Both the position numbers and the translations under genes were made by a program. A DNA stretch of 64,000 bases from an uncultured Algibacter sp. (lineage in GTDB: Bacteria; Bacteroidota; Bacteroidia; Flavobacteriales; Flavobacteriaceae). The stretch covers positions 186,001 through 250,000 of the forward strand of contig NZ_CANKXG010000007.1 in the NCBI RefSeq assembly GCF_947487575.1, in the 5' to 3' direction. Positions 1-64,000 of this stretch are shown here, piece after piece (the stretch's first letter is position 1; each line of letters opens with the position of its first letter). Below the pieces are notes generated by a model. The model did no database searches. It was not told the DNA's origin and worked only from the letters and a program-made list of their open reading frames with translations.

Positions 1-1535
1 TCTTTTTGTTGTAAAATAGTATCGAAGAAATTCCAGCTAAAAAATGAATCAACTGATTGTGGTTCAAGTGTTTCTAGTATGTATCTAATAGCTTCTTGTT
101 TTGTGTAAATTATATAATCTCCTTTACGAAATTCTATATTCTTTTTATTAGTTTTTAACTCTATGTTATAGTGGAGATAATGGCCTTCATAAGACATTTT
201 TCTAGTTTCATATCTAGTGAGTTTATAGGTTTCAACTTTTAAAGTAGTATCATTTTCAAGATTATGCATTTCTACTTGATTAATTTTTAGTAAATCAATA
301 ACATTGTGCCAGCCTTGGGGTATAATGTAAGCAGAGGGAATTTCAATATTTAAACTTGGTTTAAAGTAATTTTGATATTTTATTTTTTTTGTGAATGGTT
401 TTGTGGTGTCATATTTTAAACGCTCAAAACCAGTTATGGTACTTTTAATTGTTTCAGCTTCAAAACCTTTAAAGTTTAAAATAGTGTTTTTTGTTGTGTC
501 TACTTCCCAATTTAGTTTATAAGATTTGCTGTTATATAATTTCTTTAAAACAGTTTTCCTTATTTTTGAGATTTGTTCTCCATCATCTTCAATAATTTCA
601 ATCATACTTTTCATTAATTCATAAGTACCTTCAACACGCTTTTTGTATGGTTTAAGCATATGCGTTTCAATCATCATCCCTAAGCAATTAAATAAAGTTG
701 TGTAACCTGTGGAGTATCTCGGGGAATCCATAAATTGAGAAAAACCTTTTTCAGGAACTTTATTAAAAACATTTACATACGGTGTGATGTTCCATTGTTT
801 TTTAGCTAAATTATGTTCTAATTTCGGCATCAAATCAGTATGTAAATAGTTACCCAAGTCGCCACCAAGTTTATTGTGTTGTGTAAACAAATGAGTGAGT
901 GTGTATTGATAATTGGCACCATTGCTTACATGATTGTCAATAAAAACATCTGGTTTAATTATATGAAAAACTTTAGTAAATGTTTTAGCATTTTTAGTGT
1001 CACATTTAATAAAATCTCTATTTAAATCATAGTTTCTAGCGTTGCCCCTAAAACCATATTCTTTTGGGCCATTTTGATTAGTTCGTGTTGTAGAATTTCT
1101 ATTTAGACTTCCTCCAATATTGTAAATAGGAATGGTTGCCAAAACAGTGTTCTTTGGAGCTTCAATCTTGTTTTGTAGAATGTCTCTAAAGAGCATCATG
1201 GTAGCATCAATACCATCAGATTCTCCAGGATGAATACCATTGTTTATAAATAAAATACGTTTGTTATTAGCTCTGATTTTAGAAAAGTCAAATACTTTAT
1301 CGATATTCAACGTTACTAAATGTAAAGGCTTTCCTGAATCAGTTTCTCCTACGGATTTTATAGATACTTCGCTATAAACTTCAGCTAAATCATAATAAAA
1401 TTTAATGGTTTGCTGGTAAGTAGCAGTTTCTAATCCGTTTGATTTTTCAAAATGAGTTTTGAAATTATAAACGGTTTTGTTAGAAGATCTATTACAGGAA
1501 ACGAATAAAATAAGAAAGATTAATACTTTTCTCAT
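1..1535 (-). CDS. M14-family zinc carboxypeptidase-like lipoprotein (C-terminus outside window)
   Basis: The reading frame is open from an ATG at 1535 down to base 1, so about 511 residues are visible and the C-terminus is missing. The N-terminus (MRKVLIFLILFVSC) is a lipoprotein signal peptide with the lipid-accepting Cys at about residue 14, so the protein should sit on the periplasmic side of a membrane. Seen motifs fit the M14 metallocarboxypeptidase fold: HPGESDG (HxxE zinc ligands, near residue 100), NYDLNRDF and DNHVSNGAN (the third zinc His). The family removes C-terminal residues from peptides or cleaves murein-type peptides. The substrate here is unknown. It is transcribed away from the following plus-strand genes. 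Confidence 0.85.
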   Translation of the reverse strand, partial: MRKVLIFLILFVSCNRSSNKTVYNFKTHFEKSNGLETATYQQTIKFYYDLAEVYSEVSIKSVGETDSGKPLHLVTLNIDKVFDFSKIRANNKRILFINNGIHPGESDGIDATMMLFRDILQNKIEAPKNTVLATIPIYNIGGSLNRNSTTRTNQNGPKEYGFRGNARNYDLNRDFIKCDTKNAKTFTKVFHIIKPDVFIDNHVSNGANYQYTLTHLFTQHNKLGGDLGNYLHTDLMPKLEHNLAKKQWNITPYVNVFNKVPEKGFSQFMDSPRYSTGYTTLFNCLGMMIETHMLKPYKKRVEGTYELMKSMIEIIEDDGEQISKIRKTVLKKLYNSKSYKLNWEVDTTKNTILNFKGFEAETIKSTITGFERLKYDTTKPFTKKIKYQNYFKPSLNIEIPSAYIIPQGWHNVIDLLKINQVEMHNLENDTTLKVETYKLTRYETRKMSYEGHYLHYNIELKTNKKNIEFRKGDYIIYTKQEAIRYILETLEPQSVDSFFSWNFFDTILQQK

Positions 1536-1700
1536 GAATGAAGTTATAAATTTTTATAAAACTACGATTTCTTATATAAATAAAGTTTTATGTTGCTCGA
1601 AGTATAAAAAAAATGACTAGATTTAATGCTGTAAGTGCTATTACATGAGATTACTTAGTTTGAATGTGTTGTTTTGTATTATTCTCCAAAAGCAATAACT

Positions 1701-2072
1701 ATGAGTATTTTTAAGCTTTCATTTGGGATTATTAATATTTTACAAAAAAACTTAGCTGAGGTTATTGTTGATGAGGGCGTAGTTATGGATGAAGTTTTGG
1801 TTAAAGAATTTCATGATTTTCTAAAGAATAATTTAGAAGCGTCAATTGGCTTATTGATTAATAAAAAGTATTCTTATACATATACCTTTGAAGCTCAAAA
1901 GAGTATTGTTCATTTGGATGAAATAAAGTTTATAGCTGTGTTGGCTAATACCAGTGGTGCAGTAATGTCTACAGAAACACTAATTAATATTAATGGAAAT
2001 ATTCATCGCAATTTTGAACTATTTCAAGAAAGAGATTCCGCATTAGTTTGGTTGCAAAAAGGATTGTCATAA
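1701..2072 (+). CDS. small STAS/SpoIIAA-like protein of unknown function
   Basis: This is a 123-residue soluble protein with no signal peptide or membrane segment. An in-frame TTG at 1674 would add nine residues; I chose the ATG at 1701 because the extension looks non-coding. The alternating beta/alpha pattern, the internal YTYTFEAQ region and the closing segment FQERDSALVWLQ resemble the small SpoIIAA-like (STAS-type) proteins common in flavobacteria. That assignment rests on overall pattern only. It lies 102 bp upstream of a SulP transporter that carries its own STAS domain, which may be coincidence or a functional pairing. Confidence 0.6.
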   Translation: MSIFKLSFGIINILQKNLAEVIVDEGVVMDEVLVKEFHDFLKNNLEASIGLLINKKYSYTYTFEAQKSIVHLDEIKFIAVLANTSGAVMSTETLININGNIHRNFELFQERDSALVWLQKGLS

Positions 2073-2125
2073 TTATTACTAAAACGTTATAGTTTCTCTA
2101 ATAGATAAATTATAATCCTTCTTAT

Positions 2126-2155
2126 TTGCTCTCAAACATATTAAGCGTAAATTTG
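2126..2155 (+). promoter_or_regulatory. Bacteroidota-type promoter of the SulP gene
   Basis: TTG at 2126-2128 and TAAATTTG at 2148-2155 are separated by 19 bp. This matches the -33 TTG / -7 TAnnTTTG consensus of the primary sigma factor in Bacteroidota. The predicted transcript would have a leader of roughly 15 bases before the ATG at 2175. Confidence 0.6.
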
Positions 2156-2174
2156 CACCTTCAAAAAAAGAACC

Positions 2175-3788
2175 ATGACTGAGTTTATTAGAAAGCGTGC
2201 AGCCAATGCTAAAAACGATATTTTAAGTGGAATAACTGTTGCTTTAGCGTTAGTTCCAGAAGCAGTAGCTTTTGCTTTTGTTGCTGGTGTAGACCCATTA
2301 GTTGGGTTGTACGCAGCATTCATGATTGGTTTAATCACCTCAATTTTTGGAGGTCGCCCAGGTATGATTAGTGGTGCCACTGGAGCTTTAGCAGTTGTAA
2401 TGGTAAGCTTAGTCGCAGAAGGAAATGCTATGGGAGAACCTAGCGAGCAACTCGGGTTATATTATCTTTTCGCAACTGTTATCCTCATGGGAATTATTCA
2501 AATGTTAGCTGGTGTTTTTAAGCTTGGTAAGTTTGTTCGCTTAATTCCACATCCCGTAATGATGGGGTTTGTAAACGGACTAGCTATTGTAATATTCTTA
2601 TCGCAATTAGCCATGTTTAAAGATGTAAACGGCGATTGGTTTTCAGGAACTCAACTTTGGACCATGTTAGGGCTTGTTGGTCTTACCATGGCAATCATGT
2701 TTGGTTTACCTAAATTAACCAAAAAATTACCAGAAGCACTTATAGCTATTTTAGTAGTCTCAGGAATTGTAATCTTCGGAAATTTGGATGTAGCCACCGT
2801 AGGAAGTTTTATTCGTGATGGAGGCGGAACAGGTTTAGAAGGTGGTTTGCCACAATTTCAAACCGATATTTTTTCTAAAGTACCATTCAATTTTCAAACG
2901 TTAAAATTTATATTCCCTTATGCCCTAATATTAGCAGCTATTGGTTTAATAGAATCTTTAATGACGCTTAATTTAGTAGACGAATTAACCGAAACCAGAG
3001 GTAATGCCAACCGCGAGTGTATGGCACAAGGCGGTGCAAACATCGTAACAGGTTTATTTGGTGGTATGGGTGGTTGTGCCATGATTGGGCAATCGTTAAT
3101 CAACATAAAATCAGGTGGTAGAACACGCCTTTCAGGAATTGTAGCCGCAGTACTGTTACTCATATTCATCCTTTTTGCATCAGGTTTAATTGAGCAAGTT
3201 CCAATCGCTGCCTTAGTAGGGGTTATGTTCATGGTAGTCATCGGTACATTCGCTTGGAGTAGTTTCAGAATCTTAAATAAAATCCCGTTAAGCGATGTCA
3301 TTGTTTTAGTTGCCGTATCATCCCTAACCGTAATTTTTGATTTAGCCATCGCAGTAATTGCAGGTGTTATTATCAGCGCATTGGTATTCTCTTGGGAAAA
3401 CGCCAAACGCATACGCGCCCGCAAGCGCATTAAGGATGATGGTACTAAGATTTATGAAATCTGGGGCCCTTTGTTTTTCGGCTCTATTATAGCATTTAAT
3501 GAGAAATTTGATGTTAAAAACGATCCAGACAAAGTAGAAATCGATTTTGTAGAATCACGAGTAAGCGACCACTCAGCAATAGAAGCTATTTTTAATCTGG
3601 TTGAGAAATACGAAGCCGCAGGAAAACAAATCAGACTTAAACATTTAAGTGAAGATTGTAAAGTCTTGCTTTATAAATCTAGCCCTAAATTTAGAGAAGT
3701 GATTGAAGAAGGTATCGACGATCCACGCTATCACCTTGCCGAAAACCCAGAAGCATTCACCAAAGGGCTTTCAGAGTATAAGTTCTAA
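2175..3788 (+). CDS. SulP-family inorganic anion transporter
   Basis: A 537-residue inner-membrane protein with about ten to twelve hydrophobic segments over residues 15-405 and a cytoplasmic STAS domain in the last ~120 residues (from about IYEIWGPLFFGS). The N-terminal part has the SulP signature region (ALALVPEAVAFAFVAGV) and the conserved GANI.TGLFGGM segment in mid-protein. SulP proteins move sulfate, bicarbonate or other oxyanions by symport or exchange. The substrate cannot be read from sequence. The length is normal for the family. It has its own promoter and is followed by a dispersed repeat rather than another gene. Confidence 0.9.
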   Translation: MTEFIRKRAANAKNDILSGITVALALVPEAVAFAFVAGVDPLVGLYAAFMIGLITSIFGGRPGMISGATGALAVVMVSLVAEGNAMGEPSEQLGLYYLFATVILMGIIQMLAGVFKLGKFVRLIPHPVMMGFVNGLAIVIFLSQLAMFKDVNGDWFSGTQLWTMLGLVGLTMAIMFGLPKLTKKLPEALIAILVVSGIVIFGNLDVATVGSFIRDGGGTGLEGGLPQFQTDIFSKVPFNFQTLKFIFPYALILAAIGLIESLMTLNLVDELTETRGNANRECMAQGGANIVTGLFGGMGGCAMIGQSLINIKSGGRTRLSGIVAAVLLLIFILFASGLIEQVPIAALVGVMFMVVIGTFAWSSFRILNKIPLSDVIVLVAVSSLTVIFDLAIAVIAGVIISALVFSWENAKRIRARKRIKDDGTKIYEIWGPLFFGSIIAFNEKFDVKNDPDKVEIDFVESRVSDHSAIEAIFNLVEKYEAAGKQIRLKHLSEDCKVLLYKSSPKFREVIEEGIDDPRYHLAENPEAFTKGLSEYKF

Positions 3789-3799
3789 ATTTTTTATTT

Positions 3800-3952
3800 G
3801 GGCGTTACCACAAGGGTCGGGCTTTCCACTATATCTTTTTTTAATGTTATTGAGAGGGGTAAGCGACGTATTAATATGTAAATACTTCTGTCCTATACTT
3901 AACTTATAGTTGTCTTTTAAAAAAAGGATGCCGCTGCAATCCCTAACGCGGT
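3800..3952 (+). repeat. dispersed GCGTTA-ended element, copy A
   Basis: Begins GGGCGTTACC, contains GGGTCGGGCTTTCC and ACTATATCTTTTT, then after a variable middle AAAAAGGATGCCGCTGCAAT, and ends CCCTAACGCG. Seven further copies occur in the window (9404, 11338, 17808, 27531, 31071, 51143, 60441). It fills about half of the 321 bp gap between the SulP gene and the next gene at 4110; I see nothing else recognisable in that gap. Confidence 0.8.
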
Positions 3953-4109
3953 CTAGTTTGCTAGCTGTCAGATTAAGTTATAGATTGAATTTCGTTTTTG
4001 AAATGGCCGTTTTAACAATGTCGTGTATCATTAGTGGTATTTTTAAACACTAGATTTAGTAAATAAAACCAAATAGAAATCCGTTAGTATATCATAAACT
4101 AGAAATAAA

Positions 4110-4748
4110 TTATATACGGTATTCTGCATTCGTATTTAAATTTCCTGTTATTACATTGTATTCTTTCGGTATTTCTACGCCTTTAAATTCATTAGTCAAC
4201 CCGTATAGTATAATCAAAGTAAAAATTATTCCTGTTATTAGAATTCCATATGATTGTTTAACAGGTTCTATACCAAGTATTTTTCTTTTCATTTTTTTTG
4301 AATGAACAGCAGAAATATGTCCAAAAAATGAAATTATTGCAAGACTGTAATATGGAATGAAAAACAGACTCAATGGAAACGTATTTAATCCTGCAACACC
4401 AAAATAAAAATTAGTATCCAGATTTAAAATCATTCTTCCAGATAATACTGCACTTAAATGAATAAAAAAGAAAACTGCAAGATAAAGCCCCGTCCAAATT
4501 TGTAATTTTTCAAAAAAACCAGAAGCAATTTTTCTCTTTTTTAAAAATAACTTGACACCTGAAAAAATTTGGATTATAACAGCAAAAAGTAATATGCTTT
4601 CTATAATTATATTTCTATAAACAACTCTTAAATCATTCATCATTTCAATATGAGCGTTTACTCCCAATAGACTATATAAATGATTTAACAAATGTACTCC
4701 CACAAAAAGGGAAATTATCACTCCAGAGAAATAATGTATGCGCTTCAT
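4110..4748 (-). CDS. polytopic membrane protein with conserved histidines, cytochrome b-like
   Basis: A 212-residue protein with about five membrane segments (roughly residues 5-25, 48-68, 85-105, 120-145, 165-185). Several segments carry histidines in positions that could hold haem: VGVHLLNH near residue 19, FFIHLSAV near 97 and FGHISAVH near 144. This arrangement is reminiscent of the membrane anchors of the succinate dehydrogenase/fumarate reductase class, but I do not recognise a named family. It starts 51 bp after the stop of a Crp/Fnr regulator on the same strand, so the two probably share a transcript. Confidence 0.6.
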   Translation of the reverse strand: MKRIHYFSGVIISLFVGVHLLNHLYSLLGVNAHIEMMNDLRVVYRNIIIESILLFAVIIQIFSGVKLFLKKRKIASGFFEKLQIWTGLYLAVFFFIHLSAVLSGRMILNLDTNFYFGVAGLNTFPLSLFFIPYYSLAIISFFGHISAVHSKKMKRKILGIEPVKQSYGILITGIIFTLIILYGLTNEFKGVEIPKEYNVITGNLNTNAEYRI

Positions 4749-4799
4749 TTTTTTTTAAGCAAAAGTCAACTTAAAAATTAAGTTGTCATTTGATTTATA

Positions 4800-5402
4800 T
4801 CAAATTCGGTTTTTTAAATTCCGAATTCTACTTAATGTTTCGAGTGTAATTCCAATATATGAAGCTATATGTGTTAATGGCACTCTTTGTGTAATATCTG
4901 GCCTAATGGATAAAATATTATCATACTTCTGTTCTGCCGTATGAAATTGCATAGACGAAATTCTTTCTTGTTGTTGTAGCATTGTTTTTGTTATTACTAT
5001 TTTACTTAAACGTTCAAAATCACGATACTCATCAGATAGTTTTTCTATATCTTTTCTTGATATCTCCAATAGTACGGTGTCTTCTAGTAATTCTATAAAA
5101 TGTGGACTTGGAATATTGAGAAAAAAGCTATTTATAGAACTAATAAAATCATTATCAAAAGCAAACCAATCAGAAATATCTTTCCCGTCTTTTAAATAGA
5201 ACGCTCTTGCACAACCAGAAAATATAAAAAATGTTTTATCAGAGTATTGCCCTTCTCTAACAAGTGTTTCGCCTTTTGATAATGTTAAAACTTTAGAGGT
5301 ATTTGATAATTTCTGTTGACATTCAAAAGTCAATTTAGAATATGTCTCGCTAATTCGATTTATTATTTCTTCTTTACTTACTACCATTTCGTAATGACGC
5401 AT
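4800..5402 (-). CDS. Crp/Fnr-family transcriptional regulator
   Basis: A 200-residue protein with a cyclic-nucleotide-binding-like beta-roll (about residues 35-125; VREGQYSDKTFFIFSG is the typical turn) and a short C-terminal helix-turn-helix (PLTHIASYIGITLETLSRI). There is no cysteine cluster of the Fnr type, so oxygen sensing through 4Fe-4S is not indicated. The second half is typical of the many short Crp-like regulators in Bacteroidota. The ligand is unknown. An alternative start a few codons inside (MVVSKEE) is possible. The next gene downstream on the same strand is a membrane protein that may be its target. Confidence 0.85.
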   Translation of the reverse strand: MRHYEMVVSKEEIINRISETYSKLTFECQQKLSNTSKVLTLSKGETLVREGQYSDKTFFIFSGCARAFYLKDGKDISDWFAFDNDFISSINSFFLNIPSPHFIELLEDTVLLEISRKDIEKLSDEYRDFERLSKIVITKTMLQQQERISSMQFHTAEQKYDNILSIRPDITQRVPLTHIASYIGITLETLSRIRNLKNRI

Positions 5403-5528
5403 AATATATAGGTTAGTTCCATTTTGATGAAACTTATTGTTTGTTAAACGAATTTAGCTGAAATGTTTTGCAAAATCAAATAATAGCTAAGCTATACTTA
5501 CTAGTCTAAATGGAAGCTTTTACACATA

Positions 5529-5975
5529 TTAGTGCATAGGGCGTTTCAATTGTTCCTTAACCCGATCAAACGATTTTTTACTGGCACGTTCCCAACGGTA
5601 AATGGTGTATTTCTTATCCTTGTTTGCTTCTTGTTTGGCTTCTTTATCTCTTAATTCCTTTACCCAATTAAAGCGTTTTTTAGTAATAGAAATCACCAAA
5701 TTATCACCACAACCTAAGGCCTCTAAGGCATTTAAAGCAGCTATAGATACATTTTGTACACTATCATTTATAGCATGTAATAATACAGGAACAGAAGAAC
5801 ATTGTCCTGCATGCTCTAAAGCCTCTGCAGCTAATTTTCTAGTATTGTAGTTACCATGTTTTAATGCATACTCTAATTTAAGTACATCCTTAGTATCCAT
5901 CCAAAGAGCAATGTCGTTTTCAGATGGCTGACGTACTTTTAATTTAAAGAGTAAATATGTAATGTTGTGTAACAT
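5529..5975 (-). CDS. small HEAT-repeat protein
   Basis: A 148-residue soluble protein. Residues 30-95 contain two to three HEAT-type helical hairpins (NYNTRKLAAEALEHAG; NVSIAALNALEALG). The C-terminal third is charged and Lys/Arg-rich. HEAT repeats mediate protein-protein contact; no enzymatic motif is visible. It stands alone, with intergenic gaps of about 125 and 220 bp. The 5976-6193 gap holds only very AT-rich sequence, including a weak hairpin near 6159-6185. Confidence 0.7.
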   Translation of the reverse strand: MLHNITYLLFKLKVRQPSENDIALWMDTKDVLKLEYALKHGNYNTRKLAAEALEHAGQCSSVPVLLHAINDSVQNVSIAALNALEALGCGDNLVISITKKRFNWVKELRDKEAKQEANKDKKYTIYRWERASKKSFDRVKEQLKRPMH

Positions 5976-6193
5976 GGATTATGGTTGTTAACTATTATAT
6001 ATGTATATAATATTATTAAATTGTTACACACTAAATTATGACGTGGATTACTCTTAAAAACTTAAACAAAGTAAATTGTGTTTTAGTTTAAGTTGTAAAA
6101 GCTAAAATTTAATCGTTGTATTTATGTTGAGATGTTGCCACGTTTTATTAGTTATTTAAAAAAAATAAAAGATGTCTTTTATTTTAAGGGAAC

Positions 6194-7732
6194 TTATAAA
6201 ATAGCTTTAGGAATTACTTTTCTTGTCCACGTTTTTAAACGTTTATAGTTGCTTACTTCAGAATCCGGATTAAAGTCTAAGGTGGTTTCCCATGAGTTTT
6301 CAGGTTTAAACTCAATTTCCATAATTTTTAAAACACTTTTAGAAATTTTTTCAGAATCAACTACCACAATACATTCTGTATTTAAGTTTGCACTTCTAGG
6401 GTCTAGATTAAAGGTTCCAATTACAGTTGTTTCTCCGTCAATAACCATAGATTTTGCATGAAGTCCAAAAATAGGTGTATACTCCAACTCTTCCTGTAGC
6501 TCTCCAGTCATTATTTTTTTTCGTGCTTCAGCATCGGGTTTAAATTCAAAAATTCTAACGCCCGTTTTTAGTAATGTTTCCCTATCCGATTGGTAACTAC
6601 TAAAAGCCTCAACATTATCTGTAGAAGCTAAACTATTAGTAAGTATTCTGATTTTAACACCACGATTTACAGCGTTCTCAAATAAATCTTGACTAGCTTT
6701 TGAAGTAATTAAATAAGGCGTTTGTATATCAATAGACGATTTGGCATTATTAACTAAATCTACCAAAGCTGAAGTAGAAATACCACCTCCAAATAGACTA
6801 GATGGGTTATCGTTTTTTCCAGGTAAATCAGAAATAAAATAAACATCGTCAAGCCAAACTAGACCATCAGAATTTTTAATAGCATCAAATGTTTCTGGTA
6901 AATTCTCAATACGCTTTCTTACTTGAGGCCAGAAATTTTCTGGATTACAAGCATATTCATGGAGTTTGTTAAACCTATTTTTATCATTTAAGTTTTCAGG
7001 TTCATCTTTAATTACATCTGTAACATCTTCACTTAGTTCGCTATTCCAAAATGTTTCAAACGATGTTTTTACAGATTTAGATTCCTTACCTATTAAAAGA
7101 ATGTCTCTATCTCTAAAATTATATTCATGGTCGTAATCAAAATACTCATTCGCTATATTTCTTCCGCCAGTAATAACAACTTGGTCGTCAACAATAAAGG
7201 TTTTGTTATGCATGCGTTGGTTGGCTGATACAAAGTTTGTTGCAAATTTTCCAATTTTCTGGAAGATATTTTTTCCTAGGTTAACTCCAGGATTATATAT
7301 TTTAACCGAAATATTTTCATGAGAATTAAAGATTAGTATATCTGAAGCTTTTGCATCCACCATAATATCGTCAACCAGGACACGAACTTTAACACCTCTG
7401 TTTGCTGCTCTTACCAAATAATCGCAAGCAATAAGACCAACATTATCTGTTGAGAATATAAAGTATTGAATATCTATAGTTTTTTCAGCGTACTCAGTTA
7501 ACCACGCTCTTGCAATCATAGAGCCACTACCGTCTTCAAGAACATAAACGCCAGTTTTGTCTTGCATTAATGGCTTGATGTCTTCAAGTTCTTTAGAAAG
7601 TGTCATACTATCATTTCTTTGAATTTCTGAACAAAAATCGGTTTCTATTTTTATAGCTTTCTTATCAGTACAAGATGCTAATAGGATAAAGAGTAAAAGA
7701 AAACAGCTTTTGAATTTCAGAATAGAATTCAT
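6194..7732 (-). CDS. phospholipase D-family lipoprotein (cardiolipin synthase-like)
   Basis: A 512-residue protein with two PLD catalytic motifs: HNKTFIVDD (near residue 175) followed by GGRNIANEYF, and HAKSMVIDGE (near residue 425) followed by GTFNLDPRSANLNTE. The N-terminus ends in LLLFILLASC, a lipobox, so unlike classical ClsA it is a lipoprotein on the outer face of a membrane. The family transfers phosphatidyl groups or hydrolyses phosphodiesters. The substrate is unknown. Its start lies 8 bp beyond the coaD stop, so it should be transcribed with coaD. Confidence 0.85.
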   Translation of the reverse strand: MNSILKFKSCFLLLFILLASCTDKKAIKIETDFCSEIQRNDSMTLSKELEDIKPLMQDKTGVYVLEDGSGSMIARAWLTEYAEKTIDIQYFIFSTDNVGLIACDYLVRAANRGVKVRVLVDDIMVDAKASDILIFNSHENISVKIYNPGVNLGKNIFQKIGKFATNFVSANQRMHNKTFIVDDQVVITGGRNIANEYFDYDHEYNFRDRDILLIGKESKSVKTSFETFWNSELSEDVTDVIKDEPENLNDKNRFNKLHEYACNPENFWPQVRKRIENLPETFDAIKNSDGLVWLDDVYFISDLPGKNDNPSSLFGGGISTSALVDLVNNAKSSIDIQTPYLITSKASQDLFENAVNRGVKIRILTNSLASTDNVEAFSSYQSDRETLLKTGVRIFEFKPDAEARKKIMTGELQEELEYTPIFGLHAKSMVIDGETTVIGTFNLDPRSANLNTECIVVVDSEKISKSVLKIMEIEFKPENSWETTLDFNPDSEVSNYKRLKTWTRKVIPKAIL

Positions 7733-7740
7733 TTTAGAGT

Positions 7741-8199
7741 TTATTTCTTAACCCGAACATTATCAGGAACCAACTTGGTATAATCTCCATTGTTTCTAAT
7801 CACATCGCGCACAATAGAAGATGCAATGTAAGATGTGCTAGCCGAGGTTAAAAGAAATACAGTTTCAATAGGTGCAAGGTCTCTGTTGGTATGAGCAATG
7901 GCTTTTTCAAACTCAAAATCGGCAGGATTTCTAAGGCCACGTAAAATAAATTCAATACCTAGTTCTTTACAAAAATCGACTGTTAAACCTTCATAAGAAA
8001 CCACTTTTACTTTAGGCTCGTGAGCAAAAGCATCTTTGATAAATTTTATACGCTCTTCAATAGAAAACATATATTTTTTATCGGCATTTACGCCAATGGC
8101 AACAATAATTTCATCAAATAAAGGTACGCCACGTTCAATAATATCGTAGTGTCCTAAAGTTAGTGGGTCAAAAGACCCTGGAAATAATGCTCGTTTCAT
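7741..8199 (-). CDS. coaD: pantetheine-phosphate adenylyltransferase
   Basis: 152 residues, normal length. It catalyses ATP plus 4'-phosphopantetheine to dephospho-CoA, the fourth step of coenzyme A synthesis, in the cytoplasm. The nucleotidyltransferase signature is at the N-terminus (FPGSFDPLTLGHYDII, with TLGH as the HxGH-type motif) and the second motif near the C-terminus is SYIASSIVRDV. It lies between ddl and the PLD gene on the same strand, separated from ddl by 137 bp that contain a palindromic repeat pair. Confidence 0.95.
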   Translation of the reverse strand: MKRALFPGSFDPLTLGHYDIIERGVPLFDEIIVAIGVNADKKYMFSIEERIKFIKDAFAHEPKVKVVSYEGLTVDFCKELGIEFILRGLRNPADFEFEKAIAHTNRDLAPIETVFLLTSASTSYIASSIVRDVIRNNGDYTKLVPDNVRVKK

Positions 8200-8213
8200 T
8201 TTCTCTTCTCTTC

Positions 8214-8288
8214 TGTCATTCCTGCGAAGGCAGGAATCTATTTATGAATTTATTGTTTTAGTGGATTCCTGCCTTCGCAGGAATGACA
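8214..8288. repeat. inverted pair of small palindromic repeats between ddl and coaD
   Basis: TGTCATTCCTGCGAAGGCAG and its reverse complement face each other across a spacer of about 25 bp; each half is itself partly palindromic. The pair could fold into a long cruciform or RNA hairpin inside the ddl-coaD transcript. Related units occur at 13065, 19880 and 60491. Confidence 0.85.
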
Positions 8289-8336
8289 ACTATTATCAAA
8301 TATAATATTTATTTAATGGAAACCACTTAGCTAAGA

Positions 8337-9308
8337 CTATTTCAGCGCCTCTTCAATAGCATTATCAAATAAATCTGCTAAAGTAATATTTGCTGCTGCT
8401 GCTTGTTGCGGTAAAATACTTTCTCGGGTTAACCCCGGAACGGTATTCATTTCTAATAAATGCGGTTCGCCATTTTTAAAAATGAATTCGCTTCTGCTAA
8501 AACCTTTCATTTTTAAGACTTCGTATACTTTTTTAGCTTCTTTGTTTACTTTGTCTTCTTGTTCTTTGGTTAATCTAGCTGGTGTAATTTCTTGAGATTT
8601 TCCTAGGTATTTTGCTTCGTAATCAAAGAAATCATTTTCAGAAACAATTTCTGTGATGGGTAATACTTTGGTTTTTCCTTTATAAGTTATTACACCAACA
8701 GAAACTTCAACACCATCTAAAAAGGATTCTATAATAATCTCGTCGTCTTCTTTAAAAGCCACATCAATAGCCTTTTGCAAATCCTCTTGTTTATGGACTT
8801 TACTAACTCCAAAACTACTACCTGCTTTATTGGCTTTTACAAAACATGGTAAGGCAACAGTGTTTACAATAGCTGCTTCATCAATAGTATCGCCGAGGTT
8901 TAAAAAGTATGATTCGGCTGTTTTTATACCATAAGGTTTTAAAACGCTTAAGCAATCGCGTTTATTAAATGTTACGGAGGCTTGATACATATCGCAACTG
9001 GTATGCGGAATACCTAATAATTGAAAATACCCTTGCATAAAACCATCTTCTCCTGGGGAGCCATGAATGGCATTAAACACACAATCGAAAGTGATTTTAA
9101 AGGCATCAACATTTATAGAGAAATCGTTTTTATCGATTGGGAATTCATCTTCTTCATCGTTTACGTACACCCATTTATCTTTAAAAATATGGATACGATA
9201 TGGCGTGTATTTTGAGCGGTCGAGCGTTTCGTAAACCACGTTTCCGCTGGTTAATGAGATTTTGTATTCGCTGGAATACCCACCCATGATGATGGCAATG
9301 TTTTTCAT
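8337..9308 (-). CDS. ddl: D-alanine--D-alanine ligase
   Basis: 323 residues, within the usual range. It joins two D-alanines with ATP to make the peptidoglycan precursor dipeptide in the cytoplasm. Seen: the N-terminal MGGYSSEYKISLTSG segment, HGSPGEDG near residue 85, the ATP-grasp loop KAGSSFGVSKV near residue 163 and the terminal metal-binding LEMNTVPGLT. It is the first gene of a minus-strand run ddl-coaD-PLD and is divergent from the PASTA protein gene, a layout common in flavobacteria. Confidence 0.95.
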   Translation of the reverse strand: MKNIAIIMGGYSSEYKISLTSGNVVYETLDRSKYTPYRIHIFKDKWVYVNDEEDEFPIDKNDFSINVDAFKITFDCVFNAIHGSPGEDGFMQGYFQLLGIPHTSCDMYQASVTFNKRDCLSVLKPYGIKTAESYFLNLGDTIDEAAIVNTVALPCFVKANKAGSSFGVSKVHKQEDLQKAIDVAFKEDDEIIIESFLDGVEVSVGVITYKGKTKVLPITEIVSENDFFDYEAKYLGKSQEITPARLTKEQEDKVNKEAKKVYEVLKMKGFSRSEFIFKNGEPHLLEMNTVPGLTRESILPQQAAAANITLADLFDNAIEEALK

Positions 9309-9322
9309 TTATTATATTTTTT

Positions 9323-9349
9323 GTCATTCCCACATAGGAGGGAATCTCA
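9323..9349. repeat. small palindromic repeat upstream of ddl
   Basis: GTCATTCCCACATAGGAGGG followed by AATCTC is a variant of the TGTCATTCC...GGAAT unit with a different loop. It lies in the 351 bp gap between ddl and the PASTA gene, together with element copy B (9404) and the promoter at 9632. Confidence 0.6.
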
Positions 9350-9403
9350 TTTTAAATGTTACAACTATGACTTTTAGTTTTAAAGTTGATTGGTAGTTCT
9401 GCA

Positions 9404-9495
9404 CCCGCGTTAGGGATTGCAGAGGAAAGCCCACAGCCCGACGATAGGAGGTGCGAGGACTTGTAACGTAAAGCCCGACCCTTGTGGTAACGCCC
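9404..9495 (-). repeat. dispersed GCGTTA-ended element, copy B (long-hairpin subtype)
   Basis: Inverted relative to copy A. Read on the minus strand it runs GGGCGTTACC ... GGGTCGGGCTTT ... ACAAGTCCTCGCACCTCC ... GTCGGGCTGTGGGCTTTCC ... CCCTAACGCGGG. Copies F (31071) and G (51143) share this middle. Confidence 0.8.
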
Positions 9496-9631
9496 AAAAT
9501 ATTAAAACCTAAAAACAAATTGGTTTTTATTTACAACCAAAAACTAACATTAAAACGTATGTTATAATAGTTAATGTTAGTTAAGCTAAAATATCATATA
9601 TATTGCGAAAGAAAAAACAGTTCTGTTTTTA

Positions 9632-9639
9632 TATATTTG
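9632..9639 (+). promoter_or_regulatory. -7 promoter element of the PASTA-rluD operon
   Basis: TATATTTG followed by C matches the Bacteroidota -7 consensus and lies 20 bp before the ATG at 9660. I see no good TTG at the expected -33 spacing. Confidence 0.5.
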
Positions 9640-9659
9640 CCTAATTGAAAATTCTATAA

Positions 9660-10217
9660 ATGAGCATCATAAAATTTATAACCAGTAAAACTTTTTTGAA
9701 GCAACTTGCTTTGGCTATTGTGGCTATTGTGGTGTTGTGTTTTATTATGTTGAAATGGTTGAACGTTACCACAAACCACGGCGATTTTGAAACTGTGCCA
9801 GAGCTTACAGGGAAATCTATAAGTGTTGCTGAAATTGAGTTGGAGGATAATAATTTGGTGATGAAAATTCAGGATTCGGCTAATTATAATCCGGATTACC
9901 CAAAGTTTTCGGTTATTGAGCAAGAGCCATTGGCGGGAACAAAAGTTAAGGAAGATAGAAAAATATATATTACGTTAAACCCGTCGGGTTACCGAAAAAT
10001 GAATATTCCTACGGGGTTAATAGACCAAACGTATAGGCAAGTAAAACCCACTTTGGAGGCTTTAGGTTTTAAGGTTGGTAAAATTACTTATGTTGATAAT
10101 ATTGGTAAGGATATGGTGCTAAAGCTTACCCATAAAGGCAAAACGCTTAAAGCGGGCGATAAATTAGCTAAAACTTCGGTTATAGATTTAGTGCTTGGTA
10201 ACGGTAACCGCCCATAA
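9660..10217 (+). CDS. PASTA-domain membrane protein
   Basis: A 185-residue protein with one N-terminal membrane helix (about residues 14-34) and an extracytoplasmic part made of two to three PASTA repeats (VPELTGKSISVAEIELE near 43; IPTGLIDQTYRQVKPTLEALG near 121). PASTA domains of Ser/Thr kinases and penicillin-binding proteins bind peptidoglycan fragments. This protein has no kinase or transpeptidase domain, so it is a stand-alone anchor or sensor. It is divergent from ddl and ends 3 bp before rluD, so it should be co-transcribed with it. Confidence 0.85.
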   Translation: MSIIKFITSKTFLKQLALAIVAIVVLCFIMLKWLNVTTNHGDFETVPELTGKSISVAEIELEDNNLVMKIQDSANYNPDYPKFSVIEQEPLAGTKVKEDRKIYITLNPSGYRKMNIPTGLIDQTYRQVKPTLEALGFKVGKITYVDNIGKDMVLKLTHKGKTLKAGDKLAKTSVIDLVLGNGNRP

Positions 10218-10220
10218 ATT

Positions 10221-11255
10221 ATGGATAGCCACACACCGCAATTACCAGACGAAAACGACCTGTACGAACACCACGCATTTACCGTAGATAAAGGGCAGGC
10301 GCCGTTGCGTATAGACAAATATTTAATGAATTTTGTTGAAAACGCTACCCGAAACAAAATACAAGCCGCCGCAAAAGAGGGCAGTATTTTTGTTAATGAT
10401 GTGGCTGTAAAATCCAACTACAAAGTAAAACCCTTTGATAAAATTAGAGTGTTGTTTTCACATCCGCCATTTGAAAATTTATTGGTAGGCGAGGATATCC
10501 CGATTGATGTGATTTATGAGGACTACGACCTTTTGGTGGTTAATAAAGAAGCCGGTATTGTGGTGCATCCGGGGCACGGAAATTACTCTGGCACACTCAT
10601 AAACGCCCTAATTTACAGGTTCGATAATTTACCAAATAACTCTAGCGAACGCCCAGGATTGGTGCACCGTATAGATAAAGATACTAGCGGACTTTTGGTG
10701 GTTGCCAAAACCGAAGAAGCCATGGCACATCTATCGGCACAATTTGCTAATAAAACTTCCGAACGCGAATATATTGCCCTAGTTTGGGGAAATATAGAGG
10801 AAGAAAACAGCACCATAGAAGGCAACATTGGCAGACACCCAAAAAACCGACTACAAAACACCGTTTTTCTTGATGATGAAGCCGAAAAAGGAAAACCCGC
10901 CGTTACCCATTACACCGTTTTAGAGCGTTTGGGTTACGTTACTTTGGTGTCTTGCAAGCTCGAAACGGGGCGCACACACCAAATTCGCGTGCACATGAAA
11001 CACATTGGGCATACCCTGTTTAACGACGCCCGTTACGGTGGCGAAAAAATACTAAAAGGCACCACATTTACCAAGTACAAGCAGTTTGTAGAAAACTGTT
11101 TTAAAGTATTGCCTAGGCAGGCTTTACATGCCAAAACACTGGGTTTTGAGCATCCTAGAACAGGCAAGTTTATGCAGTTTGATACCGAAATTCCAGACGA
11201 TATGCAGCAATGTATTGAGAAATGGCGTGGTTACGCTAAGCATCAAGAGATGTAA
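10221..11255 (+). CDS. rluD: 23S rRNA pseudouridine synthase RluD-like
   Basis: 344 residues. An S4 RNA-binding domain (about residues 28-80, LRIDKYLMNFV) is followed by the RluA-type catalytic domain with the active Asp in HRIDKDTSGLLVVAK near residue 153 and the GRTHQIRVHM motif near 245. The family converts uridines of 23S rRNA helix 69 (RluD) or other sites (RluC, RluA); flavobacterial proteins in this context are usually called RluD. It follows the PASTA gene with a 3 bp gap. Confidence 0.9.
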   Translation: MDSHTPQLPDENDLYEHHAFTVDKGQAPLRIDKYLMNFVENATRNKIQAAAKEGSIFVNDVAVKSNYKVKPFDKIRVLFSHPPFENLLVGEDIPIDVIYEDYDLLVVNKEAGIVVHPGHGNYSGTLINALIYRFDNLPNNSSERPGLVHRIDKDTSGLLVVAKTEEAMAHLSAQFANKTSEREYIALVWGNIEEENSTIEGNIGRHPKNRLQNTVFLDDEAEKGKPAVTHYTVLERLGYVTLVSCKLETGRTHQIRVHMKHIGHTLFNDARYGGEKILKGTTFTKYKQFVENCFKVLPRQALHAKTLGFEHPRTGKFMQFDTEIPDDMQQCIEKWRGYAKHQEM

Positions 11256-11337
11256 CAGTTTTGTTATACTGTCCCGATAGCTATCAGGATTGTTTCAGTA
11301 TCTCATCAAAAAAGTCTATTTGGAATTTTAATTATTT

Positions 11338-11495
11338 GGGCGTTACCCCGAAAAGGGGTCAGGCTTTCTGCTATATCTTTCTGCGAAGCAGTCCCGAACT
11401 TGTTTCGGGATCTCATTGGTTAATCAGCACCGTTTTTCAAATAAAATTTTAGTCTTTAAGCTCCGCACAAAGGATGCCGCTTCAATCCTTAACGC
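11338..11495 (+). repeat. dispersed GCGTTA-ended element, copy C with nested small repeat
   Basis: Starts GGGCGTTACCCCGAAAAGGG, has GTCAGGCTTTC and GCTATATCTTT, then contains a nested REP-like unit (GTCCCGAACTTGTTTCGGG, 11390-11410) and ends AAAGGATGCCGCTTCAATCC-TTAACGC. A further REP-like stretch lies just before it (about 11268-11308). Together with the attC-like element at 11553 it fills the 440 bp between rluD and the gene at 11696. Confidence 0.8.
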
Positions 11496-11552
11496 AATTA
11501 TCAATTAGCTGATGTTTTTAATTGAAAAATTGTTTTATTTTTTGTGATGTTC

Positions 11553-11685
11553 GTTTAACGTTTATGTATAAGAATAGTTGCGGGTTTGTATGCGAGGATT
11601 TTCCGAAGGAAAATCAGATGCAGGCAAACACGCAATTGCCTTTGATTAAGCACTAAACCGCAATTATTTTTATACGGTGTTGTAG
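11553..11685. other. attC-like folded element, left side of cassette 1
   Basis: Bounded by GTTTAAC (11553) and GTTGTAG (11679). Inside, GTATAAGAATAGTTGCGG near 11566 pairs with CCGCAATTATTTTTATAC near 11658, so the 133 bp can fold into one long imperfect hairpin, as integron attC sites do. The first 36 bp (11546-11581) match 60744-60779 at about 28 of 36 positions. R'' fits the attC consensus RYYYAAC; R' fits GTTRRRY only partly. Confidence 0.5.
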
Positions 11686-11695
11686 CACGTTTTTT

Positions 11696-12046
11696 TTAGT
11701 CAGCATACCATTCAAGAATTTCAGTAAAGAAAATAATAATTGGTATGACTTGACAGATAATCGATATTGTTATTAATTTATAATTTAACTTTTTTCGTGA
11801 TTTATAAATAAATGTTATAATTAGAATTAGCCAAATTAAAAATGAGTATATCCAAATGTTTCCGGTGAAATTAATAATTGGGTGATATATTTCATAGATT
11901 TCCAATTCTTTTGGGTCTGGTTGATTATATCGTGGTAAATGTCCGATGATTTTCGCAGCGTGGAAATAAAAAATCAATATTGAAACTGAGAAAATTAATG
12001 GTAAAGTTGAAAAAAAGTAAATCATTATTTTAATCCATTTTATCAT
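11696..12046 (-). CDS. small membrane protein inside a cassette-like module
   Basis: 116 residues with three membrane helices (about residues 8-30, 65-85, 92-110) and a soluble loop containing YNQPDPKELEIYEIY. I do not recognise the family. It reads on the minus strand and is bracketed by two inverted attC-like elements (11553-11685 and 12114-12168), with no room for other genes. It is very AT-rich. The isolated position and bracketing suggest a mobile accessory gene. Confidence 0.6.
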   Translation of the reverse strand: MIKWIKIMIYFFSTLPLIFSVSILIFYFHAAKIIGHLPRYNQPDPKELEIYEIYHPIINFTGNIWIYSFLIWLILIITFIYKSRKKLNYKLITISIICQVIPIIIFFTEILEWYAD

Positions 12047-12113
12047 CTCTCTATTTTTATATTTTTCGTTTACTTAAACTTTTATTTGTGAGTTTTATTG
12101 TTTCTCAAATGTG

Positions 12114-12168
12114 CTACAACGGTTTTACGGATATGCGTCGTTTTAATGACTTATATCCGACGTTAAAC
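12114..12168. other. attC-like folded element, right side of cassette 1
   Basis: Runs from CTACAAC (12114) to GTTAAAC (12162), about 55 bp, with inner arms CGGATAT and ATATCCG. Read on the minus strand it begins GTTTAAC and ends GTTGTAGCAC, the same two ends as the element at 11553, so the two sites face each other around the gene. It is similar in length to the site at 63136-63192. Confidence 0.45.
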
Positions 12169-12193
12169 GAAGGTAGTTGAAAATTTTTACAAA
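12162..12193. repeat. shared right-boundary sequence of cassette 1
   Basis: GTTAAACGAAGGTAGTTGAA followed by AATTTTTACAAA matches 63186-63217 at 29 of 32 positions, including a 20-base identical stretch. In both places it lies just beyond the upstream end of a minus-strand gene and the attC-like element. The rest of the 12194-12300 gap holds only the yaaA promoter region. Confidence 0.7.
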
Positions 12194-12270
12194 GTCAAGT
12201 ACATCAATTCCATTTATAACCCCATCATAAATAATTCTAATCTTAAATTCTTAAAGTAAATTAGTAATCG

Positions 12271-12278
12271 TAAATTTG
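12271..12278 (+). promoter_or_regulatory. -7 promoter element of yaaA
   Basis: TAAATTTG matches the Bacteroidota -7 consensus and lies 22 bp before the yaaA ATG. No convincing -33 TTG is visible. Confidence 0.45.
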
Positions 12279-12300
12279 AGTTGAAAAAATAGCTTGATTC

Positions 12301-13059
12301 ATGAAACTAGTATTATCACCAGCAAAGTCACTTAATTTTGAAAGTCCATTACCAACAACGCAGTATACCGAACCTGATTTTTTACCACAATCAGAGCGTT
12401 TAAATAAACTGCTTAAAACAAAATCAGCAAAAGGGCTATCAAAACTCATGAGTATTTCTGATGCTTTGGGGCAGTTAAACCATCAGCGTAATCAAGATTG
12501 GGAAATACCCTTTACTCCAGAAAATGCACGACCTGCGGTATATGCTTTTAATGGCGATGTGTATAGAGGTTTAGATGCATATACAATTCCAGAAAATAAA
12601 CTGGAAACACTTCAAAATACAGTGCGTATCCTCTCAGGGTTATATGGTGTTTTAAGACCTACTGATTTAATGCAACCTTACCGTTTAGAAATGGGAACCA
12701 AATTAAAAGTTGGCACTAAAAAGAATCTTTACGAATTCTGGAAAAAAGACATCACAAAAGCCTTAAACGAAGAACTTGAAGACGATGAGTTGTTTTTAAA
12801 CTTAGCCAGTAACGAGTATTTTAAGGCAGTTGATACCAAAGCTTTAAAAGTGCCAGTAGTAACCGCCAATTTTAAAGATTTTAAAAACGGTAAGTATAAA
12901 GTAATTTCGTTTTTTGCTAAAGAAGCTCGTGGTACTATGGCAAGATATATTGTTGATACCAATGCGAAAACCTTAGACGATTTAAAAGGGTTTAATTATA
13001 TGGATTACGGTTTTAGCGAAGAGCTATCTAAAGACAACGATTTAGTTTTTATTCGATAG
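12301..13059 (+). CDS. yaaA: peroxide stress protein YaaA
   Basis: 252 residues, full length for the YaaA/DUF328 family. Recognised by the N-terminal [18 protein letters not shown], the internal [11 protein letters not shown] and [24 protein letters not shown] regions, and [16 protein letters not shown] near the C-terminus. In E. coli YaaA lowers free intracellular iron during hydrogen peroxide stress and has a DNA-binding fold. It is monocistronic; a palindromic repeat pair separates it from the next gene. Confidence 0.95.
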
Positions 13060-13064
13060 ATTTG

Positions 13065-13134
13065 TTATTCCTGCGAAGGTAGGAATTCATAAATACTAAA
13101 ACTAAATAAGATTCCTGCCTTCGCAGGAATGGCA
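13065..13134. repeat. inverted pair of small palindromic repeats
   Basis: TTATTCCTGCGAAGGTAGG and ATTCCTGCCTTCGCAGGAAT face each other across about 23 bp and end three bases before the ATG at 13137. Same family as 8214-8288. Folding in the mRNA would cover the start region of the downstream gene. Confidence 0.8.
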
Positions 13135-13136
13135 GT

Positions 13137-13814
13137 ATGTTTATTCATAAACACCCATATAAACCATTCATTCAAAACGATACAACAAAACTAATTGTAG
13201 GTACATTACCGCCACCACGATTTTCAACAGGTGAACTTTTAGAAAGGGATGTTGATTTTTGCTACGGTAGTTATTATAATTCCCTTTGGTTATTTATAGA
13301 TAAAATTCATAATCTGAATTTGCGATACGACAATTCAAATGAAGCTATTGAAGAACGAAAAACATTTCTTATTAAAAATAAAATAGGTGTTTGCGATATC
13401 GTTGAAAGTGCTGAGCGTGATAAAATAGATGCATCAGATTTAGGAATGAAAAACATAAAACTTCGTGATGTTATTAGTTATTTAAAAAAATTTCCAAATA
13501 TCAACACTTTGCTTTTTACAGGTGGAAATAGTAAAAACGGACCAGAGTATTTTTTTAGAAAGCATTTAAAAGATTATAGTTTAAAATTAGAGTTAGTAAA
13601 TAGTGAAGTGCCTCGAATACACCAATTCACGATATGTCACACTGAGCGCAGTCAAAGTGTCTCGAGAACTATAAAAACCGTTTCGCTAACCTCAGGTTCA
13701 GGAGCAGCCAATATTTCAATAAGCAGAATACCACTTTACAAACAACTAAAAGCTAAAAACCCAAAATTCAATACCTTCGATTTTCGAGTGATGCAGTATC
13801 GGGAATTTTTTTGA
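13137..13814 (+). CDS. uracil-DNA glycosylase-family protein with repeat-derived insertion
   Basis: 225 residues. The LIVGTLPPPRF motif near residue 20, YGSYYNSLW near 43 and the late LLFTGGNSKNG segment fit the uracil-DNA glycosylase superfamily, probably a DNA repair or mismatch base-removing enzyme; the exact substrate is not clear. Residues about 168-178 (HTERSQSVS) are encoded by a small palindromic repeat (13635-13667) that lies in frame, just before the conserved-looking TIKTVSLTSGSGAAN segment. The start follows directly after another repeat pair. Whether the enzyme tolerates the insertion is unknown. Confidence 0.75.
   Translation: MFIHKHPYKPFIQNDTTKLIVGTLPPPRFSTGELLERDVDFCYGSYYNSLWLFIDKIHNLNLRYDNSNEAIEERKTFLIKNKIGVCDIVESAERDKIDASDLGMKNIKLRDVISYLKKFPNINTLLFTGGNSKNGPEYFFRKHLKDYSLKLELVNSEVPRIHQFTICHTERSQSVSRTIKTVSLTSGSGAANISISRIPLYKQLKAKNPKFNTFDFRVMQYREFF
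13635..13667. repeat. small palindromic repeat inside a coding sequence
   Basis: TGTCACACTGAGCGCAGTCA followed by AAGTGTCTCGAGA. The same GAGCGCAGTC core occurs between genes at 49299 and 51979. It keeps the frame open and codes for HTERSQSVS. Confidence 0.8.
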
Positions 13815-13937
13815 TGCATGAATTGAAATTTTCTCAGAAAATAAGGCGTACATTCGCAGCTTAAATAAAAGGAGGTGGTATTTTAAAAATAGATTGTCAT
13901 CTCAAAATGCCCAATCATGGGATACTAAACAATTTAT

Positions 13938-15209
13938 ATGTCATTTCAATCTTTAGGCTTATCCGAAGCCTTGTTAAAAGCAGTTAGCAAAAAAGGATAT
14001 ACAACCCCAAGTCCCATTCAACAAAAAGCAATTCCTTCAATTTTAGAAGGTAAAGATGTTTTAGCGTCGGCACAAACAGGAACAGGGAAAACCGCAGGTT
14101 TTACATTACCGCTGTTACATATTCTTTCTGAAAACCCAAAAGAAAAATACAGGCCTATTCGGGCGTTAATATTAACCCCAACACGAGAGTTGGCTGCACA
14201 AGTTTATGCTAATGTTAGAGAATATAGTGAGTTTTTAAACTTACGAAGTGCTGTTATTTTTGGAGGTGTTAACCAAAAGCCACAAGTTGCAACCATTCGT
14301 CAAGGTATAGATGTTTTAGTGGCTACCCCAGGACGTTTGTTAGATTTACAAAGTCAAGGTTTATTATCATTAAAACGTGTAGAGATTTTTGTTTTAGATG
14401 AAGCCGATAGAATGTTGGATATGGGTTTTTTGAGAGATATTCAAAAGGTTATTAATTTGATGCCAGATAAACGCCAGAATTTGATGTTTTCAGCAACCTT
14501 TTCAAAAGATATTAAAAAGTTAGCAAACGGGATTTTAAATCATCCAGTTCAAGTTGAAGCAACTCCAGAAAACACAACAGTTGAAGCGATTACTCAAAAA
14601 GTATATCGTGTAGCAAAAGGCAAAAAAACGGGCTTGATTATTAAATTGATTTCTGATGGTAATTGGAAACAAGTTTTAGTGTTTACAAGAACAAAACACG
14701 GCGCTAACAGACTTTGCGAAAAAATGGTAAAGTCTGGAATTACGGCTGCTGCAATTCACGGTAATAAAAGTCAAGGCGCAAGAACAAAAGCATTAGCTGG
14801 TTTTAAAAGTGGAAAATTGAGGATTTTGGTGGCTACTGATATTGCAGCACGCGGATTGGATATTCCCTTATTACCTCATGTAATTAATTTTGAACTGCCT
14901 AATATCTCTGAAGATTACGTACATAGAATAGGTAGAACAGGTAGAGCTGGTGCTAACGGACAAGCCATATCTTTAGTAAGTGCCGATGAAACCTCTTTTT
15001 TAAGGAATATTGAAAAATTGATAAGCGAGAAAATTGAGGTAGAAATAGTTGAAGGTTTTGAGCCAGATCCGAATGCTTCTACAGCACCTATTAAACAAGG
15101 GCAAGGGAGACAAAATAGAAACTCGAGAAATTCTGGGAATTCAAACAGAAACTCAAATAGAAATAGTAATTCAAGACGCCCAAAGCGTAGCAATGATAGG
15201 CGTAATTAA
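13938..15209 (+). CDS. DEAD-box RNA helicase, RhlE-like
   Basis: 423 residues with the complete set of helicase motifs: Q-motif ([11 protein letters not shown]), Walker A AQTGTGKT near residue 48, [12 protein letters not shown] near 155, SAT near 186, TDIAARGLD and [10 protein letters not shown] near 332. The last ~50 residues form a basic Asn/Arg/Ser-rich tail, typical of RNA-binding extensions. Such proteins unwind short RNA duplexes in ribosome assembly or mRNA turnover and help at low temperature. Two small genes follow closely on the same strand. Confidence 0.92.
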
Positions 15210-15215
15210 GTTTTT

Positions 15216-15431
15216 ATGCAACAGATTTTAAAAGCTAAAATTATTGAAGTTTGTAATAAAAAGATAGCCACAAAAGGAGAAAACGTGGGTATCTCTTTTT
15301 ATGCATTTTTCAAAAACAAAAATGACAATCCAGAATTACTAATGGAAGCTGCTACTTGGTGGATTAAAACTCATAAGTTAGATCATTTTGAAAAGGCAGT
15401 AAAAATTAAAAACTTAGTCGGAAAATTATAA
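15216..15431 (+). CDS. small conserved protein, probably DUF6500 family
   Basis: 71 residues, soluble, no signal peptide. The sequence has a short basic N-terminal helix, then [18 protein letters not shown] and [19 protein letters not shown] associate this pattern with the small flavobacterial family DUF6500 from memory, so the family name is tentative. It starts 6 bp after the helicase stop and its last base is the first base of the next gene, so the three genes are likely one operon. Confidence 0.65.
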
Positions 15432-15658
15432 TGAAATCTCAACCAAATAATCCACTTCATGGTATAAAATTAGAACAAATTATTAATGATTTAGTGGCGC
15501 ATTATGGATGGGAATATATGGGCTATACGATTAAAATCAGATGTTTTACTGATCATCCTTCTGTTAAATCGAGTTTAAAATTTTTACGACGTACACCTTG
15601 GGCGAGAACTAAAGTAGAAGCTATGTATTTAAAGATGTTAGAAAATAAAAAATGTTAA
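15431..15658 (+). CDS. VF530-family (DUF2132) small DNA-binding-like protein
   Basis: 75 residues. [40 protein letters not shown] and [12 protein letters not shown] are the hallmarks of the VF530 family, whose structure resembles a SAP-like or Rho N-terminal DNA/RNA-binding fold. Function is not established. Its ATG overlaps the stop of the preceding gene by one base, indicating translational coupling. Its stop overlaps the convergent DUF1080 gene by four bases. Confidence 0.88.
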
Positions 15659-16458
15659 TCCAAAACTTTAATTTTTAAGTCTTTGAAGTTTATACCCTGA
15701 CCTTCGGCTTGAAGCCCAATATAGCCTTCTTTAAGAAGCTTTCCATCAATTTTAATAGCACTATCAAAATCTCGAATTAAAATATCGCCACCAATTTGTG
15801 GCTTACTATACTCTAGTACTTTATTGCCATTCACAAAATGCTGAACTAAAGAATCTTTATAAACAATAAGTTCGCCATGAACCCATTCATCCCACTTATA
15901 AGTTTTAGATGAGGATCTTACACAATGTGAATCACTTATTTTATTATCAATTACAATATCAGTACCAGGAGAACACATATTACCAGTAGGCCTAGGTTCA
16001 TTTTTATTAGCTTCAGCTAGTATTTGATATTCTACTGAAATGGGCCAATTTTGATTCTTTAAAATCGTTTTAGGATCTTGGGTATGAAACATAATACCAC
16101 TATTTCTATAGGTAAAATGTGGCGCATCCTCCATCCATTGATTGGTAAATTGGTATTTGAATTTTAAATGATACGATGAAAATAGAGCGTTGTAAAATAA
16201 ATGTCCATAGCGTTCATCAAAACTAGTATAATCATCATAATTAACCTGAATAACACCATTGGAAACTCTAAAGGTATTTAGATAGTTTACACCAGTATCT
16301 TCTTTGTAGAATTTGGGAGTCCAACCGTCAAGATTTTCCCCATTAAATAAATTTATCCATTCTTTTTCTATTACAATAGTATCATTTGATACTTTATTTT
16401 TACAATTGAAAATAATGAGAGAAAGACATGCTAGGGTTAAAAATTGTTTTAGTGTCAT
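15655..16458 (-). CDS. DUF1080 / 3-keto-disaccharide hydrolase-like lipoprotein
   Basis: 267 residues. The signal peptide ends in LSLIIFNC, a lipobox. [18 protein letters not shown] is the family opening, and the remainder is an all-beta, concanavalin-like domain ([37 protein letters not shown]). DUF1080 proteins act on polysaccharides; some hydrolyse 3-keto-glycosides. It should be membrane-anchored in the periplasm or on the surface. It is convergent with the VF530 gene and lies 117 bp downstream of trmL on the same strand. Confidence 0.88.
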
Positions 16459-16575
16459 GATAATATTTATAAGGATTTTGCATTTTTAACTAAAATTATC
16501 CCAATCCTTTTAGGATGGTTTCATTTTATAAGTTCTTTTAAAAAAAGGTAAAAGTCAAATAATTGATGTCATAAT

Positions 16576-17028
16576 TTAAATAATGTTTTTTAAACCTTCG
16601 TAAACAACTATACTAACAGCATTTGCTAAATTTAAACTTCTAACATGCTCACTGTACAGAGGGATTTTGAAAAGAGAATTTTGATGTTCTTCAATTAAAG
16701 GTTTAGGTAAACCCACGGATTCTTTACCAAAAACTAAAAACATATTATCTTCAAAAGGAATATCCCAATGTTTTTTTGAACCATGACTGGAAAGAAAAGC
16801 CATAGTTTTATCTTTATTAATACTGAAAAACTCATCAATATTGTCGTAATAGGTAACCGATAGATGTTGCCAATAATCTAGACCAGCGCGTTTTAGTCGA
16901 GTGTCATCAATTTCAAAACCAAAAGGCTTTACAAGATGTAAATGCGAACCTGAAGCTAAAGCTAAACGTCCAATATTTCCTGTGTTATTAGGTATTTCGG
17001 GTTCTATTAAAACAATGTTTAAAGGCAT
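16576..17028 (-). CDS. trmL: tRNA (cytidine/uridine-34 2'-O)-methyltransferase
   Basis: 150 residues, normal length for this small SPOUT-class enzyme. Seen: NIVLIEPEIPNNTGNIGRLA at the N-terminus, LDYWQH near 70, FGKESVGLP near 103 and the C-terminal knot RSLNLANAVSIVVYEG. It methylates the wobble base of tRNA-Leu using S-adenosylmethionine. Its ATG overlaps the trpA stop codon by one base (TAATG arrangement), so it is the last gene of the trp operon and probably translationally coupled to trpA. Confidence 0.93.
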   Translation of the reverse strand: MPLNIVLIEPEIPNNTGNIGRLALASGSHLHLVKPFGFEIDDTRLKRAGLDYWQHLSVTYYDNIDEFFSINKDKTMAFLSSHGSKKHWDIPFEDNMFLVFGKESVGLPKPLIEEHQNSLFKIPLYSEHVRSLNLANAVSIVVYEGLKNII

Positions 17029-17792
17029 TAGTTTAATATAGATTTTGTAAAACTATCTATGGTTTTTACCCCATGCTTAGTTACATGCTTTACAAAAGCA
17101 CTACCAATAATAGCACCTTTTGCATATTTTGTAGCCTGTGTAAACGTCTCGTTATTACTAATACCAAAACCAATTACTTGCGGGTTGTTTAAGTTCATTT
17201 TACCAATACGCTCAAAATACGCCGTTTGTTCATCACCAAAACCAGATTTTGCGCCAGTAGTACTCGCACTACTCACCATATAAATAAATCCGTTCGAAAT
17301 AGAATCAATGTAGCGTATACGCGCATCACTAGTTTGTGGCGTAATTAAAAACACGTTAATTAGGCCGTATTTTTCAAAAATAGCTTGGTATTCATTATGG
17401 TACACATCCACCGGCAAATCAGGAATTATCAATCCGTCAATACCTAACTCTTGGCATTTTTTACAAAACGCCTCCACACCATATTGAAACATAGGGTTAA
17501 AATACCCCATAATTATCAACGGAATAGAAACCGTATCACGAATGCTTTCCAGTTGTTTAAAAAGCACCTCGGTAGTCATCCCATTTTTTAAAGCCGCCGT
17601 AGAGCTATCCTGTATAGTTGGGCCATCGGCCAATGGGTCGCTAAACGGCAAACCAATTTCAATCATATCCACACCGTTTTTTTCTAGATCTTGGATTATT
17701 GAAACCGTATCATTAATCTCTGGATAACCAGCAGTGAAATATATCGACAATAATTTTTTGTCTTCGTTAAGTTTACTAACAATTCTATTCAT
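17028..17792 (-). CDS. trpA: tryptophan synthase alpha subunit
   Basis: 254 residues from the ATG at 17792 (MNRIVSKL). It cleaves indole-3-glycerol phosphate and passes indole to TrpB. The catalytic motif MIEIGLPFSDPLADGPTIQD is present, with both the Glu and the Asp. The frame is open upstream to 17828, but those 12 codons come from dispersed repeat copy D, so I do not count them. It follows the trpF/trpB gene after a 224 bp gap filled by repeats. Confidence 0.95.
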   Translation of the reverse strand: MNRIVSKLNEDKKLLSIYFTAGYPEINDTVSIIQDLEKNGVDMIEIGLPFSDPLADGPTIQDSSTAALKNGMTTEVLFKQLESIRDTVSIPLIIMGYFNPMFQYGVEAFCKKCQELGIDGLIIPDLPVDVYHNEYQAIFEKYGLINVFLITPQTSDARIRYIDSISNGFIYMVSSASTTGAKSGFGDEQTAYFERIGKMNLNNPQVIGFGISNNETFTQATKYAKGAIIGSAFVKHVTKHGVKTIDSFTKSILN

Positions 17793-17807
17793 TTTTTTCT
17801 GTTTAAT

Positions 17808-17932
17808 GGCGTTTCCCCTCGCTGGCACCTACAAGGTTAGAAAAAAACCTTGCAGGCTTGCTCACGGTCGGGCTATCCGCTATATCTTTTTTTCATGCTT
17901 CAAAAAAGGATGCCGCTTCTATCCCTAACGCA
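17808..17932 (+). repeat. dispersed GCGTTA-ended element, copy D
   Basis: A diverged copy: GGCGTTTCCCCTCGCTGG at the left, CGGTCGGGCTATCCGCTATA in the middle, AAAAAGGATGCCGCTTCTAT and CCCTAACGC at the right. It lies inside the trp operon between trpB and trpA, so it is part of the transcript. Confidence 0.8.
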
Positions 17933-17973
17933 CCACTGTTATGTGCTTACTCTTGTGTTTTACTCTTGCAGAG

Positions 17974-18008
17974 AGACCTGTCAGGTTTTTAAAACCTAAC
18001 AGGTCTTT
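17974..18008. repeat. near-perfect palindrome between trpB and trpA
   Basis: AGACCTGTCAGGTTTT and AAAACCTAACAGGTCT form a stem of about 16 bp with almost no loop, ending in a T-run on the plus side. It could act as a partial terminator or mRNA stabiliser within the operon, or be another small mobile palindrome. Confidence 0.7.
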
Positions 18009-18016
18009 TCCCCAAT

Positions 18017-19873
18017 CTATATTTTAAAATAATCTATATAGTTTTGTAAATCTTTATCTCCGCGACCAGACAAACTCATAACCACAACATCGTTAGGTTT
18101 AAAGGTTTTTTGTTCGAAAATAGCCAATGCATGCGAACTTTCAATAGCTGGAATTATGCCTTCTAGCTTACAAAGTTCTAGCCCTGCGTTCATAGCGTCA
18201 TCATCGGTAATTGCCATAAATTCGGCACGTCCAGTTTTTGCTAAATGTGCATGCATAGGGCCAACACCTGGGTAATCTAATCCAGCAGAAATGGAATATG
18301 GTTCTGTAATTTGACCATCTTTAGTTTGCATCAGCAGCGTTTTACAGCCGTGGATGATACCTTCTTTACCTAATACTGATGTAGCTGCACTTTCGCCAGA
18401 ATCAACACCTAAACCTGCTGCTTCAACAGCTATAATTTTAACATCGTTTTCATGTAAATAGTGATAATAAGTTCCTGCAGCATTACTACCGCCACCAATA
18501 CAAGCAACTACATAATCAGGGTTTTCCCGACCTTCGTGTTCTTTTAATTGCCATTTAATTTCCTCTGAAATTACAGCTTGAAATCGCGTTACCATATCTG
18601 GATAAGGATGCGGACCGATAGCAGAACCAATGATGTAATGCGTTTTAACGGGATTGTTAATCCAGTCTCGAATAGCTTCATTTGTGGCATCTTTTAAAGT
18701 ACGACTTCCTGATAATGCAGGGACAACCTTAGCGCCTAGCATTTTCATTCTAGCTACGTTTGGTGCCTGTCTGGCTATGTCAATTTCACCCATATAAACA
18801 ATACACTCTAGACCCATTAAAGCACAAACAGTTGCTGTGGCTACACCATGTTGACCAGCACCTGTTTCAGCAATAATTCTGGTTTTTCCCAAACGTTGCG
18901 CCATTAAAATCTGGCCAATAGTGTTATTGATTTTATGGGCGCCTGTATGGTTTAAATCTTCACGCTTTAGGTAAATTTTAGTGTTGTATTTTTTCGAAAG
19001 GCGTTTTGCGTAATATAAAGGCGAAGGCCTACCAACATAATCTTTTAAAAGCTTATCAAATTGCTTTTGAAAGTCGGGTTCTGCCATTACTTTTAAATAG
19101 TTTTGGCGTAACTCTTCTACATTTGGATACAGCATTTCGGGGATAAATGCGCCACCGAATTCGCCATAATAGCCTTTTTCATCTACATTGTAATTCATAA
19201 CTATTTCTTTATTATTGTCTAGAATTGTACTTAGGTTCTTTTTGAATGTTTTTAAATCTTCAATATTTTTTAATCCTGGTTCAATTTCAAATTTACTATT
19301 AACATCTAAAGCGTAGCAATATCTTGATGCTTTACTGTTTACAAATTGATTAATTTTTTCAACTTCGTTTAATCCTAATCCACCACTCAAAAAGAAAGGT
19401 TTAGTTGATGGATAGTTGTTTAGCACGTTCCAATCGAAAGTATAGCCGTTACCTCCTGGTAATTTTCCTTTGGTATCAAACAGAAAGTAATCGGAAACCT
19501 GTTCATATGGTTTTAAAATAGAAAAATCAAATTCATCTTTAATTGAAAAAACTTTGATAATTTCAATAGGATGAGATATTGAAACAAGTTCAGCATGACG
19601 TTTTTTTAAATTATTACAATATTCAGGGGATTCTTTACCGTGTAATTGTACAGCTTGTAATTGGTGTTTATTTATTTTTTCTAGGACAAAATCAATATCC
19701 GCATCAACAAAAACACCAGTTTTTTTAATGGATTTTGGTAACTCAAGGATACTTTCAGAATTAAAGTGTCGCGTGGATTTTTCATAAAATATGAATCCAA
19801 GATAATCAGGTTGCAATGTTGCAACTTGTTCCATATTATCTTGATATTTCATACCGCAAATCTTTAATTTCAT
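18017..19873 (-). CDS. trpFB: fused phosphoribosylanthranilate isomerase - tryptophan synthase beta
   Basis: One open frame of 618 residues from the ATG at 19873 (MKLKICGMKY). Residues 1-225 are TrpF (KLKICGMK at the start, QLHGKES, GGNGYTFDW, FLSGGLG, ALDVNSKFE). Residues 226-618 are TrpB, starting at an internal ATG at 19198, with the PLP lysine in HTGAHKINNTIGQ and the phosphate-binding GGGSNAAG. No stop separates the domains; the linker is about ten residues. TrpB might also be made from its internal ATG. A small repeat (19568-19599) adds about 11 residues (RHAELVSIS) to the TrpF domain. The frame upstream to 19885 derives from a repeat. Confidence 0.92.
   Translation of the reverse strand: MKLKICGMKYQDNMEQVATLQPDYLGFIFYEKSTRHFNSESILELPKSIKKTGVFVDADIDFVLEKINKHQLQAVQLHGKESPEYCNNLKKRHAELVSISHPIEIIKVFSIKDEFDFSILKPYEQVSDYFLFDTKGKLPGGNGYTFDWNVLNNYPSTKPFFLSGGLGLNEVEKINQFVNSKASRYCYALDVNSKFEIEPGLKNIEDLKTFKKNLSTILDNNKEIVMNYNVDEKGYYGEFGGAFIPEMLYPNVEELRQNYLKVMAEPDFQKQFDKLLKDYVGRPSPLYYAKRLSKKYNTKIYLKREDLNHTGAHKINNTIGQILMAQRLGKTRIIAETGAGQHGVATATVCALMGLECIVYMGEIDIARQAPNVARMKMLGAKVVPALSGSRTLKDATNEAIRDWINNPVKTHYIIGSAIGPHPYPDMVTRFQAVISEEIKWQLKEHEGRENPDYVVACIGGGSNAAGTYYHYLHENDVKIIAVEAAGLGVDSGESAATSVLGKEGIIHGCKTLLMQTKDGQITEPYSISAGLDYPGVGPMHAHLAKTGRAEFMAITDDDAMNAGLELCKLEGIIPAIESSHALAIFEQKTFKPNDVVVMSLSGRGDKDLQNYIDYFKI
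19568..19599. repeat. small palindromic repeat inside the TrpF coding region
   Basis: Read on the minus strand: GTCATGCTGAACTTGTTTCA followed by ATATCTCATCCT. This is the common GTCATGCTGAACTTGTTTCA-type flavobacterial palindrome. It is in frame and codes for HAELVSISHP, between the QLHGKES and IKVFSI segments of TrpF. Confidence 0.8.
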
Positions 19874-19879
19874 CTTTTC

Positions 19880-19957
19880 TGTCATTCCTGCGAAGGCAGG
19901 AATTTTTTTAATTTTAGTTGTTATTTACAATGGATTCTGCATCAAGTGCGGAATGAT
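19880..19957. repeat. small palindromic repeat pair between trpC and trpF
   Basis: TCTGTCATTCCTGCGAAGGC at the left is a full unit; the right partner (GGATTCTGCATCAAGTGCGG) has a different loop. The first ATG of the extended trpF frame lies inside it, which argues for the internal start at 19873. Confidence 0.75.
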
Positions 19958-19961
19958 AAAT

Positions 19962-20747
19962 TTATCCTTCTAATTTATTTATAAATTTTGTAGCACTTGC
20001 TCCGGGGTTATCGGTTTTCATAAAGTTTTCGCCAATCAAAAACCCTTGATAGCCATAAGGTCGTAATTCCTTTATAGCTTCAATACTACTAATGCCGCTT
20101 TCTGATACTTTCACAAAATCATCTGGTATTAGGTTGCTTAAATTTTTACTAGTTTCTAAACTAACCTCAAAGGTTTTTAGGTTTCTGTTGTTTACACCTA
20201 GCATATCTAAACTTGGCATTACAGATTTATGTAGTTCTTCTTCGTTATGTACTTCTAAAAGTACATCCAAATGTAAACGTTTAGCAAATTCTGAAAATGG
20301 TTTAATTTCATCTCTCGATAATATGGCTGCAATAAGCAGAATTACATCTGCACCGTACGCTTTTGCTTCTAAAATTTGATACTCGTCTATTATAAACTCT
20401 TTTCTTAAAAGTGGCAAATTACAACTGGCTCTTGCGGTTAATAAATCGTCTAACGATCCTCCAAAATACTTGCAATCGGTTAAAACAGACATACCGCAAA
20501 CGCCTGCATCTTCATAACCTTTGGCTACATCTTGGACGTTTAGATTATTGTTGATGACTGATTTTGAGGGAGAACGCCGCTTGTGCTCTGCTATAATTCC
20601 TGATGCACTGTTGCGTAAGTTGTTGGCTAGAGAAACCGTTGCTTTTTCAAATAAAACAGATTGTTCTAATTGTGAAACTGGAATTAAACGTTTTCTAAGT
20701 TCAACTTCTTTTCGCTTATCTAATGTTATTTTATCTAGTATGTTCAT
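19962..20747 (-). CDS. trpC: indole-3-glycerol phosphate synthase
   Basis: 261 residues. It closes the indole ring from carboxyphenylamino-deoxyribulose phosphate. Seen: IIAEHKRRSPSKSVI (catalytic Lys), VLTDCKYFGGSLDDL, LPLLRKEFIIDEYQI, LLEVHNEEEL, LGVNNRNLKTFEV and VSESGISS, all in the expected order of the TIM barrel. It is the fourth structural gene of the operon. The 299 bp upstream gap to trpD contains a dispersed sequence and a heptamer array rather than a gene. Confidence 0.95.
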   Translation of the reverse strand: MNILDKITLDKRKEVELRKRLIPVSQLEQSVLFEKATVSLANNLRNSASGIIAEHKRRSPSKSVINNNLNVQDVAKGYEDAGVCGMSVLTDCKYFGGSLDDLLTARASCNLPLLRKEFIIDEYQILEAKAYGADVILLIAAILSRDEIKPFSEFAKRLHLDVLLEVHNEEELHKSVMPSLDMLGVNNRNLKTFEVSLETSKNLSNLIPDDFVKVSESGISSIEAIKELRPYGYQGFLIGENFMKTDNPGASATKFINKLEG

Positions 20748-20749
20748 TT

Positions 20750-20960
20750 TTTATTTATTTCTGTTCATTTTGCCTTGATGCAAAACGAACCAAAAAATCA
20801 TATCAATCTGAGGAAATTGCTAAAGCACCATTCGCTTTCGGAATTACGCGCTTGATGCTGCGCATCGCGACTCCATTCCTTCTCTCTTTATTTCTGCAGA
20901 TTGATGATTCGGACGTTGTTCGAACTCGGGTGTTGACTTTTTGCTATTTTCTTTTATGTT
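20750..20960. repeat. unclassified dispersed-type sequence between trpD and trpC
   Basis: A relatively GC-rich stretch without a coding frame, with TTTTGCCTTGATGCAAAACG near 20767 (itself a hairpin), GCTTTCGGAATTACGCGCTT, and GATGCTGCGCATCGCGACTC. It looks like the non-coding repeats that begin with a CCTTGATGCAAAA motif in other flavobacteria, which I recall only in general terms. No second copy is visible in this window. Confidence 0.4.
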
Positions 20961-20983
20961 TCTCAAATTAATTTCTAATCTTC

Positions 20984-21046
20984 CTAGTATCTAGTATCTA
21001 GTATCTAACGTCTAGTATCTAGTATCTAACGTCTAATATCTAATAT
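20984..21046. repeat. tandem heptamer array next to trpD
   Basis: Nine 7-bp units (CTAGTAT x3, CTAACGT, CTAGTAT x2, CTAACGT, CTAATAT x2) that end exactly where the trpD stop codon begins. Such arrays change length easily by slippage. Confidence 0.9.
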
Positions 21047-22042
21047 TTAACCCTTGCTCAATTCAATCAACTTATCTAAACTTGCTTTTGCTTTTCCAGA
21101 AAACAATGATGTTTTCGCTATTTCAAAACCTTCTTGATGCGAAATTTGCTTACTAGTTGCAATGGCTAATCCTGCATTGGCGCAAACCACGTTATTTTGT
21201 GCCTCTGTACCTTTTCCACTTATAATATCTACAAATATTTTTGAAGCATCTTGTACAGTGTTTCCTCCAAAAATAGCATCTTGTGGTATGCGTTGTAATC
21301 CTAAATCTTCTGGTGCAAATAGTTTTTCAGAATGATTGGATACTATTTTAGCTTTTCCTGTTAATGAAATTTCATCGTAACCATCTAAGGCATAAATAAT
21401 ATTGTAATTATGTCCAGAATTTTGATGTAGAAAACTGTAAAGTCTTAAAACTTCTAAATTAAAAACCCCAAGCACATGGTTTTTTGGAAACGATGGGTTT
21501 ACTAACGGGCCCAACATATTAAAAAAGGTTTTAACGCCTAATTCTCTTCTAATTGGCGCTACGTTTTTCATGGCTGGGTGAAACAATGGTGCGTGCAAAA
21601 TGCAAATGCCTGCTTTGTCTAAACAGCGTTTTAAAAAATCTTCATCATTCGAAAATTTAACGCCTAAGTTTTCCATAACGTTAGACGATCCTGATGTTGA
21701 TGATACACCATAATTGCCGTGTTTAGATACATGAACTCCAGCGCCTGCTGTTATAAATGATGATAAGGTTGATATGTTGAACGTGTTTTTACCATCACCG
21801 CCTGTACCTACGATATCTATAGCATTAAAATCTTTTAAATCTACTGCTACGCATAGTTCTAAAAGTGCATTTCGAAAGCCTTGTAATTCGGCTATGGTTA
21901 TGCTACGCATCATAAAAACAGAAAGAAAACACGTTATTTGACTTGGGTTGTACATATCGTTTGATATGTTTACAATAACCTGTTTTGCCTCTTCTGTTGA
22001 AATGGTTTCGTGGTTTATTAATCTGTTTAAAATGTCTTTCAT
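21047..22042 (-). CDS. trpD: anthranilate phosphoribosyltransferase
   Basis: 331 residues. It transfers phosphoribose from PRPP to anthranilate. Seen: DIVGTGGDGKNTFNISTLSS (PRPP-binding glycine loop) near residue 78, VSKHGNYGVSSTSGSSNVME near 104 and the RRELGVKTFFNMLGPLVNP segment near 164. Length is normal. It lies 58 bp after trpG; that spacer holds an inverted repeat (22058-22094). Confidence 0.95.
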   Translation of the reverse strand: MKDILNRLINHETISTEEAKQVIVNISNDMYNPSQITCFLSVFMMRSITIAELQGFRNALLELCVAVDLKDFNAIDIVGTGGDGKNTFNISTLSSFITAGAGVHVSKHGNYGVSSTSGSSNVMENLGVKFSNDEDFLKRCLDKAGICILHAPLFHPAMKNVAPIRRELGVKTFFNMLGPLVNPSFPKNHVLGVFNLEVLRLYSFLHQNSGHNYNIIYALDGYDEISLTGKAKIVSNHSEKLFAPEDLGLQRIPQDAIFGGNTVQDASKIFVDIISGKGTEAQNNVVCANAGLAIATSKQISHQEGFEIAKTSLFSGKAKASLDKLIELSKG

Positions 22043-22057
22043 GCTTTTTGGCTTTTG

Positions 22058-22094
22058 GTTATTTGCTTTTAGCTAATGGCTAGCAGCAAATAAC
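22058..22094. repeat. inverted repeat between trpG and trpD
   Basis: GTTATTTGCT and AGCAAATAAC form a 10 bp stem around a smaller TAGC...GCTA stem. It has no T-run, so it is more likely an mRNA structure than a terminator. Confidence 0.6.
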
Positions 22095-22100
22095 AAACGG

Positions 22101-22667
22101 CTAATTATTAACCCAATTTTCTAAAATCTTTTTTCCATCTGGTGTTAAAACAGATTCAGGATGGTATTGTACACCTCTAACATCATATTCTTTATGTCTT
22201 AAAGACATCACTTGTCCATTAGAATCAAAAGAAGTAGCCTCTAAGCTATCGGGTAATTTTGCGTTTACAACCCAAGAATGATAGCGCCCCACTTCAATAT
22301 TTTTATCTAAATCTTTAAAAATATATTCATCATCTACGCTTATGGTAACATTGGTAGCTACACCATGATAAACTTCATCCAGATTTATTAGTGAGCCTCC
22401 AAAAACTTCGCCAATGGCTTGCTGGCCTAAACACACACCAAAAATACTTTTAGTAGCTGCATATTTTTCGATAATAGGCTTTAATAAACCAGCTTCATCA
22501 GGAATTCCAGGACCCGGCGATAACACAATCTTATCAAAAGGTTCAATATCTTCTAAGGCTAATTTATCGTTTCTAACTACGGTTACATTACAATTTAAAT
22601 CCTCTAAGTAATGCACTAAATTATATGTGAAACTGTCGTAATTATCTATAACTAATACTTTCTTCAT
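22101..22667 (-). CDS. trpG: anthranilate synthase component II (glutamine amidotransferase)
   Basis: 188 residues. It supplies ammonia from glutamine to TrpE. The class I amidotransferase triad is present: Cys in FGVCLGQQAIGE near residue 79 and the His/Glu pair in VQYHPESVLTP near 170; LSPGPGIPDEAG is the oxyanion-hole loop. It could also serve p-aminobenzoate synthesis, as in many bacteria. It starts one base after the trpE stop codon, so the two are translationally coupled. Confidence 0.94.
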   Translation of the reverse strand: MKKVLVIDNYDSFTYNLVHYLEDLNCNVTVVRNDKLALEDIEPFDKIVLSPGPGIPDEAGLLKPIIEKYAATKSIFGVCLGQQAIGEVFGGSLINLDEVYHGVATNVTISVDDEYIFKDLDKNIEVGRYHSWVVNAKLPDSLEATSFDSNGQVMSLRHKEYDVRGVQYHPESVLTPDGKKILENWVNN

Positions 22668-22668
22668 T

Positions 22669-24075
22669 TTATATGTCTTCTGCTAATTTAATAGCTTTAG
22701 TTAACGCGCCTAATTTATTATATACTTCCTGTAATTCGTTTTCTTGGTTTGATTTTGATACCAATCCTGCACCTGCTTGCCAATTGAGTTTGTAATCTTT
22801 ACTTAAAAAAGTACGAATCATTATGGCGTGGTTAAAGTTACCATCGAAATCCATAAAGCCAATGGCACCACCATAAAAAGCGCGACTTGTTTTTTCGTAA
22901 TCTTCAATAAGTTGCATAGCTCTATGTTTTGGAGCGCCACTTAACGTTCCTGCAGGAAATGTATCTGCCACAACTTGCATAGTCGAGGTTGATTCATGTT
23001 TTTGCCCTGTTACTTTACTTACCAAGTGTATAACGTGAGAGAAAAATTGAACTTCGCGATAGGTTTCAACTTTTACTTGACTGCCGTGGCGACTTAAATC
23101 GTTTCTTGCCAAATCGACCAGCATTACATGTTCGGCATTTTCTTTATCGTCATTTTTTAAATTTTCAGCTAAAACTTCGTCTTTTTCATAATCTCCAGTT
23201 CTTTTATATGTTCCGGCAATGGGGTGGATTTCTGCTAAACCATCTTCCACTATCAGTTGTGCTTCGGGCGAGCTTCCGAATATTTTAAAATCGCCATAAT
23301 CAAAATAAAATAGGTAAGGCGATGGGTTTATGCTTCTTAGGGCGCGGTAAATATTAAATTCGTCGCCTGTAAATTCTTGAGAAAAGCGTCTTGATAATAC
23401 CAGTTGGAATACATCTCCACGTTGACAATGTTTTCTGGCTACTTCAACATGCTCTCTAAACTCATCATCTGTTAAATTAGATTTTATATCGCCTTTTGAG
23501 TTAAACTTATAAGAAGCAAAATTCTGTACATTGATAAGTTTATCAATCTCATCAATATTATTTTCTACGCCTTCGTAACAATGCGCAAAAATATAGGCTT
23601 CGTTTTTAAAGTGATTGATGGCGATGATGTTTTGATAAACCGCATAATACATATCTGGAATTACAACTGAATTATCTTTTTTACTAATTTCAATATCTTC
23701 AAAATACCTTACTGCATCATAAGCCGTATAACCAAAAATCCCGTTGTTGATGAATTTGAAATTTTCTTCAGATTTTGTGTCAAATCGTTTTGTGAACTTA
23801 TAAATTTCATCAGCAACATTTACTTCTTTTGTTATTTTTAATTCCGATGAATTTCCATCAGGAAATGTTTGAGAAATTACTTCGTTTTCAACCTTAATTG
23901 AAGCAATGGGATTGAAACAAATGTATGAGAAATTTTTTTGACTTTTATGATAATCACCACTTTCTAAAAGGATACTATTGGGATATTTGTCGCGTATTTT
24001 ATAATAAACCGTAACAGGTGTAATAGTATCTGTTAAGATGCGTTTGTGGTGTGTATAAAGGCTGTATTTTTTCAT
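22669..24075 (-). CDS. trpE: anthranilate synthase component I
   Basis: 468 residues. It converts chorismate plus ammonia to anthranilate. The chorismate-binding domain contains FQLVLSRRF near residue 236, the GSSPEAQLIVEDG and HPIAGTYKRTGD segments, EHVMLVDLARNDLSRH and the late FPAGTLSGAPKHRAMQLI. The N-terminal part has LLESGDYHKS, resembling the LLES feedback-inhibition motif for tryptophan. It is the first structural gene, 12 bp downstream of the attenuator terminator and behind a Trp-rich leader peptide. Confidence 0.95.
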   Translation of the reverse strand: MKKYSLYTHHKRILTDTITPVTVYYKIRDKYPNSILLESGDYHKSQKNFSYICFNPIASIKVENEVISQTFPDGNSSELKITKEVNVADEIYKFTKRFDTKSEENFKFINNGIFGYTAYDAVRYFEDIEISKKDNSVVIPDMYYAVYQNIIAINHFKNEAYIFAHCYEGVENNIDEIDKLINVQNFASYKFNSKGDIKSNLTDDEFREHVEVARKHCQRGDVFQLVLSRRFSQEFTGDEFNIYRALRSINPSPYLFYFDYGDFKIFGSSPEAQLIVEDGLAEIHPIAGTYKRTGDYEKDEVLAENLKNDDKENAEHVMLVDLARNDLSRHGSQVKVETYREVQFFSHVIHLVSKVTGQKHESTSTMQVVADTFPAGTLSGAPKHRAMQLIEDYEKTSRAFYGGAIGFMDFDGNFNHAIMIRTFLSKDYKLNWQAGAGLVSKSNQENELQEVYNKLGALTKAIKLAEDI

Positions 24076-24086
24076 TTGTTTGATAT

Positions 24087-24120
24087 AAAAAAAAGGCTTG
24101 TCGTGAATGACAAGCCTTTT
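24087..24120 (-). terminator. trp attenuator terminator
   Basis: On the minus strand, AAAAGGCTTGTC and GACAAGCCTTTT form a 12 bp stem with a 6-base loop followed by a U-run, ending 11 bp before the trpE ATG. Its place between the leader peptide and the first structural gene identifies it as the attenuator. Confidence 0.9.
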
Positions 24121-24165
24121 GGATATTTTAAGTTTTAAATATACTAGGGTTTTACTTCACGAAGA

Positions 24166-24213
24166 TTAGTTTCGAAAGTTCCACCACCAAGTATTATTTA
24201 AAGTTTTTTTCAT
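24166..24213 (-). CDS. trpL: trp operon leader peptide with three consecutive Trp codons
   Basis: A 15-codon frame reading MKKTLNNTWWWNFRN and stop. Three adjacent TGG codons are far beyond chance in such AT-rich sequence. It starts 21 bp after the -7 box and lies 46 bp upstream of the attenuator stem. A ribosome stalled on the Trp codons when charged tRNA-Trp is scarce would prevent terminator formation. This agrees with the known Bacteroid-trp type leader described in Bacteroidota. Confidence 0.85.
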   Translation of the reverse strand: MKKTLNNTWWWNFRN

Positions 24214-24234
24214 TGTTTTAAATGTTTACTGGTT

Positions 24235-24265
24235 CAAATATAGAAATGAAAATAGTAATACACAA
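24235..24265 (-). promoter_or_regulatory. trp operon promoter
   Basis: On the minus strand, TTG (24263-24265), 20 bp, then TATATTTG (24235-24242). This is a very good Bacteroidota promoter, and the leader peptide ATG follows at 24213. It overlaps the upstream region of the divergent thioredoxin-like gene. Confidence 0.7.
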
Positions 24266-24341
24266 AACTAAGTTACATTTTTTATATAAAAGTTTGTTAA
24301 ACTGTAGGAAATGCAAAGAAGTATTAATTAATTTTATGCTT

Positions 24342-24887
24342 ATGAAACTAAACGTATTAATTGTTGTTATTCTTTTAATGACAAGTTGCAAGAAAAACAG
24401 CAAAACTGCTGGAGTAATTAAAGAATCTACTAATGAAGTAGTTGAAAAAGAAATTAAAACAAGTGATATAGAACTAGAAATATACGATTATGCTGGTTTT
24501 GAAAAATTTCTGAATAGTAAGAATGGTAAAGTTTATGTTATCAATTTTTGGGCAACTTGGTGTGCGCCATGTGTTAGGGAACTTCCGTATTTTGAAAAAT
24601 TGAATGCAGAATATAAAAATGATAACGTTGAGGTAATATTGGTAAGTCTTGATTTTCCGCATTTATATGATAAAAAACTGAAACCTTTTATAAAAGAGAA
24701 AAAATTAGCATCAAAAGTAATTGTTTTAGATGATGTTGATATGAATACATGGATTCCTAAAGTAGATGAAAAGTGGTCGGGCTCAATACCAGCAACTGTG
24801 ATTTATAAAAATGATAATCGTAGATTTTATGAACAATCATTCAATTATGAAGAATTACAAAATGAAGTAAAACAATTTTTAAAATAA
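24342..24887 (+). CDS. TlpA-like thioredoxin-fold lipoprotein
   Basis: 181 residues from the ATG at 24342 (MKLNVLIVV). The frame is open further upstream, but the lipoprotein signal (VVILLMTSC) fixes this start; an ATG two codons earlier (24336) is the alternative. The mature part has a thioredoxin fold with the active site WATWCAPC and the cis-Pro region SIPATV. Such proteins reduce disulfides or act in resistance to oxidative damage in the periplasm. It is followed after 7 bp by a second thioredoxin-fold gene. Confidence 0.85.
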   Translation: MKLNVLIVVILLMTSCKKNSKTAGVIKESTNEVVEKEIKTSDIELEIYDYAGFEKFLNSKNGKVYVINFWATWCAPCVRELPYFEKLNAEYKNDNVEVILVSLDFPHLYDKKLKPFIKEKKLASKVIVLDDVDMNTWIPKVDEKWSGSIPATVIYKNDNRRFYEQSFNYEELQNEVKQFLK

Positions 24888-24894
24888 AATAATT

Positions 24895-25536
24895 ATGAAA
24901 AAGTTAATCAAATTAGTTTCAGCTACGGTTCTTGTACTTTTTATTAGTGCTTTTACTTTAAATAAAACTAATCACAAAGGTTATGGCATTGGGGATGTAG
25001 CTGAAGATTTTTCGCTTAAAAATATTGATGGAAACATGGTGTCTTTAGCAGATTATAACGATGCTAAAGGCTTTATAATAACATTTACATGTAACACCTG
25101 CCCATTTGCTGTTATGTACGAGGATAGAATCCAAACTTTAAATGAAAAATATGCGCCAAAAGGCTATCCTGTAATTGCTATTATGCCAAATAATACAGAT
25201 GTTAAACCAGGAGATGCTTTACCAGAAATGAAAAAGAGAGCTCAAGAAAAAGGCTTTACTTTTCCTTATTTAATTGATGAAAAGCAAAACGTATATCCGG
25301 AATTTGGAGCTACTAAAACGCCACATATTTATGTACTTGAAAAAACTAAAAATGGTAATGTTGTAAAGTATATTGGGGCCATTGATGATAATCATAGAGA
25401 TGCTTCAGCGGTAAAAGTAAAGTATGTTGAAAATGCAGTTGATGCTTTGTTAAATGGAAAAGAAGTTCAACAAACTGAAACAAAAGCAATAGGTTGCTCA
25501 ATAAAAGTTTCGAAGTCAACTAGTAGTTTCGATTAG
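24895..25536 (+). CDS. exported thioredoxin/peroxiredoxin-like protein
   Basis: 213 residues with an N-terminal signal peptide (KLIKLVSATVLVLFISAFT). The AhpC/TSA-like domain begins at GDVAEDFSLKNIDG and has the cysteine pair in FTCNTCPFAVMYEDRI near residue 68, then FGATKTPHIYVLE. Homologues are usually called thioredoxin-family or redoxin-domain proteins. It probably acts on thiols or peroxides in the periplasm. It is in an operon with the preceding TlpA-like gene and ends at a clear terminator (25560-25590). Confidence 0.87.
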   Translation: MKKLIKLVSATVLVLFISAFTLNKTNHKGYGIGDVAEDFSLKNIDGNMVSLADYNDAKGFIITFTCNTCPFAVMYEDRIQTLNEKYAPKGYPVIAIMPNNTDVKPGDALPEMKKRAQEKGFTFPYLIDEKQNVYPEFGATKTPHIYVLEKTKNGNVVKYIGAIDDNHRDASAVKVKYVENAVDALLNGKEVQQTETKAIGCSIKVSKSTSSFD

Positions 25537-25559
25537 AATTATATATAGTAAAGAAATTA

Positions 25560-25590
25560 AAACCGAAGTGTAATAACTTCGGTTTTTTTT
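25560..25590 (+). terminator. intrinsic terminator after the thioredoxin-like pair
   Basis: AACCGAAGT and ACTTCGGTT form a 9 bp stem with a 6-base loop followed by eight Ts. Confidence 0.85.
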
Positions 25591-25644
25591 CGTCTATAAG
25601 TATTAGTTGTATTAATTTTGTACAACATTAATATAATAACATAC

Positions 25645-25962
25645 ATGGAAGATTTAACACAGGAAGAATGGTCAGAACAACTTGCTAATGATGAAAATGC
25701 AGTAGTATTGGATGTACGTACTGATGCTGAGGTAGCAGATGGAATTATTGCTAATGCCATTCATTTGGATATATATAAAGGTCAAGAGTTTATTAATGAG
25801 ATTGAAGACCTTGATAAAAGTAAAAATTACTATGTGTATTGTCGTTCTGGAAATAGGAGTGGACAAGCATGTCAAATTATGGAACAACTTGGTTTTGAAA
25901 ACGCCTATAACCTTGAAGGTGGTATGCTAGATTGGACTGGAGATGTAGTTGATTTTAAATAA
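25645..25962 (+). CDS. cytoplasmic rhodanese-like protein
   Basis: 105 residues from the ATG at 25645 (MEDLTQEEW); the open frame extends to 25618 without similarity. A single rhodanese domain with active-site loop YCRSGNRSGQA, Cys near residue 71. The family transfers sulfane sulfur or acts as a persulfide carrier. There is no signal peptide, in contrast to the next gene, which encodes a second rhodanese as a lipoprotein 19 bp downstream. Confidence 0.9.
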   Translation: MEDLTQEEWSEQLANDENAVVLDVRTDAEVADGIIANAIHLDIYKGQEFINEIEDLDKSKNYYVYCRSGNRSGQACQIMEQLGFENAYNLEGGMLDWTGDVVDFK

Positions 25963-25981
25963 ATAGTATTGAATTGTTTTT

Positions 25982-26380
25982 ATGAAACATTTTTTAATAT
26001 TTACATTTATACTATTAAATATATTGTTTTTTAGTTGTCATACTTCGACGAATAAAAACGTTACTAATCTTTCTCCAGAAGAATTGAAACAAATCTTAAT
26101 TAATAATGATTCTATACAGCTCGTTGATGTAAGAAAACCAACTGAATATGTTGCTGGACATATACCTAAGGCGATAAGCATCAATTATTTTTCTAATGAT
26201 TTTGCAAAAAGCATAGGTAAGCTAAATAACAAAAAACCAGTTTATATTTATTGCCGCTCTGGTAAACGCAGTGGTAAAAGTGTTATTGAGTTTAAGAAAG
26301 CTGGCTTCACCAAAATTTACAATTTAAAAGGTGGGATTTTAAATTGGCAATCAAAAGGTTTTGATATTCAAATTAAGTAA
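25982..26380 (+). CDS. rhodanese-like lipoprotein
   Basis: 132 residues. The signal peptide ends in NILFFSC, a lipobox, so the rhodanese domain (LVDVRKPTEYVAGHIPKA, active loop YCRSGKRSGKS) is held on the periplasmic side of a membrane. It is paralogous to the preceding gene, with nearly the same active loop (CRSG.RSG). The pair gives one cytoplasmic and one exported rhodanese. Confidence 0.9.
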   Translation: MKHFLIFTFILLNILFFSCHTSTNKNVTNLSPEELKQILINNDSIQLVDVRKPTEYVAGHIPKAISINYFSNDFAKSIGKLNNKKPVYIYCRSGKRSGKSVIEFKKAGFTKIYNLKGGILNWQSKGFDIQIK

Positions 26381-26788
26381 TAACAGTATCTATATTCTTT
26401 AAAATAATCCTAAAGATGTATCCTAATTAATTTATGCAATGCGATTCAGTATCATTTGTCTACATAGGGTTTTATGAAAAAATTAAGACAGAGTTTGACG
26501 AGAAAAATGGGCAAATAGTTAATAAGTATGGGTCAAATAATATTTTCTAATTCATAGGGTTAAATACAATCTTATAATGTACATATAAGAGTAAGATATT
26601 GGTTGTTTTAATATAGCATCCTTTTTGCTTTTTTTGCACATTCAACTAGTTTTTTAAGTACTTCACCTTTTTTATTTTTAATAGATTACGAATTTTACTT
26701 ATTTTGTTATAAAGATTGTCATTTTATTAACAAATTATTAATTTAATGGTTTCTTTATAAGATTTTACTAATTAATAGCATTTAAATA
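26381..26788. other. intergenic region, 408 bp, no gene seen
   Basis: No coding frame of convincing length. A short stretch near 26611-26632 (AGCATCCTTTTTGC) resembles the right part of the dispersed GCGTTA element in reverse and may be a decayed fragment. The remainder is AT-rich and should include the promoter of the following gene. Confidence 0.4.
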
Positions 26789-27058
26789 ATGGACAACGGT
26801 TTCATCATATTAGGAATTATTGCTCTTCTATTCTTGAGTATGTATGGGTTCTCATATCTTTCTGTAGCTAGAGAGAAAATGAGTCAAAAAAAAGAACAGC
26901 AAAAAGAGTTAGAAAAAGCAGGGTTAAGACGTCAAGCTCGTATTAAAAATCAAGAAATTATTGATGAAAGAGTAAGAAAGTTTAATCAAAGAAAAGAAGA
27001 AATACAACATGAATTAATGTTGTTAAATAAGATGAAAGAAAAGCAAAAAGTAAGTTAA
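26789..27058 (+). CDS. small membrane-anchored coiled-coil protein
   Basis: 89 residues. One N-terminal membrane helix (FIILGIIALLFLSMYGFSYL) followed by a strongly charged, Lys/Glu/Gln-rich segment likely to form a coiled coil (residues 30-85). I do not recognise a family. Codon usage and the clean terminator behind it (27079-27116) support a real gene. It faces the tmRNA gene across that terminator. Confidence 0.6.
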   Translation: MDNGFIILGIIALLFLSMYGFSYLSVAREKMSQKKEQQKELEKAGLRRQARIKNQEIIDERVRKFNQRKEEIQHELMLLNKMKEKQKVS

Positions 27059-27078
27059 TAAATTTGTTTTTCTTTATA

Positions 27079-27116
27079 AAAAAAACCTGTAAGCTATAGC
27101 TTACAGGGTTTTTTTG
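27079..27116. terminator. bidirectional terminator between the 89-residue gene and ssrA
   Basis: AAACCTGTAAGC and GCTTACAGGGTTT pair around TATA, with an A-run on one side and a T-run on the other, so it can serve both converging transcripts. Confidence 0.88.
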
Positions 27117-27508
27117 TGGAGTCGGAGAGAATCGAACTCTCGTCCAAACAAGTAACCAAAGAGCTTTCTACACGTTTATTCTATTCTTAGGTTTTCGATT
27201 ATAAGCTGGTTACAGACAACCCACTTATAACTTATCTTCTTTAGTTTCAAAAAGGCATCAAAGCGCTACCTAATCTATATTGACATTTACGATGCCTCAA
27301 AATGGAACGCCGTCAATCAAGGCTTTCCGGAGACATAAAGCTTGTACACCTTGTGTACCTAGGCTAATTCTACTATAATTCGAATTATGCAGCTAAAGCG
27401 TAGTTATTCTCGCCGTTTAAAATTTGGTCTAGCCTTTAACGTGTTTCAATGCCATTACACGACGTGCTTACCGTTCAATTAATCTCGCTGTCAAAACCAG
27501 TCGACCCC
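27117..27508 (-). ncRNA. ssrA: transfer-messenger RNA (tmRNA)
   Basis: On the minus strand the RNA begins GGGGTCGACTGGTTTTGACA and ends GAGAGTTCGATTCTCTCCGA followed by CTCCA, the tRNA-Ala-like acceptor half with encoded CCA. The tag frame reads GENNYALAA and stop near 27390-27420, the usual flavobacterial tag. tmRNA rescues stalled ribosomes and marks the incomplete protein for degradation. The 5' end is 22 bp from dispersed element copy E. Confidence 0.96.
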
Positions 27509-27530
27509 ATTATTAATAAAATAGTAATTT

Positions 27531-27625
27531 GGGCGTTACCCTAAAAAGGGTCAGGCTTTCGGTAGTCGCTTTTTTTGAGAAAAACAAAAAAGAGCTTCAA
27601 CAATGCCTCAATCCTTAACGCGGGC
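27531..27625 (+). repeat. dispersed GCGTTA-ended element, copy E
   Basis: GGGCGTTACCCTAAAAAGGG, GTCAGGCTTTCGG, a middle with a TTTTTGAGAAAAACAAAAAA run, and CAATCCTTAACGCGGGC at the end. It lies directly upstream of the ssrA 5' end, so the ssrA promoter must lie within or across it. Confidence 0.8.
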
Positions 27626-27723
27626 AGCAAAGGTATCAAAAAACTTTGTTTACCACTTCAAATCTATTACTTTTAGTCAAAATTTATACCAAAACATATT
27701 AGTGTCAGTTAAAAATTAACTTT

Positions 27724-28926
27724 ATGAAGTTTGCTATAATTAAAGAACGCAAAAACCCACCAGACCGTCGTGTGGTATTTTCACCATCAAAATTAACAGA
27801 AACAAAAGCACAATTTCCAGAAGCCACTTTTAAAGTAGAATCGTCTGATATTAGAGTATTTCCAGATGAACAATATAAAAACGCAGGATTTGAAGTAACA
27901 CAAGATGTTTCAGACTGTAACGTAATGATAGGCGTAAAAGAAGTTCCAATTGATGCACTAATTCCAAACAAAAAATACTTTTTCTTTTCGCATACCATAA
28001 AAAAACAACCTTATAATCGTAAGCTATTAAAAGCCATTTTAGAGCAAAACATCGAGTTGTATGACCATGAAACTATAGTAAACGAAAAAGGATTCCGTTT
28101 AATAGGTTTCGGACGTTATGCGGGCATAGTGGGCGCATACAATGGATTCCGGGCATGGGGCTTAAAGTTTGATACATGGAATTTACCAAAAGCAGGCCCA
28201 TTACCAAATCAAGCAGCACTTATAGATGAATTGAATAACATCAAATTGCCAAACATAAAAATACTTTTAACAGGTAGCGGAAAAGTGTCAAACGGTTCTC
28301 AAGAAATGTTGGATGCCATGAATATTAAACATGTTACCGTTCAAGATTATTTAAACAAGACTTTTAACGAACCGGTTTATTGCAAAATAGACGTGCTAGA
28401 TTATAATAAACGAAAAGACGGTAAGGTTATCAATAATGTAGATTTTTTCAATAACCCTCAAGATTACGATTCCAATTTTATGCGTTTCGCTAAAGTGACC
28501 GATTTTTTTATCGCAGGTCATTTTTATGGAGATGGTGCGCCTTATTTATATACTAGAGCTGATGTGAAATCGGTAGATTTTAATATTAAGGTAGTGGCCG
28601 ATATAAGTTGCGATGTTGATGGCCCAGTAGCTACAACTCTAAAAGCTTCTACCATTGCTAATCCAATTTATGGCTACGACCCAGAAACCGAAAAAGAAAT
28701 AGATTATAAAAACGATAAAGCCATAACGGTTATGGCAGTCGATAATTTGCCTTGTGAATTACCCCAGGATGCAAGTGAAGGTTTTGGTGATATGTTTTTA
28801 AAATATGTAATTCCAGCTTTTTTTAATAATGATGAAAATGGCATTTTAGAAAGAGCAAGAATGACTGCCAATGGGAAGCTGACAGAAAAATTCTCGTATT
28901 TACAAGATTATGTAAATGGAAACTAA
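27724..28926 (+). CDS. alanine/saccharopine dehydrogenase-type NAD(P) oxidoreductase
   Basis: 400 residues. The N-terminus MKFAIIKERKNPPDRRVVFS and the following FPDEQYKNAG and MIGVKEVP segments belong to the alanine dehydrogenase/PNT N-terminal fold; KILLTGSGKVSNGSQEM near residue 178 replaces the usual Rossmann glycine motif, and VVADISCDVDGPV is close to the saccharopine dehydrogenase (lysine-forming) signature. The exact substrate is uncertain. The following SDR gene is in the same frame, 39 bp after this stop. Confidence 0.8.
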   Translation: MKFAIIKERKNPPDRRVVFSPSKLTETKAQFPEATFKVESSDIRVFPDEQYKNAGFEVTQDVSDCNVMIGVKEVPIDALIPNKKYFFFSHTIKKQPYNRKLLKAILEQNIELYDHETIVNEKGFRLIGFGRYAGIVGAYNGFRAWGLKFDTWNLPKAGPLPNQAALIDELNNIKLPNIKILLTGSGKVSNGSQEMLDAMNIKHVTVQDYLNKTFNEPVYCKIDVLDYNKRKDGKVINNVDFFNNPQDYDSNFMRFAKVTDFFIAGHFYGDGAPYLYTRADVKSVDFNIKVVADISCDVDGPVATTLKASTIANPIYGYDPETEKEIDYKNDKAITVMAVDNLPCELPQDASEGFGDMFLKYVIPAFFNNDENGILERARMTANGKLTEKFSYLQDYVNGN

Positions 28927-28965
28927 TATTTTTGTAATGAGTTTAACGTTAAAATTACTTTCATA

Positions 28966-29745
28966 ATTAAGACGGCATTAGTAACAGGCGCGGCTTCAGG
29001 ATTAGGCTATGAGTTAACACTTTTATTAGCAAAAGATGCTTATAAATTAATACTAGTGGATGTTGATGCTGAAAATTTAGCAAAAACTAAAGCTGAATTA
29101 GAGAAAAACTTTAGCGTAGAAGTTATTGCTTTAGCTAAAGATTTAAGCCTCCCAAATATAGCCCAGGACATTATAGATGATATAGATAATACACAAATAG
29201 ATGTATTAATAAACAATGCAGGGTTTGGTTTATTTGGCTCATTTGCAGAAACTGATTGGGAGCGCGAATCGGCCATGCTACATGTACATATTATAACTGC
29301 AACACATTTAACAAAATTGGTGTTAGATGGTATGATTAAGCGTGGTTCAGGGCAAATTTTAAATATGTCTTCTCTAGCGGCTTTCCAGCCTGGTCCGCTT
29401 ATGTCGATTTATTACGCCTCAAAAGGTTACATGTTATCGTTTTCGGAGGCTATAGCAAATGAGCTTAAAGGTACTGGCGTAACGGTAACTGCTTTGTGTC
29501 CAGGGCCAACAAAGACAGCTTTTCAAGAAACCGTTTCTGAGAATACTTGCGATAATAAAATAAAATTCAACATGGCTTCGGCTAAAGAAGTTGCCCTTTA
29601 CGGATATAAGGCTATGTTAAAGGGTAAAACGTATGCTATTCCTGGCGGATTTAATAAATTCTTGGCAACTATTCCAAGGTTTATTACTCGAAATGCGGCT
29701 ACCTCTATTGTTAGAAAAATTCAATTAAAAAACAGAGAAAATTAG
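28966..29745 (+). CDS. short-chain dehydrogenase/reductase with no standard start codon
   Basis: About 259 residues. The Rossmann motif TALVTGAASGLGYEL is at the very N-terminus, then NNAGFGLFG, the catalytic Ser in NMSSLAAFQ and YYASKGYMLSF (YxxxK). No ATG, GTG or TTG lies in frame upstream of the glycine motif; the codon where homologues start (M-K-T-A-L-V-T-G) is ATT at 28966, preceded by ATA. An ATG start at 29056 would delete the cofactor site. Either an AUU start is used or the start codon was lost. Substrate unknown. Confidence 0.75.
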   Translation: MKTALVTGAASGLGYELTLLLAKDAYKLILVDVDAENLAKTKAELEKNFSVEVIALAKDLSLPNIAQDIIDDIDNTQIDVLINNAGFGLFGSFAETDWERESAMLHVHIITATHLTKLVLDGMIKRGSGQILNMSSLAAFQPGPLMSIYYASKGYMLSFSEAIANELKGTGVTVTALCPGPTKTAFQETVSENTCDNKIKFNMASAKEVALYGYKAMLKGKTYAIPGGFNKFLATIPRFITRNAATSIVRKIQLKNREN

Positions 29746-29796
29746 TTTTTTAACTTAGATATAGAAATTTGTTAAGTTTGAAATAAAATAAGTTTA

Positions 29797-30174
29797 GTGA
29801 AACCTGTTGACGAATATTTCATAAATCAAAAAGAGCCATATCAATCCATTATGCTTTATGTTAGAGATGTAATTTTACATTCCTTACCAGAAGTTGAAGA
29901 ACGCTATAGTTACAAAATCCCGTTTTATAATATTGGCAAAAAGCCAATGATTTATTTAAATATTCTGAAAGGTAAGGATTATGTTGATATTGCTTTTGTT
30001 CAAGGCATTTTGCTTGAAAAAGAGTTTCCTGTTTTGAAAAATGATAATAAACGAAAGCAAGTGCGTTCTATTCAACTAAAAGAACTAGAAGATTTAGACC
30101 AAGAAAATTTCACAGCCTTATTACACGCGGCGTCTAAATTATTAAAAGAAAGTAAAAGGGCTTGGTTTATATAA
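29797..30174 (+). CDS. DUF1801-family protein
   Basis: 125 residues from a GTG at 29797 (MKPVDEYFINQKEPYQSIML). The opening VDEYF...PYQSIMLYVRDVI, EVEERYSYKIPFYNIGKKP and the closing KELEDLDQENFTALLHAA are the pattern of DUF1801 (YdhG-like) proteins, a small soluble family without established function. It is convergent with kdsA, leaving one base between the two stops. Confidence 0.85.
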   Translation: MKPVDEYFINQKEPYQSIMLYVRDVILHSLPEVEERYSYKIPFYNIGKKPMIYLNILKGKDYVDIAFVQGILLEKEFPVLKNDNKRKQVRSIQLKELEDLDQENFTALLHAASKLLKESKRAWFI

Positions 30175-30175
30175 A

Positions 30176-30994
30176 TTATAGGCCATTTACTGTTTTCCTA
30201 ATAGCTACTAAGTTTGTTAATAGTTTTTCCAAATTATTTAAATGTAACATATTAGCCCCGTCGCTTTTTGCGTTTGCTGGATCGAAATGTGTTTCTATAA
30301 ACAGACCATCTACATGATTTACAACGCCTGCTCTGGCTATGGTTTCAATCATATCTGGGCGTCCGCCTGTTACTCCTGCTGATTGATTTGGTTGTTGTAG
30401 GGAATGGGTAACATCTAACACGGTTGGTGCCATTTCTCGCATGGTTGGGATGCCTCTAAAATCTACAATCATGTCTTGGTAGCCAAACATGGTGCCTCTA
30501 TCTGTAATCCACACTTTGTTGTTTCCGGCGTCTTTTACTTTTTGTACAGCGTGCTTCATGGCTTCTGGGCTCATGAATTGTCCTTTTTTTAGGTTGACAA
30601 CTTTACCAGTTTTGGCTGCTGCTACTACTAAATCGGTTTGGCGTACTAAAAATGCTGGTATTTGTAATACATCTACATATTGTGCTGCTTGATGTGCATC
30701 TGATACTTCGTGGATATCTGTCACGGTTGGTACATCAAAAGTTTCGGATACTTTTCTAAGAATTTTTAAGGCTTTCTCGTTTCCTATTCCTGTAAAACTG
30801 TCTATTCTGCTACGGTTTGCTTTTTTAAAACTGCCTTTGAATATATATGGAATTTCTAATTTATTTGTTATAGAAATTACTTTTTCGGCAATGCGTAATG
30901 CCATGTCTTCGCCTTCGATGGCACATGGTCCACATAATAGAAAAAAGTTATTGGAATTGGTGTGTTTTAGTTTTGGAACTTCAGTAAGGTTCAT
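30176..30994 (-). CDS. kdsA: 3-deoxy-8-phosphooctulonate (Kdo-8-P) synthase
   Basis: 272 residues, usual length. It condenses phosphoenolpyruvate with arabinose 5-phosphate, the first committed step to Kdo for lipopolysaccharide and capsule linkers. Seen: LLCGPCAIEGEDMALRIAE, FKGSFKKANRSRIDSFTG, VTDIHEVSDAHQAAQYVDV, LKKGQFMSPEAM, DVTHSLQQPNQ and FIETHFDPANAKSDG. The Cys in the LLCGPC motif is also present in metal-independent forms, so metal use is not decided. Its product fits the KpsS-like gene at 43999. Confidence 0.95.
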   Translation of the reverse strand: MNLTEVPKLKHTNSNNFFLLCGPCAIEGEDMALRIAEKVISITNKLEIPYIFKGSFKKANRSRIDSFTGIGNEKALKILRKVSETFDVPTVTDIHEVSDAHQAAQYVDVLQIPAFLVRQTDLVVAAAKTGKVVNLKKGQFMSPEAMKHAVQKVKDAGNNKVWITDRGTMFGYQDMIVDFRGIPTMREMAPTVLDVTHSLQQPNQSAGVTGGRPDMIETIARAGVVNHVDGLFIETHFDPANAKSDGANMLHLNNLEKLLTNLVAIRKTVNGL

Positions 30995-31070
30995 TTGCTT
31001 AAAAATTTAAGCTGTAAAGTTAGCAAAATTGCTTTGAATTTGCTGAATTATAATTGGTTTTGGCGGATTT

Positions 31071-31176
31071 GCCCGCGTTAGGGATTGCAGAGGAAAGCCC
31101 ACAGCCCGATTCCGATAGTTATCGGGAGAGGTGCGAGGACTTGTAACGGAAAGCCCGACCTTTTAGGGTAACGCTC
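31071..31176 (-). repeat. dispersed GCGTTA-ended element, copy F
   Basis: Inverted orientation; starts GCCCGCGTTAGGGATTGCAG and ends CCTTTTAGGGTAACGCT. The middle matches copies B and G but carries an extra CCGATAGTTATCGGGAG palindrome. Confidence 0.8.
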
Positions 31177-31183
31177 TAATATT

Positions 31184-31543
31184 TTAATATGTTTTATTTA
31201 GGCTATTTTTTATAATCCATAATGCCATAATGAAGCTTGCGAAAACGAATAATCCGCCATACATCATAAGGTGTTTTATAGGACTTGAAAGGGATACAAT
31301 TTGTAAGCTATCTGACAAAAAGGCTAGTATTAAATAGGATGAAATACAGACGAATGTTATGCCTAATGTGAAATTTAATTTTCGATTTGGCCTGATTATT
31401 TGCCATAAAAACGGAATGGCGAAGAATAAAATGGGGTATGCGGTAATACCTTCGCTTTGGTTAACTATAGTAAACCAATACGCTGAAACAGCAATAAAAT
31501 AGAGGTGAGGGATGAGTTTTGTGAAACGAGAGATTAGGGACAT
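31184..31543 (-). CDS. small four-helix membrane protein
   Basis: 119 residues with about four membrane helices (residues 10-28, 35-50, 58-78, 88-112) and a short basic loop (RPNRKLN). I do not recognise a family. It is transcribed away from typA; copy F of the dispersed element abuts its 3' end. Confidence 0.6.
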   Translation of the reverse strand: MSLISRFTKLIPHLYFIAVSAYWFTIVNQSEGITAYPILFFAIPFLWQIIRPNRKLNFTLGITFVCISSYLILAFLSDSLQIVSLSSPIKHLMMYGGLFVFASFIMALWIIKNSLNKTY

Positions 31544-31653
31544 GTTACATGTTTTTTAATTCACTAGGTTGATAATTATATAAAAATAACGAAAACATGA
31601 GTTGAAAATTATAATAGCTAATAATTATAACATATTTTTAACTAAATAACACG

Positions 31654-31661
31654 TACCTTTG
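31654..31661 (+). promoter_or_regulatory. -7 promoter element of typA
   Basis: TACCTTTG followed by C fits the TAnnTTTG consensus and lies 25 bp before the typA ATG at 31687. Confidence 0.55.
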
Positions 31662-31686
31662 CACGCGCTTAAAATAAGGCACTATT

Positions 31687-33486
31687 ATGGCTAATATTAA
31701 AAACATTGCAATTATTGCACACGTAGATCACGGTAAAACTACTTTGGTTGATAAAATTATGTATCACTGTCAATTATTTCGTGAAAACGAAAACACAGGT
31801 GATTTAATTCTTGATAATAACGATTTAGAACGTGAAAGAGGTATTACTATTACTTCTAAAAACGTTTCGGTGATTTATAAAGACACTAAAATTAATATTA
31901 TTGATACACCAGGTCACGCCGATTTTGGTGGTGAAGTTGAGCGTGTTTTAAACATGGCTGATGGTGTTTTATTATTAGTGGATGCCTTTGAAGGTCCCAT
32001 GCCACAAACACGTTTTGTATTACAAAAAGCGATTGATTTAGGTTTAAAGCCTTGTGTGGTTGTAAACAAAGTTGATAAAGAAAACTGTACACCTGATATT
32101 GTACATGAAAAAGTTTTTGACTTAATGTTTGAACTTGGTGCTGAGGAGTGGCAATTAGATTTTCCAACCGTTTATGGTTCTGCAAAGAACAATTGGATGA
32201 GCGATGATTGGCAAAATGAAACTGAAAATATTGAGCCATTGTTGGATATGGTAATTGAGCATATTCCTGAGCCTAAAATTGAGGAAGGAACTACACAAAT
32301 GTTGATTACTTCTTTGGATTTTTCGTCTTTTACTGGTCGTATTGCAATTGGACGTTTAACTCGTGGAGAATTAAAAGTTGGTCAGAATATATCTTTAGTT
32401 AAAAGAGATAAAAGTATTGTGAAATCTAAAATTAAAGAACTGCATATTTTTGAAGGCCTTGGTAGATTAAAAGTAGATGAGGTTCAAACTGGTGATATTT
32501 GCGCCATTGTAGGTTTAGAAGGTTTTGAAATTGGTGATACTGTTGCAGATTGGGAAACTCCTGAGGGTTTAAAGACTATCGCTATTGATGAGCCAACCAT
32601 GAGTATGTTGTTTACAATTAACGATTCGCCTTTCTTTGGTAAAGACGGAAAGTTTGTAACATCTAGACATATCAAAGACCGCTTAAATAAAGAACTTGAA
32701 AAGAATTTAGCACTTAGAGTTGAAGAAACTGATAGTGCAGATAAATTTATGGTTTTTGGCCGTGGCGTATTACACTTATCGGTTTTAATTGAAACCATGC
32801 GCCGTGAAGGTTACGAATTGCAAATTGGTCAGCCACAAGTTATCATTAAAGAAATTGATGGTGTAAAGTGTGAGCCTGTTGAGGAAATGACTATTGATTT
32901 ACCTGAAACAGTTTCTGGAAAAGCTATAGAAATGGTAACGATGCGTAAAGGTGAAATGCTAAGTATGGAAGCCAAAGGCGATAGAATGGTTTGTGAGTTT
33001 ATTGTACCATCAAGAGGTATAATAGGTTTGCGTAATCAATTGTTAACAGCTACAGCTGGTGAGGCAATTATGGCACATCGTTTTAAAGAATATCAACCTT
33101 TAAGAGGAGGTATTCCAGAAAGACAGAATGGATCTTTAGTATCTATGGAAAAAGGTCAAGCAATTCCTTATTCTATTGATAAATTACAAGATAGAGGTAA
33201 ATTTTTTGTTGACCCAGGTGAAGATATTTATGAAGGACAAGTGATTGGTGAAAACTCTCGTGGTGATGATATGACGGTTAATGTAACTAAAACTAAAAAG
33301 TTGAGTAACGTACGTTCTTCTGGAGCCGATGATAAGGCCAAAATTGTTCCAGCAATTAAGTTTTCTTTAGAAGAAGCTTTAGAATATATTCAGAAAGATG
33401 AGTATGTTGAAGTGACACCAAAATTTTTACGTTTACGTAAAATCTATTTAACAGAAGTAGATAGAAAGCGTAATAAATCAATATAA
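31687..33486 (+). CDS. typA: translational GTPase TypA/BipA
   Basis: 599 residues, full length. G1 AHVDHGKTTL, switch II DTPGHADFGGEVERV and G4 VVNKVDKE near 120 mark the GTPase domain; domain II, two alpha/beta domains like those of EF-G and the BipA-specific C-terminal domain follow. TypA binds the ribosome and helps large-subunit assembly and growth at low temperature or stress. It has its own promoter and a clear terminator, so it is monocistronic. Confidence 0.97.
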   Translation: MANIKNIAIIAHVDHGKTTLVDKIMYHCQLFRENENTGDLILDNNDLERERGITITSKNVSVIYKDTKINIIDTPGHADFGGEVERVLNMADGVLLLVDAFEGPMPQTRFVLQKAIDLGLKPCVVVNKVDKENCTPDIVHEKVFDLMFELGAEEWQLDFPTVYGSAKNNWMSDDWQNETENIEPLLDMVIEHIPEPKIEEGTTQMLITSLDFSSFTGRIAIGRLTRGELKVGQNISLVKRDKSIVKSKIKELHIFEGLGRLKVDEVQTGDICAIVGLEGFEIGDTVADWETPEGLKTIAIDEPTMSMLFTINDSPFFGKDGKFVTSRHIKDRLNKELEKNLALRVEETDSADKFMVFGRGVLHLSVLIETMRREGYELQIGQPQVIIKEIDGVKCEPVEEMTIDLPETVSGKAIEMVTMRKGEMLSMEAKGDRMVCEFIVPSRGIIGLRNQLLTATAGEAIMAHRFKEYQPLRGGIPERQNGSLVSMEKGQAIPYSIDKLQDRGKFFVDPGEDIYEGQVIGENSRGDDMTVNVTKTKKLSNVRSSGADDKAKIVPAIKFSLEEALEYIQKDEYVEVTPKFLRLRKIYLTEVDRKRNKSI

Positions 33487-33512
33487 ATTTATTACATTAG
33501 TTCAAGATTTTT

Positions 33513-33546
33513 AAAAGAGAAATTCTAAATAGAGTTTCTCTTTTTT
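33513..33546 (+). terminator. intrinsic terminator after typA
   Basis: AAGAGAAA and TTTCTCTT pair around TTCTAAATAGAG and are followed by a run of Ts. It ends two bases before the next ATG at 33548. Confidence 0.85.
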
Positions 33547-33547
33547 C

Positions 33548-33799
33548 ATGACAGTAAATATGGAATTATTTGGGATTACTGGTACAGAATATATTGGCTA
33601 TTTAGCATCATTAATGATACTTGTGTCTTTTACGATGAAAAATGTGAAAAAATTGCGTCTTGTAAATATGGCAGGATGTGTTTTATTTATAATTTATGGA
33701 TTTTTAATGCCAACCATAAGAATTGGATTGCCTATTATAATTGCAAATGCTGCAATTTTATTTGTTAATTTATACTACTTGTTCATTAAGCAAGAATAG
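33548..33799 (+). CDS. small membrane protein, YgjV-like
   Basis: 83 residues; an ATG four codons further (33560, MELFGITG) is an equally good start. Three hydrophobic helices (residues 14-28, 38-55, 58-78) separated by a basic turn (KNVKKLRLVN). The pattern YIGYLASLMILVSF...LRLVNMAGCVLFIIYG is typical of the YgjV-like inner-membrane proteins, sometimes mislabelled as uroporphyrinogen decarboxylase. No function is known. Confidence 0.7.
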   Translation: MTVNMELFGITGTEYIGYLASLMILVSFTMKNVKKLRLVNMAGCVLFIIYGFLMPTIRIGLPIIIANAAILFVNLYYLFIKQE

Positions 33800-33827
33800 A
33801 GTTTATTATATTTACAAAAAAATAATT

Positions 33828-34037
33828 ATGAATTTTCTTTATTTCGATCCAGCAATAGGAGCAATGATTGTTCAAGCAATAGTTGCAGCAGTAGCAGGAG
33901 TGCTATTGTTTTCTAAAAATTTATTGTTTAAAATTAAACTGTTTTTAGGAATTGTAAAGACAACTGATAAAGACTTGTTTGATGATATTGATATTGAAAA
34001 GTCTGATATAGAAAACAAAAAGTCTAGTGACTCATAA
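33828..34037 (+). CDS. tiny membrane protein of a glycan-associated trio
   Basis: 69 residues from the ATG at 33828; the frame is open upstream but that part overlaps the previous gene. One glycine/alanine-rich membrane helix (FDPAIGAMIVQAIVAAVAGV) and a basic then acidic C-terminal tail. I have seen similar small proteins (starting FLYFDPG or similar) next to methyltransferase and sulfatase-like genes in other bacteria. Its last 11 bp overlap the next gene, which starts at a GTG, so the two are coupled. Confidence 0.7.
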   Translation: MNFLYFDPAIGAMIVQAIVAAVAGVLLFSKNLLFKIKLFLGIVKTTDKDLFDDIDIEKSDIENKKSSDS

Positions 34038-35409
34038 GCCATCTCATCCATCTTCATTTAGAGATCCTTCAGGTTATGTTTATATAGACGAAGGCGTTGT
34101 TAAAAGAGCTATAAACCCTATTTATTTTAAACAATACGCTGCACTTAAAGACTCTGGTTTTTTTGATAAATTATTTAATAATAAAGTATTAATTTCTCAT
34201 AAAGAGTTATCAAAATCTCACACAGAAATTATTATTCAGCCAGAGCAAATCCCCTTTATAACATATCCTTATGAATGGAGTTTTAACCAGTATAAGGAAG
34301 CTGCATTATTAACTCTTAAAATACAAAAGTTTAGCTTAGAAAATGGGTTTTCACTAAAAGATGCTTCGGCATTTAATGTTACATTTCATAATGGGAAAGC
34401 CATTTTTATTGATACCCTTTCATTTGATTTTTATGCTAAAAACACCCCCTGGAGAGCCTACAAGCAGTTTGTAACTCATTTTTTAGGACCATTACTTTTA
34501 GCGCATTATCATGGCTCGCAATCTCTCAAGTTAATGAGCGAATTTTTTGACGGGATTCCTTTAAAAATGTTGGCGTCAATGTTGCCTTTCAAATCAAAAC
34601 TAAGCCCTTTTCTTTATACGAATATTCATTTGTTGGCAAAATTTGAGAACAAGCATAGTGAAGATTATAAAGGTAACGCTAAAGTAAAACCGTTATCAAA
34701 AAAAGCACAATTAAATATTGTAAAAACCTTATATAGTTATATTAAAAAATTAGAACTTAAAGAAGATTCTGAATGGGGGAACTATTATAATAAAATAAAT
34801 TATAGTGATGCGGCTTTTAATTTAAAGGCAAAAACTATAGATTCTTGGATAACTAATTTAAAACCAGAAAAAATAATTGATATTGGTGGAAATGACGGCG
34901 CTTTTGTAAGACAAATTACTCATAGACTTGAACAGGCATTAGTTTGTGATATAGATAATAATGCGGTTGATTTTAATTATGTAAAGGCAAAAACAAACAA
35001 AGAAAACTACATGACTCCTTTTGTATTAGATGTACTTAATCCATCTTCGGCAATAGGCTTTAATAATAAAGAACGGTTTTCGTTTATACAACGGATACAA
35101 AAATTTACTCCAGATGTTACATTGGCTTTGGCAGTAATACATCATATATCTTTATCAGGCAATGTAGCGTTTAATATGTCGGCTAGTTTTTTTGCATCTT
35201 TTTCCAAATATTTAATTATTGAGTTTCCTAAGAAAAATGATTCGTGGGTAGAACGTTTGTTAAATTCTAAAGCAGAATTTAAAGATCATTTTAGTTCTTA
35301 TTCCATTGAAAATTTTGAAAAATCTTATGCTATTTTTTTTGATATTATAGAAAAAAAAGAAATTGATGATACCAAAAGAGTGCTATTCTTATTAAAAAAA
35401 CAAAGGTAA
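34027..35409 (+). CDS. SAM-dependent methyltransferase with N-terminal extension
   Basis: 460 residues from a GTG at 34027. Residues 1-235 form an uncharacterised domain (SFRDPSGYVYIDEG, TYPYEWSFNQYKEAALLTL, FIDTLSFDF). Residues 265-450 are a class I methyltransferase fold with motif I IIDIGGNDGAFVRQI and LALAVIHHISLSGNV. The N-terminal part slightly resembles a kinase-like or NoeA-type domain but I cannot assign it. It overlaps both neighbours (11 bp upstream, 1 bp downstream), so the three genes are one translational unit that probably modifies a surface glycan. Confidence 0.75.
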   Translation: MTHKPSHPSSFRDPSGYVYIDEGVVKRAINPIYFKQYAALKDSGFFDKLFNNKVLISHKELSKSHTEIIIQPEQIPFITYPYEWSFNQYKEAALLTLKIQKFSLENGFSLKDASAFNVTFHNGKAIFIDTLSFDFYAKNTPWRAYKQFVTHFLGPLLLAHYHGSQSLKLMSEFFDGIPLKMLASMLPFKSKLSPFLYTNIHLLAKFENKHSEDYKGNAKVKPLSKKAQLNIVKTLYSYIKKLELKEDSEWGNYYNKINYSDAAFNLKAKTIDSWITNLKPEKIIDIGGNDGAFVRQITHRLEQALVCDIDNNAVDFNYVKAKTNKENYMTPFVLDVLNPSSAIGFNNKERFSFIQRIQKFTPDVTLALAVIHHISLSGNVAFNMSASFFASFSKYLIIEFPKKNDSWVERLLNSKAEFKDHFSSYSIENFEKSYAIFFDIIEKKEIDDTKRVLFLLKKQR

Positions 35410-36896
35410 TGATTGAGTTAAGAACTCGTATAATTAAATTTTTAGATAGTAAAAAGCAATTCCCAATTATTGCCGCGGTTGCAGCTGGACTATATCCTTT
35501 ATTATTTTATTATAATACCAATTTTACTTTAGTAAATTCTTGGACTCAATTTGCGTTTTTTTTAGCTTGTTATATTGTAATTCCTATTATAATATTTATA
35601 ATTTCCTATGCTTTATTTAAAAAATTCGATAAGGGAGGCAAATATATAAGCTACGTAATTCCTGTACTAAATTTTACAGCGTTTACTTATTTTGTAATAT
35701 TATCTACTTATGGTTTTAAAAATAAATGGCTATTTTTATTTTTGTTGGCTGTTTTTTTTCTAGCCATTCTTATTAAGAATCACATTAATAAAATAATTGT
35801 ATTTCAGTTTTTATTGGCTTTATTTGTTTTTATAAAACTTCTTCCAGACTTTCATAAAGTTGCAACGTATTCTGCTACGTGGCAAGAACAACCAGATAAT
35901 ATAGAAGACGTTATATTTAAAAAGAAACCAAACATTTACATAATTCAACCAGATGGGTATGCTAACTTTTCAGAATTAAAAAAAGGTTACTACAGCTATA
36001 ATAATAGTAGTTTTGAAAATTTTTTAAAAGATGAAAATTTTAAACTTTATAATAATTATAGAAGTAATTATGGGTCTACTTTAAGTTCTAATAGTTCAAT
36101 GTTTTCTATGAAACATCACTATTATAATAATACCACAACAAGTAGCAAAGAATTATATAATACCAGAGAAATTATTGTTGGAGATAACCCAGTAATTTCA
36201 ATTTTAAAAAAGAATAATTATAAAAATTTTCTATTACTTGAAAGACCATATTTATTGGTTAATAGACCTAAGGTTGGTTATGATTATTGTAATATAGATT
36301 TTAGTGAAATTTCATTCTTAGCCAGAGGTTTTGAGATTGAAAAAGAAGTTATTAGTGAATTAGAGCACGCAATAACCGAAAATGTTTCTACTAATAATTT
36401 TTATTTTATAGGTTTGATGCGACCTAGTCATATATCTGTAAATAAAAATGAATCAAAAGGTATAAAGAAGGAGCGCGAAACTTATTTAAAAGATTTAGAA
36501 AAAGCTAATAAGTCCTTAAAAGAAATTTTAAAAATAATTAAAGAAAAAGACACTAATAGTTTAATTGCAATAGTTGCTGATCATGGCGGGTTTATAGGAT
36601 TAAATTATAGCATGGAAACTCATGTAAAACAAACAGAAAGGGATATTATTTATTCTATTTATACATCAGCTTTAGCTATAAAATGGCCAGATAGTGTACC
36701 TTCTTTTGATGTTAAATTGAATACATCTGTAAATTTATTTAGGGTTTTGTTTTCTTATTTGAGTGAGAACGAGTCTTATTTAAATTATTTAGAAAAAGAT
36801 AAAAGTTTTGCATTAATAAAAGAGGATGCACCTTATGGTGTTTATGAATATATAGATGAAAACGGTAATACTATTTTCAATAAATACAAAGAATAA
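35409..36896 (+). CDS. membrane-anchored sulfatase-like hydrolase/transferase
   Basis: 495 residues. Four to five membrane helices in residues 15-150, then a large extracytoplasmic alkaline-phosphatase-type domain: PNIYIIQPDGYANFSEL near 178, in which the usual metal-binding D and nucleophile region can be recognised, and IVADHGGFIGL near 393, the ADHG metal-binding motif. The layout resembles lipoteichoic-acid synthase-type and phosphoethanolamine transferases, which move phospho-alcohol groups onto glycans. Its start overlaps the methyltransferase stop by one base. Substrate unknown. Confidence 0.75.
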   Translation: MIELRTRIIKFLDSKKQFPIIAAVAAGLYPLLFYYNTNFTLVNSWTQFAFFLACYIVIPIIIFIISYALFKKFDKGGKYISYVIPVLNFTAFTYFVILSTYGFKNKWLFLFLLAVFFLAILIKNHINKIIVFQFLLALFVFIKLLPDFHKVATYSATWQEQPDNIEDVIFKKKPNIYIIQPDGYANFSELKKGYYSYNNSSFENFLKDENFKLYNNYRSNYGSTLSSNSSMFSMKHHYYNNTTTSSKELYNTREIIVGDNPVISILKKNNYKNFLLLERPYLLVNRPKVGYDYCNIDFSEISFLARGFEIEKEVISELEHAITENVSTNNFYFIGLMRPSHISVNKNESKGIKKERETYLKDLEKANKSLKEILKIIKEKDTNSLIAIVADHGGFIGLNYSMETHVKQTERDIIYSIYTSALAIKWPDSVPSFDVKLNTSVNLFRVLFSYLSENESYLNYLEKDKSFALIKEDAPYGVYEYIDENGNTIFNKYKE

Positions 36897-37034
36897 ACGT
36901 TAAGTAATCTAATGGTTAAGCGGATATGTCATTAAATGATTTTGTATATTTAGTTTATTAAGAAAAAACATACATTTTGCTTTTGTTTTGTTTAAAAAAT
37001 TAACCTTTTTGAAGAAAATTAAAATTCATATTAA

Positions 37035-38336
37035 TTGAAAAAATTAATACATTATATTAACAGTAAGGTTTTAGTAAAGATTGCCTCATTGCAAACCACC
37101 TCTGTATTAACTAGAATAATAGCTGGAATATTAACCTCAAAAGCTATTGCTTTATTTATTGGAGCGGAAGGTTTGGCTTTAATCGGTAATTTAAGAAACT
37201 TTGTTAGTGCTTTTCAAACTATAGCAACTTTTGGATTTTATAAAGGAGTTGTTAAATATGTTTCTGATTTTAAGGATGATACGATAAAACTTAGTAAAAC
37301 ACTTTCTACAGTTTATTACACGGGTTTTATTTCTACTGTTGTAGTTTCCTTTTTTTGTTATTTTAGGGCAGAATGGATTAATGACGTCATATTTCCTACT
37401 TATAATGACTATGCTTATGTTGTTCAAATCTTTGCCATAGTACTTCCTTTTTATGCTTTAAATATGTTCACCTTTTCTATAATGAATGGGTTCTCTAAGT
37501 ATAAAATACTTATTATCATTAATATAATTGGTCAGATACTAAGTGTTTCAATTGCATTACTTTTAATTTATCAAAATAAGATAGATGGAGCTTTAATCTC
37601 TGTTGTTATTGCCGAGTCTTTAATATTCTTAATCACGCTTGTTGGTATTATTAATAGAAAAAGCTTAGTTGACCAAATAAAAGTTAGCAATGTAAGCTAC
37701 GATATATTTAAAAAAATGAGTCCATACTCATTAATGGCTCTTTTTTCGGCTGTTTTATTGCCGTTTGTAGCTATTGCAATTAGATCTTATATTATTGATA
37801 ATTTAGGTTATAAAGATGCCGGTTTTTGGGAAGCTATGACAAGGATATCTAACTATTACTTAATGTTTGTTAGCTCTTTAATTGTATTATATCTTTTACC
37901 AAGGTTCTCTGAAATAAATGGTATTAAAGCATTTAAAAAAGAAGTATTAAGTTTTTATAAAACAATAATACCCCTAATGGTTGGCGGATTGTTTCTGATA
38001 TATTTGTTAAGGCATTATATTGTGTTAATTATTTTTTCTGAGGAATTTGAGCCTGTAGAAGATCTGTTTTTATGGCAACTTTTAGGAGATTTTGTTAAAA
38101 TACTTTCGATTATAATTGCTTATCAATTTTTAGCAAAAAAAATGTTTTGGCATTATATATTAACCGAAGCTTTTCTAGTGATAATTTTATATACTACAAG
38201 TGTTTATTTTATTGATTTATTAGATAATGTTGAAGGTGCTGTAATTGCTCATTTTATTAGTTACCTAATGTATTACGGTATTATTTTACTTATTTTTGGA
38301 AGCTCGCTTTTTGGTTTAGAGGGTCAAAAAGAATAA
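37035..38336 (+). CDS. Wzx-type O-antigen/polysaccharide flippase 1
   Basis: 433 residues from a TTG at 37035. About twelve membrane helices, MATE/MOP-superfamily pattern (TRIIAGILTSKAIALFIGAEGLALIGNLRNF at the start, cut here by family convention; WQLLGDFVKILSIIIAYQFLAKK near 350). Such proteins flip lipid-linked sugar repeat units across the inner membrane. It is paralogous along its whole length to the next gene, for example in the GAEG...L.G, WEAMTRIS/WTAMNSIS and WQLLGD.VK blocks. The 138 bp before it hold no gene. Confidence 0.85.
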   Translation: MKKLIHYINSKVLVKIASLQTTSVLTRIIAGILTSKAIALFIGAEGLALIGNLRNFVSAFQTIATFGFYKGVVKYVSDFKDDTIKLSKTLSTVYYTGFISTVVVSFFCYFRAEWINDVIFPTYNDYAYVVQIFAIVLPFYALNMFTFSIMNGFSKYKILIIINIIGQILSVSIALLLIYQNKIDGALISVVIAESLIFLITLVGIINRKSLVDQIKVSNVSYDIFKKMSPYSLMALFSAVLLPFVAIAIRSYIIDNLGYKDAGFWEAMTRISNYYLMFVSSLIVLYLLPRFSEINGIKAFKKEVLSFYKTIIPLMVGGLFLIYLLRHYIVLIIFSEEFEPVEDLFLWQLLGDFVKILSIIIAYQFLAKKMFWHYILTEAFLVIILYTTSVYFIDLLDNVEGAVIAHFISYLMYYGIILLIFGSSLFGLEGQKE

Positions 38337-38368
38337 AGGTCTTATTGTTAATTTACTAAGCTAAATTA

Positions 38369-39661
38369 TTGAACATACCAAGTTTCATAAAAAACAATTT
38401 ATTGTTAAAGGTTACTTCTGCTAATACTTTGTTGGTTTTAGTAAGGATGGTGTTTTCTTTAATATCTCAAAAGGCTTTGGCTATTTTAGTTGGAGCTGAA
38501 GGTATTGCTTTAGTTGGTAGCTTTAAAAATGTAGTAAGCTTTTTTGAGAAGTTCTCTGTTTTAGGTGTCTCAAATGGTTTGGTAAAATATATCTCAGAAT
38601 ATAAAGAGGATAAAGAAAAACTAAATCAATTATTTTCAACTACTTTTTTATTTAGTGCAGTTGCAACTATACTATCTTTTAGTATTCTTTTTTTTGGAGC
38701 TAATTACATCAATCAACTAGTGTTTGGAGATGGTAGAGACTTTGTGGTAGTATTTAAAATTTTAGCATTTGTTATTCCATTTTTCGCTCTAAATGCTATA
38801 ATAAATGCACTTTTAAATGGGCTTTCAGCCTATAAAATATTTACCAAAGCCACATTTGGAGTTGTTGTAATAAATACAGTTTTAATAGTTGGTTTTACAA
38901 TTAAATACGCACTGTATGGGAGTTTATTAGCCATTGTGTTAATTCCCATTATACAGTTTGTCTATTATTTTGCGCTTACTTATAAAACGAGTTTTACGTA
39001 CATAAATCTAAAACGGTTAAGCTTAAATTTAAATTTTAAGAATAAGCTACTTTCCTATAGTTTAATGACTATTTTGGTAGTGCTGTTTAGTAATATTAAT
39101 GATATAGCTATAAGAAGATTAATTGAGCATAAAGTAAGTATCATAGATTCTGGATATTGGACGGCTATGAACTCTATATCAAAAACATATATGCAATTTA
39201 CAGCGGCTATTTTTCCACTTTATATATTACCAAAATACGCTAAAATTACTGACACGTTCAATTTTAGAAAAGAAGTAAAACATATATATAAAATGTTATT
39301 ACCCTTGTTAGTCATTGGTCTTTTTTTAGTGTTTTTATTAAAAACGCAAATTATTAAGCTGCTTTATACTTCAGAGTTTCTAGAAATGTCTAAACTTTTT
39401 AAATGGCAATTACTGGGTGATTTGGTTAAGTTTATAGCTTTAGTAATTGCGTATCAATTTTTAGCAAAAAAACAAACAGTAAATTTTGTAGTTACTGAAC
39501 TTTTTTCCGTAATTGTTTTTTACATACTTTCAGTATATCTTATAGGTTATTATGGAACTGAAGGCGTGATAATTGCACATTTTATAAGATATATATTATA
39601 CTTTATAGTAGTGTTATTTATTTTAAGACATACCTTCATGGGAAATAATAAAGCTTTGTAG
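38369..39661 (+). CDS. Wzx-type O-antigen/polysaccharide flippase 2
   Basis: 430 residues from a TTG at 38369, 32 bp after its paralogue. Same twelve-helix architecture and conserved blocks (LVGAEGIALVGSFKN, WQLLGDLVKFIALVIAYQFL). Similarity extends over the full length but at moderate identity, so the duplication is old or the two were acquired separately. Two flippases imply two different lipid-linked substrates or a heteromeric function. The glycosyltransferase at 39667 follows after 5 bp. Confidence 0.85.
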   Translation: MNIPSFIKNNLLLKVTSANTLLVLVRMVFSLISQKALAILVGAEGIALVGSFKNVVSFFEKFSVLGVSNGLVKYISEYKEDKEKLNQLFSTTFLFSAVATILSFSILFFGANYINQLVFGDGRDFVVVFKILAFVIPFFALNAIINALLNGLSAYKIFTKATFGVVVINTVLIVGFTIKYALYGSLLAIVLIPIIQFVYYFALTYKTSFTYINLKRLSLNLNFKNKLLSYSLMTILVVLFSNINDIAIRRLIEHKVSIIDSGYWTAMNSISKTYMQFTAAIFPLYILPKYAKITDTFNFRKEVKHIYKMLLPLLVIGLFLVFLLKTQIIKLLYTSEFLEMSKLFKWQLLGDLVKFIALVIAYQFLAKKQTVNFVVTELFSVIVFYILSVYLIGYYGTEGVIIAHFIRYILYFIVVLFILRHTFMGNNKAL

Positions 39662-39666
39662 TTTTT

Positions 39667-40503
39667 ATGGAAGTACCGACTTCAAATCCTAATGTAGAGT
39701 TAGAAATTCTCGTTTCCACAATGAACCAGAATTCATTATCTTTTTTAGATAGTATGTTTCCTTATTGTGACTTATCAAGTTTACATATTTTGGTAGTAAA
39801 TCAAACTAAAAAAGGGAAAGAATTGAGCTCTAGTAGTGCTAATATCAGAGTAATAAATTCTTATGAAAAAGGACTTTCGAAAAGTAGGAATTTAGCTATT
39901 GAAAATGCAGTCGGTAATATTTGTTTAATTTCAGATGATGATGTTCAATATGTTAAGGGGTTTCAAAATATTGTAGCCAAAGCCTTTGAACAGTATACAG
40001 AGGTGTCAATAATTAGATTTAAAATTGATACATTTTCTGGTCAAGCTTACAAAAAATATCCTGATAGTTCAACAGTATTAACCACAAGAAAGAGTATTAA
40101 ATCTGCCTCTTCGATTGAGATAGGATTTAGGAAAAAAACTATTATTAAATATAATATAAAGTTTAATGCTATGTTTGGGTTGGGAGGTATCTTTCCTTCT
40201 GGTGAAGAGTATTTGTTTTTAAAAGATACATTAAAAAAATGTTTGAAGGTGTATTTTTATAATGAAACTATTGTAAAACACGGACATATTAGATCTACCA
40301 GTAATGCTGGAAGTGATGATAGAGTTAAAACCATAGCAGCCATTAATTACATCGATTTTAAACATTTTAGTTATTTATTAGTTCTTAAACATGTATATTT
40401 TTTGATTAAAAATAACTTTATAAAAATTAATGATGCAATATTTAAGATACAAGTAGGCTTTAAGGGTATAAACAGCTATAAGAAACTAAAAAATAAAAGA
40501 TGA
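39667..40503 (+). CDS. glycosyltransferase family 2-like protein
   Basis: 278 residues. N-terminal nucleotide-sugar binding fold (ELEILVSTMNQNSLSFLDSM), the SKSRNLAIENAVGNICLISDDDVQYV segment containing the DxD-type DDD metal motif near residue 95, and FGLGGIFPSGEEYLFLKD in the acceptor half. There are no membrane helices. It probably adds a sugar to the polysaccharide unit exported by the neighbouring flippases. It ends with a four-base overlap with the next gene. Confidence 0.82.
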   Translation: MEVPTSNPNVELEILVSTMNQNSLSFLDSMFPYCDLSSLHILVVNQTKKGKELSSSSANIRVINSYEKGLSKSRNLAIENAVGNICLISDDDVQYVKGFQNIVAKAFEQYTEVSIIRFKIDTFSGQAYKKYPDSSTVLTTRKSIKSASSIEIGFRKKTIIKYNIKFNAMFGLGGIFPSGEEYLFLKDTLKKCLKVYFYNETIVKHGHIRSTSNAGSDDRVKTIAAINYIDFKHFSYLLVLKHVYFLIKNNFIKINDAIFKIQVGFKGINSYKKLKNKR

Positions 40504-42101
40504 AAGTTTTTAATACGTTTTTTTTGAAATACCTGGTTCTTACCGTTTTGGTATTTGTTTTTGATTTAGTATTTAACCCTTTTAATTTATTTTCATTCTT
40601 TAATTTTATTGAAAATGTGGCATTTGGGGCAACTTTGGTTATTCCAATATTTTTTTTCAGTTCATCATTTTTAAAAACTATTTATTTTAAATTATCTTAT
40701 ATCTTTTTTGCAATATGTCTTTATGCTGAAACTGTTTATTATTATTTGTTCAAAGCATACTTTAGTCCATCATCTATTTTTGTTACTTTAGATACTAATA
40801 CTAGTGAAAGTAAAGAGTTTTTGAGTTTTTATGTAGATACGCCAATTGTAATACTAGGAGTTTTATTGTTATCAATTACAGTTTTCTTTTTATTTAAAAG
40901 AAGACTTTTTTTAAAAACAATAAAAGCAAAGTCAAAGTCATATAAGCTTAAAATTGTTGCTTTATTTTTATTAGCAATTGTAGCCATAAGACAAACTCGG
41001 CTCATAAATTTCAATTTACCCTATTTAATATTAATTTCAATTGTAGATTATTCTATTGAAGCCAAAAAATTAGGGGATTATCAAAAGAATAAGGAGGGTA
41101 ATTTTAAAGACGTTTTTAGGGAAGCAAAAAATGATGAAGAAGTTTATGTAGTTCTTATTGGAGAGTCTACAACACGATCTCACATGGGTATTTATAATTA
41201 TCACAGAGAAACTACACCTAGGCTTGATAGTATAAAAAAGGATTTATTAATTTATGAAAATGTTATTAGCCCACATGCTTATTCAGTGGGCGCTTTAACA
41301 AAAATATTAACTTTAGGGAATTATGAAAACCCCAAACGAACAGTTGAAGGGTCTATAGTACAACTGATTAATAGTGCAGGTTTTGAAACTTATTGGGTAT
41401 CAAATCAAAGACCAATTGGTGCTTTTGAGAGCTTGATTACTAAAATAAGTCTTTCATCTAATAATCATAAGTTTTTAACCACAACTGTTGCAGGTAACAG
41501 TAAGGTTTTAGACGATGCGTTATTAGAGCCTTACAAAGAAATACTAAAAAATAAGTCAAGAAAAAAAGTAATATTTCTACACATGATGGGGACACACCAC
41601 CATTATGAAAATAGATACCCAAGACATTATAATAAATTTAAAGACGCCCCAAAAACTAAATTTAAGTCTCAGGATAGTTTTGAGAAAATAAATCATTATG
41701 ATAATGCGATATTATATAACGATTTTATTATTTCTGAAGTTATAAAGTCCTTGGATAGCTTAGCCGTAAAAAGCTTTGTACTCTATTTTTCAGATCATGG
41801 CGAAGAAATGTATTCTAATATAAATATGGCAGGACATAATGAGGATATCTATTCGAAACAAATGTTTGATATTCCTTTTTTCTTATGGCAATCAAAAAAA
41901 TATAAAGCTGAAGAAAACATATCTTTTGAAAAAAACAGAAAATATATGACAGATGATGTGTTTCACTCGCTAGCTAATTTGTTAAATATTTCAGCAAGAG
42001 AAGTAGATACTACACGTAGTATCTTTAACAAAAACTTCAAAGAAAGAACACGTGTTATAAAAGACACTATTAATTACGATACGTATTTCGAAGGACTATA
42101 G
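40500..42101 (+). CDS. phosphoethanolamine transferase-like membrane enzyme (EptA/CptA type)
   Basis: 533 residues. Four to five N-terminal membrane helices (residues 8-165) and a periplasmic sulfatase-fold domain with LIGESTTRSHMGIYNYHRET near residue 218 (nucleophile Thr in GESTT), FLHMMGTHHHYENRYP near 355, YFSDHGEEMYS near 425 and GHNEDIYSKQM. These are the hallmarks of phosphoethanolamine transferases that decorate lipid A or LPS core. Its start overlaps the preceding glycosyltransferase, so it is part of the same glycan operon. Confidence 0.9.
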   Translation: MKVFNTFFLKYLVLTVLVFVFDLVFNPFNLFSFFNFIENVAFGATLVIPIFFFSSSFLKTIYFKLSYIFFAICLYAETVYYYLFKAYFSPSSIFVTLDTNTSESKEFLSFYVDTPIVILGVLLLSITVFFLFKRRLFLKTIKAKSKSYKLKIVALFLLAIVAIRQTRLINFNLPYLILISIVDYSIEAKKLGDYQKNKEGNFKDVFREAKNDEEVYVVLIGESTTRSHMGIYNYHRETTPRLDSIKKDLLIYENVISPHAYSVGALTKILTLGNYENPKRTVEGSIVQLINSAGFETYWVSNQRPIGAFESLITKISLSSNNHKFLTTTVAGNSKVLDDALLEPYKEILKNKSRKKVIFLHMMGTHHHYENRYPRHYNKFKDAPKTKFKSQDSFEKINHYDNAILYNDFIISEVIKSLDSLAVKSFVLYFSDHGEEMYSNINMAGHNEDIYSKQMFDIPFFLWQSKKYKAEENISFEKNRKYMTDDVFHSLANLLNISAREVDTTRSIFNKNFKERTRVIKDTINYDTYFEGL

Positions 42102-42195
42102 GATATTTTGTGTCTTAGTGATTTATATAATTGAAAAATAGTTTTGAAGTTCATAAGAAAAAAAAATTTTTTAAATTTTATAGGTTATTTTTAAT

Positions 42196-42998
42196 CTAAT
42201 TTGTATGGGATAAATTATTGATTTTAGTCAAAATAAAGTGTATTATTAGTTTCGGCTTTTTTGCTAAATAAAACTTGTCTTTAAATAGTATTGGCTCACT
42301 TTTAAACTTATGATTAAGGTTTTGTTTATTAATAAAATTATCAATACGTTCTGTTTGAGCTGAATCTATACCATAATGCCTTGCATACCATGTGTGGCAT
42401 AACAAAGCTTTATCATCAAACCAAACTTCATTGGCAATACCGTCAGGTTTCATTTTTGCATTTAAAAACAGAATTTTTTTGTTATTTCTCCTTAGCCATA
42501 GATAGAAGCAGTAATATGGCTCAAATAAACTTTGGCATTATAAGCAAAATTTAGATGTTGTAAATCTTTGAACTCATTCGGCTTAGTATATTGATGCTTT
42601 AACATAGCTCTTTTATCCCAAATTCCGAGCACAGTTTTTAAATTTAAAATAGAAAAGAAAGTATTAATAACGTAAGGGTTATGGTTTCGATGTGCTATTA
42701 TACCTCCATCCCTAACACCTGCGACTGTATAGTCTTCATTAATCATTCTCTCAATTATAGCAAATACTGTGTCAGGTTTATAAAAAATAACATCTTCATC
42801 GGCCATAATCAGCCATTCTATTGCTGTATCTTTTAATTTAGAAATCATAAATTTAATACTATCTATACCGTGCATACGATTTCTACCATCTATGACGTAT
42901 CTTTTAATTCCTTTAGGAAAAAGTATCGAAGTTTTTTCGTAAAGTTCAAAATTTACTACTGTAGTTAATATTGCTATTTTAGATTTATGGATACCCAT
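42196..42998 (-). pseudogene. glycosyltransferase-like gene broken by a one-base frameshift
   Basis: Two frames on the minus strand join into one protein. The first (42998-42492, 168 residues; KIAILTTVVNFELYEKTSIL, WLIMADEDVIFYKPD with an acidic metal motif) ends early in SHITASIYG. The second frame, read from about 42531, continues SLFEPYYCFYLWLRRN into MKPDGIANEVWFDDKALLCH and runs to 42196. Adding one A to the AAA run at 42531-42533 gives an uninterrupted protein of about 267 residues. It is either a recent pseudogene, a phase-variable gene or a sequencing error. Confidence 0.75.
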
Positions 42999-43056
42999 TT
43001 AGTTTAATTTATTATAAGACAAATATAGGTTAGTTAGTCTAAATATTGTTGGGAAA

Positions 43057-43992
43057 TTATTTATAAGAAGAAATGTAAATACCTTTTGAAATCAAAAAAA
43101 GATGCCATTTTTTAAGAAAAATAACCACCGATGAAGGCATTTGCAATAAAACGCGCTGTTTCCAATTAAGCAGTGTGGTGTCAATTTCGGGCAATAACTT
43201 TTTAAATGTTGCTATATTTTTAGCTCTTTTACATTGAATAGCAAGTGAGTATCTGTTTAGTGTTAGGTAAAGGTGCAATGATGTATTGTTTTGTTCTTCA
43301 GCTTTAAAGCTATTAAATAACAAAAACTTCCCTTCTTGATGGTTTTCTTTGGAGAGGCTGTTTTGAACAGTTTTATCATAATAGCAAGTAATTTTAGGAT
43401 TAAAAACTATGGTTTTTTCTAATCCAAAACGTATCAAAAGATCTAGGTCTTGCCCAGAAATTATAGTAGAATTAAAGCCACCAATTTTTACAAATGCTTT
43501 TTTATTTATTACTATCGCTGAAGTCCATCCAATAGGGTGAATAGTACTAGCCCTAAAATAATCTTCTATTATTTGCGGTTTTTCTTTTGGTTTAATATTG
43601 TAAGTAGCATTTTCAATATGCGATTTAGATAGTTTTAAAGCATAGGCATTGCAAAAAAGATCGGCATCGGTAAATGCCGAGATAGATTTGTAGTGTTCTT
43701 CTAGATGATTTGGGTACCATACATCATCCGCATCTAATAGTGCCATGTATTTTCCATTAGCTTTGCTGATGCCAAAATTTCTAGCACTTGAAGCCCCAGC
43801 ATTCTCTTGAGAATAGATGTTTATTCTGCTGTCTGAAATCGACTCTACTTTTTCTAGACTTTTATCAGTAGAACCATCATTAACAATGATAATTTCAAAA
43901 TCAGAAAAACTTTGTTTAAGAACATGCTTTATAGTGTGCTCTATTTGCTCTTCTTTATTGTATAATGGTATTATTACTGAAAAAAATGGCAT
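43057..43992 (-). CDS. glycosyltransferase family 2
   Basis: 311 residues with the classic GT2 pattern: FFSVIIPLYNKEEQIEHTI at the start, IIIVNDGSTDKSLEKVES near residue 35, NAGASSARNFGI and ALLDADDVWYPNHLEEH near 90 (DxD motif), ISGQDLDLLIRF near 180. GT-A fold, inverting, cytoplasmic. It lies between the frameshifted gene and the KpsS-like gene, all on the minus strand, so they form a second, converging glycan cluster. The ATG is 6 bp beyond the stop of the upstream gene. Confidence 0.92.
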   Translation of the reverse strand: MPFFSVIIPLYNKEEQIEHTIKHVLKQSFSDFEIIIVNDGSTDKSLEKVESISDSRINIYSQENAGASSARNFGISKANGKYMALLDADDVWYPNHLEEHYKSISAFTDADLFCNAYALKLSKSHIENATYNIKPKEKPQIIEDYFRASTIHPIGWTSAIVINKKAFVKIGGFNSTIISGQDLDLLIRFGLEKTIVFNPKITCYYDKTVQNSLSKENHQEGKFLLFNSFKAEEQNNTSLHLYLTLNRYSLAIQCKRAKNIATFKKLLPEIDTTLLNWKQRVLLQMPSSVVIFLKKWHLFLISKGIYISSYK

Positions 43993-43998
43993 AATAGT

Positions 43999-45327
43999 TT
44001 AGTCTGTCTTATGTTCTTTTGTTATTATTTCTGCAATACGTTTTGCAGTATTTAGTTCTTTATCTGTAATAAACCCATCAACTAAATGATTAAAAAATAA
44101 TGCATTTAAAAAAAGATGTATTGCGTTTTTATCAGGTTGAAAACGTATAGCATCTTTTAAAGTTTTCGATAAATTATCATTATTATCATAAGTGATACAA
44201 ATTCGTGGGTTAGCATAATAAGAATCCCCTAAAACTACAGTAGGCTTATATCTTGCAATAGCTTCTAACCCAACAGTAGAGTTGTTCACTATTACTACAG
44301 CAGCTTTTTTTAACATAGTATCTACATTTAGATTTGTATCAAAATCAATAGCATGTAATTTGGCGTAGTCATACAGTTTTTTTTCATATTTTCCTTTATA
44401 CACAGGGTGTTCTCTAACTACAAGTTTTGTGTTTATAGGCAAGTGCTCTTTAATTGTTTTAAGAATATCAAAATGTGTTTTAAAAGTACTGTGGGAAATC
44501 ATATTTACATCTAAAGGCACCTGTAAAATTAAAAAAAACACAGGTTGACTATAGGTTTTACTTTTTTCTAATAGTGATGCTTCTTTTTTATATTTTTTTG
44601 GAAATTGAAATGTATCTGTATACATTAAATCTGGCGGAAATACTATGGTAGATTTGAAAAGAAGATTGAGTGAATAGTCACAAGCTCTATAGAATCCAGA
44701 TCTTTTATATTTTTCTGGTTTAGTTCTATTAATAAATGATGTAATTAATGTTTGTTGTGATGTATCAATTGTTTTTTCGTTTTTGTTGATAACAAAATCT
44801 TTAATTGAAGCATTAGCATTAACACCCTTTTTATCAAATACAGTAGTTCCAAAAGGCCCCTGTTCGATATAATAAATTTTTGAATTGTTTTTTTTTGCTA
44901 ATGTTTTTGTTACTTCTATTGCTAGTCTAGAATCACCTATTAAAAGTACTACATCAGGTTTGGTATCTATAAATTCATGCTCTAATATATCTATGTAAGA
45001 CATGGCTTGGAGCATTAAATTTGTTTTGGAAATTTTAGAATTAAGCTTTAGGTGATAATTAATTAAAGACTCTAGTTTTATAGTTTTATATATAGTACTT
45101 TCTTCTAATAAATACTTGTATTTTTTTTTATTCAAAAGTACATTTATCCATGCTTTTAGTGATAAGAAAGACGAAGGTGTACGTCTTATAAAAGCATAAA
45201 AAAAACCACTAAAAAAAACACTTTTAATTTTAAATTCTAGATTTGGAAAATCCTTGTTCAGCTCATGTTTAATTCCAATAAAGAATCTTGAGAATTTATC
45301 ATAATAACCAATACAAAGTACTTTCAT
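43999..45327 (-). CDS. capsule polysaccharide biosynthesis protein, KpsS/KpsC-like
   Basis: 442 residues, soluble. IYYIEQGPFGTTVFDKKG near residue 160, KLVVREHPVYKGKYE near 310 and VVIVNNSTVGLEAIARYKPTVVLGDSYYAN near 345 fit the capsule synthesis family (Capsule_synth), whose members KpsS and KpsC build the poly-Kdo linker on the lipid anchor. An alternative is a related surface-glycan glycosyltransferase. kdsA at 30176 would supply Kdo. It begins 5 bp after the ftsE stop. Confidence 0.72.
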   Translation of the reverse strand: MKVLCIGYYDKFSRFFIGIKHELNKDFPNLEFKIKSVFFSGFFYAFIRRTPSSFLSLKAWINVLLNKKKYKYLLEESTIYKTIKLESLINYHLKLNSKISKTNLMLQAMSYIDILEHEFIDTKPDVVLLIGDSRLAIEVTKTLAKKNNSKIYYIEQGPFGTTVFDKKGVNANASIKDFVINKNEKTIDTSQQTLITSFINRTKPEKYKRSGFYRACDYSLNLLFKSTIVFPPDLMYTDTFQFPKKYKKEASLLEKSKTYSQPVFFLILQVPLDVNMISHSTFKTHFDILKTIKEHLPINTKLVVREHPVYKGKYEKKLYDYAKLHAIDFDTNLNVDTMLKKAAVVIVNNSTVGLEAIARYKPTVVLGDSYYANPRICITYDNNDNLSKTLKDAIRFQPDKNAIHLFLNALFFNHLVDGFITDKELNTAKRIAEIITKEHKTD

Positions 45328-45332
45328 GGATT

Positions 45333-46016
45333 TTACCCTTTACGCTGCACCACCTCATAAACCTGATTTTCGTCACACTTTAAAGTTTTGCTAGGATACT
45401 TTAAAAGCAATGCATAATCGTGGGTAGCCATTAAAATAGTATTGCCGTTTTTGTTTATTTCCTGAAGTACCTCCATAACTTCTACACTAGTTTGCGGGTC
45501 TAAATTACCTGTAGGCTCATCGGCAAGAATAAGTTCAGGGTCGTTCAGTAAAGCTCTAGCAATAGCCACACGTTGTTGCTCACCTCCTGAAAGTTCATGC
45601 GGGAATTTAAAACCTTTAGTTTTCATGTCTACTTTGGTTAAGACCTCTTCAACGCGTGTTTTCATTTTGTCTTTGTCTTTCCAGCCGGTAGCTTTTAAAA
45701 CAAAAAGCAAATTATCATTTATAGTTCTATCACTAAGTAATTTAAAATCTTGAAAAACAACGCCTAATTTTCGTCGTAAAAAAGGGATGTCTTTTTCTTT
45801 TAGATTTTTTAAATCGAAATCAACAATATGTCCTTCACCTTGATTAAGCGGTAAATCGCCATAGAGCGTTTTCATAAAACTACTTTTTCCGGTACCCGTT
45901 TTTCCAATTAAATATACAAAATCACCTTTGTCAATTTTTACATTAACATTGGAAAGCACTAAGCTTTCACCCTGAAAAATAGAGGCGTCTTTTAATTCTA
46001 AAATTGGATTTGACAT
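45333..46016 (-). CDS. ftsE: cell-division ABC transporter ATP-binding protein FtsE
   Basis: 227 residues with Walker A ([10 protein letters not shown]), signature [17 protein letters not shown], Walker [13 protein letters not shown] and the H-loop MATHDY. Length and the [17 protein letters not shown] segment are typical of FtsE. FtsE with FtsX couples the division ring to peptidoglycan hydrolases at the septum. No ftsX is adjacent, which is normal in flavobacteria. It is divergent from the TPR gene at 46214. Confidence 0.9.
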
Positions 46017-46143
46017 GTAATAGGTTGAGTTTTAAAACGTGATGTAAATGTATTACTAAAAAGTTAAATCTTAAAAGTTAACGATTAAAACTTTAGTTTA
46101 TTTCCAATCAAAATTTAACATTTAATAACTCGGTTTATAATTA

Positions 46144-46158
46144 TGGCACGATTATTAC
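46144..46158 (+). promoter_or_regulatory. possible sigma-54 promoter upstream of the TPR gene
   Basis: TGGCACGATTATTAC fits the sigma-54 -24 box (TGGCAC) exactly, while the -12 box is TTAC instead of TTGC. It lies 56 bp before the ATG. A TATCTTTG at 46180-46187 is a competing sigma-70-type -7 element. Confidence 0.35.
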
Positions 46159-46213
46159 GTTATAGCATTTAGTTTGAATTATCTTTGATTTTAATTTTAA
46201 AAATTAATCCTAA

Positions 46214-49200
46214 ATGGCTAAGAAAAGTATCATTTTATTAGTAGTTGCTATAAGTTTTAGTCTTCATATCATAGCACAGCAATCTGCTACATATACAAGT
46301 GGTTTGGTTGATTATCAGAAAGCATTGTCGTTATATAATAATCAACAATACCAAGCTGCACAGTCCATGTTTAGTACTGTTAAAAAGACTGCAAAAGAAG
46401 ATATTTTACAATCTAATTGCACCTATTACATTGCTAATTGTGCGGTGCGATTAAACCAACAGAATGCAGATCAATTAGTAGAGAATTTTGTAAAAGAGTA
46501 TCCAACAAGTACAAAACGAAATACAGCATTCGTTGATGTTGGTGACTATTACTTTGAAAACTCTAAATATGCCTATGCTAGAAAATGGTATAATAAAGTA
46601 GATGAAGAAGCTTTAGGAAGAAAGGAACGTGAGAAATTTTATTTTAATAATGGTTATACAGCCTTTTCAACAAAGCAATATAAAGATGCTAAAAAGTATT
46701 TAACCAAAGTTGAAAACTCACCAGAATTTGGTTCACAAGCTAAGTATTACATTGGTTTTATGGCTTATGAAGGCGATGATTACGATAGAGCTAATGAGTA
46801 TTTTGAGCAAGTAAGCGATCAAGAACGATACAAAGAGAAACTGTCTTATTATCAAGCTGATTTAAACTTCAAATTAGGAAAATTTGATAAAGCTATTGAA
46901 TTGGCTAAAGAAAGAATAGAATCTAGTGATGAAAATGAAGTATCAGAGCTATCTAAGATTATAGGTGAGAGTTATTTTAATTTAGAAAAATATGCAGAGG
47001 CTATTCCGTATTTAACTGAGTATAAAGGAAAAAAAGGTAAAAGGGATAAAGTAGGAAAATGGAATAATACAGATTATTATCAATTAGGGTATGCATATTA
47101 TAAGCAAAAAGATTATGATAAAGCGATTTCAGAATTCAATAAAATAGTAGGAGGTAGTAATTCTATAGCTCAAAATGCCTATTACCATTTAGGTGAGAGT
47201 TACATCAATTTAGATAAAAAGCAAGAAGCGCTGAATGCGTTTAGAAATGCATCGCAAATGAATTACGATTTAAAAATTCAAGAGGATGCATGGTTAAATT
47301 ATGCCAAAATTAGTTATGAAATTGGAAATCCGTATCAATCAGCACCTCAAGTTTTAGCAGGTTATTTAGAGAAATACCCAGAAACTAGTTATAAAGAAGA
47401 GATTGAAACGTTATTAATTGATTCTTATATCACTTCAAAAAATTATAAAGAAGCCTTGAAACTATTAGAAGATAAAAATAGTTTTGAAAATAAAGTTGCT
47501 TACCAAAAAGTAGCGTTTTATAGAGGTTTAGAATTATATAATGAAGGCAATTATCAAGAAGCCGAATCATTATTTGATGCTTCGTTAAATGAATCGCAAG
47601 ACCAAAAATATACGGCTAGGTCAACATTTTGGAAGGCTGAAGCAGATTATAACTTAACTAATTATGATGATGCGTTAATTGGGTTTAAACAATTCCAACA
47701 ACAAACAGAAGCTTCGTCAACTCCAGAAATTGAAAATCTTGATTATAATTTAGCTTATACCTATTTCAAATTGAAAAACTATGGGAAGGCTACAGAATAC
47801 TTTAACAATTTCATTTCAAATAAAAGCGAAGATAAAGTACGGTTGAATGATGCTTATTTACGGTTAGGTGATGGTCATTTTGTGTCAAGTCAATACCAAA
47901 GTGCCATTTTAGCTTATGAAAAAGCTATTCAGATAAATGAAATAGATTCAGATTATCCCGCATTTCAAAAAGCAATAAGTATTGGATATACAGGCCAATC
48001 TTCAAAAAAAATAAAAGGATTAGAGCAGTTTATTTCTGACTATCCTAAATCAAAATTAAGAGACGATGCACTTTACGAGCTTGGTAATTCTTATGTAAAA
48101 GCCAATGAAACGGATAAAGCCATGAAAGCTTACAATCAATTGGTAATCGAGTATAGAATGAGCTCGTTTGTTCCTAAAGCCTTATTACGTCAAGGTTTAG
48201 TGTATTATAACGGAAGTGAAAATGAACGCGCATTAACCAAATTCAAAAAAGTTGCAGGCGATTATCCAGGAACTCCTGAAGCAGTTCAAGCAGTTTCAAC
48301 AGCCAGATTAATTTATATTGATTTAGGACGCGTAGATGAATATGCCAATTGGGTGAAGCAATTAGATTATGTAGAAGTTACCGATGCTGATTTGGATAAT
48401 GCAACCTACGAAGCAGCTGAAAAACAATATTTAGATAATAATACAGATAAAGCAATAAAGCAGTTTAATGGTTACTTAAATCAATTCCCCAACGGAATTC
48501 ATGCCTTACAATCGCATTTTTACATCGCGCAATTATATTATAAAAAAGATTTACTCGAAAATGCCGCGCCACACTATAAATATGTTGTTGATACAAGCCA
48601 GAATGAATTTACAGAAGAAGCTTTATTACGTTTATCTCAATTTTATTTGGAAAGCAAAAGTTGGAATAAAGCGATTCTTATTTTAAAACGATTAGAAGAA
48701 GAGGCTAATTATCCACAGAATATTGTATTTGCACAATCTAATTTAATGAAAGTAAATTATCAATTAGAGAATTTTAATGATGCTGTAACCTATGCTGAAA
48801 AGGTATTAAAAAGTTCAAAAATTGATAATAAAATCAAGAGTGATGCCCATATTATTATTGCACGTTCTGCAATGAAAACTGGTGATGAAGCTAAAGCGAA
48901 AACAGCTTATGCAAATGTTGAACACGTTGCTACAGGTGAAACAGCAGCTGAAGCTTTGTATTTCAATGCCTATTTTAAAAATAAAGAAGGTAAACATGAA
49001 GCATCAAATAAATCGGTACAAAGGCTAGCCAAAGATTTTTCAGGATATAAATATTATAGTGCTAAAGGCTTAGTGCTTATGGCTACGAATTATTATGCTT
49101 TAAATGATGCGTTTCAAGCTACATATATTTTAGAAAGTGTCATTCAAAATTTTCCAGAGTTTGATGATGTGACTTCAGAAGCAAAAACAGAACTCAGTAA

Positions 49201-49252
49201 AATTAAAAGGGAAGAAGCAAAAACAAACTCATCCATTTTACCAGAAGATTAG
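46214..49252 (+). CDS. very long exported tetratricopeptide-repeat protein
   Basis: 1012 residues with a cleavable signal peptide (KKSIILLVVAISFSLHIIAQQ). The rest is an almost unbroken solenoid of TPR units, about 20-25 repeats of 34-40 residues with the W/Y-G-Y-A-P pattern (for example YQLGYAYYKQKDYDKAISEF and DALYELGNSYVKANETDKAM). It has no enzymatic domain, so it is a periplasmic or outer-membrane-associated scaffold. It is followed by an outer-membrane barrel gene 106 bp downstream; this pair is frequently found together in flavobacteria, which suggests a joint envelope function. Confidence 0.87.
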   Translation: MAKKSIILLVVAISFSLHIIAQQSATYTSGLVDYQKALSLYNNQQYQAAQSMFSTVKKTAKEDILQSNCTYYIANCAVRLNQQNADQLVENFVKEYPTSTKRNTAFVDVGDYYFENSKYAYARKWYNKVDEEALGRKEREKFYFNNGYTAFSTKQYKDAKKYLTKVENSPEFGSQAKYYIGFMAYEGDDYDRANEYFEQVSDQERYKEKLSYYQADLNFKLGKFDKAIELAKERIESSDENEVSELSKIIGESYFNLEKYAEAIPYLTEYKGKKGKRDKVGKWNNTDYYQLGYAYYKQKDYDKAISEFNKIVGGSNSIAQNAYYHLGESYINLDKKQEALNAFRNASQMNYDLKIQEDAWLNYAKISYEIGNPYQSAPQVLAGYLEKYPETSYKEEIETLLIDSYITSKNYKEALKLLEDKNSFENKVAYQKVAFYRGLELYNEGNYQEAESLFDASLNESQDQKYTARSTFWKAEADYNLTNYDDALIGFKQFQQQTEASSTPEIENLDYNLAYTYFKLKNYGKATEYFNNFISNKSEDKVRLNDAYLRLGDGHFVSSQYQSAILAYEKAIQINEIDSDYPAFQKAISIGYTGQSSKKIKGLEQFISDYPKSKLRDDALYELGNSYVKANETDKAMKAYNQLVIEYRMSSFVPKALLRQGLVYYNGSENERALTKFKKVAGDYPGTPEAVQAVSTARLIYIDLGRVDEYANWVKQLDYVEVTDADLDNATYEAAEKQYLDNNTDKAIKQFNGYLNQFPNGIHALQSHFYIAQLYYKKDLLENAAPHYKYVVDTSQNEFTEEALLRLSQFYLESKSWNKAILILKRLEEEANYPQNIVFAQSNLMKVNYQLENFNDAVTYAEKVLKSSKIDNKIKSDAHIIIARSAMKTGDEAKAKTAYANVEHVATGETAAEALYFNAYFKNKEGKHEASNKSVQRLAKDFSGYKYYSAKGLVLMATNYYALNDAFQATYILESVIQNFPEFDDVTSEAKTELSKIKREEAKTNSSILPED

Positions 49253-49256
49253 TTTT

Positions 49257-49298
49257 GTTAGAAGTTAGAAGTTAGAAGTTAGAAGTTAGAAGTTAGAA
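49257..49298. repeat. tandem heptamer array after the TPR gene
   Basis: Six exact copies of GTTAGAA, starting four bases after the TPR stop codon. The same 7 bp period and a similar TTAG/CTAG core are seen at 20984-21046. Confidence 0.95.
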
Positions 49299-49330
49299 TG
49301 TCATGCTGAGCGCAGTCGAAGCATCTCATC
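49299..49330. repeat. small palindromic repeat, GAGCGCAGTC type
   Basis: TGTCATGCTGAGCGCAGTCG followed by AAGCATCTCATC, directly after the heptamer array. Same family as 13635 and 51979. Confidence 0.85.
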
Positions 49331-49358
49331 AATCATAAATCAAAAAATTAAAAAAAAT

Positions 49359-51098
49359 ATGCGTAAGCAAATCAAAATTATATTAACAGGGATTCTTTTA
49401 TTAAGTGTAGCTTTAGGGTTTTCTCAAAGAACTCAAAATGACACCATAAATACAGGAGTTATAGACGTTGTTAAACCCTATACACCAACAATATCAGATG
49501 CATTTAAAGTTAAAGAAGTACCAACTTTAAATGATGAAACAACCCAAACAAAAAAGGAAATAAAGTACAATATATTTTCATTTCCAGTGGCATCAACCTT
49601 CACACCTGCAAAAGGAAAAGCGGCAGTTGTAGAAAAGCAAGCGCCAGTAAAATTATTTGATAATTATGCAACATTGGGTGTTGGAACGTACACTACAATT
49701 TTAGGCGAAGTGTATTTAAATCATGCTATTAGCAGAAACGAAAGTATAGGTGGTTACGTAAGTCATCACTCATCTGCAGGAGGTCTTGAAGGGGTTCTTT
49801 TGGATGATGGCTTTTCAAATTCTAAAATTAATGTAAATTATTCGTCACGTTTAAGAGATTTAGCATGGCATGTAGAAGGTGGTTTTCAACATCAAAAGTA
49901 TAATTGGTATGGCTTGCCTGAAAATTATGCTAATAACCAAGAATTTGCAAATACTTTAGATGTTGGGCATTCTTTTTTTAGCGCCCATTTTGGAGGTGAT
50001 ATTAGTTTTGAAGATACTTATATTAACTCAGGAAGCTTCTTTTTTAGACGCTTTGGAGACAATCAAGGCTCTGGAGAAAACAGATTTATTGCTAATGTTA
50101 AAGTTGATGTGCCAATTAACGGAGAAGAAATTTCTACCGATTTAAAAATTGATTATTTAGGAGGCATGTTTGATAGAAATTACTTTACAGATGATGAATT
50201 AAATTACGGGAATTTTCAGATAGGTATTTCACCTACTTACGAAATGAAACAAGATGATTTGACATTACATCTTGGAGTTACTGCGGTGTATTCTAATGAT
50301 AGAGATACAGGCGATAGTAGTTTGCATATCTACCCAAATATTACCGCAACGTATCGATTGGTAAATGATGTGTTAATTGCCTATGGAGGAATAGAAGGTG
50401 GATTAATTCAGAATTCTTACTACGATTTTGCTATCGAAAATCCATTTGTATCTCCAACTTTATTCATCATGCCAACTGACCAGCAGTACAATGCTTACAT
50501 AGGATTAAAAGGAAAGCTATCAAGTAATATGAGTTATAGCGTTAATGGAAGTTATATTGCTGATAGAAATAAAGCACTCTTTATTAATAATATAACATCT
50601 TTTGATTTACTTGGTGCTGAAGATTATGAATATGGAAACTCATTTGGAATTACATATGATAATGTAGATACTTTTGGTGTTTCAGGAGAAATAAATGTAG
50701 ATGTAAATAGAAACTTTAAACTAGGTTTAAAAGCAGAATATTTTACCTATTCTACAGACAATCAAGCTGAAGCTTGGAATTTGCCAGATGTAAAAGGGTC
50801 TTTGTTTTTAGACTATCAAATAGACGAAAATTGGTTTACTGGTGCTAATTTGTTTTACACAGGCGAACGTAAAGATTTATTGAGTATAAACGACCCCATT
50901 GAAGGCTTAAGATCTATGACGGTAGTTTTAGATAGTTTTTTTGACGCTAACGCACATGTAGGTTACCACGTAAATGAGCAACTTTCAGTATTTGCAAAAG
51001 CCAATAATATTGCAAATAATGCGTATCAGAAATGGCAAAATTTTCCAGTGCAGAGTATTCAGTTTTTGGCCGGGGCAACTTATAAGTTTGATTTTTAA
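49359..51098 (+). CDS. outer-membrane beta-barrel protein, TonB-receptor-like
   Basis: 579 residues with a signal peptide (QIKIILTGILLLSVALGFS). From about residue 90 the protein is an alternating hydrophobic/polar beta-barrel and ends in an aromatic residue (TYKFDF), typical of outer-membrane proteins inserted by Bam. There is no plug domain, so it is smaller than true TonB-dependent receptors, although homologues are often annotated as such. It presumably works with the preceding TPR protein. Confidence 0.8.
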   Translation: MRKQIKIILTGILLLSVALGFSQRTQNDTINTGVIDVVKPYTPTISDAFKVKEVPTLNDETTQTKKEIKYNIFSFPVASTFTPAKGKAAVVEKQAPVKLFDNYATLGVGTYTTILGEVYLNHAISRNESIGGYVSHHSSAGGLEGVLLDDGFSNSKINVNYSSRLRDLAWHVEGGFQHQKYNWYGLPENYANNQEFANTLDVGHSFFSAHFGGDISFEDTYINSGSFFFRRFGDNQGSGENRFIANVKVDVPINGEEISTDLKIDYLGGMFDRNYFTDDELNYGNFQIGISPTYEMKQDDLTLHLGVTAVYSNDRDTGDSSLHIYPNITATYRLVNDVLIAYGGIEGGLIQNSYYDFAIENPFVSPTLFIMPTDQQYNAYIGLKGKLSSNMSYSVNGSYIADRNKALFINNITSFDLLGAEDYEYGNSFGITYDNVDTFGVSGEINVDVNRNFKLGLKAEYFTYSTDNQAEAWNLPDVKGSLFLDYQIDENWFTGANLFYTGERKDLLSINDPIEGLRSMTVVLDSFFDANAHVGYHVNEQLSVFAKANNIANNAYQKWQNFPVQSIQFLAGATYKFDF

Positions 51099-51104
51099 TA
51101 CTAG

Positions 51105-51137
51105 TGTCACCCCGAACTTATTTCAGGGTCTCATAAA
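51105..51137. repeat. small palindromic repeat, CCCGAACTT type
   Basis: TGTCACCCCGAACTTATTTC followed by AGGGTCTCATAAA; a variant of the GTCAnnCTGAACTTGTTTCA family. It sits directly in front of element copy G. Confidence 0.75.
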
Positions 51138-51142
51138 TATTG

Positions 51143-51238
51143 GGGCGTTACCCCGAAAAGGGGTCAGGCTTTCCGTTACAAGTCCTCGCACCTCCTTCGT
51201 CGGGCTGTGGGCTTTTCTCTGCAATCCTTAACGCGGGC
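51143..51238 (+). repeat. dispersed GCGTTA-ended element, copy G
   Basis: GGGCGTTACCCCGAAAAGGG, GTCAGGCTTTCCGTTACAAG, TCCTCGCACCTCC, TCGGGCTGTGGGC, TTTTCTCTGCAATCC and TTAACGCGGGC. Same long-hairpin subtype as copies B and F. Confidence 0.82.
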
Positions 51239-51267
51239 TTACCTAGTTTTAGTTCAGTAATTTAACT

Positions 51268-51963
51268 TTAGCTCAACCTCGCCAAATAATCAAAATGCTC
51301 ACCTTTCAAAACCAATTCACATTGCAAGCCAATCGATTCACAAGCCAATTTTAAAGTTTCAAAATCTAAATACAACCATTTCATAGGCACTTCTTTTTCA
51401 TCTTTATAAGACAAAAAATAATCAAGTTCACCATAGTAGCCAGCATTCATATCCATCCAATAGCCACCATCTTCATCCTCGTACATATATTTAATATCAG
51501 ACGAATCAATTAAAATCTGCCCGCCAGATTTCAAAAGACTTTTTAAATGTGATAAATATTTTGAAACTTGAGTAAGGTCTTGAAAAATCCCAGTGCCATT
51601 CATCAACAATAAAACCGTATCAAACGTTTTAGTTTCATCTAAAAGTGAAACAACTTCAGCATTATTAACGCCTCGTTGTTTAGTAACTTCAATAGCACCT
51701 TCAGATATATCAATAGCTTTAACATCAAAGCCTTTTTTTTGTAAATACAAACTATGATTTCCAGAACCACAACCAACATCCAAAACCGACCCTTTACAAA
51801 GTTTTAAAGCATGTTTTTCTAATTTAGGCATGTCTTTATAATCCCTAAACAAATAGGGGATTGGTAATACATCTTCATCAGAAATACTCGTAGAGGTTAT
51901 AATATCCTCAGAATAATTTCCGTTTTGATAATCCAATAAAGCTTTTCCGAAAAGGTCTTTCAA
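51268..51963 (-). CDS. class I SAM-dependent methyltransferase
   Basis: 231 residues. Motif I is VLDVGCGSGNHSLYL near residue 60, followed by VKAIDISEGAIEVTK and the post-II region DTVLLLMNGTGIFQD. No signal peptide or substrate-specific domain is visible, so the acceptor (small molecule, quinone precursor or protein) is unknown. It is divergent from the YkgJ-like gene, with a palindromic repeat pair between them. Confidence 0.88.
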   Translation of the reverse strand: MKDLFGKALLDYQNGNYSEDIITSTSISDEDVLPIPYLFRDYKDMPKLEKHALKLCKGSVLDVGCGSGNHSLYLQKKGFDVKAIDISEGAIEVTKQRGVNNAEVVSLLDETKTFDTVLLLMNGTGIFQDLTQVSKYLSHLKSLLKSGGQILIDSSDIKYMYEDEDGGYWMDMNAGYYGELDYFLSYKDEKEVPMKWLYLDFETLKLACESIGLQCELVLKGEHFDYLARLS

Positions 51964-51978
51964 AATTTAGTTTGTTAT

Positions 51979-52044
51979 ATCATGTTGAGCGCAGTCGAAA
52001 CATCTTAGTTAATTTAAGATTATTTGATACACTTCAAAATGACA
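51979..52044. repeat. inverted pair of small palindromic repeats
   Basis: ATCATGTTGAGCGCAGTCGA (51979) followed by AACATCTT, with partner GATACACTTCAAAATGACA (52026-52044). It lies between the divergent starts at 51963 and 52065; an apparent N-terminal extension of the downstream frame is derived from it. Confidence 0.75.
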
Positions 52045-52064
52045 AGTTTGTTTATTTTTACACC

Positions 52065-52556
52065 ATGCAAGACATTATAAACAATCTTCCAAAGCTCGCC
52101 AAAGATAAACATAACGAGAACAAAAAGTTCTTCGCGAAGCTTAAAAAGAAACCGCCGAAAAACTTGGATTATACCATGCAAGATTTGCACGAACATGAAT
52201 TTGAGCGTACTGATTGTTTAGAATGTGCAAACTGTTGCAAAACCACAGGGCCTTTGTTTACAGATAAAGATGTAGACAGAATTGCAAAACATTTCAGAAT
52301 GAAATCGCACCAATTTATTAGTCAATATTTAAGAGTTGATGATGAGAATGACTATGTATTGAAAAGCGTACCATGTACTTTTCTAGGAGCCGATAATTAT
52401 TGCTCAATTTACGATGTTAGGCCAAAAGCATGTAGAGAGTTTCCACATACCGCTAGAAAAAAGTTTCAACAAATTTCAAATCTCACTTTAAAAAACGTTG
52501 CCATTTGTCCAGCAGCGTTCAATATTGTAGAAGAGATGAAAAAGAGAATCAAGTAG
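52065..52556 (+). CDS. YkgJ-family cysteine-cluster protein
   Basis: 163 residues from the ATG at 52065 (MQDIINNL); the open frame starts at 51972, but that part is repeat sequence. Cysteines are grouped as CLECANCCKTTG near residue 47, PCTFLGADNYCSIYDVRPKACREFPH near 105 and CPAA near 148, the metal- or Fe-S-binding pattern of the YkgJ (UPF0153) family. Function is unknown; zinc or iron binding is expected. It is divergent from the methyltransferase. Confidence 0.88.
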   Translation: MQDIINNLPKLAKDKHNENKKFFAKLKKKPPKNLDYTMQDLHEHEFERTDCLECANCCKTTGPLFTDKDVDRIAKHFRMKSHQFISQYLRVDDENDYVLKSVPCTFLGADNYCSIYDVRPKACREFPHTARKKFQQISNLTLKNVAICPAAFNIVEEMKKRIK

Positions 52557-52669
52557 TTTATAGTCTCAAAACTTTGCGTCTTAGCGCCTTTGCGAGACAA
52601 TTTTTATCAAAAACGTACTAAAAATTTTTATGAAATAAAAATCTTTATCTTTAAAACAAAAAATATACT

Positions 52670-53509
52670 TTGGAAACTATTTTAAATTATTTTGAAACCA
52701 TTCCGCCAATTCATAGGGGAGCTATTATTGTTGGAGGGTTAACTTTTTTCTGGATTTTAGAAGGAGCAATGCCTTTGTTTAATTTTAATTACAAAAAATG
52801 GAAACATGCAGTTCCAAATATATTTTTCACCATCACAACAGTTGCCATAAATCTTCCAATGGCGTTTCTTTTATTACTTTCTGCCGATTGGGTAATGGTA
52901 AGCAATTTCGGGATTCTTAATTGGTTACCAGAAATGTCTTTAGCTTTATATGTTGTTTTAGGCGTATTTTTAATGGATTTTTTTGGTGCATATTTACCAC
53001 ACCTTATTGAGCATAAAGTACCGCCATTGTGGATGGTACATTTGGTTCATCATTCCGATCATAAAGTAGATGCTACAACAGCCAATAGACATCACCCAAT
53101 AGAGAGTATTATTAGATATACATTTACCTTAATTGGTGTTATTGCAATAGGCGCTCCAATCGGTTTAATTATGTTGTATCAATCTTTGTCAATTATTGCA
53201 ACACAGTTTAGTCATTCAAACATTAAATTGCCTAAAAAAGTAGACAAATTAATAAGCTATGTGTTAGTTTCTCCTGATATGCACAAAGTACATCATCACT
53301 ACAAAATGCCATACACAGATTCTAACTACGGAAATATCTTTTCAGTTTGGGATAGATTATTTGGAACCTATATGGAATTAGACACTGATAAAATAGTCTA
53401 TGGCGTAGATGTATTTCCTGATGAAACTAAAAATGGGAATATTAAAGATTTACTAAAACAACCATTTCAGAAATACCAGAAACCAACTTCATTTGAGACT
53501 AAAAATTAG
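52670..53509 (+). CDS. sterol desaturase/fatty acid hydroxylase-family protein
   Basis: 279 residues from a TTG at 52670. Four membrane helices and the histidine boxes of the integral membrane di-iron hydroxylases: HLIEH near residue 112, HLVHHSDHKVDATTANRHHP near 125 and HKVHHHYKMPYTDSNYG near 206. Such enzymes insert oxygen into lipids, sterol-like molecules or carotenoids. The substrate is unknown. In the 112 bp before it, TTTGCGTCTTAGCGCCTTTG (52574-52593) resembles another flavobacterial repeat. Its stop overlaps the convergent DUF2721 gene by four bases. Confidence 0.9.
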   Translation: METILNYFETIPPIHRGAIIVGGLTFFWILEGAMPLFNFNYKKWKHAVPNIFFTITTVAINLPMAFLLLLSADWVMVSNFGILNWLPEMSLALYVVLGVFLMDFFGAYLPHLIEHKVPPLWMVHLVHHSDHKVDATTANRHHPIESIIRYTFTLIGVIAIGAPIGLIMLYQSLSIIATQFSHSNIKLPKKVDKLISYVLVSPDMHKVHHHYKMPYTDSNYGNIFSVWDRLFGTYMELDTDKIVYGVDVFPDETKNGNIKDLLKQPFQKYQKPTSFETKN

Positions 53510-53901
53510 TTTTCATCAATATCACTAATATGCTCTTCCCAAGCTTTTGCTGAAATTTGAATTTCAACTATTAAAAGTGCAAGCGATACAATTAGTAAAA
53601 TTAAAGCCAAGCCAAAAATCCATACAGCGATAGTATTTTGCTGAATGTAAATTAAAAACATAGTTAATACACAAAATAATAAACTAGTTATACCCAAAAT
53701 TTGCATGTATCTGGTAAGGTATAACCGATGCTTTATGTTTTTAATTTGCTTATAAAAACGCTTGTCATGATTATTTTGATACTTATCATATAAATCTCTA
53801 ATTGCAGAAGTATAAGCTATAAATCTGTTGGTATAAGCTAGCATAATAAGAGAAATAGCAGAAAATAAAAGGGCAGGTGTAGTTAGAGTAAGTTCTTCCA
53901 T
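53506..53901 (-). CDS. DUF2721-family membrane protein
   Basis: 131 residues with three membrane helices (residues 9-27, 67-88, 92-113) and a basic cytoplasmic segment between the first two (RDLYDKYQNNHDKRFYKQIKNI, shortened here to its key feature: R/K-rich). The opening TPALLFSAISLIMLAYTNRF and the closing EIQISAKAWEEHI are characteristic of DUF2721. No function is established. It overlaps the end of the sterol desaturase-like gene by four bases in convergent orientation. Confidence 0.85.
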   Translation of the reverse strand: MEELTLTTPALLFSAISLIMLAYTNRFIAYTSAIRDLYDKYQNNHDKRFYKQIKNIKHRLYLTRYMQILGITSLLFCVLTMFLIYIQQNTIAVWIFGLALILLIVSLALLIVEIQISAKAWEEHISDIDEN

Positions 53902-53969
53902 AATTCAAATTTCTTTTAATTTTTTCCAACATCAAATAAAAAAGTGTAATATTTTTCTAATTTAGTTGC

Positions 53970-55241
53970 ATGCAAGAAGACTTCCTACATTATATCTGGA
54001 AACACAAAAAAATTGAATTCAATAATTTAAAAACAACTTTAGGGCAATCTATTGTAATTTCTAATGTTGGGCAACATAATTTTAATTCAGGACCAGATTT
54101 CTTTAATGCAAAACTCAAAATAGGAGATCAGCTTTGGGCGGGAAATGTTGAAATTCATATTAAATCTTCAGACTGGTTTTTACATAATCATGAAACTGAC
54201 AAGGCTTATGATAATGTGATTCTTCATGTCGTTTGGGAAGATGATACAGAAGTATTTAGAAAGGATAATACAGCCATACCAACTTTAGAGTTGAAAGATA
54301 TAATTGACACGTCGTTATTAAACAACTATGAAAAACTATTTATTAAACAAAGCAAATGGATTAATTGCGAACATGATTTTGCATCGACAGATGATTTTGT
54401 CTTAAATAATTGGATAGAACGATTATATTTTGAACGTTTAGAACGAAAATCTGAATCCATAGAAACGCTATTAGCAGAATCAAAAAACGATTGGGAAGCT
54501 GTATTATTTAAAATGCTAACTAAAAATTTCGGACTAAAAGTAAATGGAGAATCATTTTTTAGTTTGGCAAAATCTATAGACTTTTCAATAATTAGAAAAA
54601 CACAATCAAGCCCTCTTCTTTTAGAAGCCTTATTATTTGGGCAATCCGGTTTGTTAGAACAAGATGTTGAAGGTGCTTATTATTCAAATTTGGTAAATGA
54701 ATATCAATTTTTAAAGCAAAAATTCAACCTTCAAAATAGTCAAGTTTTACCAATTCAATTTTTTAGATTACGACCACCAAATTTCCCTACTATTAGATTA
54801 TCGCAGTTAGCAAGCCTTTACAATAAACACCAAAATTTATTTTCAAAAATCATAGAATTAAATCAATTAGAAGACTTTTATGAACTTTTTAAAGTATCAA
54901 CTTCAGAGTTTTGGAATGCACATTATACCTTTCAAAAGGAATCAAAATCTTCCACAAAAACATTATCAAAATCATTTATAGACTTATTGCTTATAAATAC
55001 TATTCTTCCAATAAAATTCAGTTATGCAAAACAAAAAGGAGAAGAAATAGATTCTGAAATTATAAAAATAGTTTCAGCATTAACTGCCGAAAAAAACAGC
55101 ATAATTAACAAGTTTAATAGTTTGAAAAAAGTGTCAAAATCGGCATTAGAATCGCAATCACTAATTCAGCTTAAAACAGAATATTGCGACAAGAATAAAT
55201 GCTTGCAATGTGCAATTGGAAATTCTCTTATAAACAAATAA
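53970..55241 (+). CDS. DUF2851-family protein
   Basis: 423 residues, soluble. MQEDFLHYIWKHKKIEFNNL at the start, VGQHNFNSGPDFFNAKLKIG near residue 33 and WAGNVEIHIKSSDWFLHNH near 55 define DUF2851, a family nearly confined to Bacteroidota. A cysteine group lies at the C-terminus (YCDKNKCLQCAIG), possibly a metal site. Function unknown. Two membrane protein genes follow on the same strand after 44 bp. Confidence 0.9.
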   Translation: MQEDFLHYIWKHKKIEFNNLKTTLGQSIVISNVGQHNFNSGPDFFNAKLKIGDQLWAGNVEIHIKSSDWFLHNHETDKAYDNVILHVVWEDDTEVFRKDNTAIPTLELKDIIDTSLLNNYEKLFIKQSKWINCEHDFASTDDFVLNNWIERLYFERLERKSESIETLLAESKNDWEAVLFKMLTKNFGLKVNGESFFSLAKSIDFSIIRKTQSSPLLLEALLFGQSGLLEQDVEGAYYSNLVNEYQFLKQKFNLQNSQVLPIQFFRLRPPNFPTIRLSQLASLYNKHQNLFSKIIELNQLEDFYELFKVSTSEFWNAHYTFQKESKSSTKTLSKSFIDLLLINTILPIKFSYAKQKGEEIDSEIIKIVSALTAEKNSIINKFNSLKKVSKSALESQSLIQLKTEYCDKNKCLQCAIGNSLINK

Positions 55242-55285
55242 AGCTATAAACTTTTAAACTAAAAAAGTAAGTCTTAAATTGCAAC

Positions 55286-55513
55286 ATGAACAATATTTAT
55301 AAACCCTTATTGTTTTTTCAAAAGCATGGATATTACGTTTGCCAGCGTATAGCAGATCGTTTCGGTATTAGAGCCAAAGTGGTAAGAACTTCTTTTATGT
55401 ATTTAACTTTTGTTACTGTTGGTTTTGGTTTTGCATTATATTTATTTTTGGCATTCTGGATGCGTATTAAAGATTTAGTTTATACAAAACGCTCATCGGT
55501 TTTTGATTTATGA
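55286..55513 (+). CDS. PspC-domain small membrane protein
   Basis: 75 residues. The sequence VCQRIADRFGIRAKVVRTSF followed by a membrane helix (MYLTFVTVGFGFALYLFLAF) is the PspC fold, as in phage-shock proteins that sense envelope stress. It lacks an additional regulator domain. Its last four bases overlap the start of the potassium channel gene, so the two are translationally coupled and it may modulate the channel. Confidence 0.78.
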   Translation: MNNIYKPLLFFQKHGYYVCQRIADRFGIRAKVVRTSFMYLTFVTVGFGFALYLFLAFWMRIKDLVYTKRSSVFDL

Positions 55514-56529
55514 ATCCACTTATAACCTTTTTTAGGACTAAAATTTATACAGCTATATTACTGCTAGTCATAATTATGATGATTGGTGTTACAGGTTATG
55601 TGATGATTTCTGGATATTCATTAGTTGATGCATTTTACATGACTGTGATAACTATGAGTACGGTAGGTTTTGGAGAAGTTTATCCGCTTGACGACGAATC
55701 TAAAATATTCACAATATTCTTAATATTAGCAAGCGTTGTTATTGTCGGATACGCTTTGTCTATAATTACAGAATACATTTTAAGTAAAAATGATGTTGAA
55801 GAATTAAAACACAAAAAGATGCAAAAAAAGATTGATAGTTTTAAAAACCACATCGTAATTTGTGGTTATGGGAGAAATGGAAAGCAGGCTGCTAGAAAAC
55901 TAAAAGCATACGATAAGCAGTTTGTTGTTATAGAAAAAGACAAAGAGTTAGAAGAACGTTTACAACTGGATGATGTGCCCTATGTAATTGGAAACGCTAA
56001 TGAAGATGAAACTTTAATTACTGCAGGTGTAGAAAGAGCGGCATGTTTTATTTCTGCATTACCAAATGATGCTGATAATTTGTTTGTAGTGCTTTCTGCA
56101 AGGCAATTAAATAGAAAAATAAACATTATCAGCCGTGCTTCAAATGAATCCTCTTATGATAAATTAAAATATGCAGGAGCAAATAATGTAATATTACCAG
56201 ACAAAATAGGAGGTGACCATATGGCGTCTCTTGTTGTAGTTCCTGGCTTAATGGAATTTATTGATAATTTATCAATTGTAGGAAAGTCTGATATTAATAT
56301 TGAAGAGGTTGCAGTAGAAAAATTTTATGATTCTGAAAAGCCTAGAACTATTAAAGATTTAGATTTACGTAAAAATACTGGATGTACAGTAATTGGCTAT
56401 AAAGATGAAAATGGCGAATATATTGTTAATCCTGAGGCAGAAATGAAATTGGCACGTAATTCAAAAATTATTGTTTTAGGACGACCAGAGCAAATAAAAG
56501 CCTTAAATTCTGAATATGATATTGATTAG
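55510..56529 (+). CDS. potassium channel with TrkA-N (RCK) domain
   Basis: 339 residues. Two membrane helices (residues 14-34 and 72-95) flank a pore loop with the selectivity filter TVGFGEV near residue 52. From residue 117 comes a RCK domain with the dinucleotide-binding GYGRNGKQAARKL and ISALPNDADNLF, then a TrkA-C domain (VEKFYDSEKPRTIKDL, SKIIVLGRPEQI). Architecture is that of MthK-like channels gated by Ca2+ or nucleotides. It is coupled to the PspC gene by a four-base overlap. Confidence 0.92.
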   Translation: MNPLITFFRTKIYTAILLLVIIMMIGVTGYVMISGYSLVDAFYMTVITMSTVGFGEVYPLDDESKIFTIFLILASVVIVGYALSIITEYILSKNDVEELKHKKMQKKIDSFKNHIVICGYGRNGKQAARKLKAYDKQFVVIEKDKELEERLQLDDVPYVIGNANEDETLITAGVERAACFISALPNDADNLFVVLSARQLNRKINIISRASNESSYDKLKYAGANNVILPDKIGGDHMASLVVVPGLMEFIDNLSIVGKSDINIEEVAVEKFYDSEKPRTIKDLDLRKNTGCTVIGYKDENGEYIVNPEAEMKLARNSKIIVLGRPEQIKALNSEYDID

Positions 56530-56637
56530 TAATTTTGCTTTTTTAACAGGCTTTGTTTTAAAAAATCATTTTTTTTTAGCATCTTGCTTGCTTTTAATAA
56601 GAATTATTCAATAAAAACTAACTAACCCACATAACTT

Positions 56638-58269
56638 ATGAAGAAGTATCTTCTTTCAATTTTTACATTAATAATTCCATTTTTAACATTTGCGCAGGAA
56701 ACAGTCGAAAAAGGTTTAGACCAACAAATAGATGAAGCATTTCAACCTGTAGCAGATGGTTTTTTTGATTTTATATTCTTTCCAATTTACAAAAGTGATG
56801 CTATTACAATTCCTTTTGTACTAGTTTTACTAGTAGGTAGTGCATTATTTTTTACTATTTATTTCAAGTTTCCAAATATTTTACACTTCAAAACAGCAAT
56901 AAATGTTGTTAGAGGTAAATTTGATGATATAGATCATCCAGTTGTAGAACCAGCTTATGGTGATGTAACACCAGGAGGAGATTCTATAGAAACTATAAGA
57001 GATGAAAGCGAAGAAGGAGAAGTATCACACTTTCAAGCACTAGCAACAGCAGTTTCTGGAACCGTTGGAAATGGAAATATTGCAGGTGTAGCTTTAGCAA
57101 TTGCTTTAGGTGGGCCAGGTGCAACATTTTGGATGATTGTTTGTGGTTTATTAGGAATGTCTACAAAGTTTGTTGAATGTACTTTAGGTGTTCAATATAG
57201 AGATGTTGGAGAAGATGGAACTGTTTACGGCGGGCCAATGTACTATATTAGTAAAGGTCTAAAAGAAAAAGGCTTTGGAATGGTTGGTAAAATTGCTGCT
57301 GTATTTTTTGCAATTTTTTGTATTGGTGGATCTTTTGGTGGTGGAAATGCTGCACAGTCTAATCAAGCAACCATTGTATTAAAAGAATTAATGGGATTGG
57401 AAAGCTCAAGTGCGGGTGCTATTATTGGATTGGTACTTGCTGTTTTAGTTGGTATAATCATTATTGGCGGTATTAAAAGAATTGCTCAAGTAACTGAGAA
57501 AGTTGTCCCTTTTATGGCTGTTATGTATTTGATAGCATGTTTATATATTATTGGAACTAACTTTTCATTTATAGATGATGCTTTCGGTTTAATTTTTAGA
57601 GAAGCATTTAACCCTACAGCATTTGGTGTTGGTAGTATTATAGGTGTTCTATTAGTAGGATTCCAAAGAGCCGCTTTTTCAAACGAAGCTGGTGCAGGTT
57701 CAGCATCTATTGCACACTCAGCGGTAAGAACTAAATATTCAGCATCTGAAGGTTTAGTGGCGTTATTAGAACCATTTATTGATACAGTTGTTATCTGTAC
57801 AATGACGGCTTTGGTTATTATCATATTCAATTTTGGCGGTGGTGATGGTGCGATATTTCAATATGGAGGCGATGGTTCAGGTGCAGTATTAATTGATGGT
57901 GTTGCTTATGAAGGAGCTGGAATTACATCACAGGCATTTGCAGCTTACATACCTTACTCTAACGTATTCTTAACTATAGCGGTTGTTTTATTCGCAGTAT
58001 CAACTATGATATCATGGTCTTATTACGGATTACAATCTTGGAAATTTTTATTCGGTAGAGGTAAAGTAGCAGATTTAACATATAAATTATTATTCTTATT
58101 ATTTGTAATTATTGGAGCTGCGGCTAGTATGGGGTCAATCTGGAAATTCTCAGATGCAATGATTTTTGCAATGATTTTCCCAAATATGGTTGGTTTATTT
58201 TTCTTATTCCCTGTTGTTAAAAAGCAATTAAAAAGATATCTTGGTGCTATAAAAGAAGCCAAAGAATAA
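56638..58269 (+). CDS. alanine:cation symporter (AGCS family)
   Basis: 543 residues. It has about ten to eleven membrane helices and the AGCS signature blocks: ALATAVSGTVGNGNIAGVAL near residue 137, GGPMYYISKGLK near 200, RAAFSNEAGAGSASIAHSA near 348. The family imports alanine or glycine with Na+. The first ~20 residues (KKYLLSIFTLIIPFLTFAQE) look like a cleavable signal peptide, unusual for this family but common in flavobacterial members. It ends 18 bp before the HHH gene, whose first codons form a terminator hairpin. Confidence 0.92.
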   Translation: MKKYLLSIFTLIIPFLTFAQETVEKGLDQQIDEAFQPVADGFFDFIFFPIYKSDAITIPFVLVLLVGSALFFTIYFKFPNILHFKTAINVVRGKFDDIDHPVVEPAYGDVTPGGDSIETIRDESEEGEVSHFQALATAVSGTVGNGNIAGVALAIALGGPGATFWMIVCGLLGMSTKFVECTLGVQYRDVGEDGTVYGGPMYYISKGLKEKGFGMVGKIAAVFFAIFCIGGSFGGGNAAQSNQATIVLKELMGLESSSAGAIIGLVLAVLVGIIIIGGIKRIAQVTEKVVPFMAVMYLIACLYIIGTNFSFIDDAFGLIFREAFNPTAFGVGSIIGVLLVGFQRAAFSNEAGAGSASIAHSAVRTKYSASEGLVALLEPFIDTVVICTMTALVIIIFNFGGGDGAIFQYGGDGSGAVLIDGVAYEGAGITSQAFAAYIPYSNVFLTIAVVLFAVSTMISWSYYGLQSWKFLFGRGKVADLTYKLLFLLFVIIGAAASMGSIWKFSDAMIFAMIFPNMVGLFFLFPVVKKQLKRYLGAIKEAKE

Positions 58270-58287
58270 ATATTTTAAATAAATTAT

Positions 58288-59166
58288 ATGAAATCCCATT
58301 TCACGTTTTCTAAAGAACAGCGAAATGGGATTTTTTTATTATTAATTCTCATTGTAATATTTCAATGTATTTATTTTTTTGTTGATTTATCTTCAGACAC
58401 TATTGAAGTAAACAAAGAGGAATTAACTAAATTTACTAAAGAAATAGATTCTTTAAAGTTGGTTCAGTTAGAGGAAAGTAAGTCAAAAACATACCCATTC
58501 AATCCAAATTTTATAACAGACTATAAAGGGGCTACTTTAGGAATGACTAATCAAGAAATAGATAGGTTATTAGCATTCAGAAAACAAAATAAATGGATTA
58601 ATTCCGCCAAACAATTTCAAGATATTACTAAAGTTTCAGATTCGCTATTAGAAGCAATATCTCCCTTTTTCAAATTTCCAGAATGGGTAACAAATCCTAA
58701 GCCTAAAACAGGTTCAAGCTACAGCTATAACAACAAGCCAAAAACCTACGCGCAAAAACAAGATTTAAATACTGCAACAGCACAACAACTTCAAAAAGTA
58801 AACGGTATTGGTAAGGTGTTTTCAGACCGAATTATAAAGTATAGAAATAAATCAAAAGGTGGATTTATCGCGGATATAGAGCTTAATAATGTTTATGGTT
58901 TAGAACCAGAAGTTGTAGAAAAAATCACAAAACTATTCACCGTAAAAACACCTAAGGCTGTTAGTAAAATCAATTTAAATTTAGCTACTGTTGACGATTT
59001 AGTTACCATCCCGCATATAGATTATGATTTAGCACACAATATTGTTGAGCAACGTCAACTAAGAGAAGGTTACAAATCAATAGGCGAATTAACAAAAGTT
59101 AAAGACTTTCCTGTAAATAAAATCAAGATAATTGAATTATATTTGCACTTCGAAAAAGAAAACTAA
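58288..59166 (+). CDS. membrane-anchored helix-hairpin-helix protein (ComEA-like)
   Basis: 292 residues. One N-terminal membrane helix (GIFLLLILIVIFQCIYFFVD) and three helix-hairpin-helix segments: an N-terminal one near 85-120, DLNTATAQQLQKVNGIGKVF near 157 and NLNLATVDDLVTIPHIDYDL near 230. HhH motifs bind DNA without sequence preference; ComEA-like proteins bind incoming DNA in competence. Here the fold is in the periplasm, but a DNA-uptake role is inference. The acyl-CoA dehydrogenase starts directly after the stop. Confidence 0.85.
   Translation: MKSHFTFSKEQRNGIFLLLILIVIFQCIYFFVDLSSDTIEVNKEELTKFTKEIDSLKLVQLEESKSKTYPFNPNFITDYKGATLGMTNQEIDRLLAFRKQNKWINSAKQFQDITKVSDSLLEAISPFFKFPEWVTNPKPKTGSSYSYNNKPKTYAQKQDLNTATAQQLQKVNGIGKVFSDRIIKYRNKSKGGFIADIELNNVYGLEPEVVEKITKLFTVKTPKAVSKINLNLATVDDLVTIPHIDYDLAHNIVEQRQLREGYKSIGELTKVKDFPVNKIKIIELYLHFEKEN
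58291..58337 (+). terminator. terminator-like hairpin formed by the first codons of the next gene
   Basis: AAATCCCATTTC (58291-58302) and GAAATGGGATTT (58322-58333) form a 12 bp stem with a 19-base loop and a run of seven Ts. The hairpin begins at the second codon of the helix-hairpin-helix gene. Confidence 0.65.
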
Positions 59167-60336
59167 ATGAACAGTATTTACTTCACAGAAGAGCATAATC
59201 TTTTTAGAAAAAGCCTTCAACATTTTTTAAAAAAAGAAGTTGTTCCACATATTGAAAAGTGGGAAAAAGCAGGGAGTATTGAGCGTTTTATCTGGAAAGA
59301 ATTTGGAGAAATGGGATTCTTCGGGATTAACTATCCTGAGGCTTATGGAGGTATGAACCTAGATTTGTTTTATACCATAATTTTCTTAGAAGAACTTCAA
59401 AAAATAAACTCAGGAGGATTTGCTGCAGCAATATGGGCACATGCTTATTTGGCAATGACACATTTAAATGCCGAAGGTAGTGAGGCTATCAAACAAGAAT
59501 ATTTAGTACCAAGTATAGTAGGTGATAAAATTGGTTGTCTTTGTATTACAGAACCCTTTGGCGGAAGCGATGTAGCAGGTATGAGAACAACGGCAGTTAA
59601 AAAAGGAGACCATTACATTATAAATGGATCAAAAACATTTATAACCAATGGTGTAAGTAGTGATTATTTGGTCGTGGCTGCAAAAACAACACCAGAATTG
59701 GGTAATAAAGGCATTAGTATATTTGTTCTAGATAGAGATATGGCAGGTATATCTGCAACCAAATTAGACAAACTAGGTTGGCGTGCTTCAGATACAGGAG
59801 AAATAGCCTTTGATAATGTGAAGGTACCAGCGGAAAACCTTCTAGGAAAAGAAAATCAAGGCTTTTCATATATCATGCAACACTTTTCGTTAGAGCGATT
59901 AATTATGGGAGTTAATGCCCATGCACGTGCAGAATTCGCCTTAGAATATGCATTACAATACATGAGCGAGCGACAAGCCTTTGGTAAATCTATCGATAAA
60001 TTTCAAGCGTTAAGGCACCGTATGTCAGATTTGTATACAGAAATGGAATTTTGTAAAACCTTCAACTATGCAGTAACAGCTAGGTTAAACAAAGGCGAGT
60101 ATGTTGTTAAAGAAGCTACCATGTCAAAACTTAAAACCACCAAAATGGCAGATGAGGTCATTTATGAATGCCTTCAATTTTTGGGCGGTTACGGTTACAT
60201 GGAAGAGTACCCAATGGCACGCCTCTTGCGAGATAGCAGGTTAGGACCAATAGGAGGGGGAACCTCAGAAATTTTACGTGAGATTATTGCTAAAATAATA
60301 ATTGATAAAAAAGAATATCGTCCAGCAACTAAGTAG
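59167..60336 (+). CDS. acyl-CoA dehydrogenase
   Basis: 389 residues, normal length. FAD-dependent alpha/beta desaturation of acyl-CoA. Seen: ITEPFGGSDVAGMRTTAVKK near residue 118, RASDTGEIAFDNVKVPAENLLG near 197, SERQAFGKSIDKFQALRH near 272 and LGGYGYMEEYPMARLLRDSR near 342. The position of the medium-chain type catalytic Glu reads IGGGTSEILR, so the base is probably a Glu in the AEFALEYAL helix, as in the long-chain/isovaleryl type. The last codons are repeated, diverged, just downstream (60351-60398). Confidence 0.92.
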   Translation: MNSIYFTEEHNLFRKSLQHFLKKEVVPHIEKWEKAGSIERFIWKEFGEMGFFGINYPEAYGGMNLDLFYTIIFLEELQKINSGGFAAAIWAHAYLAMTHLNAEGSEAIKQEYLVPSIVGDKIGCLCITEPFGGSDVAGMRTTAVKKGDHYIINGSKTFITNGVSSDYLVVAAKTTPELGNKGISIFVLDRDMAGISATKLDKLGWRASDTGEIAFDNVKVPAENLLGKENQGFSYIMQHFSLERLIMGVNAHARAEFALEYALQYMSERQAFGKSIDKFQALRHRMSDLYTEMEFCKTFNYAVTARLNKGEYVVKEATMSKLKTTKMADEVIYECLQFLGGYGYMEEYPMARLLRDSRLGPIGGGTSEILREIIAKIIIDKKEYRPATK

Positions 60337-60350
60337 CATATTTTTTTTTA

Positions 60351-60398
60351 GTAAAAATCATAATCGACAAAAAAGAGTACAAGCTAGCAACCAAATGA
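60351..60398 (+). pseudogene. relic of a second acyl-CoA dehydrogenase C-terminus
   Basis: Sixteen codons read VKIIIDKKEYKLATK and stop, against AKIIIDKKEYRPATK and stop at the end of the intact gene 14 bp upstream. Many differences are at third codon positions, so this is the 3' end of a diverged homologue, not a simple duplication. Confidence 0.8.
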
Positions 60399-60440
60399 TT
60401 TGTTGTTTAACTGTGTCATTTATAGATGTATAGAGAGCTA

Positions 60441-60595
60441 GGGCGTTACCTAGAAGGGGCGGGATTTCCACTATATCTTTTGTTTTTTTTGTCATTCCTG
60501 CGAAGGCAGGAATCTATTAACCAAATTATAGTTTCACACTAAGTTTATTTCTATTTTATATAAAGCAAAACGATGCTGTTTCAATCCCTGCACGA
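60441..60595 (+). repeat. dispersed GCGTTA-ended element, copy H with nested small repeat
   Basis: GGGCGTTACCTAGAAGGGG, GGGATTTCCACTATATC, then a nested GTCATTCCTGCGAAGGCAGG unit (60491-60515), and TCAATCCCTGCACGA at a decayed right end. It lies in the 572 bp between the acyl-CoA dehydrogenase and the oxidoreductase. Bases 60600-60740 show nothing recognisable. Confidence 0.75.
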
Positions 60596-60750
60596 ATCTT
60601 TGCTGTTGTTAAAAGACAAACACCATATGTTGACACTATGAAGCTTGCCTCATAAAAAAAATAAGATTTTATTTGTTTAAATCATAGAATATGCAGATTG
60701 TTGCTAACATCTGTTTTTAAGCCGAAAGTTTTTTGTTTTTGGAGAGGTTT

Positions 60751-60887
60751 GTTTAACAGTTTTGTATACAAATCGTTGCTGTAATTCGTCCGAAGGACAA
60801 TCTAATTGAACCTAAATAAATATGGCATTTTAAGCGTAATCTCCGTTTAGGAAATCCGCAAGCAATGATTTTTAGAGATTGTTAGGT
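60751..60887. other. attC-like folded element, left side of cassette 2
   Basis: Bounded by GTTTAAC (60751) and GTTAGGT (60881), both exact fits to the attC core consensus RYYYAAC / GTTRRRY. Its first part matches cassette 1 at 11546-11581, and both contain TCCGAAGGA shortly after. Size (137 bp) is close to that of the 11553-11685 element (133 bp). Internal pairing is weaker than in cassette 1. Confidence 0.45.
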
Positions 60888-60908
60888 ATATGTTTACCTA
60901 TTTTAAAC

Positions 60909-63089
60909 TTATGTCTTTACTACCTGAACGCGACAATCTTGAAATGCGGCCCCTCCACCCCAGAGCATGATGTCTGTCAATCGATCATCAGTTAGGTTGT
61001 TGGATGCCTGGCCACCTTTGACCAATGAAGGCCAGTAACCATGTGGCATACATACTACTCCTGGCCGAATTCGCTTTGTAATTTTCGCTTCGAGGATTAC
61101 TTTGCCACGTTGGTTGAATGCCATCAATTCATCCCCATTTTGGATATTACGTGCATTTGCGTCTTCCGGATGTATGTCAAGCCATAGACGGCCTTCTTTT
61201 TGCCTGAGGTGTTTGACATTGGCATGCGAGGAGTTATGAAACCCTTTTGTGTTTTTAATTGTCAAAAGCTGCAATGGAAAATCGGATTTTTCCAACTCAG
61301 AATAGGCTACATCCTTGTACGCCGGGAGGCGGCTGCTTGGACTAATAAATTCGCATTTGCCGCTGGCTGTACCGAAGTTGCCTTCCTTATGAGGTAAAAA
61401 AGGTTCAGGAATTTTGTACCTCGCCCAGCCGTTTTCTTGCATGTAGTCAAAATCAATTCCCTCCAAATAGGGATGATTTGAATCAAAAGCTGATTTTACA
61501 ATATCCTTGTCAGATTCTTTGAAACATTCCTCCGTATACCCCATTTTCTTTGCCAATAGTCGGAAAAATTCGCTGTTCGGTTTGGCTTCACCTAGTGGGG
61601 CAATAGCTGGTTGATTGATGTTGATATACAATTGACCCCAAGAATCCCCAATGTCCCAATGTTCAAGCTGTGTTGTCGCCGGGAATACGTAATCCGCATA
61701 TTTTGCAGTCTCGGTCATGAAATGCTCCAATACCACGGTCAGTAGGTCTTCGCGCTCGAGCCCTTTTTTGGTCAGGTTTGCATTGGGTGCCGTGACCATT
61801 GGATTCGAATTATAAATAAAAATCGATTTGATAGCCGGATTTAGGTCGGGGTTATTGAGTAGCTGTCCAATCTGAACCATGCTAAGCGCACGCTTCGGTT
61901 TTGTTGGCATTCGATCGTGATAGCCTAGTCGCTCCCAGTTGAGTGCACGACCGCTCATCTCAAAAGTCATATGCATCAAGCCACCACCTAGTTTGCGCCA
62001 TGCTCCGGTTAATGATGGTAATATAGCCACCGCTCTAGTGCCGTCTCCACCGTTGTAATTGTGCTCAATCCCAACCAGAATACGAATCAGCGAGGGGTTA
62101 CCGTTGGCATACTCCTTGGCCAATTGGATAATGTCCTCTTCCGGTAAACCGCAGATATTTGAAACGCTTTTGGGGTCATAGGACTTGACGTGTTCCTTTA
62201 AATCTTTATAACCTGAGGTGTAATTGTCAATATAATCTTGATCTACCAAACCTTCAGTAATAATAACATTCATCATTCCCAAAGCCAGTGCTACATCGGT
62301 ACCAGGCAGTGGTTGAATATGCCAATCGGCTTCTTTGGCCGTAGCAGAAACAAAAGGATCTACAACGATGATTTTTGCCCCAGCTTTCCTTGCTTTTAAA
62401 ACGTAAGGCCATTGGTGAACATTAGATTTTTTAGTGTTGGTGCCCCAAAGGATGATGTATCGACTGTGAACCATATCTTCTGGCAGCACACCCATTGCTG
62501 TGCCATTCACTTCAAAGTTTGCCGGTATTACAGCACCTCCACAAATCGTATGCGCAATAACGGAAGCTTCCATTCGGGCAAAAAACCGGCTACTCATCAC
62601 GGACTTTTGTATCAGGCTTTGGGTTCCCATGTATCCGTGAGACAGGACTGATTCACTGCCATGCCGAGCAATTGTTTCCTTGAGCTGATCTCCCACTTCA
62701 AGGATGGCCTGTTCCCAGCTAATGGCTTCAAATTTTCCTTCTCCTTTTTTTCCAATTCGCTTCATTGGTGTGAGCAATCTATCGGGGTGATATGTAATGT
62801 CCTCAGGGAAAGTTTCCATCTTTCCACATAGTTTGCCTGCTGTAAAAGGGTTCGCTTTGTCACCACCAAAAGAAACGACTCTACCATCTTGTACTTCAAC
62901 CTTCCAACTACATGAATCAGGACAGTCATGGTAACATACACCATGAAAAGTTGAAGTTTTTGTAGGTCTATGACTAGTAGAGCCAAGTATCGAACTAGGA
63001 AGAATTGTAGCTAAATGAAGACTAGCGTAACTTTTGGCTCCTAAATTGACAAATTTTCTGCGTGTGATCTTGTTTTCTTTCTTGTCCAT
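60909..63089 (-). CDS. molybdopterin oxidoreductase of the DMSO reductase family, Tat-exported
   Basis: 726 residues. A twin-arginine signal (TRRKFVNLGAKSY...LP) precedes the 4Fe-4S motif CYHDCPDSCSWKV...GKLCG near residue 52-88. Molybdopterin guanine dinucleotide binding regions follow (ILWGTNTKKSNVHQW, IIVVDPF, QPLPGTDVALALGMMN) and a C-terminal domain (RLWLDIHPEDANARNIQNGD). A Cys in HTICGGAV near residue 183 may be the Mo ligand. It resembles the YoaE-like group; substrate unknown. No electron-transfer or anchor subunit or maturation chaperone is adjacent. Its coding sequence is visibly richer in G and C than all neighbours except for the first ~50 codons. Confidence 0.88.
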   Translation of the reverse strand: MDKKENKITRRKFVNLGAKSYASLHLATILPSSILGSTSHRPTKTSTFHGVCYHDCPDSCSWKVEVQDGRVVSFGGDKANPFTAGKLCGKMETFPEDITYHPDRLLTPMKRIGKKGEGKFEAISWEQAILEVGDQLKETIARHGSESVLSHGYMGTQSLIQKSVMSSRFFARMEASVIAHTICGGAVIPANFEVNGTAMGVLPEDMVHSRYIILWGTNTKKSNVHQWPYVLKARKAGAKIIVVDPFVSATAKEADWHIQPLPGTDVALALGMMNVIITEGLVDQDYIDNYTSGYKDLKEHVKSYDPKSVSNICGLPEEDIIQLAKEYANGNPSLIRILVGIEHNYNGGDGTRAVAILPSLTGAWRKLGGGLMHMTFEMSGRALNWERLGYHDRMPTKPKRALSMVQIGQLLNNPDLNPAIKSIFIYNSNPMVTAPNANLTKKGLEREDLLTVVLEHFMTETAKYADYVFPATTQLEHWDIGDSWGQLYININQPAIAPLGEAKPNSEFFRLLAKKMGYTEECFKESDKDIVKSAFDSNHPYLEGIDFDYMQENGWARYKIPEPFLPHKEGNFGTASGKCEFISPSSRLPAYKDVAYSELEKSDFPLQLLTIKNTKGFHNSSHANVKHLRQKEGRLWLDIHPEDANARNIQNGDELMAFNQRGKVILEAKITKRIRPGVVCMPHGYWPSLVKGGQASNNLTDDRLTDIMLWGGGAAFQDCRVQVVKT

Positions 63090-63135
63090 AAATGATAAAT
63101 TTTGATTAATTTGTGCAAGGATTTGGATTAATTGC

Positions 63136-63192
63136 CCATAACATAAGACATATATGAAATTTTTGTTAATGTTTTACATTAGAATGTTATAC
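63136..63192. other. attC-like element, right side of cassette 2
   Basis: From CCATAAC (63136-63142) to GTTATAC (63186-63192), 57 bp, comparable to 12114-12168 (55 bp). Inner arms ACATTAGAATGT (63176-63187) can pair. The match to attC consensus is imperfect; the support comes mainly from its equivalent position to cassette 1. Confidence 0.35.
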
Positions 63193-63217
63193 GAATATAG
63201 TTGAAAATTTTTACAAA
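63186..63217. repeat. shared right-boundary sequence of cassette 2
   Basis: GTTATACGAATATAGTTGAA followed by AATTTTTACAAA matches 12162-12193 at 29 of 32 positions. Confidence 0.7.
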
Positions 63218-63247
63218 TTAAAATGTAAAAAACACCAAACCAAACAA

Positions 63248-63277
63248 TTGCAAATTCTAAATTACTTTTTATATTTG
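63248..63277 (+). promoter_or_regulatory. rpsU promoter
   Basis: TTG (63248-63250), 19 bp, TATATTTG (63270-63277): a strong Bacteroidota promoter. The ATG lies 38 bp downstream of the -7 box. Confidence 0.75.
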
Positions 63278-63299
63278 CGCCTTGAAAATTCTAAAAGAG

Positions 63300-63305
63300 A
63301 GGAGG
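63300..63305 (+). promoter_or_regulatory. strong Shine-Dalgarno sequence of rpsU
   Basis: AGGAGG (within AGAGAGGAGGTTAA), ten bases before the ATG. It is the only perfect SD in the window. In flavobacterial ribosomes bS21 helps hide the anti-SD of 16S rRNA, so an SD on the bS21 mRNA allows autoregulation. Confidence 0.9.
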
Positions 63306-63315
63306 TTAATACACT

Positions 63316-63510
63316 ATGTTAAAAATACCCGTTAAAGAAGGAGAAAATATAGATAGAGCATTAAAGCGTTACAAACATAAGTTTGTAAAAACAACGATTA
63401 AAAACCAGTTGCAAGAACGCAAGCAGTTTACTAAACCCTCAGTTGAGCGTAGAGCGCAAGTTAAAAAAGCGCAATACATCCAAACATTAAGAGATGCAGA
63501 AGAGGTTTAA
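63316..63510 (+). CDS. rpsU: 30S ribosomal protein bS21
   Basis: 64 residues, full length, basic (LKIPVKEGENIDRALKRYKH; then Lys/Arg-rich). A small-subunit protein near the 3' end of 16S rRNA. In Bacteroidota it takes part in sequestering the anti-Shine-Dalgarno sequence; its own mRNA has an unusually perfect SD, which fits known autoregulation in Flavobacterium johnsoniae. It has a strong promoter and is followed by a terminator and then xerC. Confidence 0.97.
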   Translation: MLKIPVKEGENIDRALKRYKHKFVKTTIKNQLQERKQFTKPSVERRAQVKKAQYIQTLRDAEEV

Positions 63511-63533
63511 TTAACTTCTTTTATTATAATTTG

Positions 63534-63564
63534 AAAATCCCGCTATTTATAGTGGGTTTTTTTT
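63534..63564 (+). terminator. intrinsic terminator after rpsU
   Basis: AATCCCGCT and AGTGGGTTT (one G-U pair) form a stem with loop ATTTAT followed by a T-run. Confidence 0.85.
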
Positions 63565-63647
63565 GCTCGATTATTAAATAAAAGATTGTACATTTATCTA
63601 GAACAATACAAGAAGTCTAAAAATCTAACCTTCTAACAATCTAAACT

Positions 63648-64000
63648 TTGTCTTTTCTACCTTTTACAGAATACCTACTGCTAGAAAAAAACTACTCTAA
63701 GTTAACAGTAAAAGCATATCAAAATGATTTAGAAGATTTTTCAAATTTCATAAAAGAAGAATATGAAACCAATTCCATAAACAAAGTAAACTACGGCCAA
63801 ATACGAAGCTGGATAGTAGCACTGGTAGAAAGTGGTTTATCAAACAGAAGCATTAACCGAAAGGTATCAGCATTAAATACCTATTATAAATTTCTTTTAA
63901 AGATTGGAGATATTAAACTTAATCCTTTATCAAAACACAAAGCACTAAATACAAGTAAAAAAATTCAAGTACCATTTTCTGAAGCAGAAATAAAAACAGT
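63648..64000 (+). CDS. xerC: tyrosine recombinase XerC (N-terminal part; continues beyond window)
   Basis: About 117 residues are visible from a TTG at 63648 (MSFLPFTEYLLLEKNYSKLT). This is the SAM-like core-binding domain: SKLTVKAYQNDLEDFSNFIK, the WIVALVESGLSNRSINRKVS helix pair and LNPLSKHKAL, where catalytic domain residues should follow after the window end. XerC with a partner resolves chromosome dimers at dif. The rpsU-xerC order is usual in flavobacteria, so this is the core enzyme and not a mobile-element integrase. In its leader, four CTAA-starting 8-bp units lie at about 63618-63648. Confidence 0.9.
   Translation, partial: MSFLPFTEYLLLEKNYSKLTVKAYQNDLEDFSNFIKEEYETNSINKVNYGQIRSWIVALVESGLSNRSINRKVSALNTYYKFLLKIGDIKLNPLSKHKALNTSKKIQVPFSEAEIKT

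Follow-up and report, generated by a model that had tools for sequence, protein, structure and literature searches.

Module 2 of the window (the whole 64,000-nucleotide stretch of Algibacter DNA analysed here) is very probably an old gene cassette of the integron type, consisting of an oxidoreductase gene and an attC-type site, which lies in a dispersed promoter-like platform and upstream of a Flavo-1 RNA motif. More broadly, and with less assurance, we consider it likely that Flavobacteriaceae and other Bacteroidota possess a distinct class of integron, in which a recombinase without the IntI-specific insertion would handle folded attC sites through an XPB/HARP-type domain, and which in one genus would feed tens of promoter-bearing chromosomal docking sites where cassettes would be locally expressed. 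The features of the three modules in the window are listed in Table 1.

Table 1. Features of modules 0, 1, and 2 and the adjacent Flavo-1 motifs (R1, platform model; R2, attC model; Pfam and Rfam accessions as matched)
Feature	Position	Strand	Evidence
Flavo-1 motif past module 0	3811..3958	-	RF01705, 48.6 bits, above gathering cut-off of 42
Module 0 attC-type site	4008..4129	-	R2, E 2.8e-7; R'' unscorable
Module 0 second ORF, 212 aa	4113..4748	-	No Pfam match; 3' end overlaps attC match
Module 0 cargo, 200-aa cyclic-nucleotide-binding-domain protein (Crp-type regulator)	4803..5402	-	PF00027, 7.8e-10
Module 0 docking platform	5377..5483	-	R1, E 9.5e-6, 41.5 bits
Flavo-1 motif past module 1	11353..11500	-	RF01705, 39.2 bits, E 7.6e-5, just below gathering cut-off of 42
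Module 1 attC, well preserved	11551..11687	-	R2, E 7.1e-32
Module 1 cargo ORF, 116 aa	11699..12046	-	No Pfam match at E 0.001
Module 1 docking platform (promoter-like stretch and hairpin)	12104..12202	-	R1, E 2.9e-16
Flavo-1 motif past module 2	60453..60596	-	RF01705, 30.8 bits, E 0.015, below gathering cut-off of 42
Module 2 attC-type site (decayed) with the platform's distal R' half GTTAAACAAACCTCTCC	60749..60889	-	R2, E 1e-7, 35.2 bits
Module 2 cargo, 726-aa molybdopterin oxidoreductase, intact ORF	60909..63089	-	PF00384, 8e-43; PF01568, 2e-23; PF04879, 9e-7
Module 2 docking platform (promoter-like stretch TTTGTAAAAATTTTCAACTATATTCG, then degenerate hairpin site)	63126..63226	-	R1, E 2.5e-6, 44.6 bits

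Modules 1 and 2 had been recognized by their shared ends, and the counts given for these (28 of 36 bases on the left, 29 of 32 on the right) were reproduced exactly. Elsewhere in the window, the best ungapped match to the left end reaches 22/36. The best one to the right end reaches 26/32, at 5443, which is the right end of module 0. Gapped alignment of the two modules covers 69 nt on the left (75%, E 1.2e-8) and 57 nt on the right (79%, E 5.4e-8). A blastn search of the boundaries inside the window recovered the third right end and gave no mechanism. The cargoes are unrelated, as claimed, one being the oxidoreductase and the other an ORF without a Pfam match. The reading of modules 1 and 2 as one mobile family with interchangeable cargo stands, as does the view that they would be mobilized in trans. 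The ends are not transposon-like repeats, however: on the minus strand, the right end is a promoter-like stretch with a hairpin docking site, and the left end combines an attC-type site with the docking site's distal half. Both modules have their main genes on the minus strand; the original prediction made no use of strand, and it overlooked module 0 (4008-5483), the Flavo-1 motif beside each module, and the integrase and array outside the window.

The attC model, R2, was trained solely on the cassette array C6, which is on a different contig from the window, and it finds the attC sites of modules 0, 1, and 2. C6 starts with a tyrosine recombinase gene, and the 36 attC matches that follow share its strand. 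Double compensatory changes are found in 17 of 26 attC stem pairs. Among 82 scored cases from six genomes, 68 show perfect pairing between the R'' box and the 5' end of the cassette to which it belongs (four unscorable neighbour pairs in L075 are left out of the count), and just 4 show it between R'' and the R' within one attC. The pairing of R'' with the cassette's own 5' end is the signature of an integron cassette. Sites of the C6 type are present in 35/37 family genomes of one sample, and in 17/30 of another sample that was scored more strictly. The first cassette begins 32-116 nt past the integrase stop codon in four loci, and after ATATAACTAG in the Algibacter genome; these positions are candidate attI-like sites.

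The platform model, R1, was trained on 14 platforms, all outside the window, and recovers those of modules 0, 1, and 2 among 32 platforms genome-wide. Among the 31 platforms that were read, an attC match follows on the same strand in 25, 3 are empty, and 3 show neither state. For the cassettes docked at platforms, R'' was compared with the cassette 5' end in 20 pairs (2 unscorable); 13 pair at 6/6 and 17 at no less than 5/6, and shuffled partners gave no perfect pairing. The longest ORF, where it exceeds 100 aa, is in sense in 18 of 20 platforms; the two orientation exceptions are L230, where the ORF lies beyond the attC, and L232, a platform without an attC match. The empty platform L122 is a perfect hairpin with a 23-bp stem in 57 nt. 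Platforms share a conserved stretch of approximately 30 nt upstream of R''. Exact TTCGTTTAACG has 40 copies in the genome, and the reversed pattern has 7. Both the platform and the attC families have many copies in the genome, in constant order and orientation. The platform hairpin bears R''/R' boxes in the manner of an attC. At the acyl-CoA-dehydrogenase/rpsU locus, where module 2 is docked, the site in congeners is vacant, holds a platform without cargo, or holds other cassettes, the platform-free sites having been read by eye.

In module 2, the oxidoreductase is the sole long ORF, and an attC-type match (R2, E 1e-7) lies downstream of it, the arrangement of a cassette. The protein has an N-terminal RRKF, which we take to be a twin-arginine-like motif, and it scores under the curated cut-off in all 25 NCBIfam models listed of 26 matched. 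Its GC is 0.443, compared with a mean of 0.327 (sd 0.042) for the 47 ORFs that are 150 aa or longer, and its GC3 is 0.412, compared with 0.239 (sd 0.060). It is rich in G+C, but not uniquely so, since the ORF at 10221-11252 has a GC3 of 0.43. Of the 199 family genomes sampled, 3 have a homologue at E ≤ 1e-120, the Algibacter genome among them; the one in G097 sits after a decayed attC, and at the one in G185 neither an attC nor a platform match was found.

Several features point to decay of module 2. The TTGAC of other platform copies is degenerate in its platform, its attC as DNA folds no better than shuffled sequences (z -0.2 on both strands), and the pairing of R'' with its own 5' end is lost (3/6), whereas 17 of 19 other platform pairs reach at least 5/6 (two unscorable). 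Module 2 is thus a decayed and drifted cassette, and it is probably no longer a good substrate. In module 1, the attC folds with a z of -5.1 on the bottom strand and -3.05 on the top strand, and the pairing between its R'' and TTGTAGCA, the 5' end of the cassette, is complete (6/6).

Evidence of movement comes from a gene-less cassette of 121 nt (120-121), which is 97.6-100% identical across three array copies and five platforms. The trinucleotide G|TT is at the near junction of every copy, in the array and in the platforms alike. Because it is nearly identical in the array and the five platforms, the movement is recent; because it was found in only one of 149 genomes, the Algibacter genome, movement is demonstrated within one lineage only.

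That the oxidoreductase is an ordinary resident gene, with a chance likeness of boundaries between AT-rich repeats, is scarcely credible. The module 2 platform is the second weakest of the three under model R1 (44.6 bits, against 97.5 for module 1 and 41.5 for module 0) and its attC folds poorly, but E values of 2.5e-6 and 1e-7 were obtained from models never trained on module 2, its parts are in the right order and on the right strand, the gene is rare in the family, and congeners carry different contents at the site. The gene was seen there in none of nine congeners (one of these, G004, being cut by a contig end), so that the outcome named as damaging to the original prediction, an oxidoreductase ancestral at the site, was not encountered. 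A very improbable reading takes the modules as non-autonomous, MITE-like transposons (inverted repeat TTCGTTTAAC / GTTAAACGAA) that captured genes and depend on a transposase in trans. The terminal inverted repeats, the many dispersed copies (40 exact copies of the motif above, 32 platforms), and the perfect hairpin of the empty L122 would suit it. It was dropped because the ends differ in anatomy (promoter side and attC side), the orientation of the cargo is fixed, and the attC of the cargo is of the array's family; moreover, the cargo 5' end pairs with its own attC, and one cassette is present in the array without terminal repeats.

It is also quite improbable that platforms exchange their cargo through homologous recombination, acting on the repeated platforms and attC sites, the integrase serving only its own array. 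In favour of this, the attC sites of platform cargo and array are similar over long stretches, up to 96% over 139 nt, but the gene-less cassette shares little beyond itself between platform and array, where the matches are 123-132 nt long and the flanks differ. An unlikely alternative, though one to which the attC-like boxes of the hairpin and its empty state at several loci lend some weight, is that the platform is a gene-less cassette in its own right, one that carries a promoter and was inserted at non-classical attG-like sites, and behind which later cassettes were added. However, model R1 finds no platform match across the 38.7 kb array stretch, and the ~30 nt conserved upstream of R'' would exceed what is expected of a cassette junction.

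With module 2 read as a docked cassette, the enzyme acting on it would be the tyrosine recombinase encoded at the head of the C6 array. The catalytic set R231, K256, H320, R323, H346, and Y355 is invariant in 16 members of this integrase family. The IntI-specific insertion is absent in alignments of the array integrase to TIGR02249 and 2a3v; in 35 of the 36 members, the other one being unscored, 63-65 residues lie between the catalytic Lys motif and HxLRH, compared with 107 in 2a3v (counted manually on the alignment). The array integrase reaches 212.8 bits against the integron-integrase cut-off of 265 bits, and no match above this cut-off was found in 60 relatives, the Algibacter genome included. 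Standard integron searches would probably miss it. In a phylum-wide sample, 84 of 296 genomes are over the cut-off, one of them in the class of the Algibacter genome. Since integron integrases are common in the other classes, no claim of an integron-less phylum is made.

The integrase adjoins arrays in other genera too. Chains of at least 5 are found in 6 of 14 integrase regions of relatives (20 regions, minus six ending within ~1 kb of the gene), while chains in shuffled sequences were mostly 1-3 and once 5. In 15 named loci, the N-terminal domain is present and the sequence continues for 5 kb or more downstream. Six of these have a chain of at least 4; four have one of 2-3 only, which is shuffle level, though it follows the integrase closely and has a site of 121-129 nt; and Mesonia, Cyclobacterium, and three other loci have none. 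In 27 loci the match did not cover the N-terminal domain, and one of them (L188) has a downstream chain of at least 4; at the ORF level, L188 has an N-terminal stretch of this kind as well. Another of the 27, L212 (Pseudoalteromonas luteoviolacea), has its chain of 5 on the upstream side, the arrangement of canonical integrons. In a Foldseek search with the model of the N-terminal domain, archaeal XPB accounts for 6 of the top 7 PDB matches, none at E ≤ 0.001 (best XPB 0.19, identity 10-20%). The HARP structure 4o66 matches poorly (E 2.2, TM 0.34; by sequence, E 0.45), and Pfam HARP and DUF5710 match 2/19 and 4/19 members, with best E of 0.0013 and 0.0043, respectively. The apparent resemblance of the modelled domain to the XPB N-terminal (damage-recognition) and HARP domains is a lead, short of demonstrated homology.

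In the mechanism that we infer, the recombinase would recombine the folded, single-stranded attC beside TT and thereby excise cassettes. Insertion would follow either at the attI-like site directly past the integrase stop codon or in a dispersed platform, at its R' box, and in the latter case the platform promoter would drive the docked cassette. More tentatively, the XPB/HARP-like N-terminal domain might recognize the folded site in place of the absent IntI-specific insertion. In big arrays, cassettes remote from the promoter stay silent, a known weakness to which promoter-bearing docking sites would be an answer; such sites would also offer a reason for the dispersed variable genes in these genomes.

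The Flavo-1 RNA (RF01705) lies just beyond each of the three window modules, on the same strand. At the site of module 2 in nine congeners, it scores 44-52 bits in four and 36.5 and 26.4 bits in two, with no match in three. There are at least 75 matches genome-wide at E ≤ 0.01 among the 150 of 853 candidates scored; most copies are not near known platforms, and several platforms have no Flavo-1 match. Its function is described as unclear in a passage of PMC9723704.

No description of this integrase and platform system was found in the open-licence papers covered, none of which mentions attC sites together with Bacteroidia or uses the term Flavo-1 RNA. Passages of PMC9024848 and PMC9668308 give the IntI-specific insertion as the reason for folded-DNA recombination and as the criterion by which integrons are searched for, and Salinibacter ruber is the only holder of a complete integron named for Bacteroidetes outside Chlorobi/Ignavibacteriae in passages of the IntegronFinder 2.0 paper (PMC9024848). 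An array headed by an insertion-less integrase would explain this scarcity of complete integrons despite widespread attC, and such an integrase would be a natural experiment on the role of the insertion.

The system is like the canonical integron (IntI, attI, and attC array) in its tandem cassettes, covarying attC hairpins, cassette-end complementarity, and adjoining tyrosine recombinase, and the best PDB fold match of an integrase family member is the integron integrase 2a3v. In contrast to IntI, the C6-type integrase lacks the specific insertion and bears ~95 additional residues in its N-terminal part, and its gene is transcribed in the direction of the cassettes. This last feature is shared with the reverse-orientation integrons of Spirochaetota, whose typical IntIs are generally reverse-oriented according to a passage of PMC9668308, but which are termed IntI proper. 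As in CALIN, solitary attC, and attG insertions, cassettes are found away from the integrase-linked array; however, attG sites are varied genomic sites (Loot et al. 2024, as cited in a passage of PMC12444791), whereas the Algibacter cassettes are in a repeated, structured, promoter-like platform. What appears to be new is an integron variant, its function deduced from sequence, that combines an integrase without the IntI insertion with dispersed promoter-like platforms.

Two modules of the window, module 1 and module 2, had been predicted to share both boundaries; on realignment the counts were exact, 28 of 36 bases at the left ends and 29 of 32 at the right, and both exceed the rest of the window, where the closest other matches reach 22/36 and 26/32, respectively. 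The 26/32 match, at 5443, is itself part of a third module (module 0). Gapped alignment of modules 1 and 2 covers 69 nt of the left ends (E = 1.2e-8) and 57 nt of the right ends (E = 5.4e-8).

On the minus strand, module 1 begins with the promoter-like ACTTGACTTTGTAAAAATTTTCAACTACCTTCG and a hairpin (GTTTAACGTCGGATATAAG...CATATCCGTAAAACCG), followed by TTGTAGCA..., a 116-aa ORF, GCTACAAC, a 137-nt hairpin site and G|TTAAACGAA. The GCTACAA with which the hairpin site of the cassette opens is complementary to the cassette's own start, TTGTAGC, and TTCGTTTAAC of the platform (the docking site, a promoter-like stretch plus hairpin) is complementary to the distal GTTAAACGAA. As read from the sequence, these end pairings have the arrangement of an integron cassette placed in a recombination site. 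In module 2 the oxidoreductase also lies on the minus strand, and is thus in normal cassette orientation.

With the left end of module 1 as a DNA query, at least 42 matches at E ≤ 1 were found in its own genome (40 of 59 candidates scored). Nineteen of them are on one contig (C6, 252,707-286,650), behind a tyrosine recombinase (L003) picked up by an integron-integrase profile, and the remainder are dispersed. A covariance model derived from 19 sites of the array (R2) yields 36 attC matches over the 38.7 kb array stretch, one of them split at the join of two sequence stretches, all on the integrase strand. The attC stem shows compensatory changes on both sides in 17 of 26 pairs, and the longest ORF is in sense in all 12 array intervals examined, one of these ORFs being only 28 codons long. 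Because R2 covers the R'' and R' hexamers (the attC boxes) without pairing them, the test of R'' pairing is not circular. Of 82 cases scored over six genomes, 68 have an R'' perfectly complementary to its own cassette's 5' end, against 4 in which it pairs perfectly with the R' box of that site; four unscorable neighbour pairs in one locus (L075) are left out.

The modules were also recovered with models that never saw them (see table): R2 was trained on no window sequence, and the platform model (R1) was built from 14 promoter-hairpin copies, all outside the window. R2 has no fifth match at E ≤ 1 in the window, and the next two matches of R1 are at chance level (E = 0.22 and 0.48). The third module carries a Crp-type regulator as cargo, plus another ORF that runs into the attC.

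Modules and gene-less cassette copies, with strand and model matches
Feature	Position or locus	Strand	Evidence
Module 1 attC	11551-11687		R2, E = 7e-32
Module 1 platform hairpin	12112-12170		R2, E = 2e-6
Module 1 platform	12104-12202		R1, E = 3e-16
Module 2 attC-type site	60749-60889		R2, E = 1e-7
Module 2 platform	63126-63226		R1, E = 2.5e-6
Module 0 attC-type site	4008-4129		R2, E = 3e-7
Module 0 platform	5377-5483		R1, E = 1e-5
Third module (module 0)	4008-5483	minus	platform, attC and Flavo-1 in same order as modules 1 and 2
Gene-less cassette, array copies	own genome (G000) C6:266206, 277111, 278821
Gene-less cassette, other copies	L129, L134, L224, L229, L234, L235

The Flavo-1 RNA motif (RF01705) lies beyond all three modules on the same strand, in two of the three under the Rfam gathering score. 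Matches to it at E ≤ 0.1 occur in the window at 3811, 9399, 11353, 17862, 31066, 51158 and 60453 (two above gathering), there are at least 75 at E ≤ 0.01 in the genome, and some platforms sit 5' of one. The ORF at 10221-11252 beside module 1, presumably pseudouridine-synthase-like, has a third-position GC as high as that of the oxidoreductase.

In the genome, with 70 of 5,196 candidates scored, R1 gives at least 32 platform matches at E ≤ 1e-4; the 38.7 kb array stretch has none. Platforms occur in nine of the ten genomes of the genus, this one included, in three other genomes of the family and in none of 23 outside it. Among 31 platforms read, including the three of the window, 25 are followed by an attC match on the same strand, 3 are empty and three (L126, L225, L232) show neither state. 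In 16 of 18 platforms of this genome whose attC end was read, that end passes directly into GTTAAACGAA with one mismatch or none. Among the 20 platforms with a longest ORF of more than 100 aa, 18 have it in sense, the exceptions being L230 (ORF beyond the attC) and L232. Among 20 platform/attC pairs (18 from this genome and two from congeners, with two pairs unscorable), R'' matches the cassette start at 6/6 positions in 13 and at ≥5/6 in 17, module 2 having 3/6; shuffling the partners gave no perfect matches in 500 shuffles. All 14 aligned platforms have TTG and TA..TT.G unchanged in their promoter part, the latter close to the sigma-A -7 box of flavobacteria, given as TAnnTTTG in PMC9723704. 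One empty platform (L122, C1:416132-416229) is a perfect hairpin, without the asymmetric spacer of the others.

That the oxidoreductase is ancestral at its site is not borne out by the interval between the acyl-CoA dehydrogenase gene and rpsU in nine congeners: it is seen there in none, one of them (G004) showing an attC (R2, E = 1e-19) and then the contig end. The congeners show no platform, an empty platform or other cargo. G002 and G005 show a Flavo-1 motif with neither platform nor attC matched, G009 lacks matches of any kind, and in G003 rpsU was not found within the stretch examined. G001 has a decayed empty platform (R1, E = 3e-8) with no R2 match, the platforms of G007 and G008 carry ORFs of 301 aa (R1 1e-15, R2 9e-28) and 121 aa (R1 4e-11, R2 3e-18), respectively, and G006 has a 159-aa ORF matched by neither model. 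At E ≤ 1e-120, the oxidoreductase or a homologue is present in 3 of the 199 family genomes sampled, this one included; in one of the other two (G097) the gene begins right after a decayed attC (E = 2e-7), behind another small gene, and in the second (G185) an attC-type site was looked for and not found. The attC of module 1 folds well (bottom strand z = -5.1, top -3.05); that of module 2 folds no better than shuffled sequence (z = -0.2, either strand), its end pairing is lost and its promoter-like stretch is degenerate. Module 2 is best seen as a settled cassette, with decayed recombination sites and an intact gene.

A 121-nt gene-less cassette is present in three array copies and on five platforms, with 97.6-100% identity over 123-132 nt. 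Every copy opens at G|TTGG. At the far end, the three array copies and three of the platforms have a G|TT junction, and L229 and L234 have G|TA and G|GT, in agreement with the altered R' box of those platforms. The copy at C2:102508 (L235) lies behind another attC and has G|TTAAACGAGCC at its end, which implies at least two successive cassettes there; the 701 bp examined at this site hold no platform match. This cassette was found in one of 149 genomes, its own (at most five candidates scored per genome). Since near-identical copies lie in array and platforms, cassettes have, on sequence evidence, recently moved between the two within the lineage of this genome; this is evidence of movement inside the lineage and not of transfer between cells.

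The integrase of the array has 393 aa, with R, K, H, R, H and Y invariant. It scores 212.8 against the integron-integrase profile (cut-off 265), and for the family member from Algibacter onchidii (mean pLDDT 82) the best PDB fold match, at E = 6e-16, is to 2a3v, an integron integrase. From the Lys motif to HxLRH, 35 of 36 family members have 63-65 residues (one unscored), whereas 2a3v has 107, counted on the alignment; the IntI-specific insertion, the extra domain of canonical integron integrases, is missing from the family. The N-terminal domain has the predicted fold bbabbab; archaeal XPB supplies six of its top seven PDB matches (E of 0.19 and above), and matches to HARP are weak. HARP is related to the damage-recognition domain of XPB, both being structure-specific DNA binders. 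The integrase is followed downstream by a cassette chain in named genomes such as Algibacter onchidii, Seonamhaeicola aphaedonensis, Winogradskyella ursingii and a Rufibacter. In Rufibacter sp. SYSU D00344 (L164), an array of 62-63 nt attC sites, half the usual length, lies ~3.5 kb downstream of a same-family integrase. A second integrase clade (L061, L065, L069 and L080, in G003, G001, G015 and G007) has no downstream cassette chain exceeding what shuffles give. An archaeal (L169) and a Spirochaetota (L168) MAG, bins labelled outside Bacteroidota, each have a tyrosine recombinase whose N-terminal stretch is similar, on contigs that end at or soon after the gene.

The attC of the C6-array family is widespread. 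At E ≤ 1e-4 it occurs in at least 35 of 37 family genomes, this one included, and in at least 7 of 23 other genomes of the order (at most 55 candidates scored per genome). In a sample across the phylum, at E ≤ 1e-6 and with at most 11 candidates scored per genome, it occurs in at least 67 of 296 genomes, including 17 of 30 of the family, the 13 family genomes without a match all being of one genus. Since some attC-positive genomes of other classes also have canonical integrases, this kind of attC may be common to different kinds of integron. By its sequence features, the system is integron-like, with the modules as its cassettes. Against the usual definition of an integron, it fails one tested feature, the IntI-specific domain, and therefore what the system works like is more certain than what it should be called.
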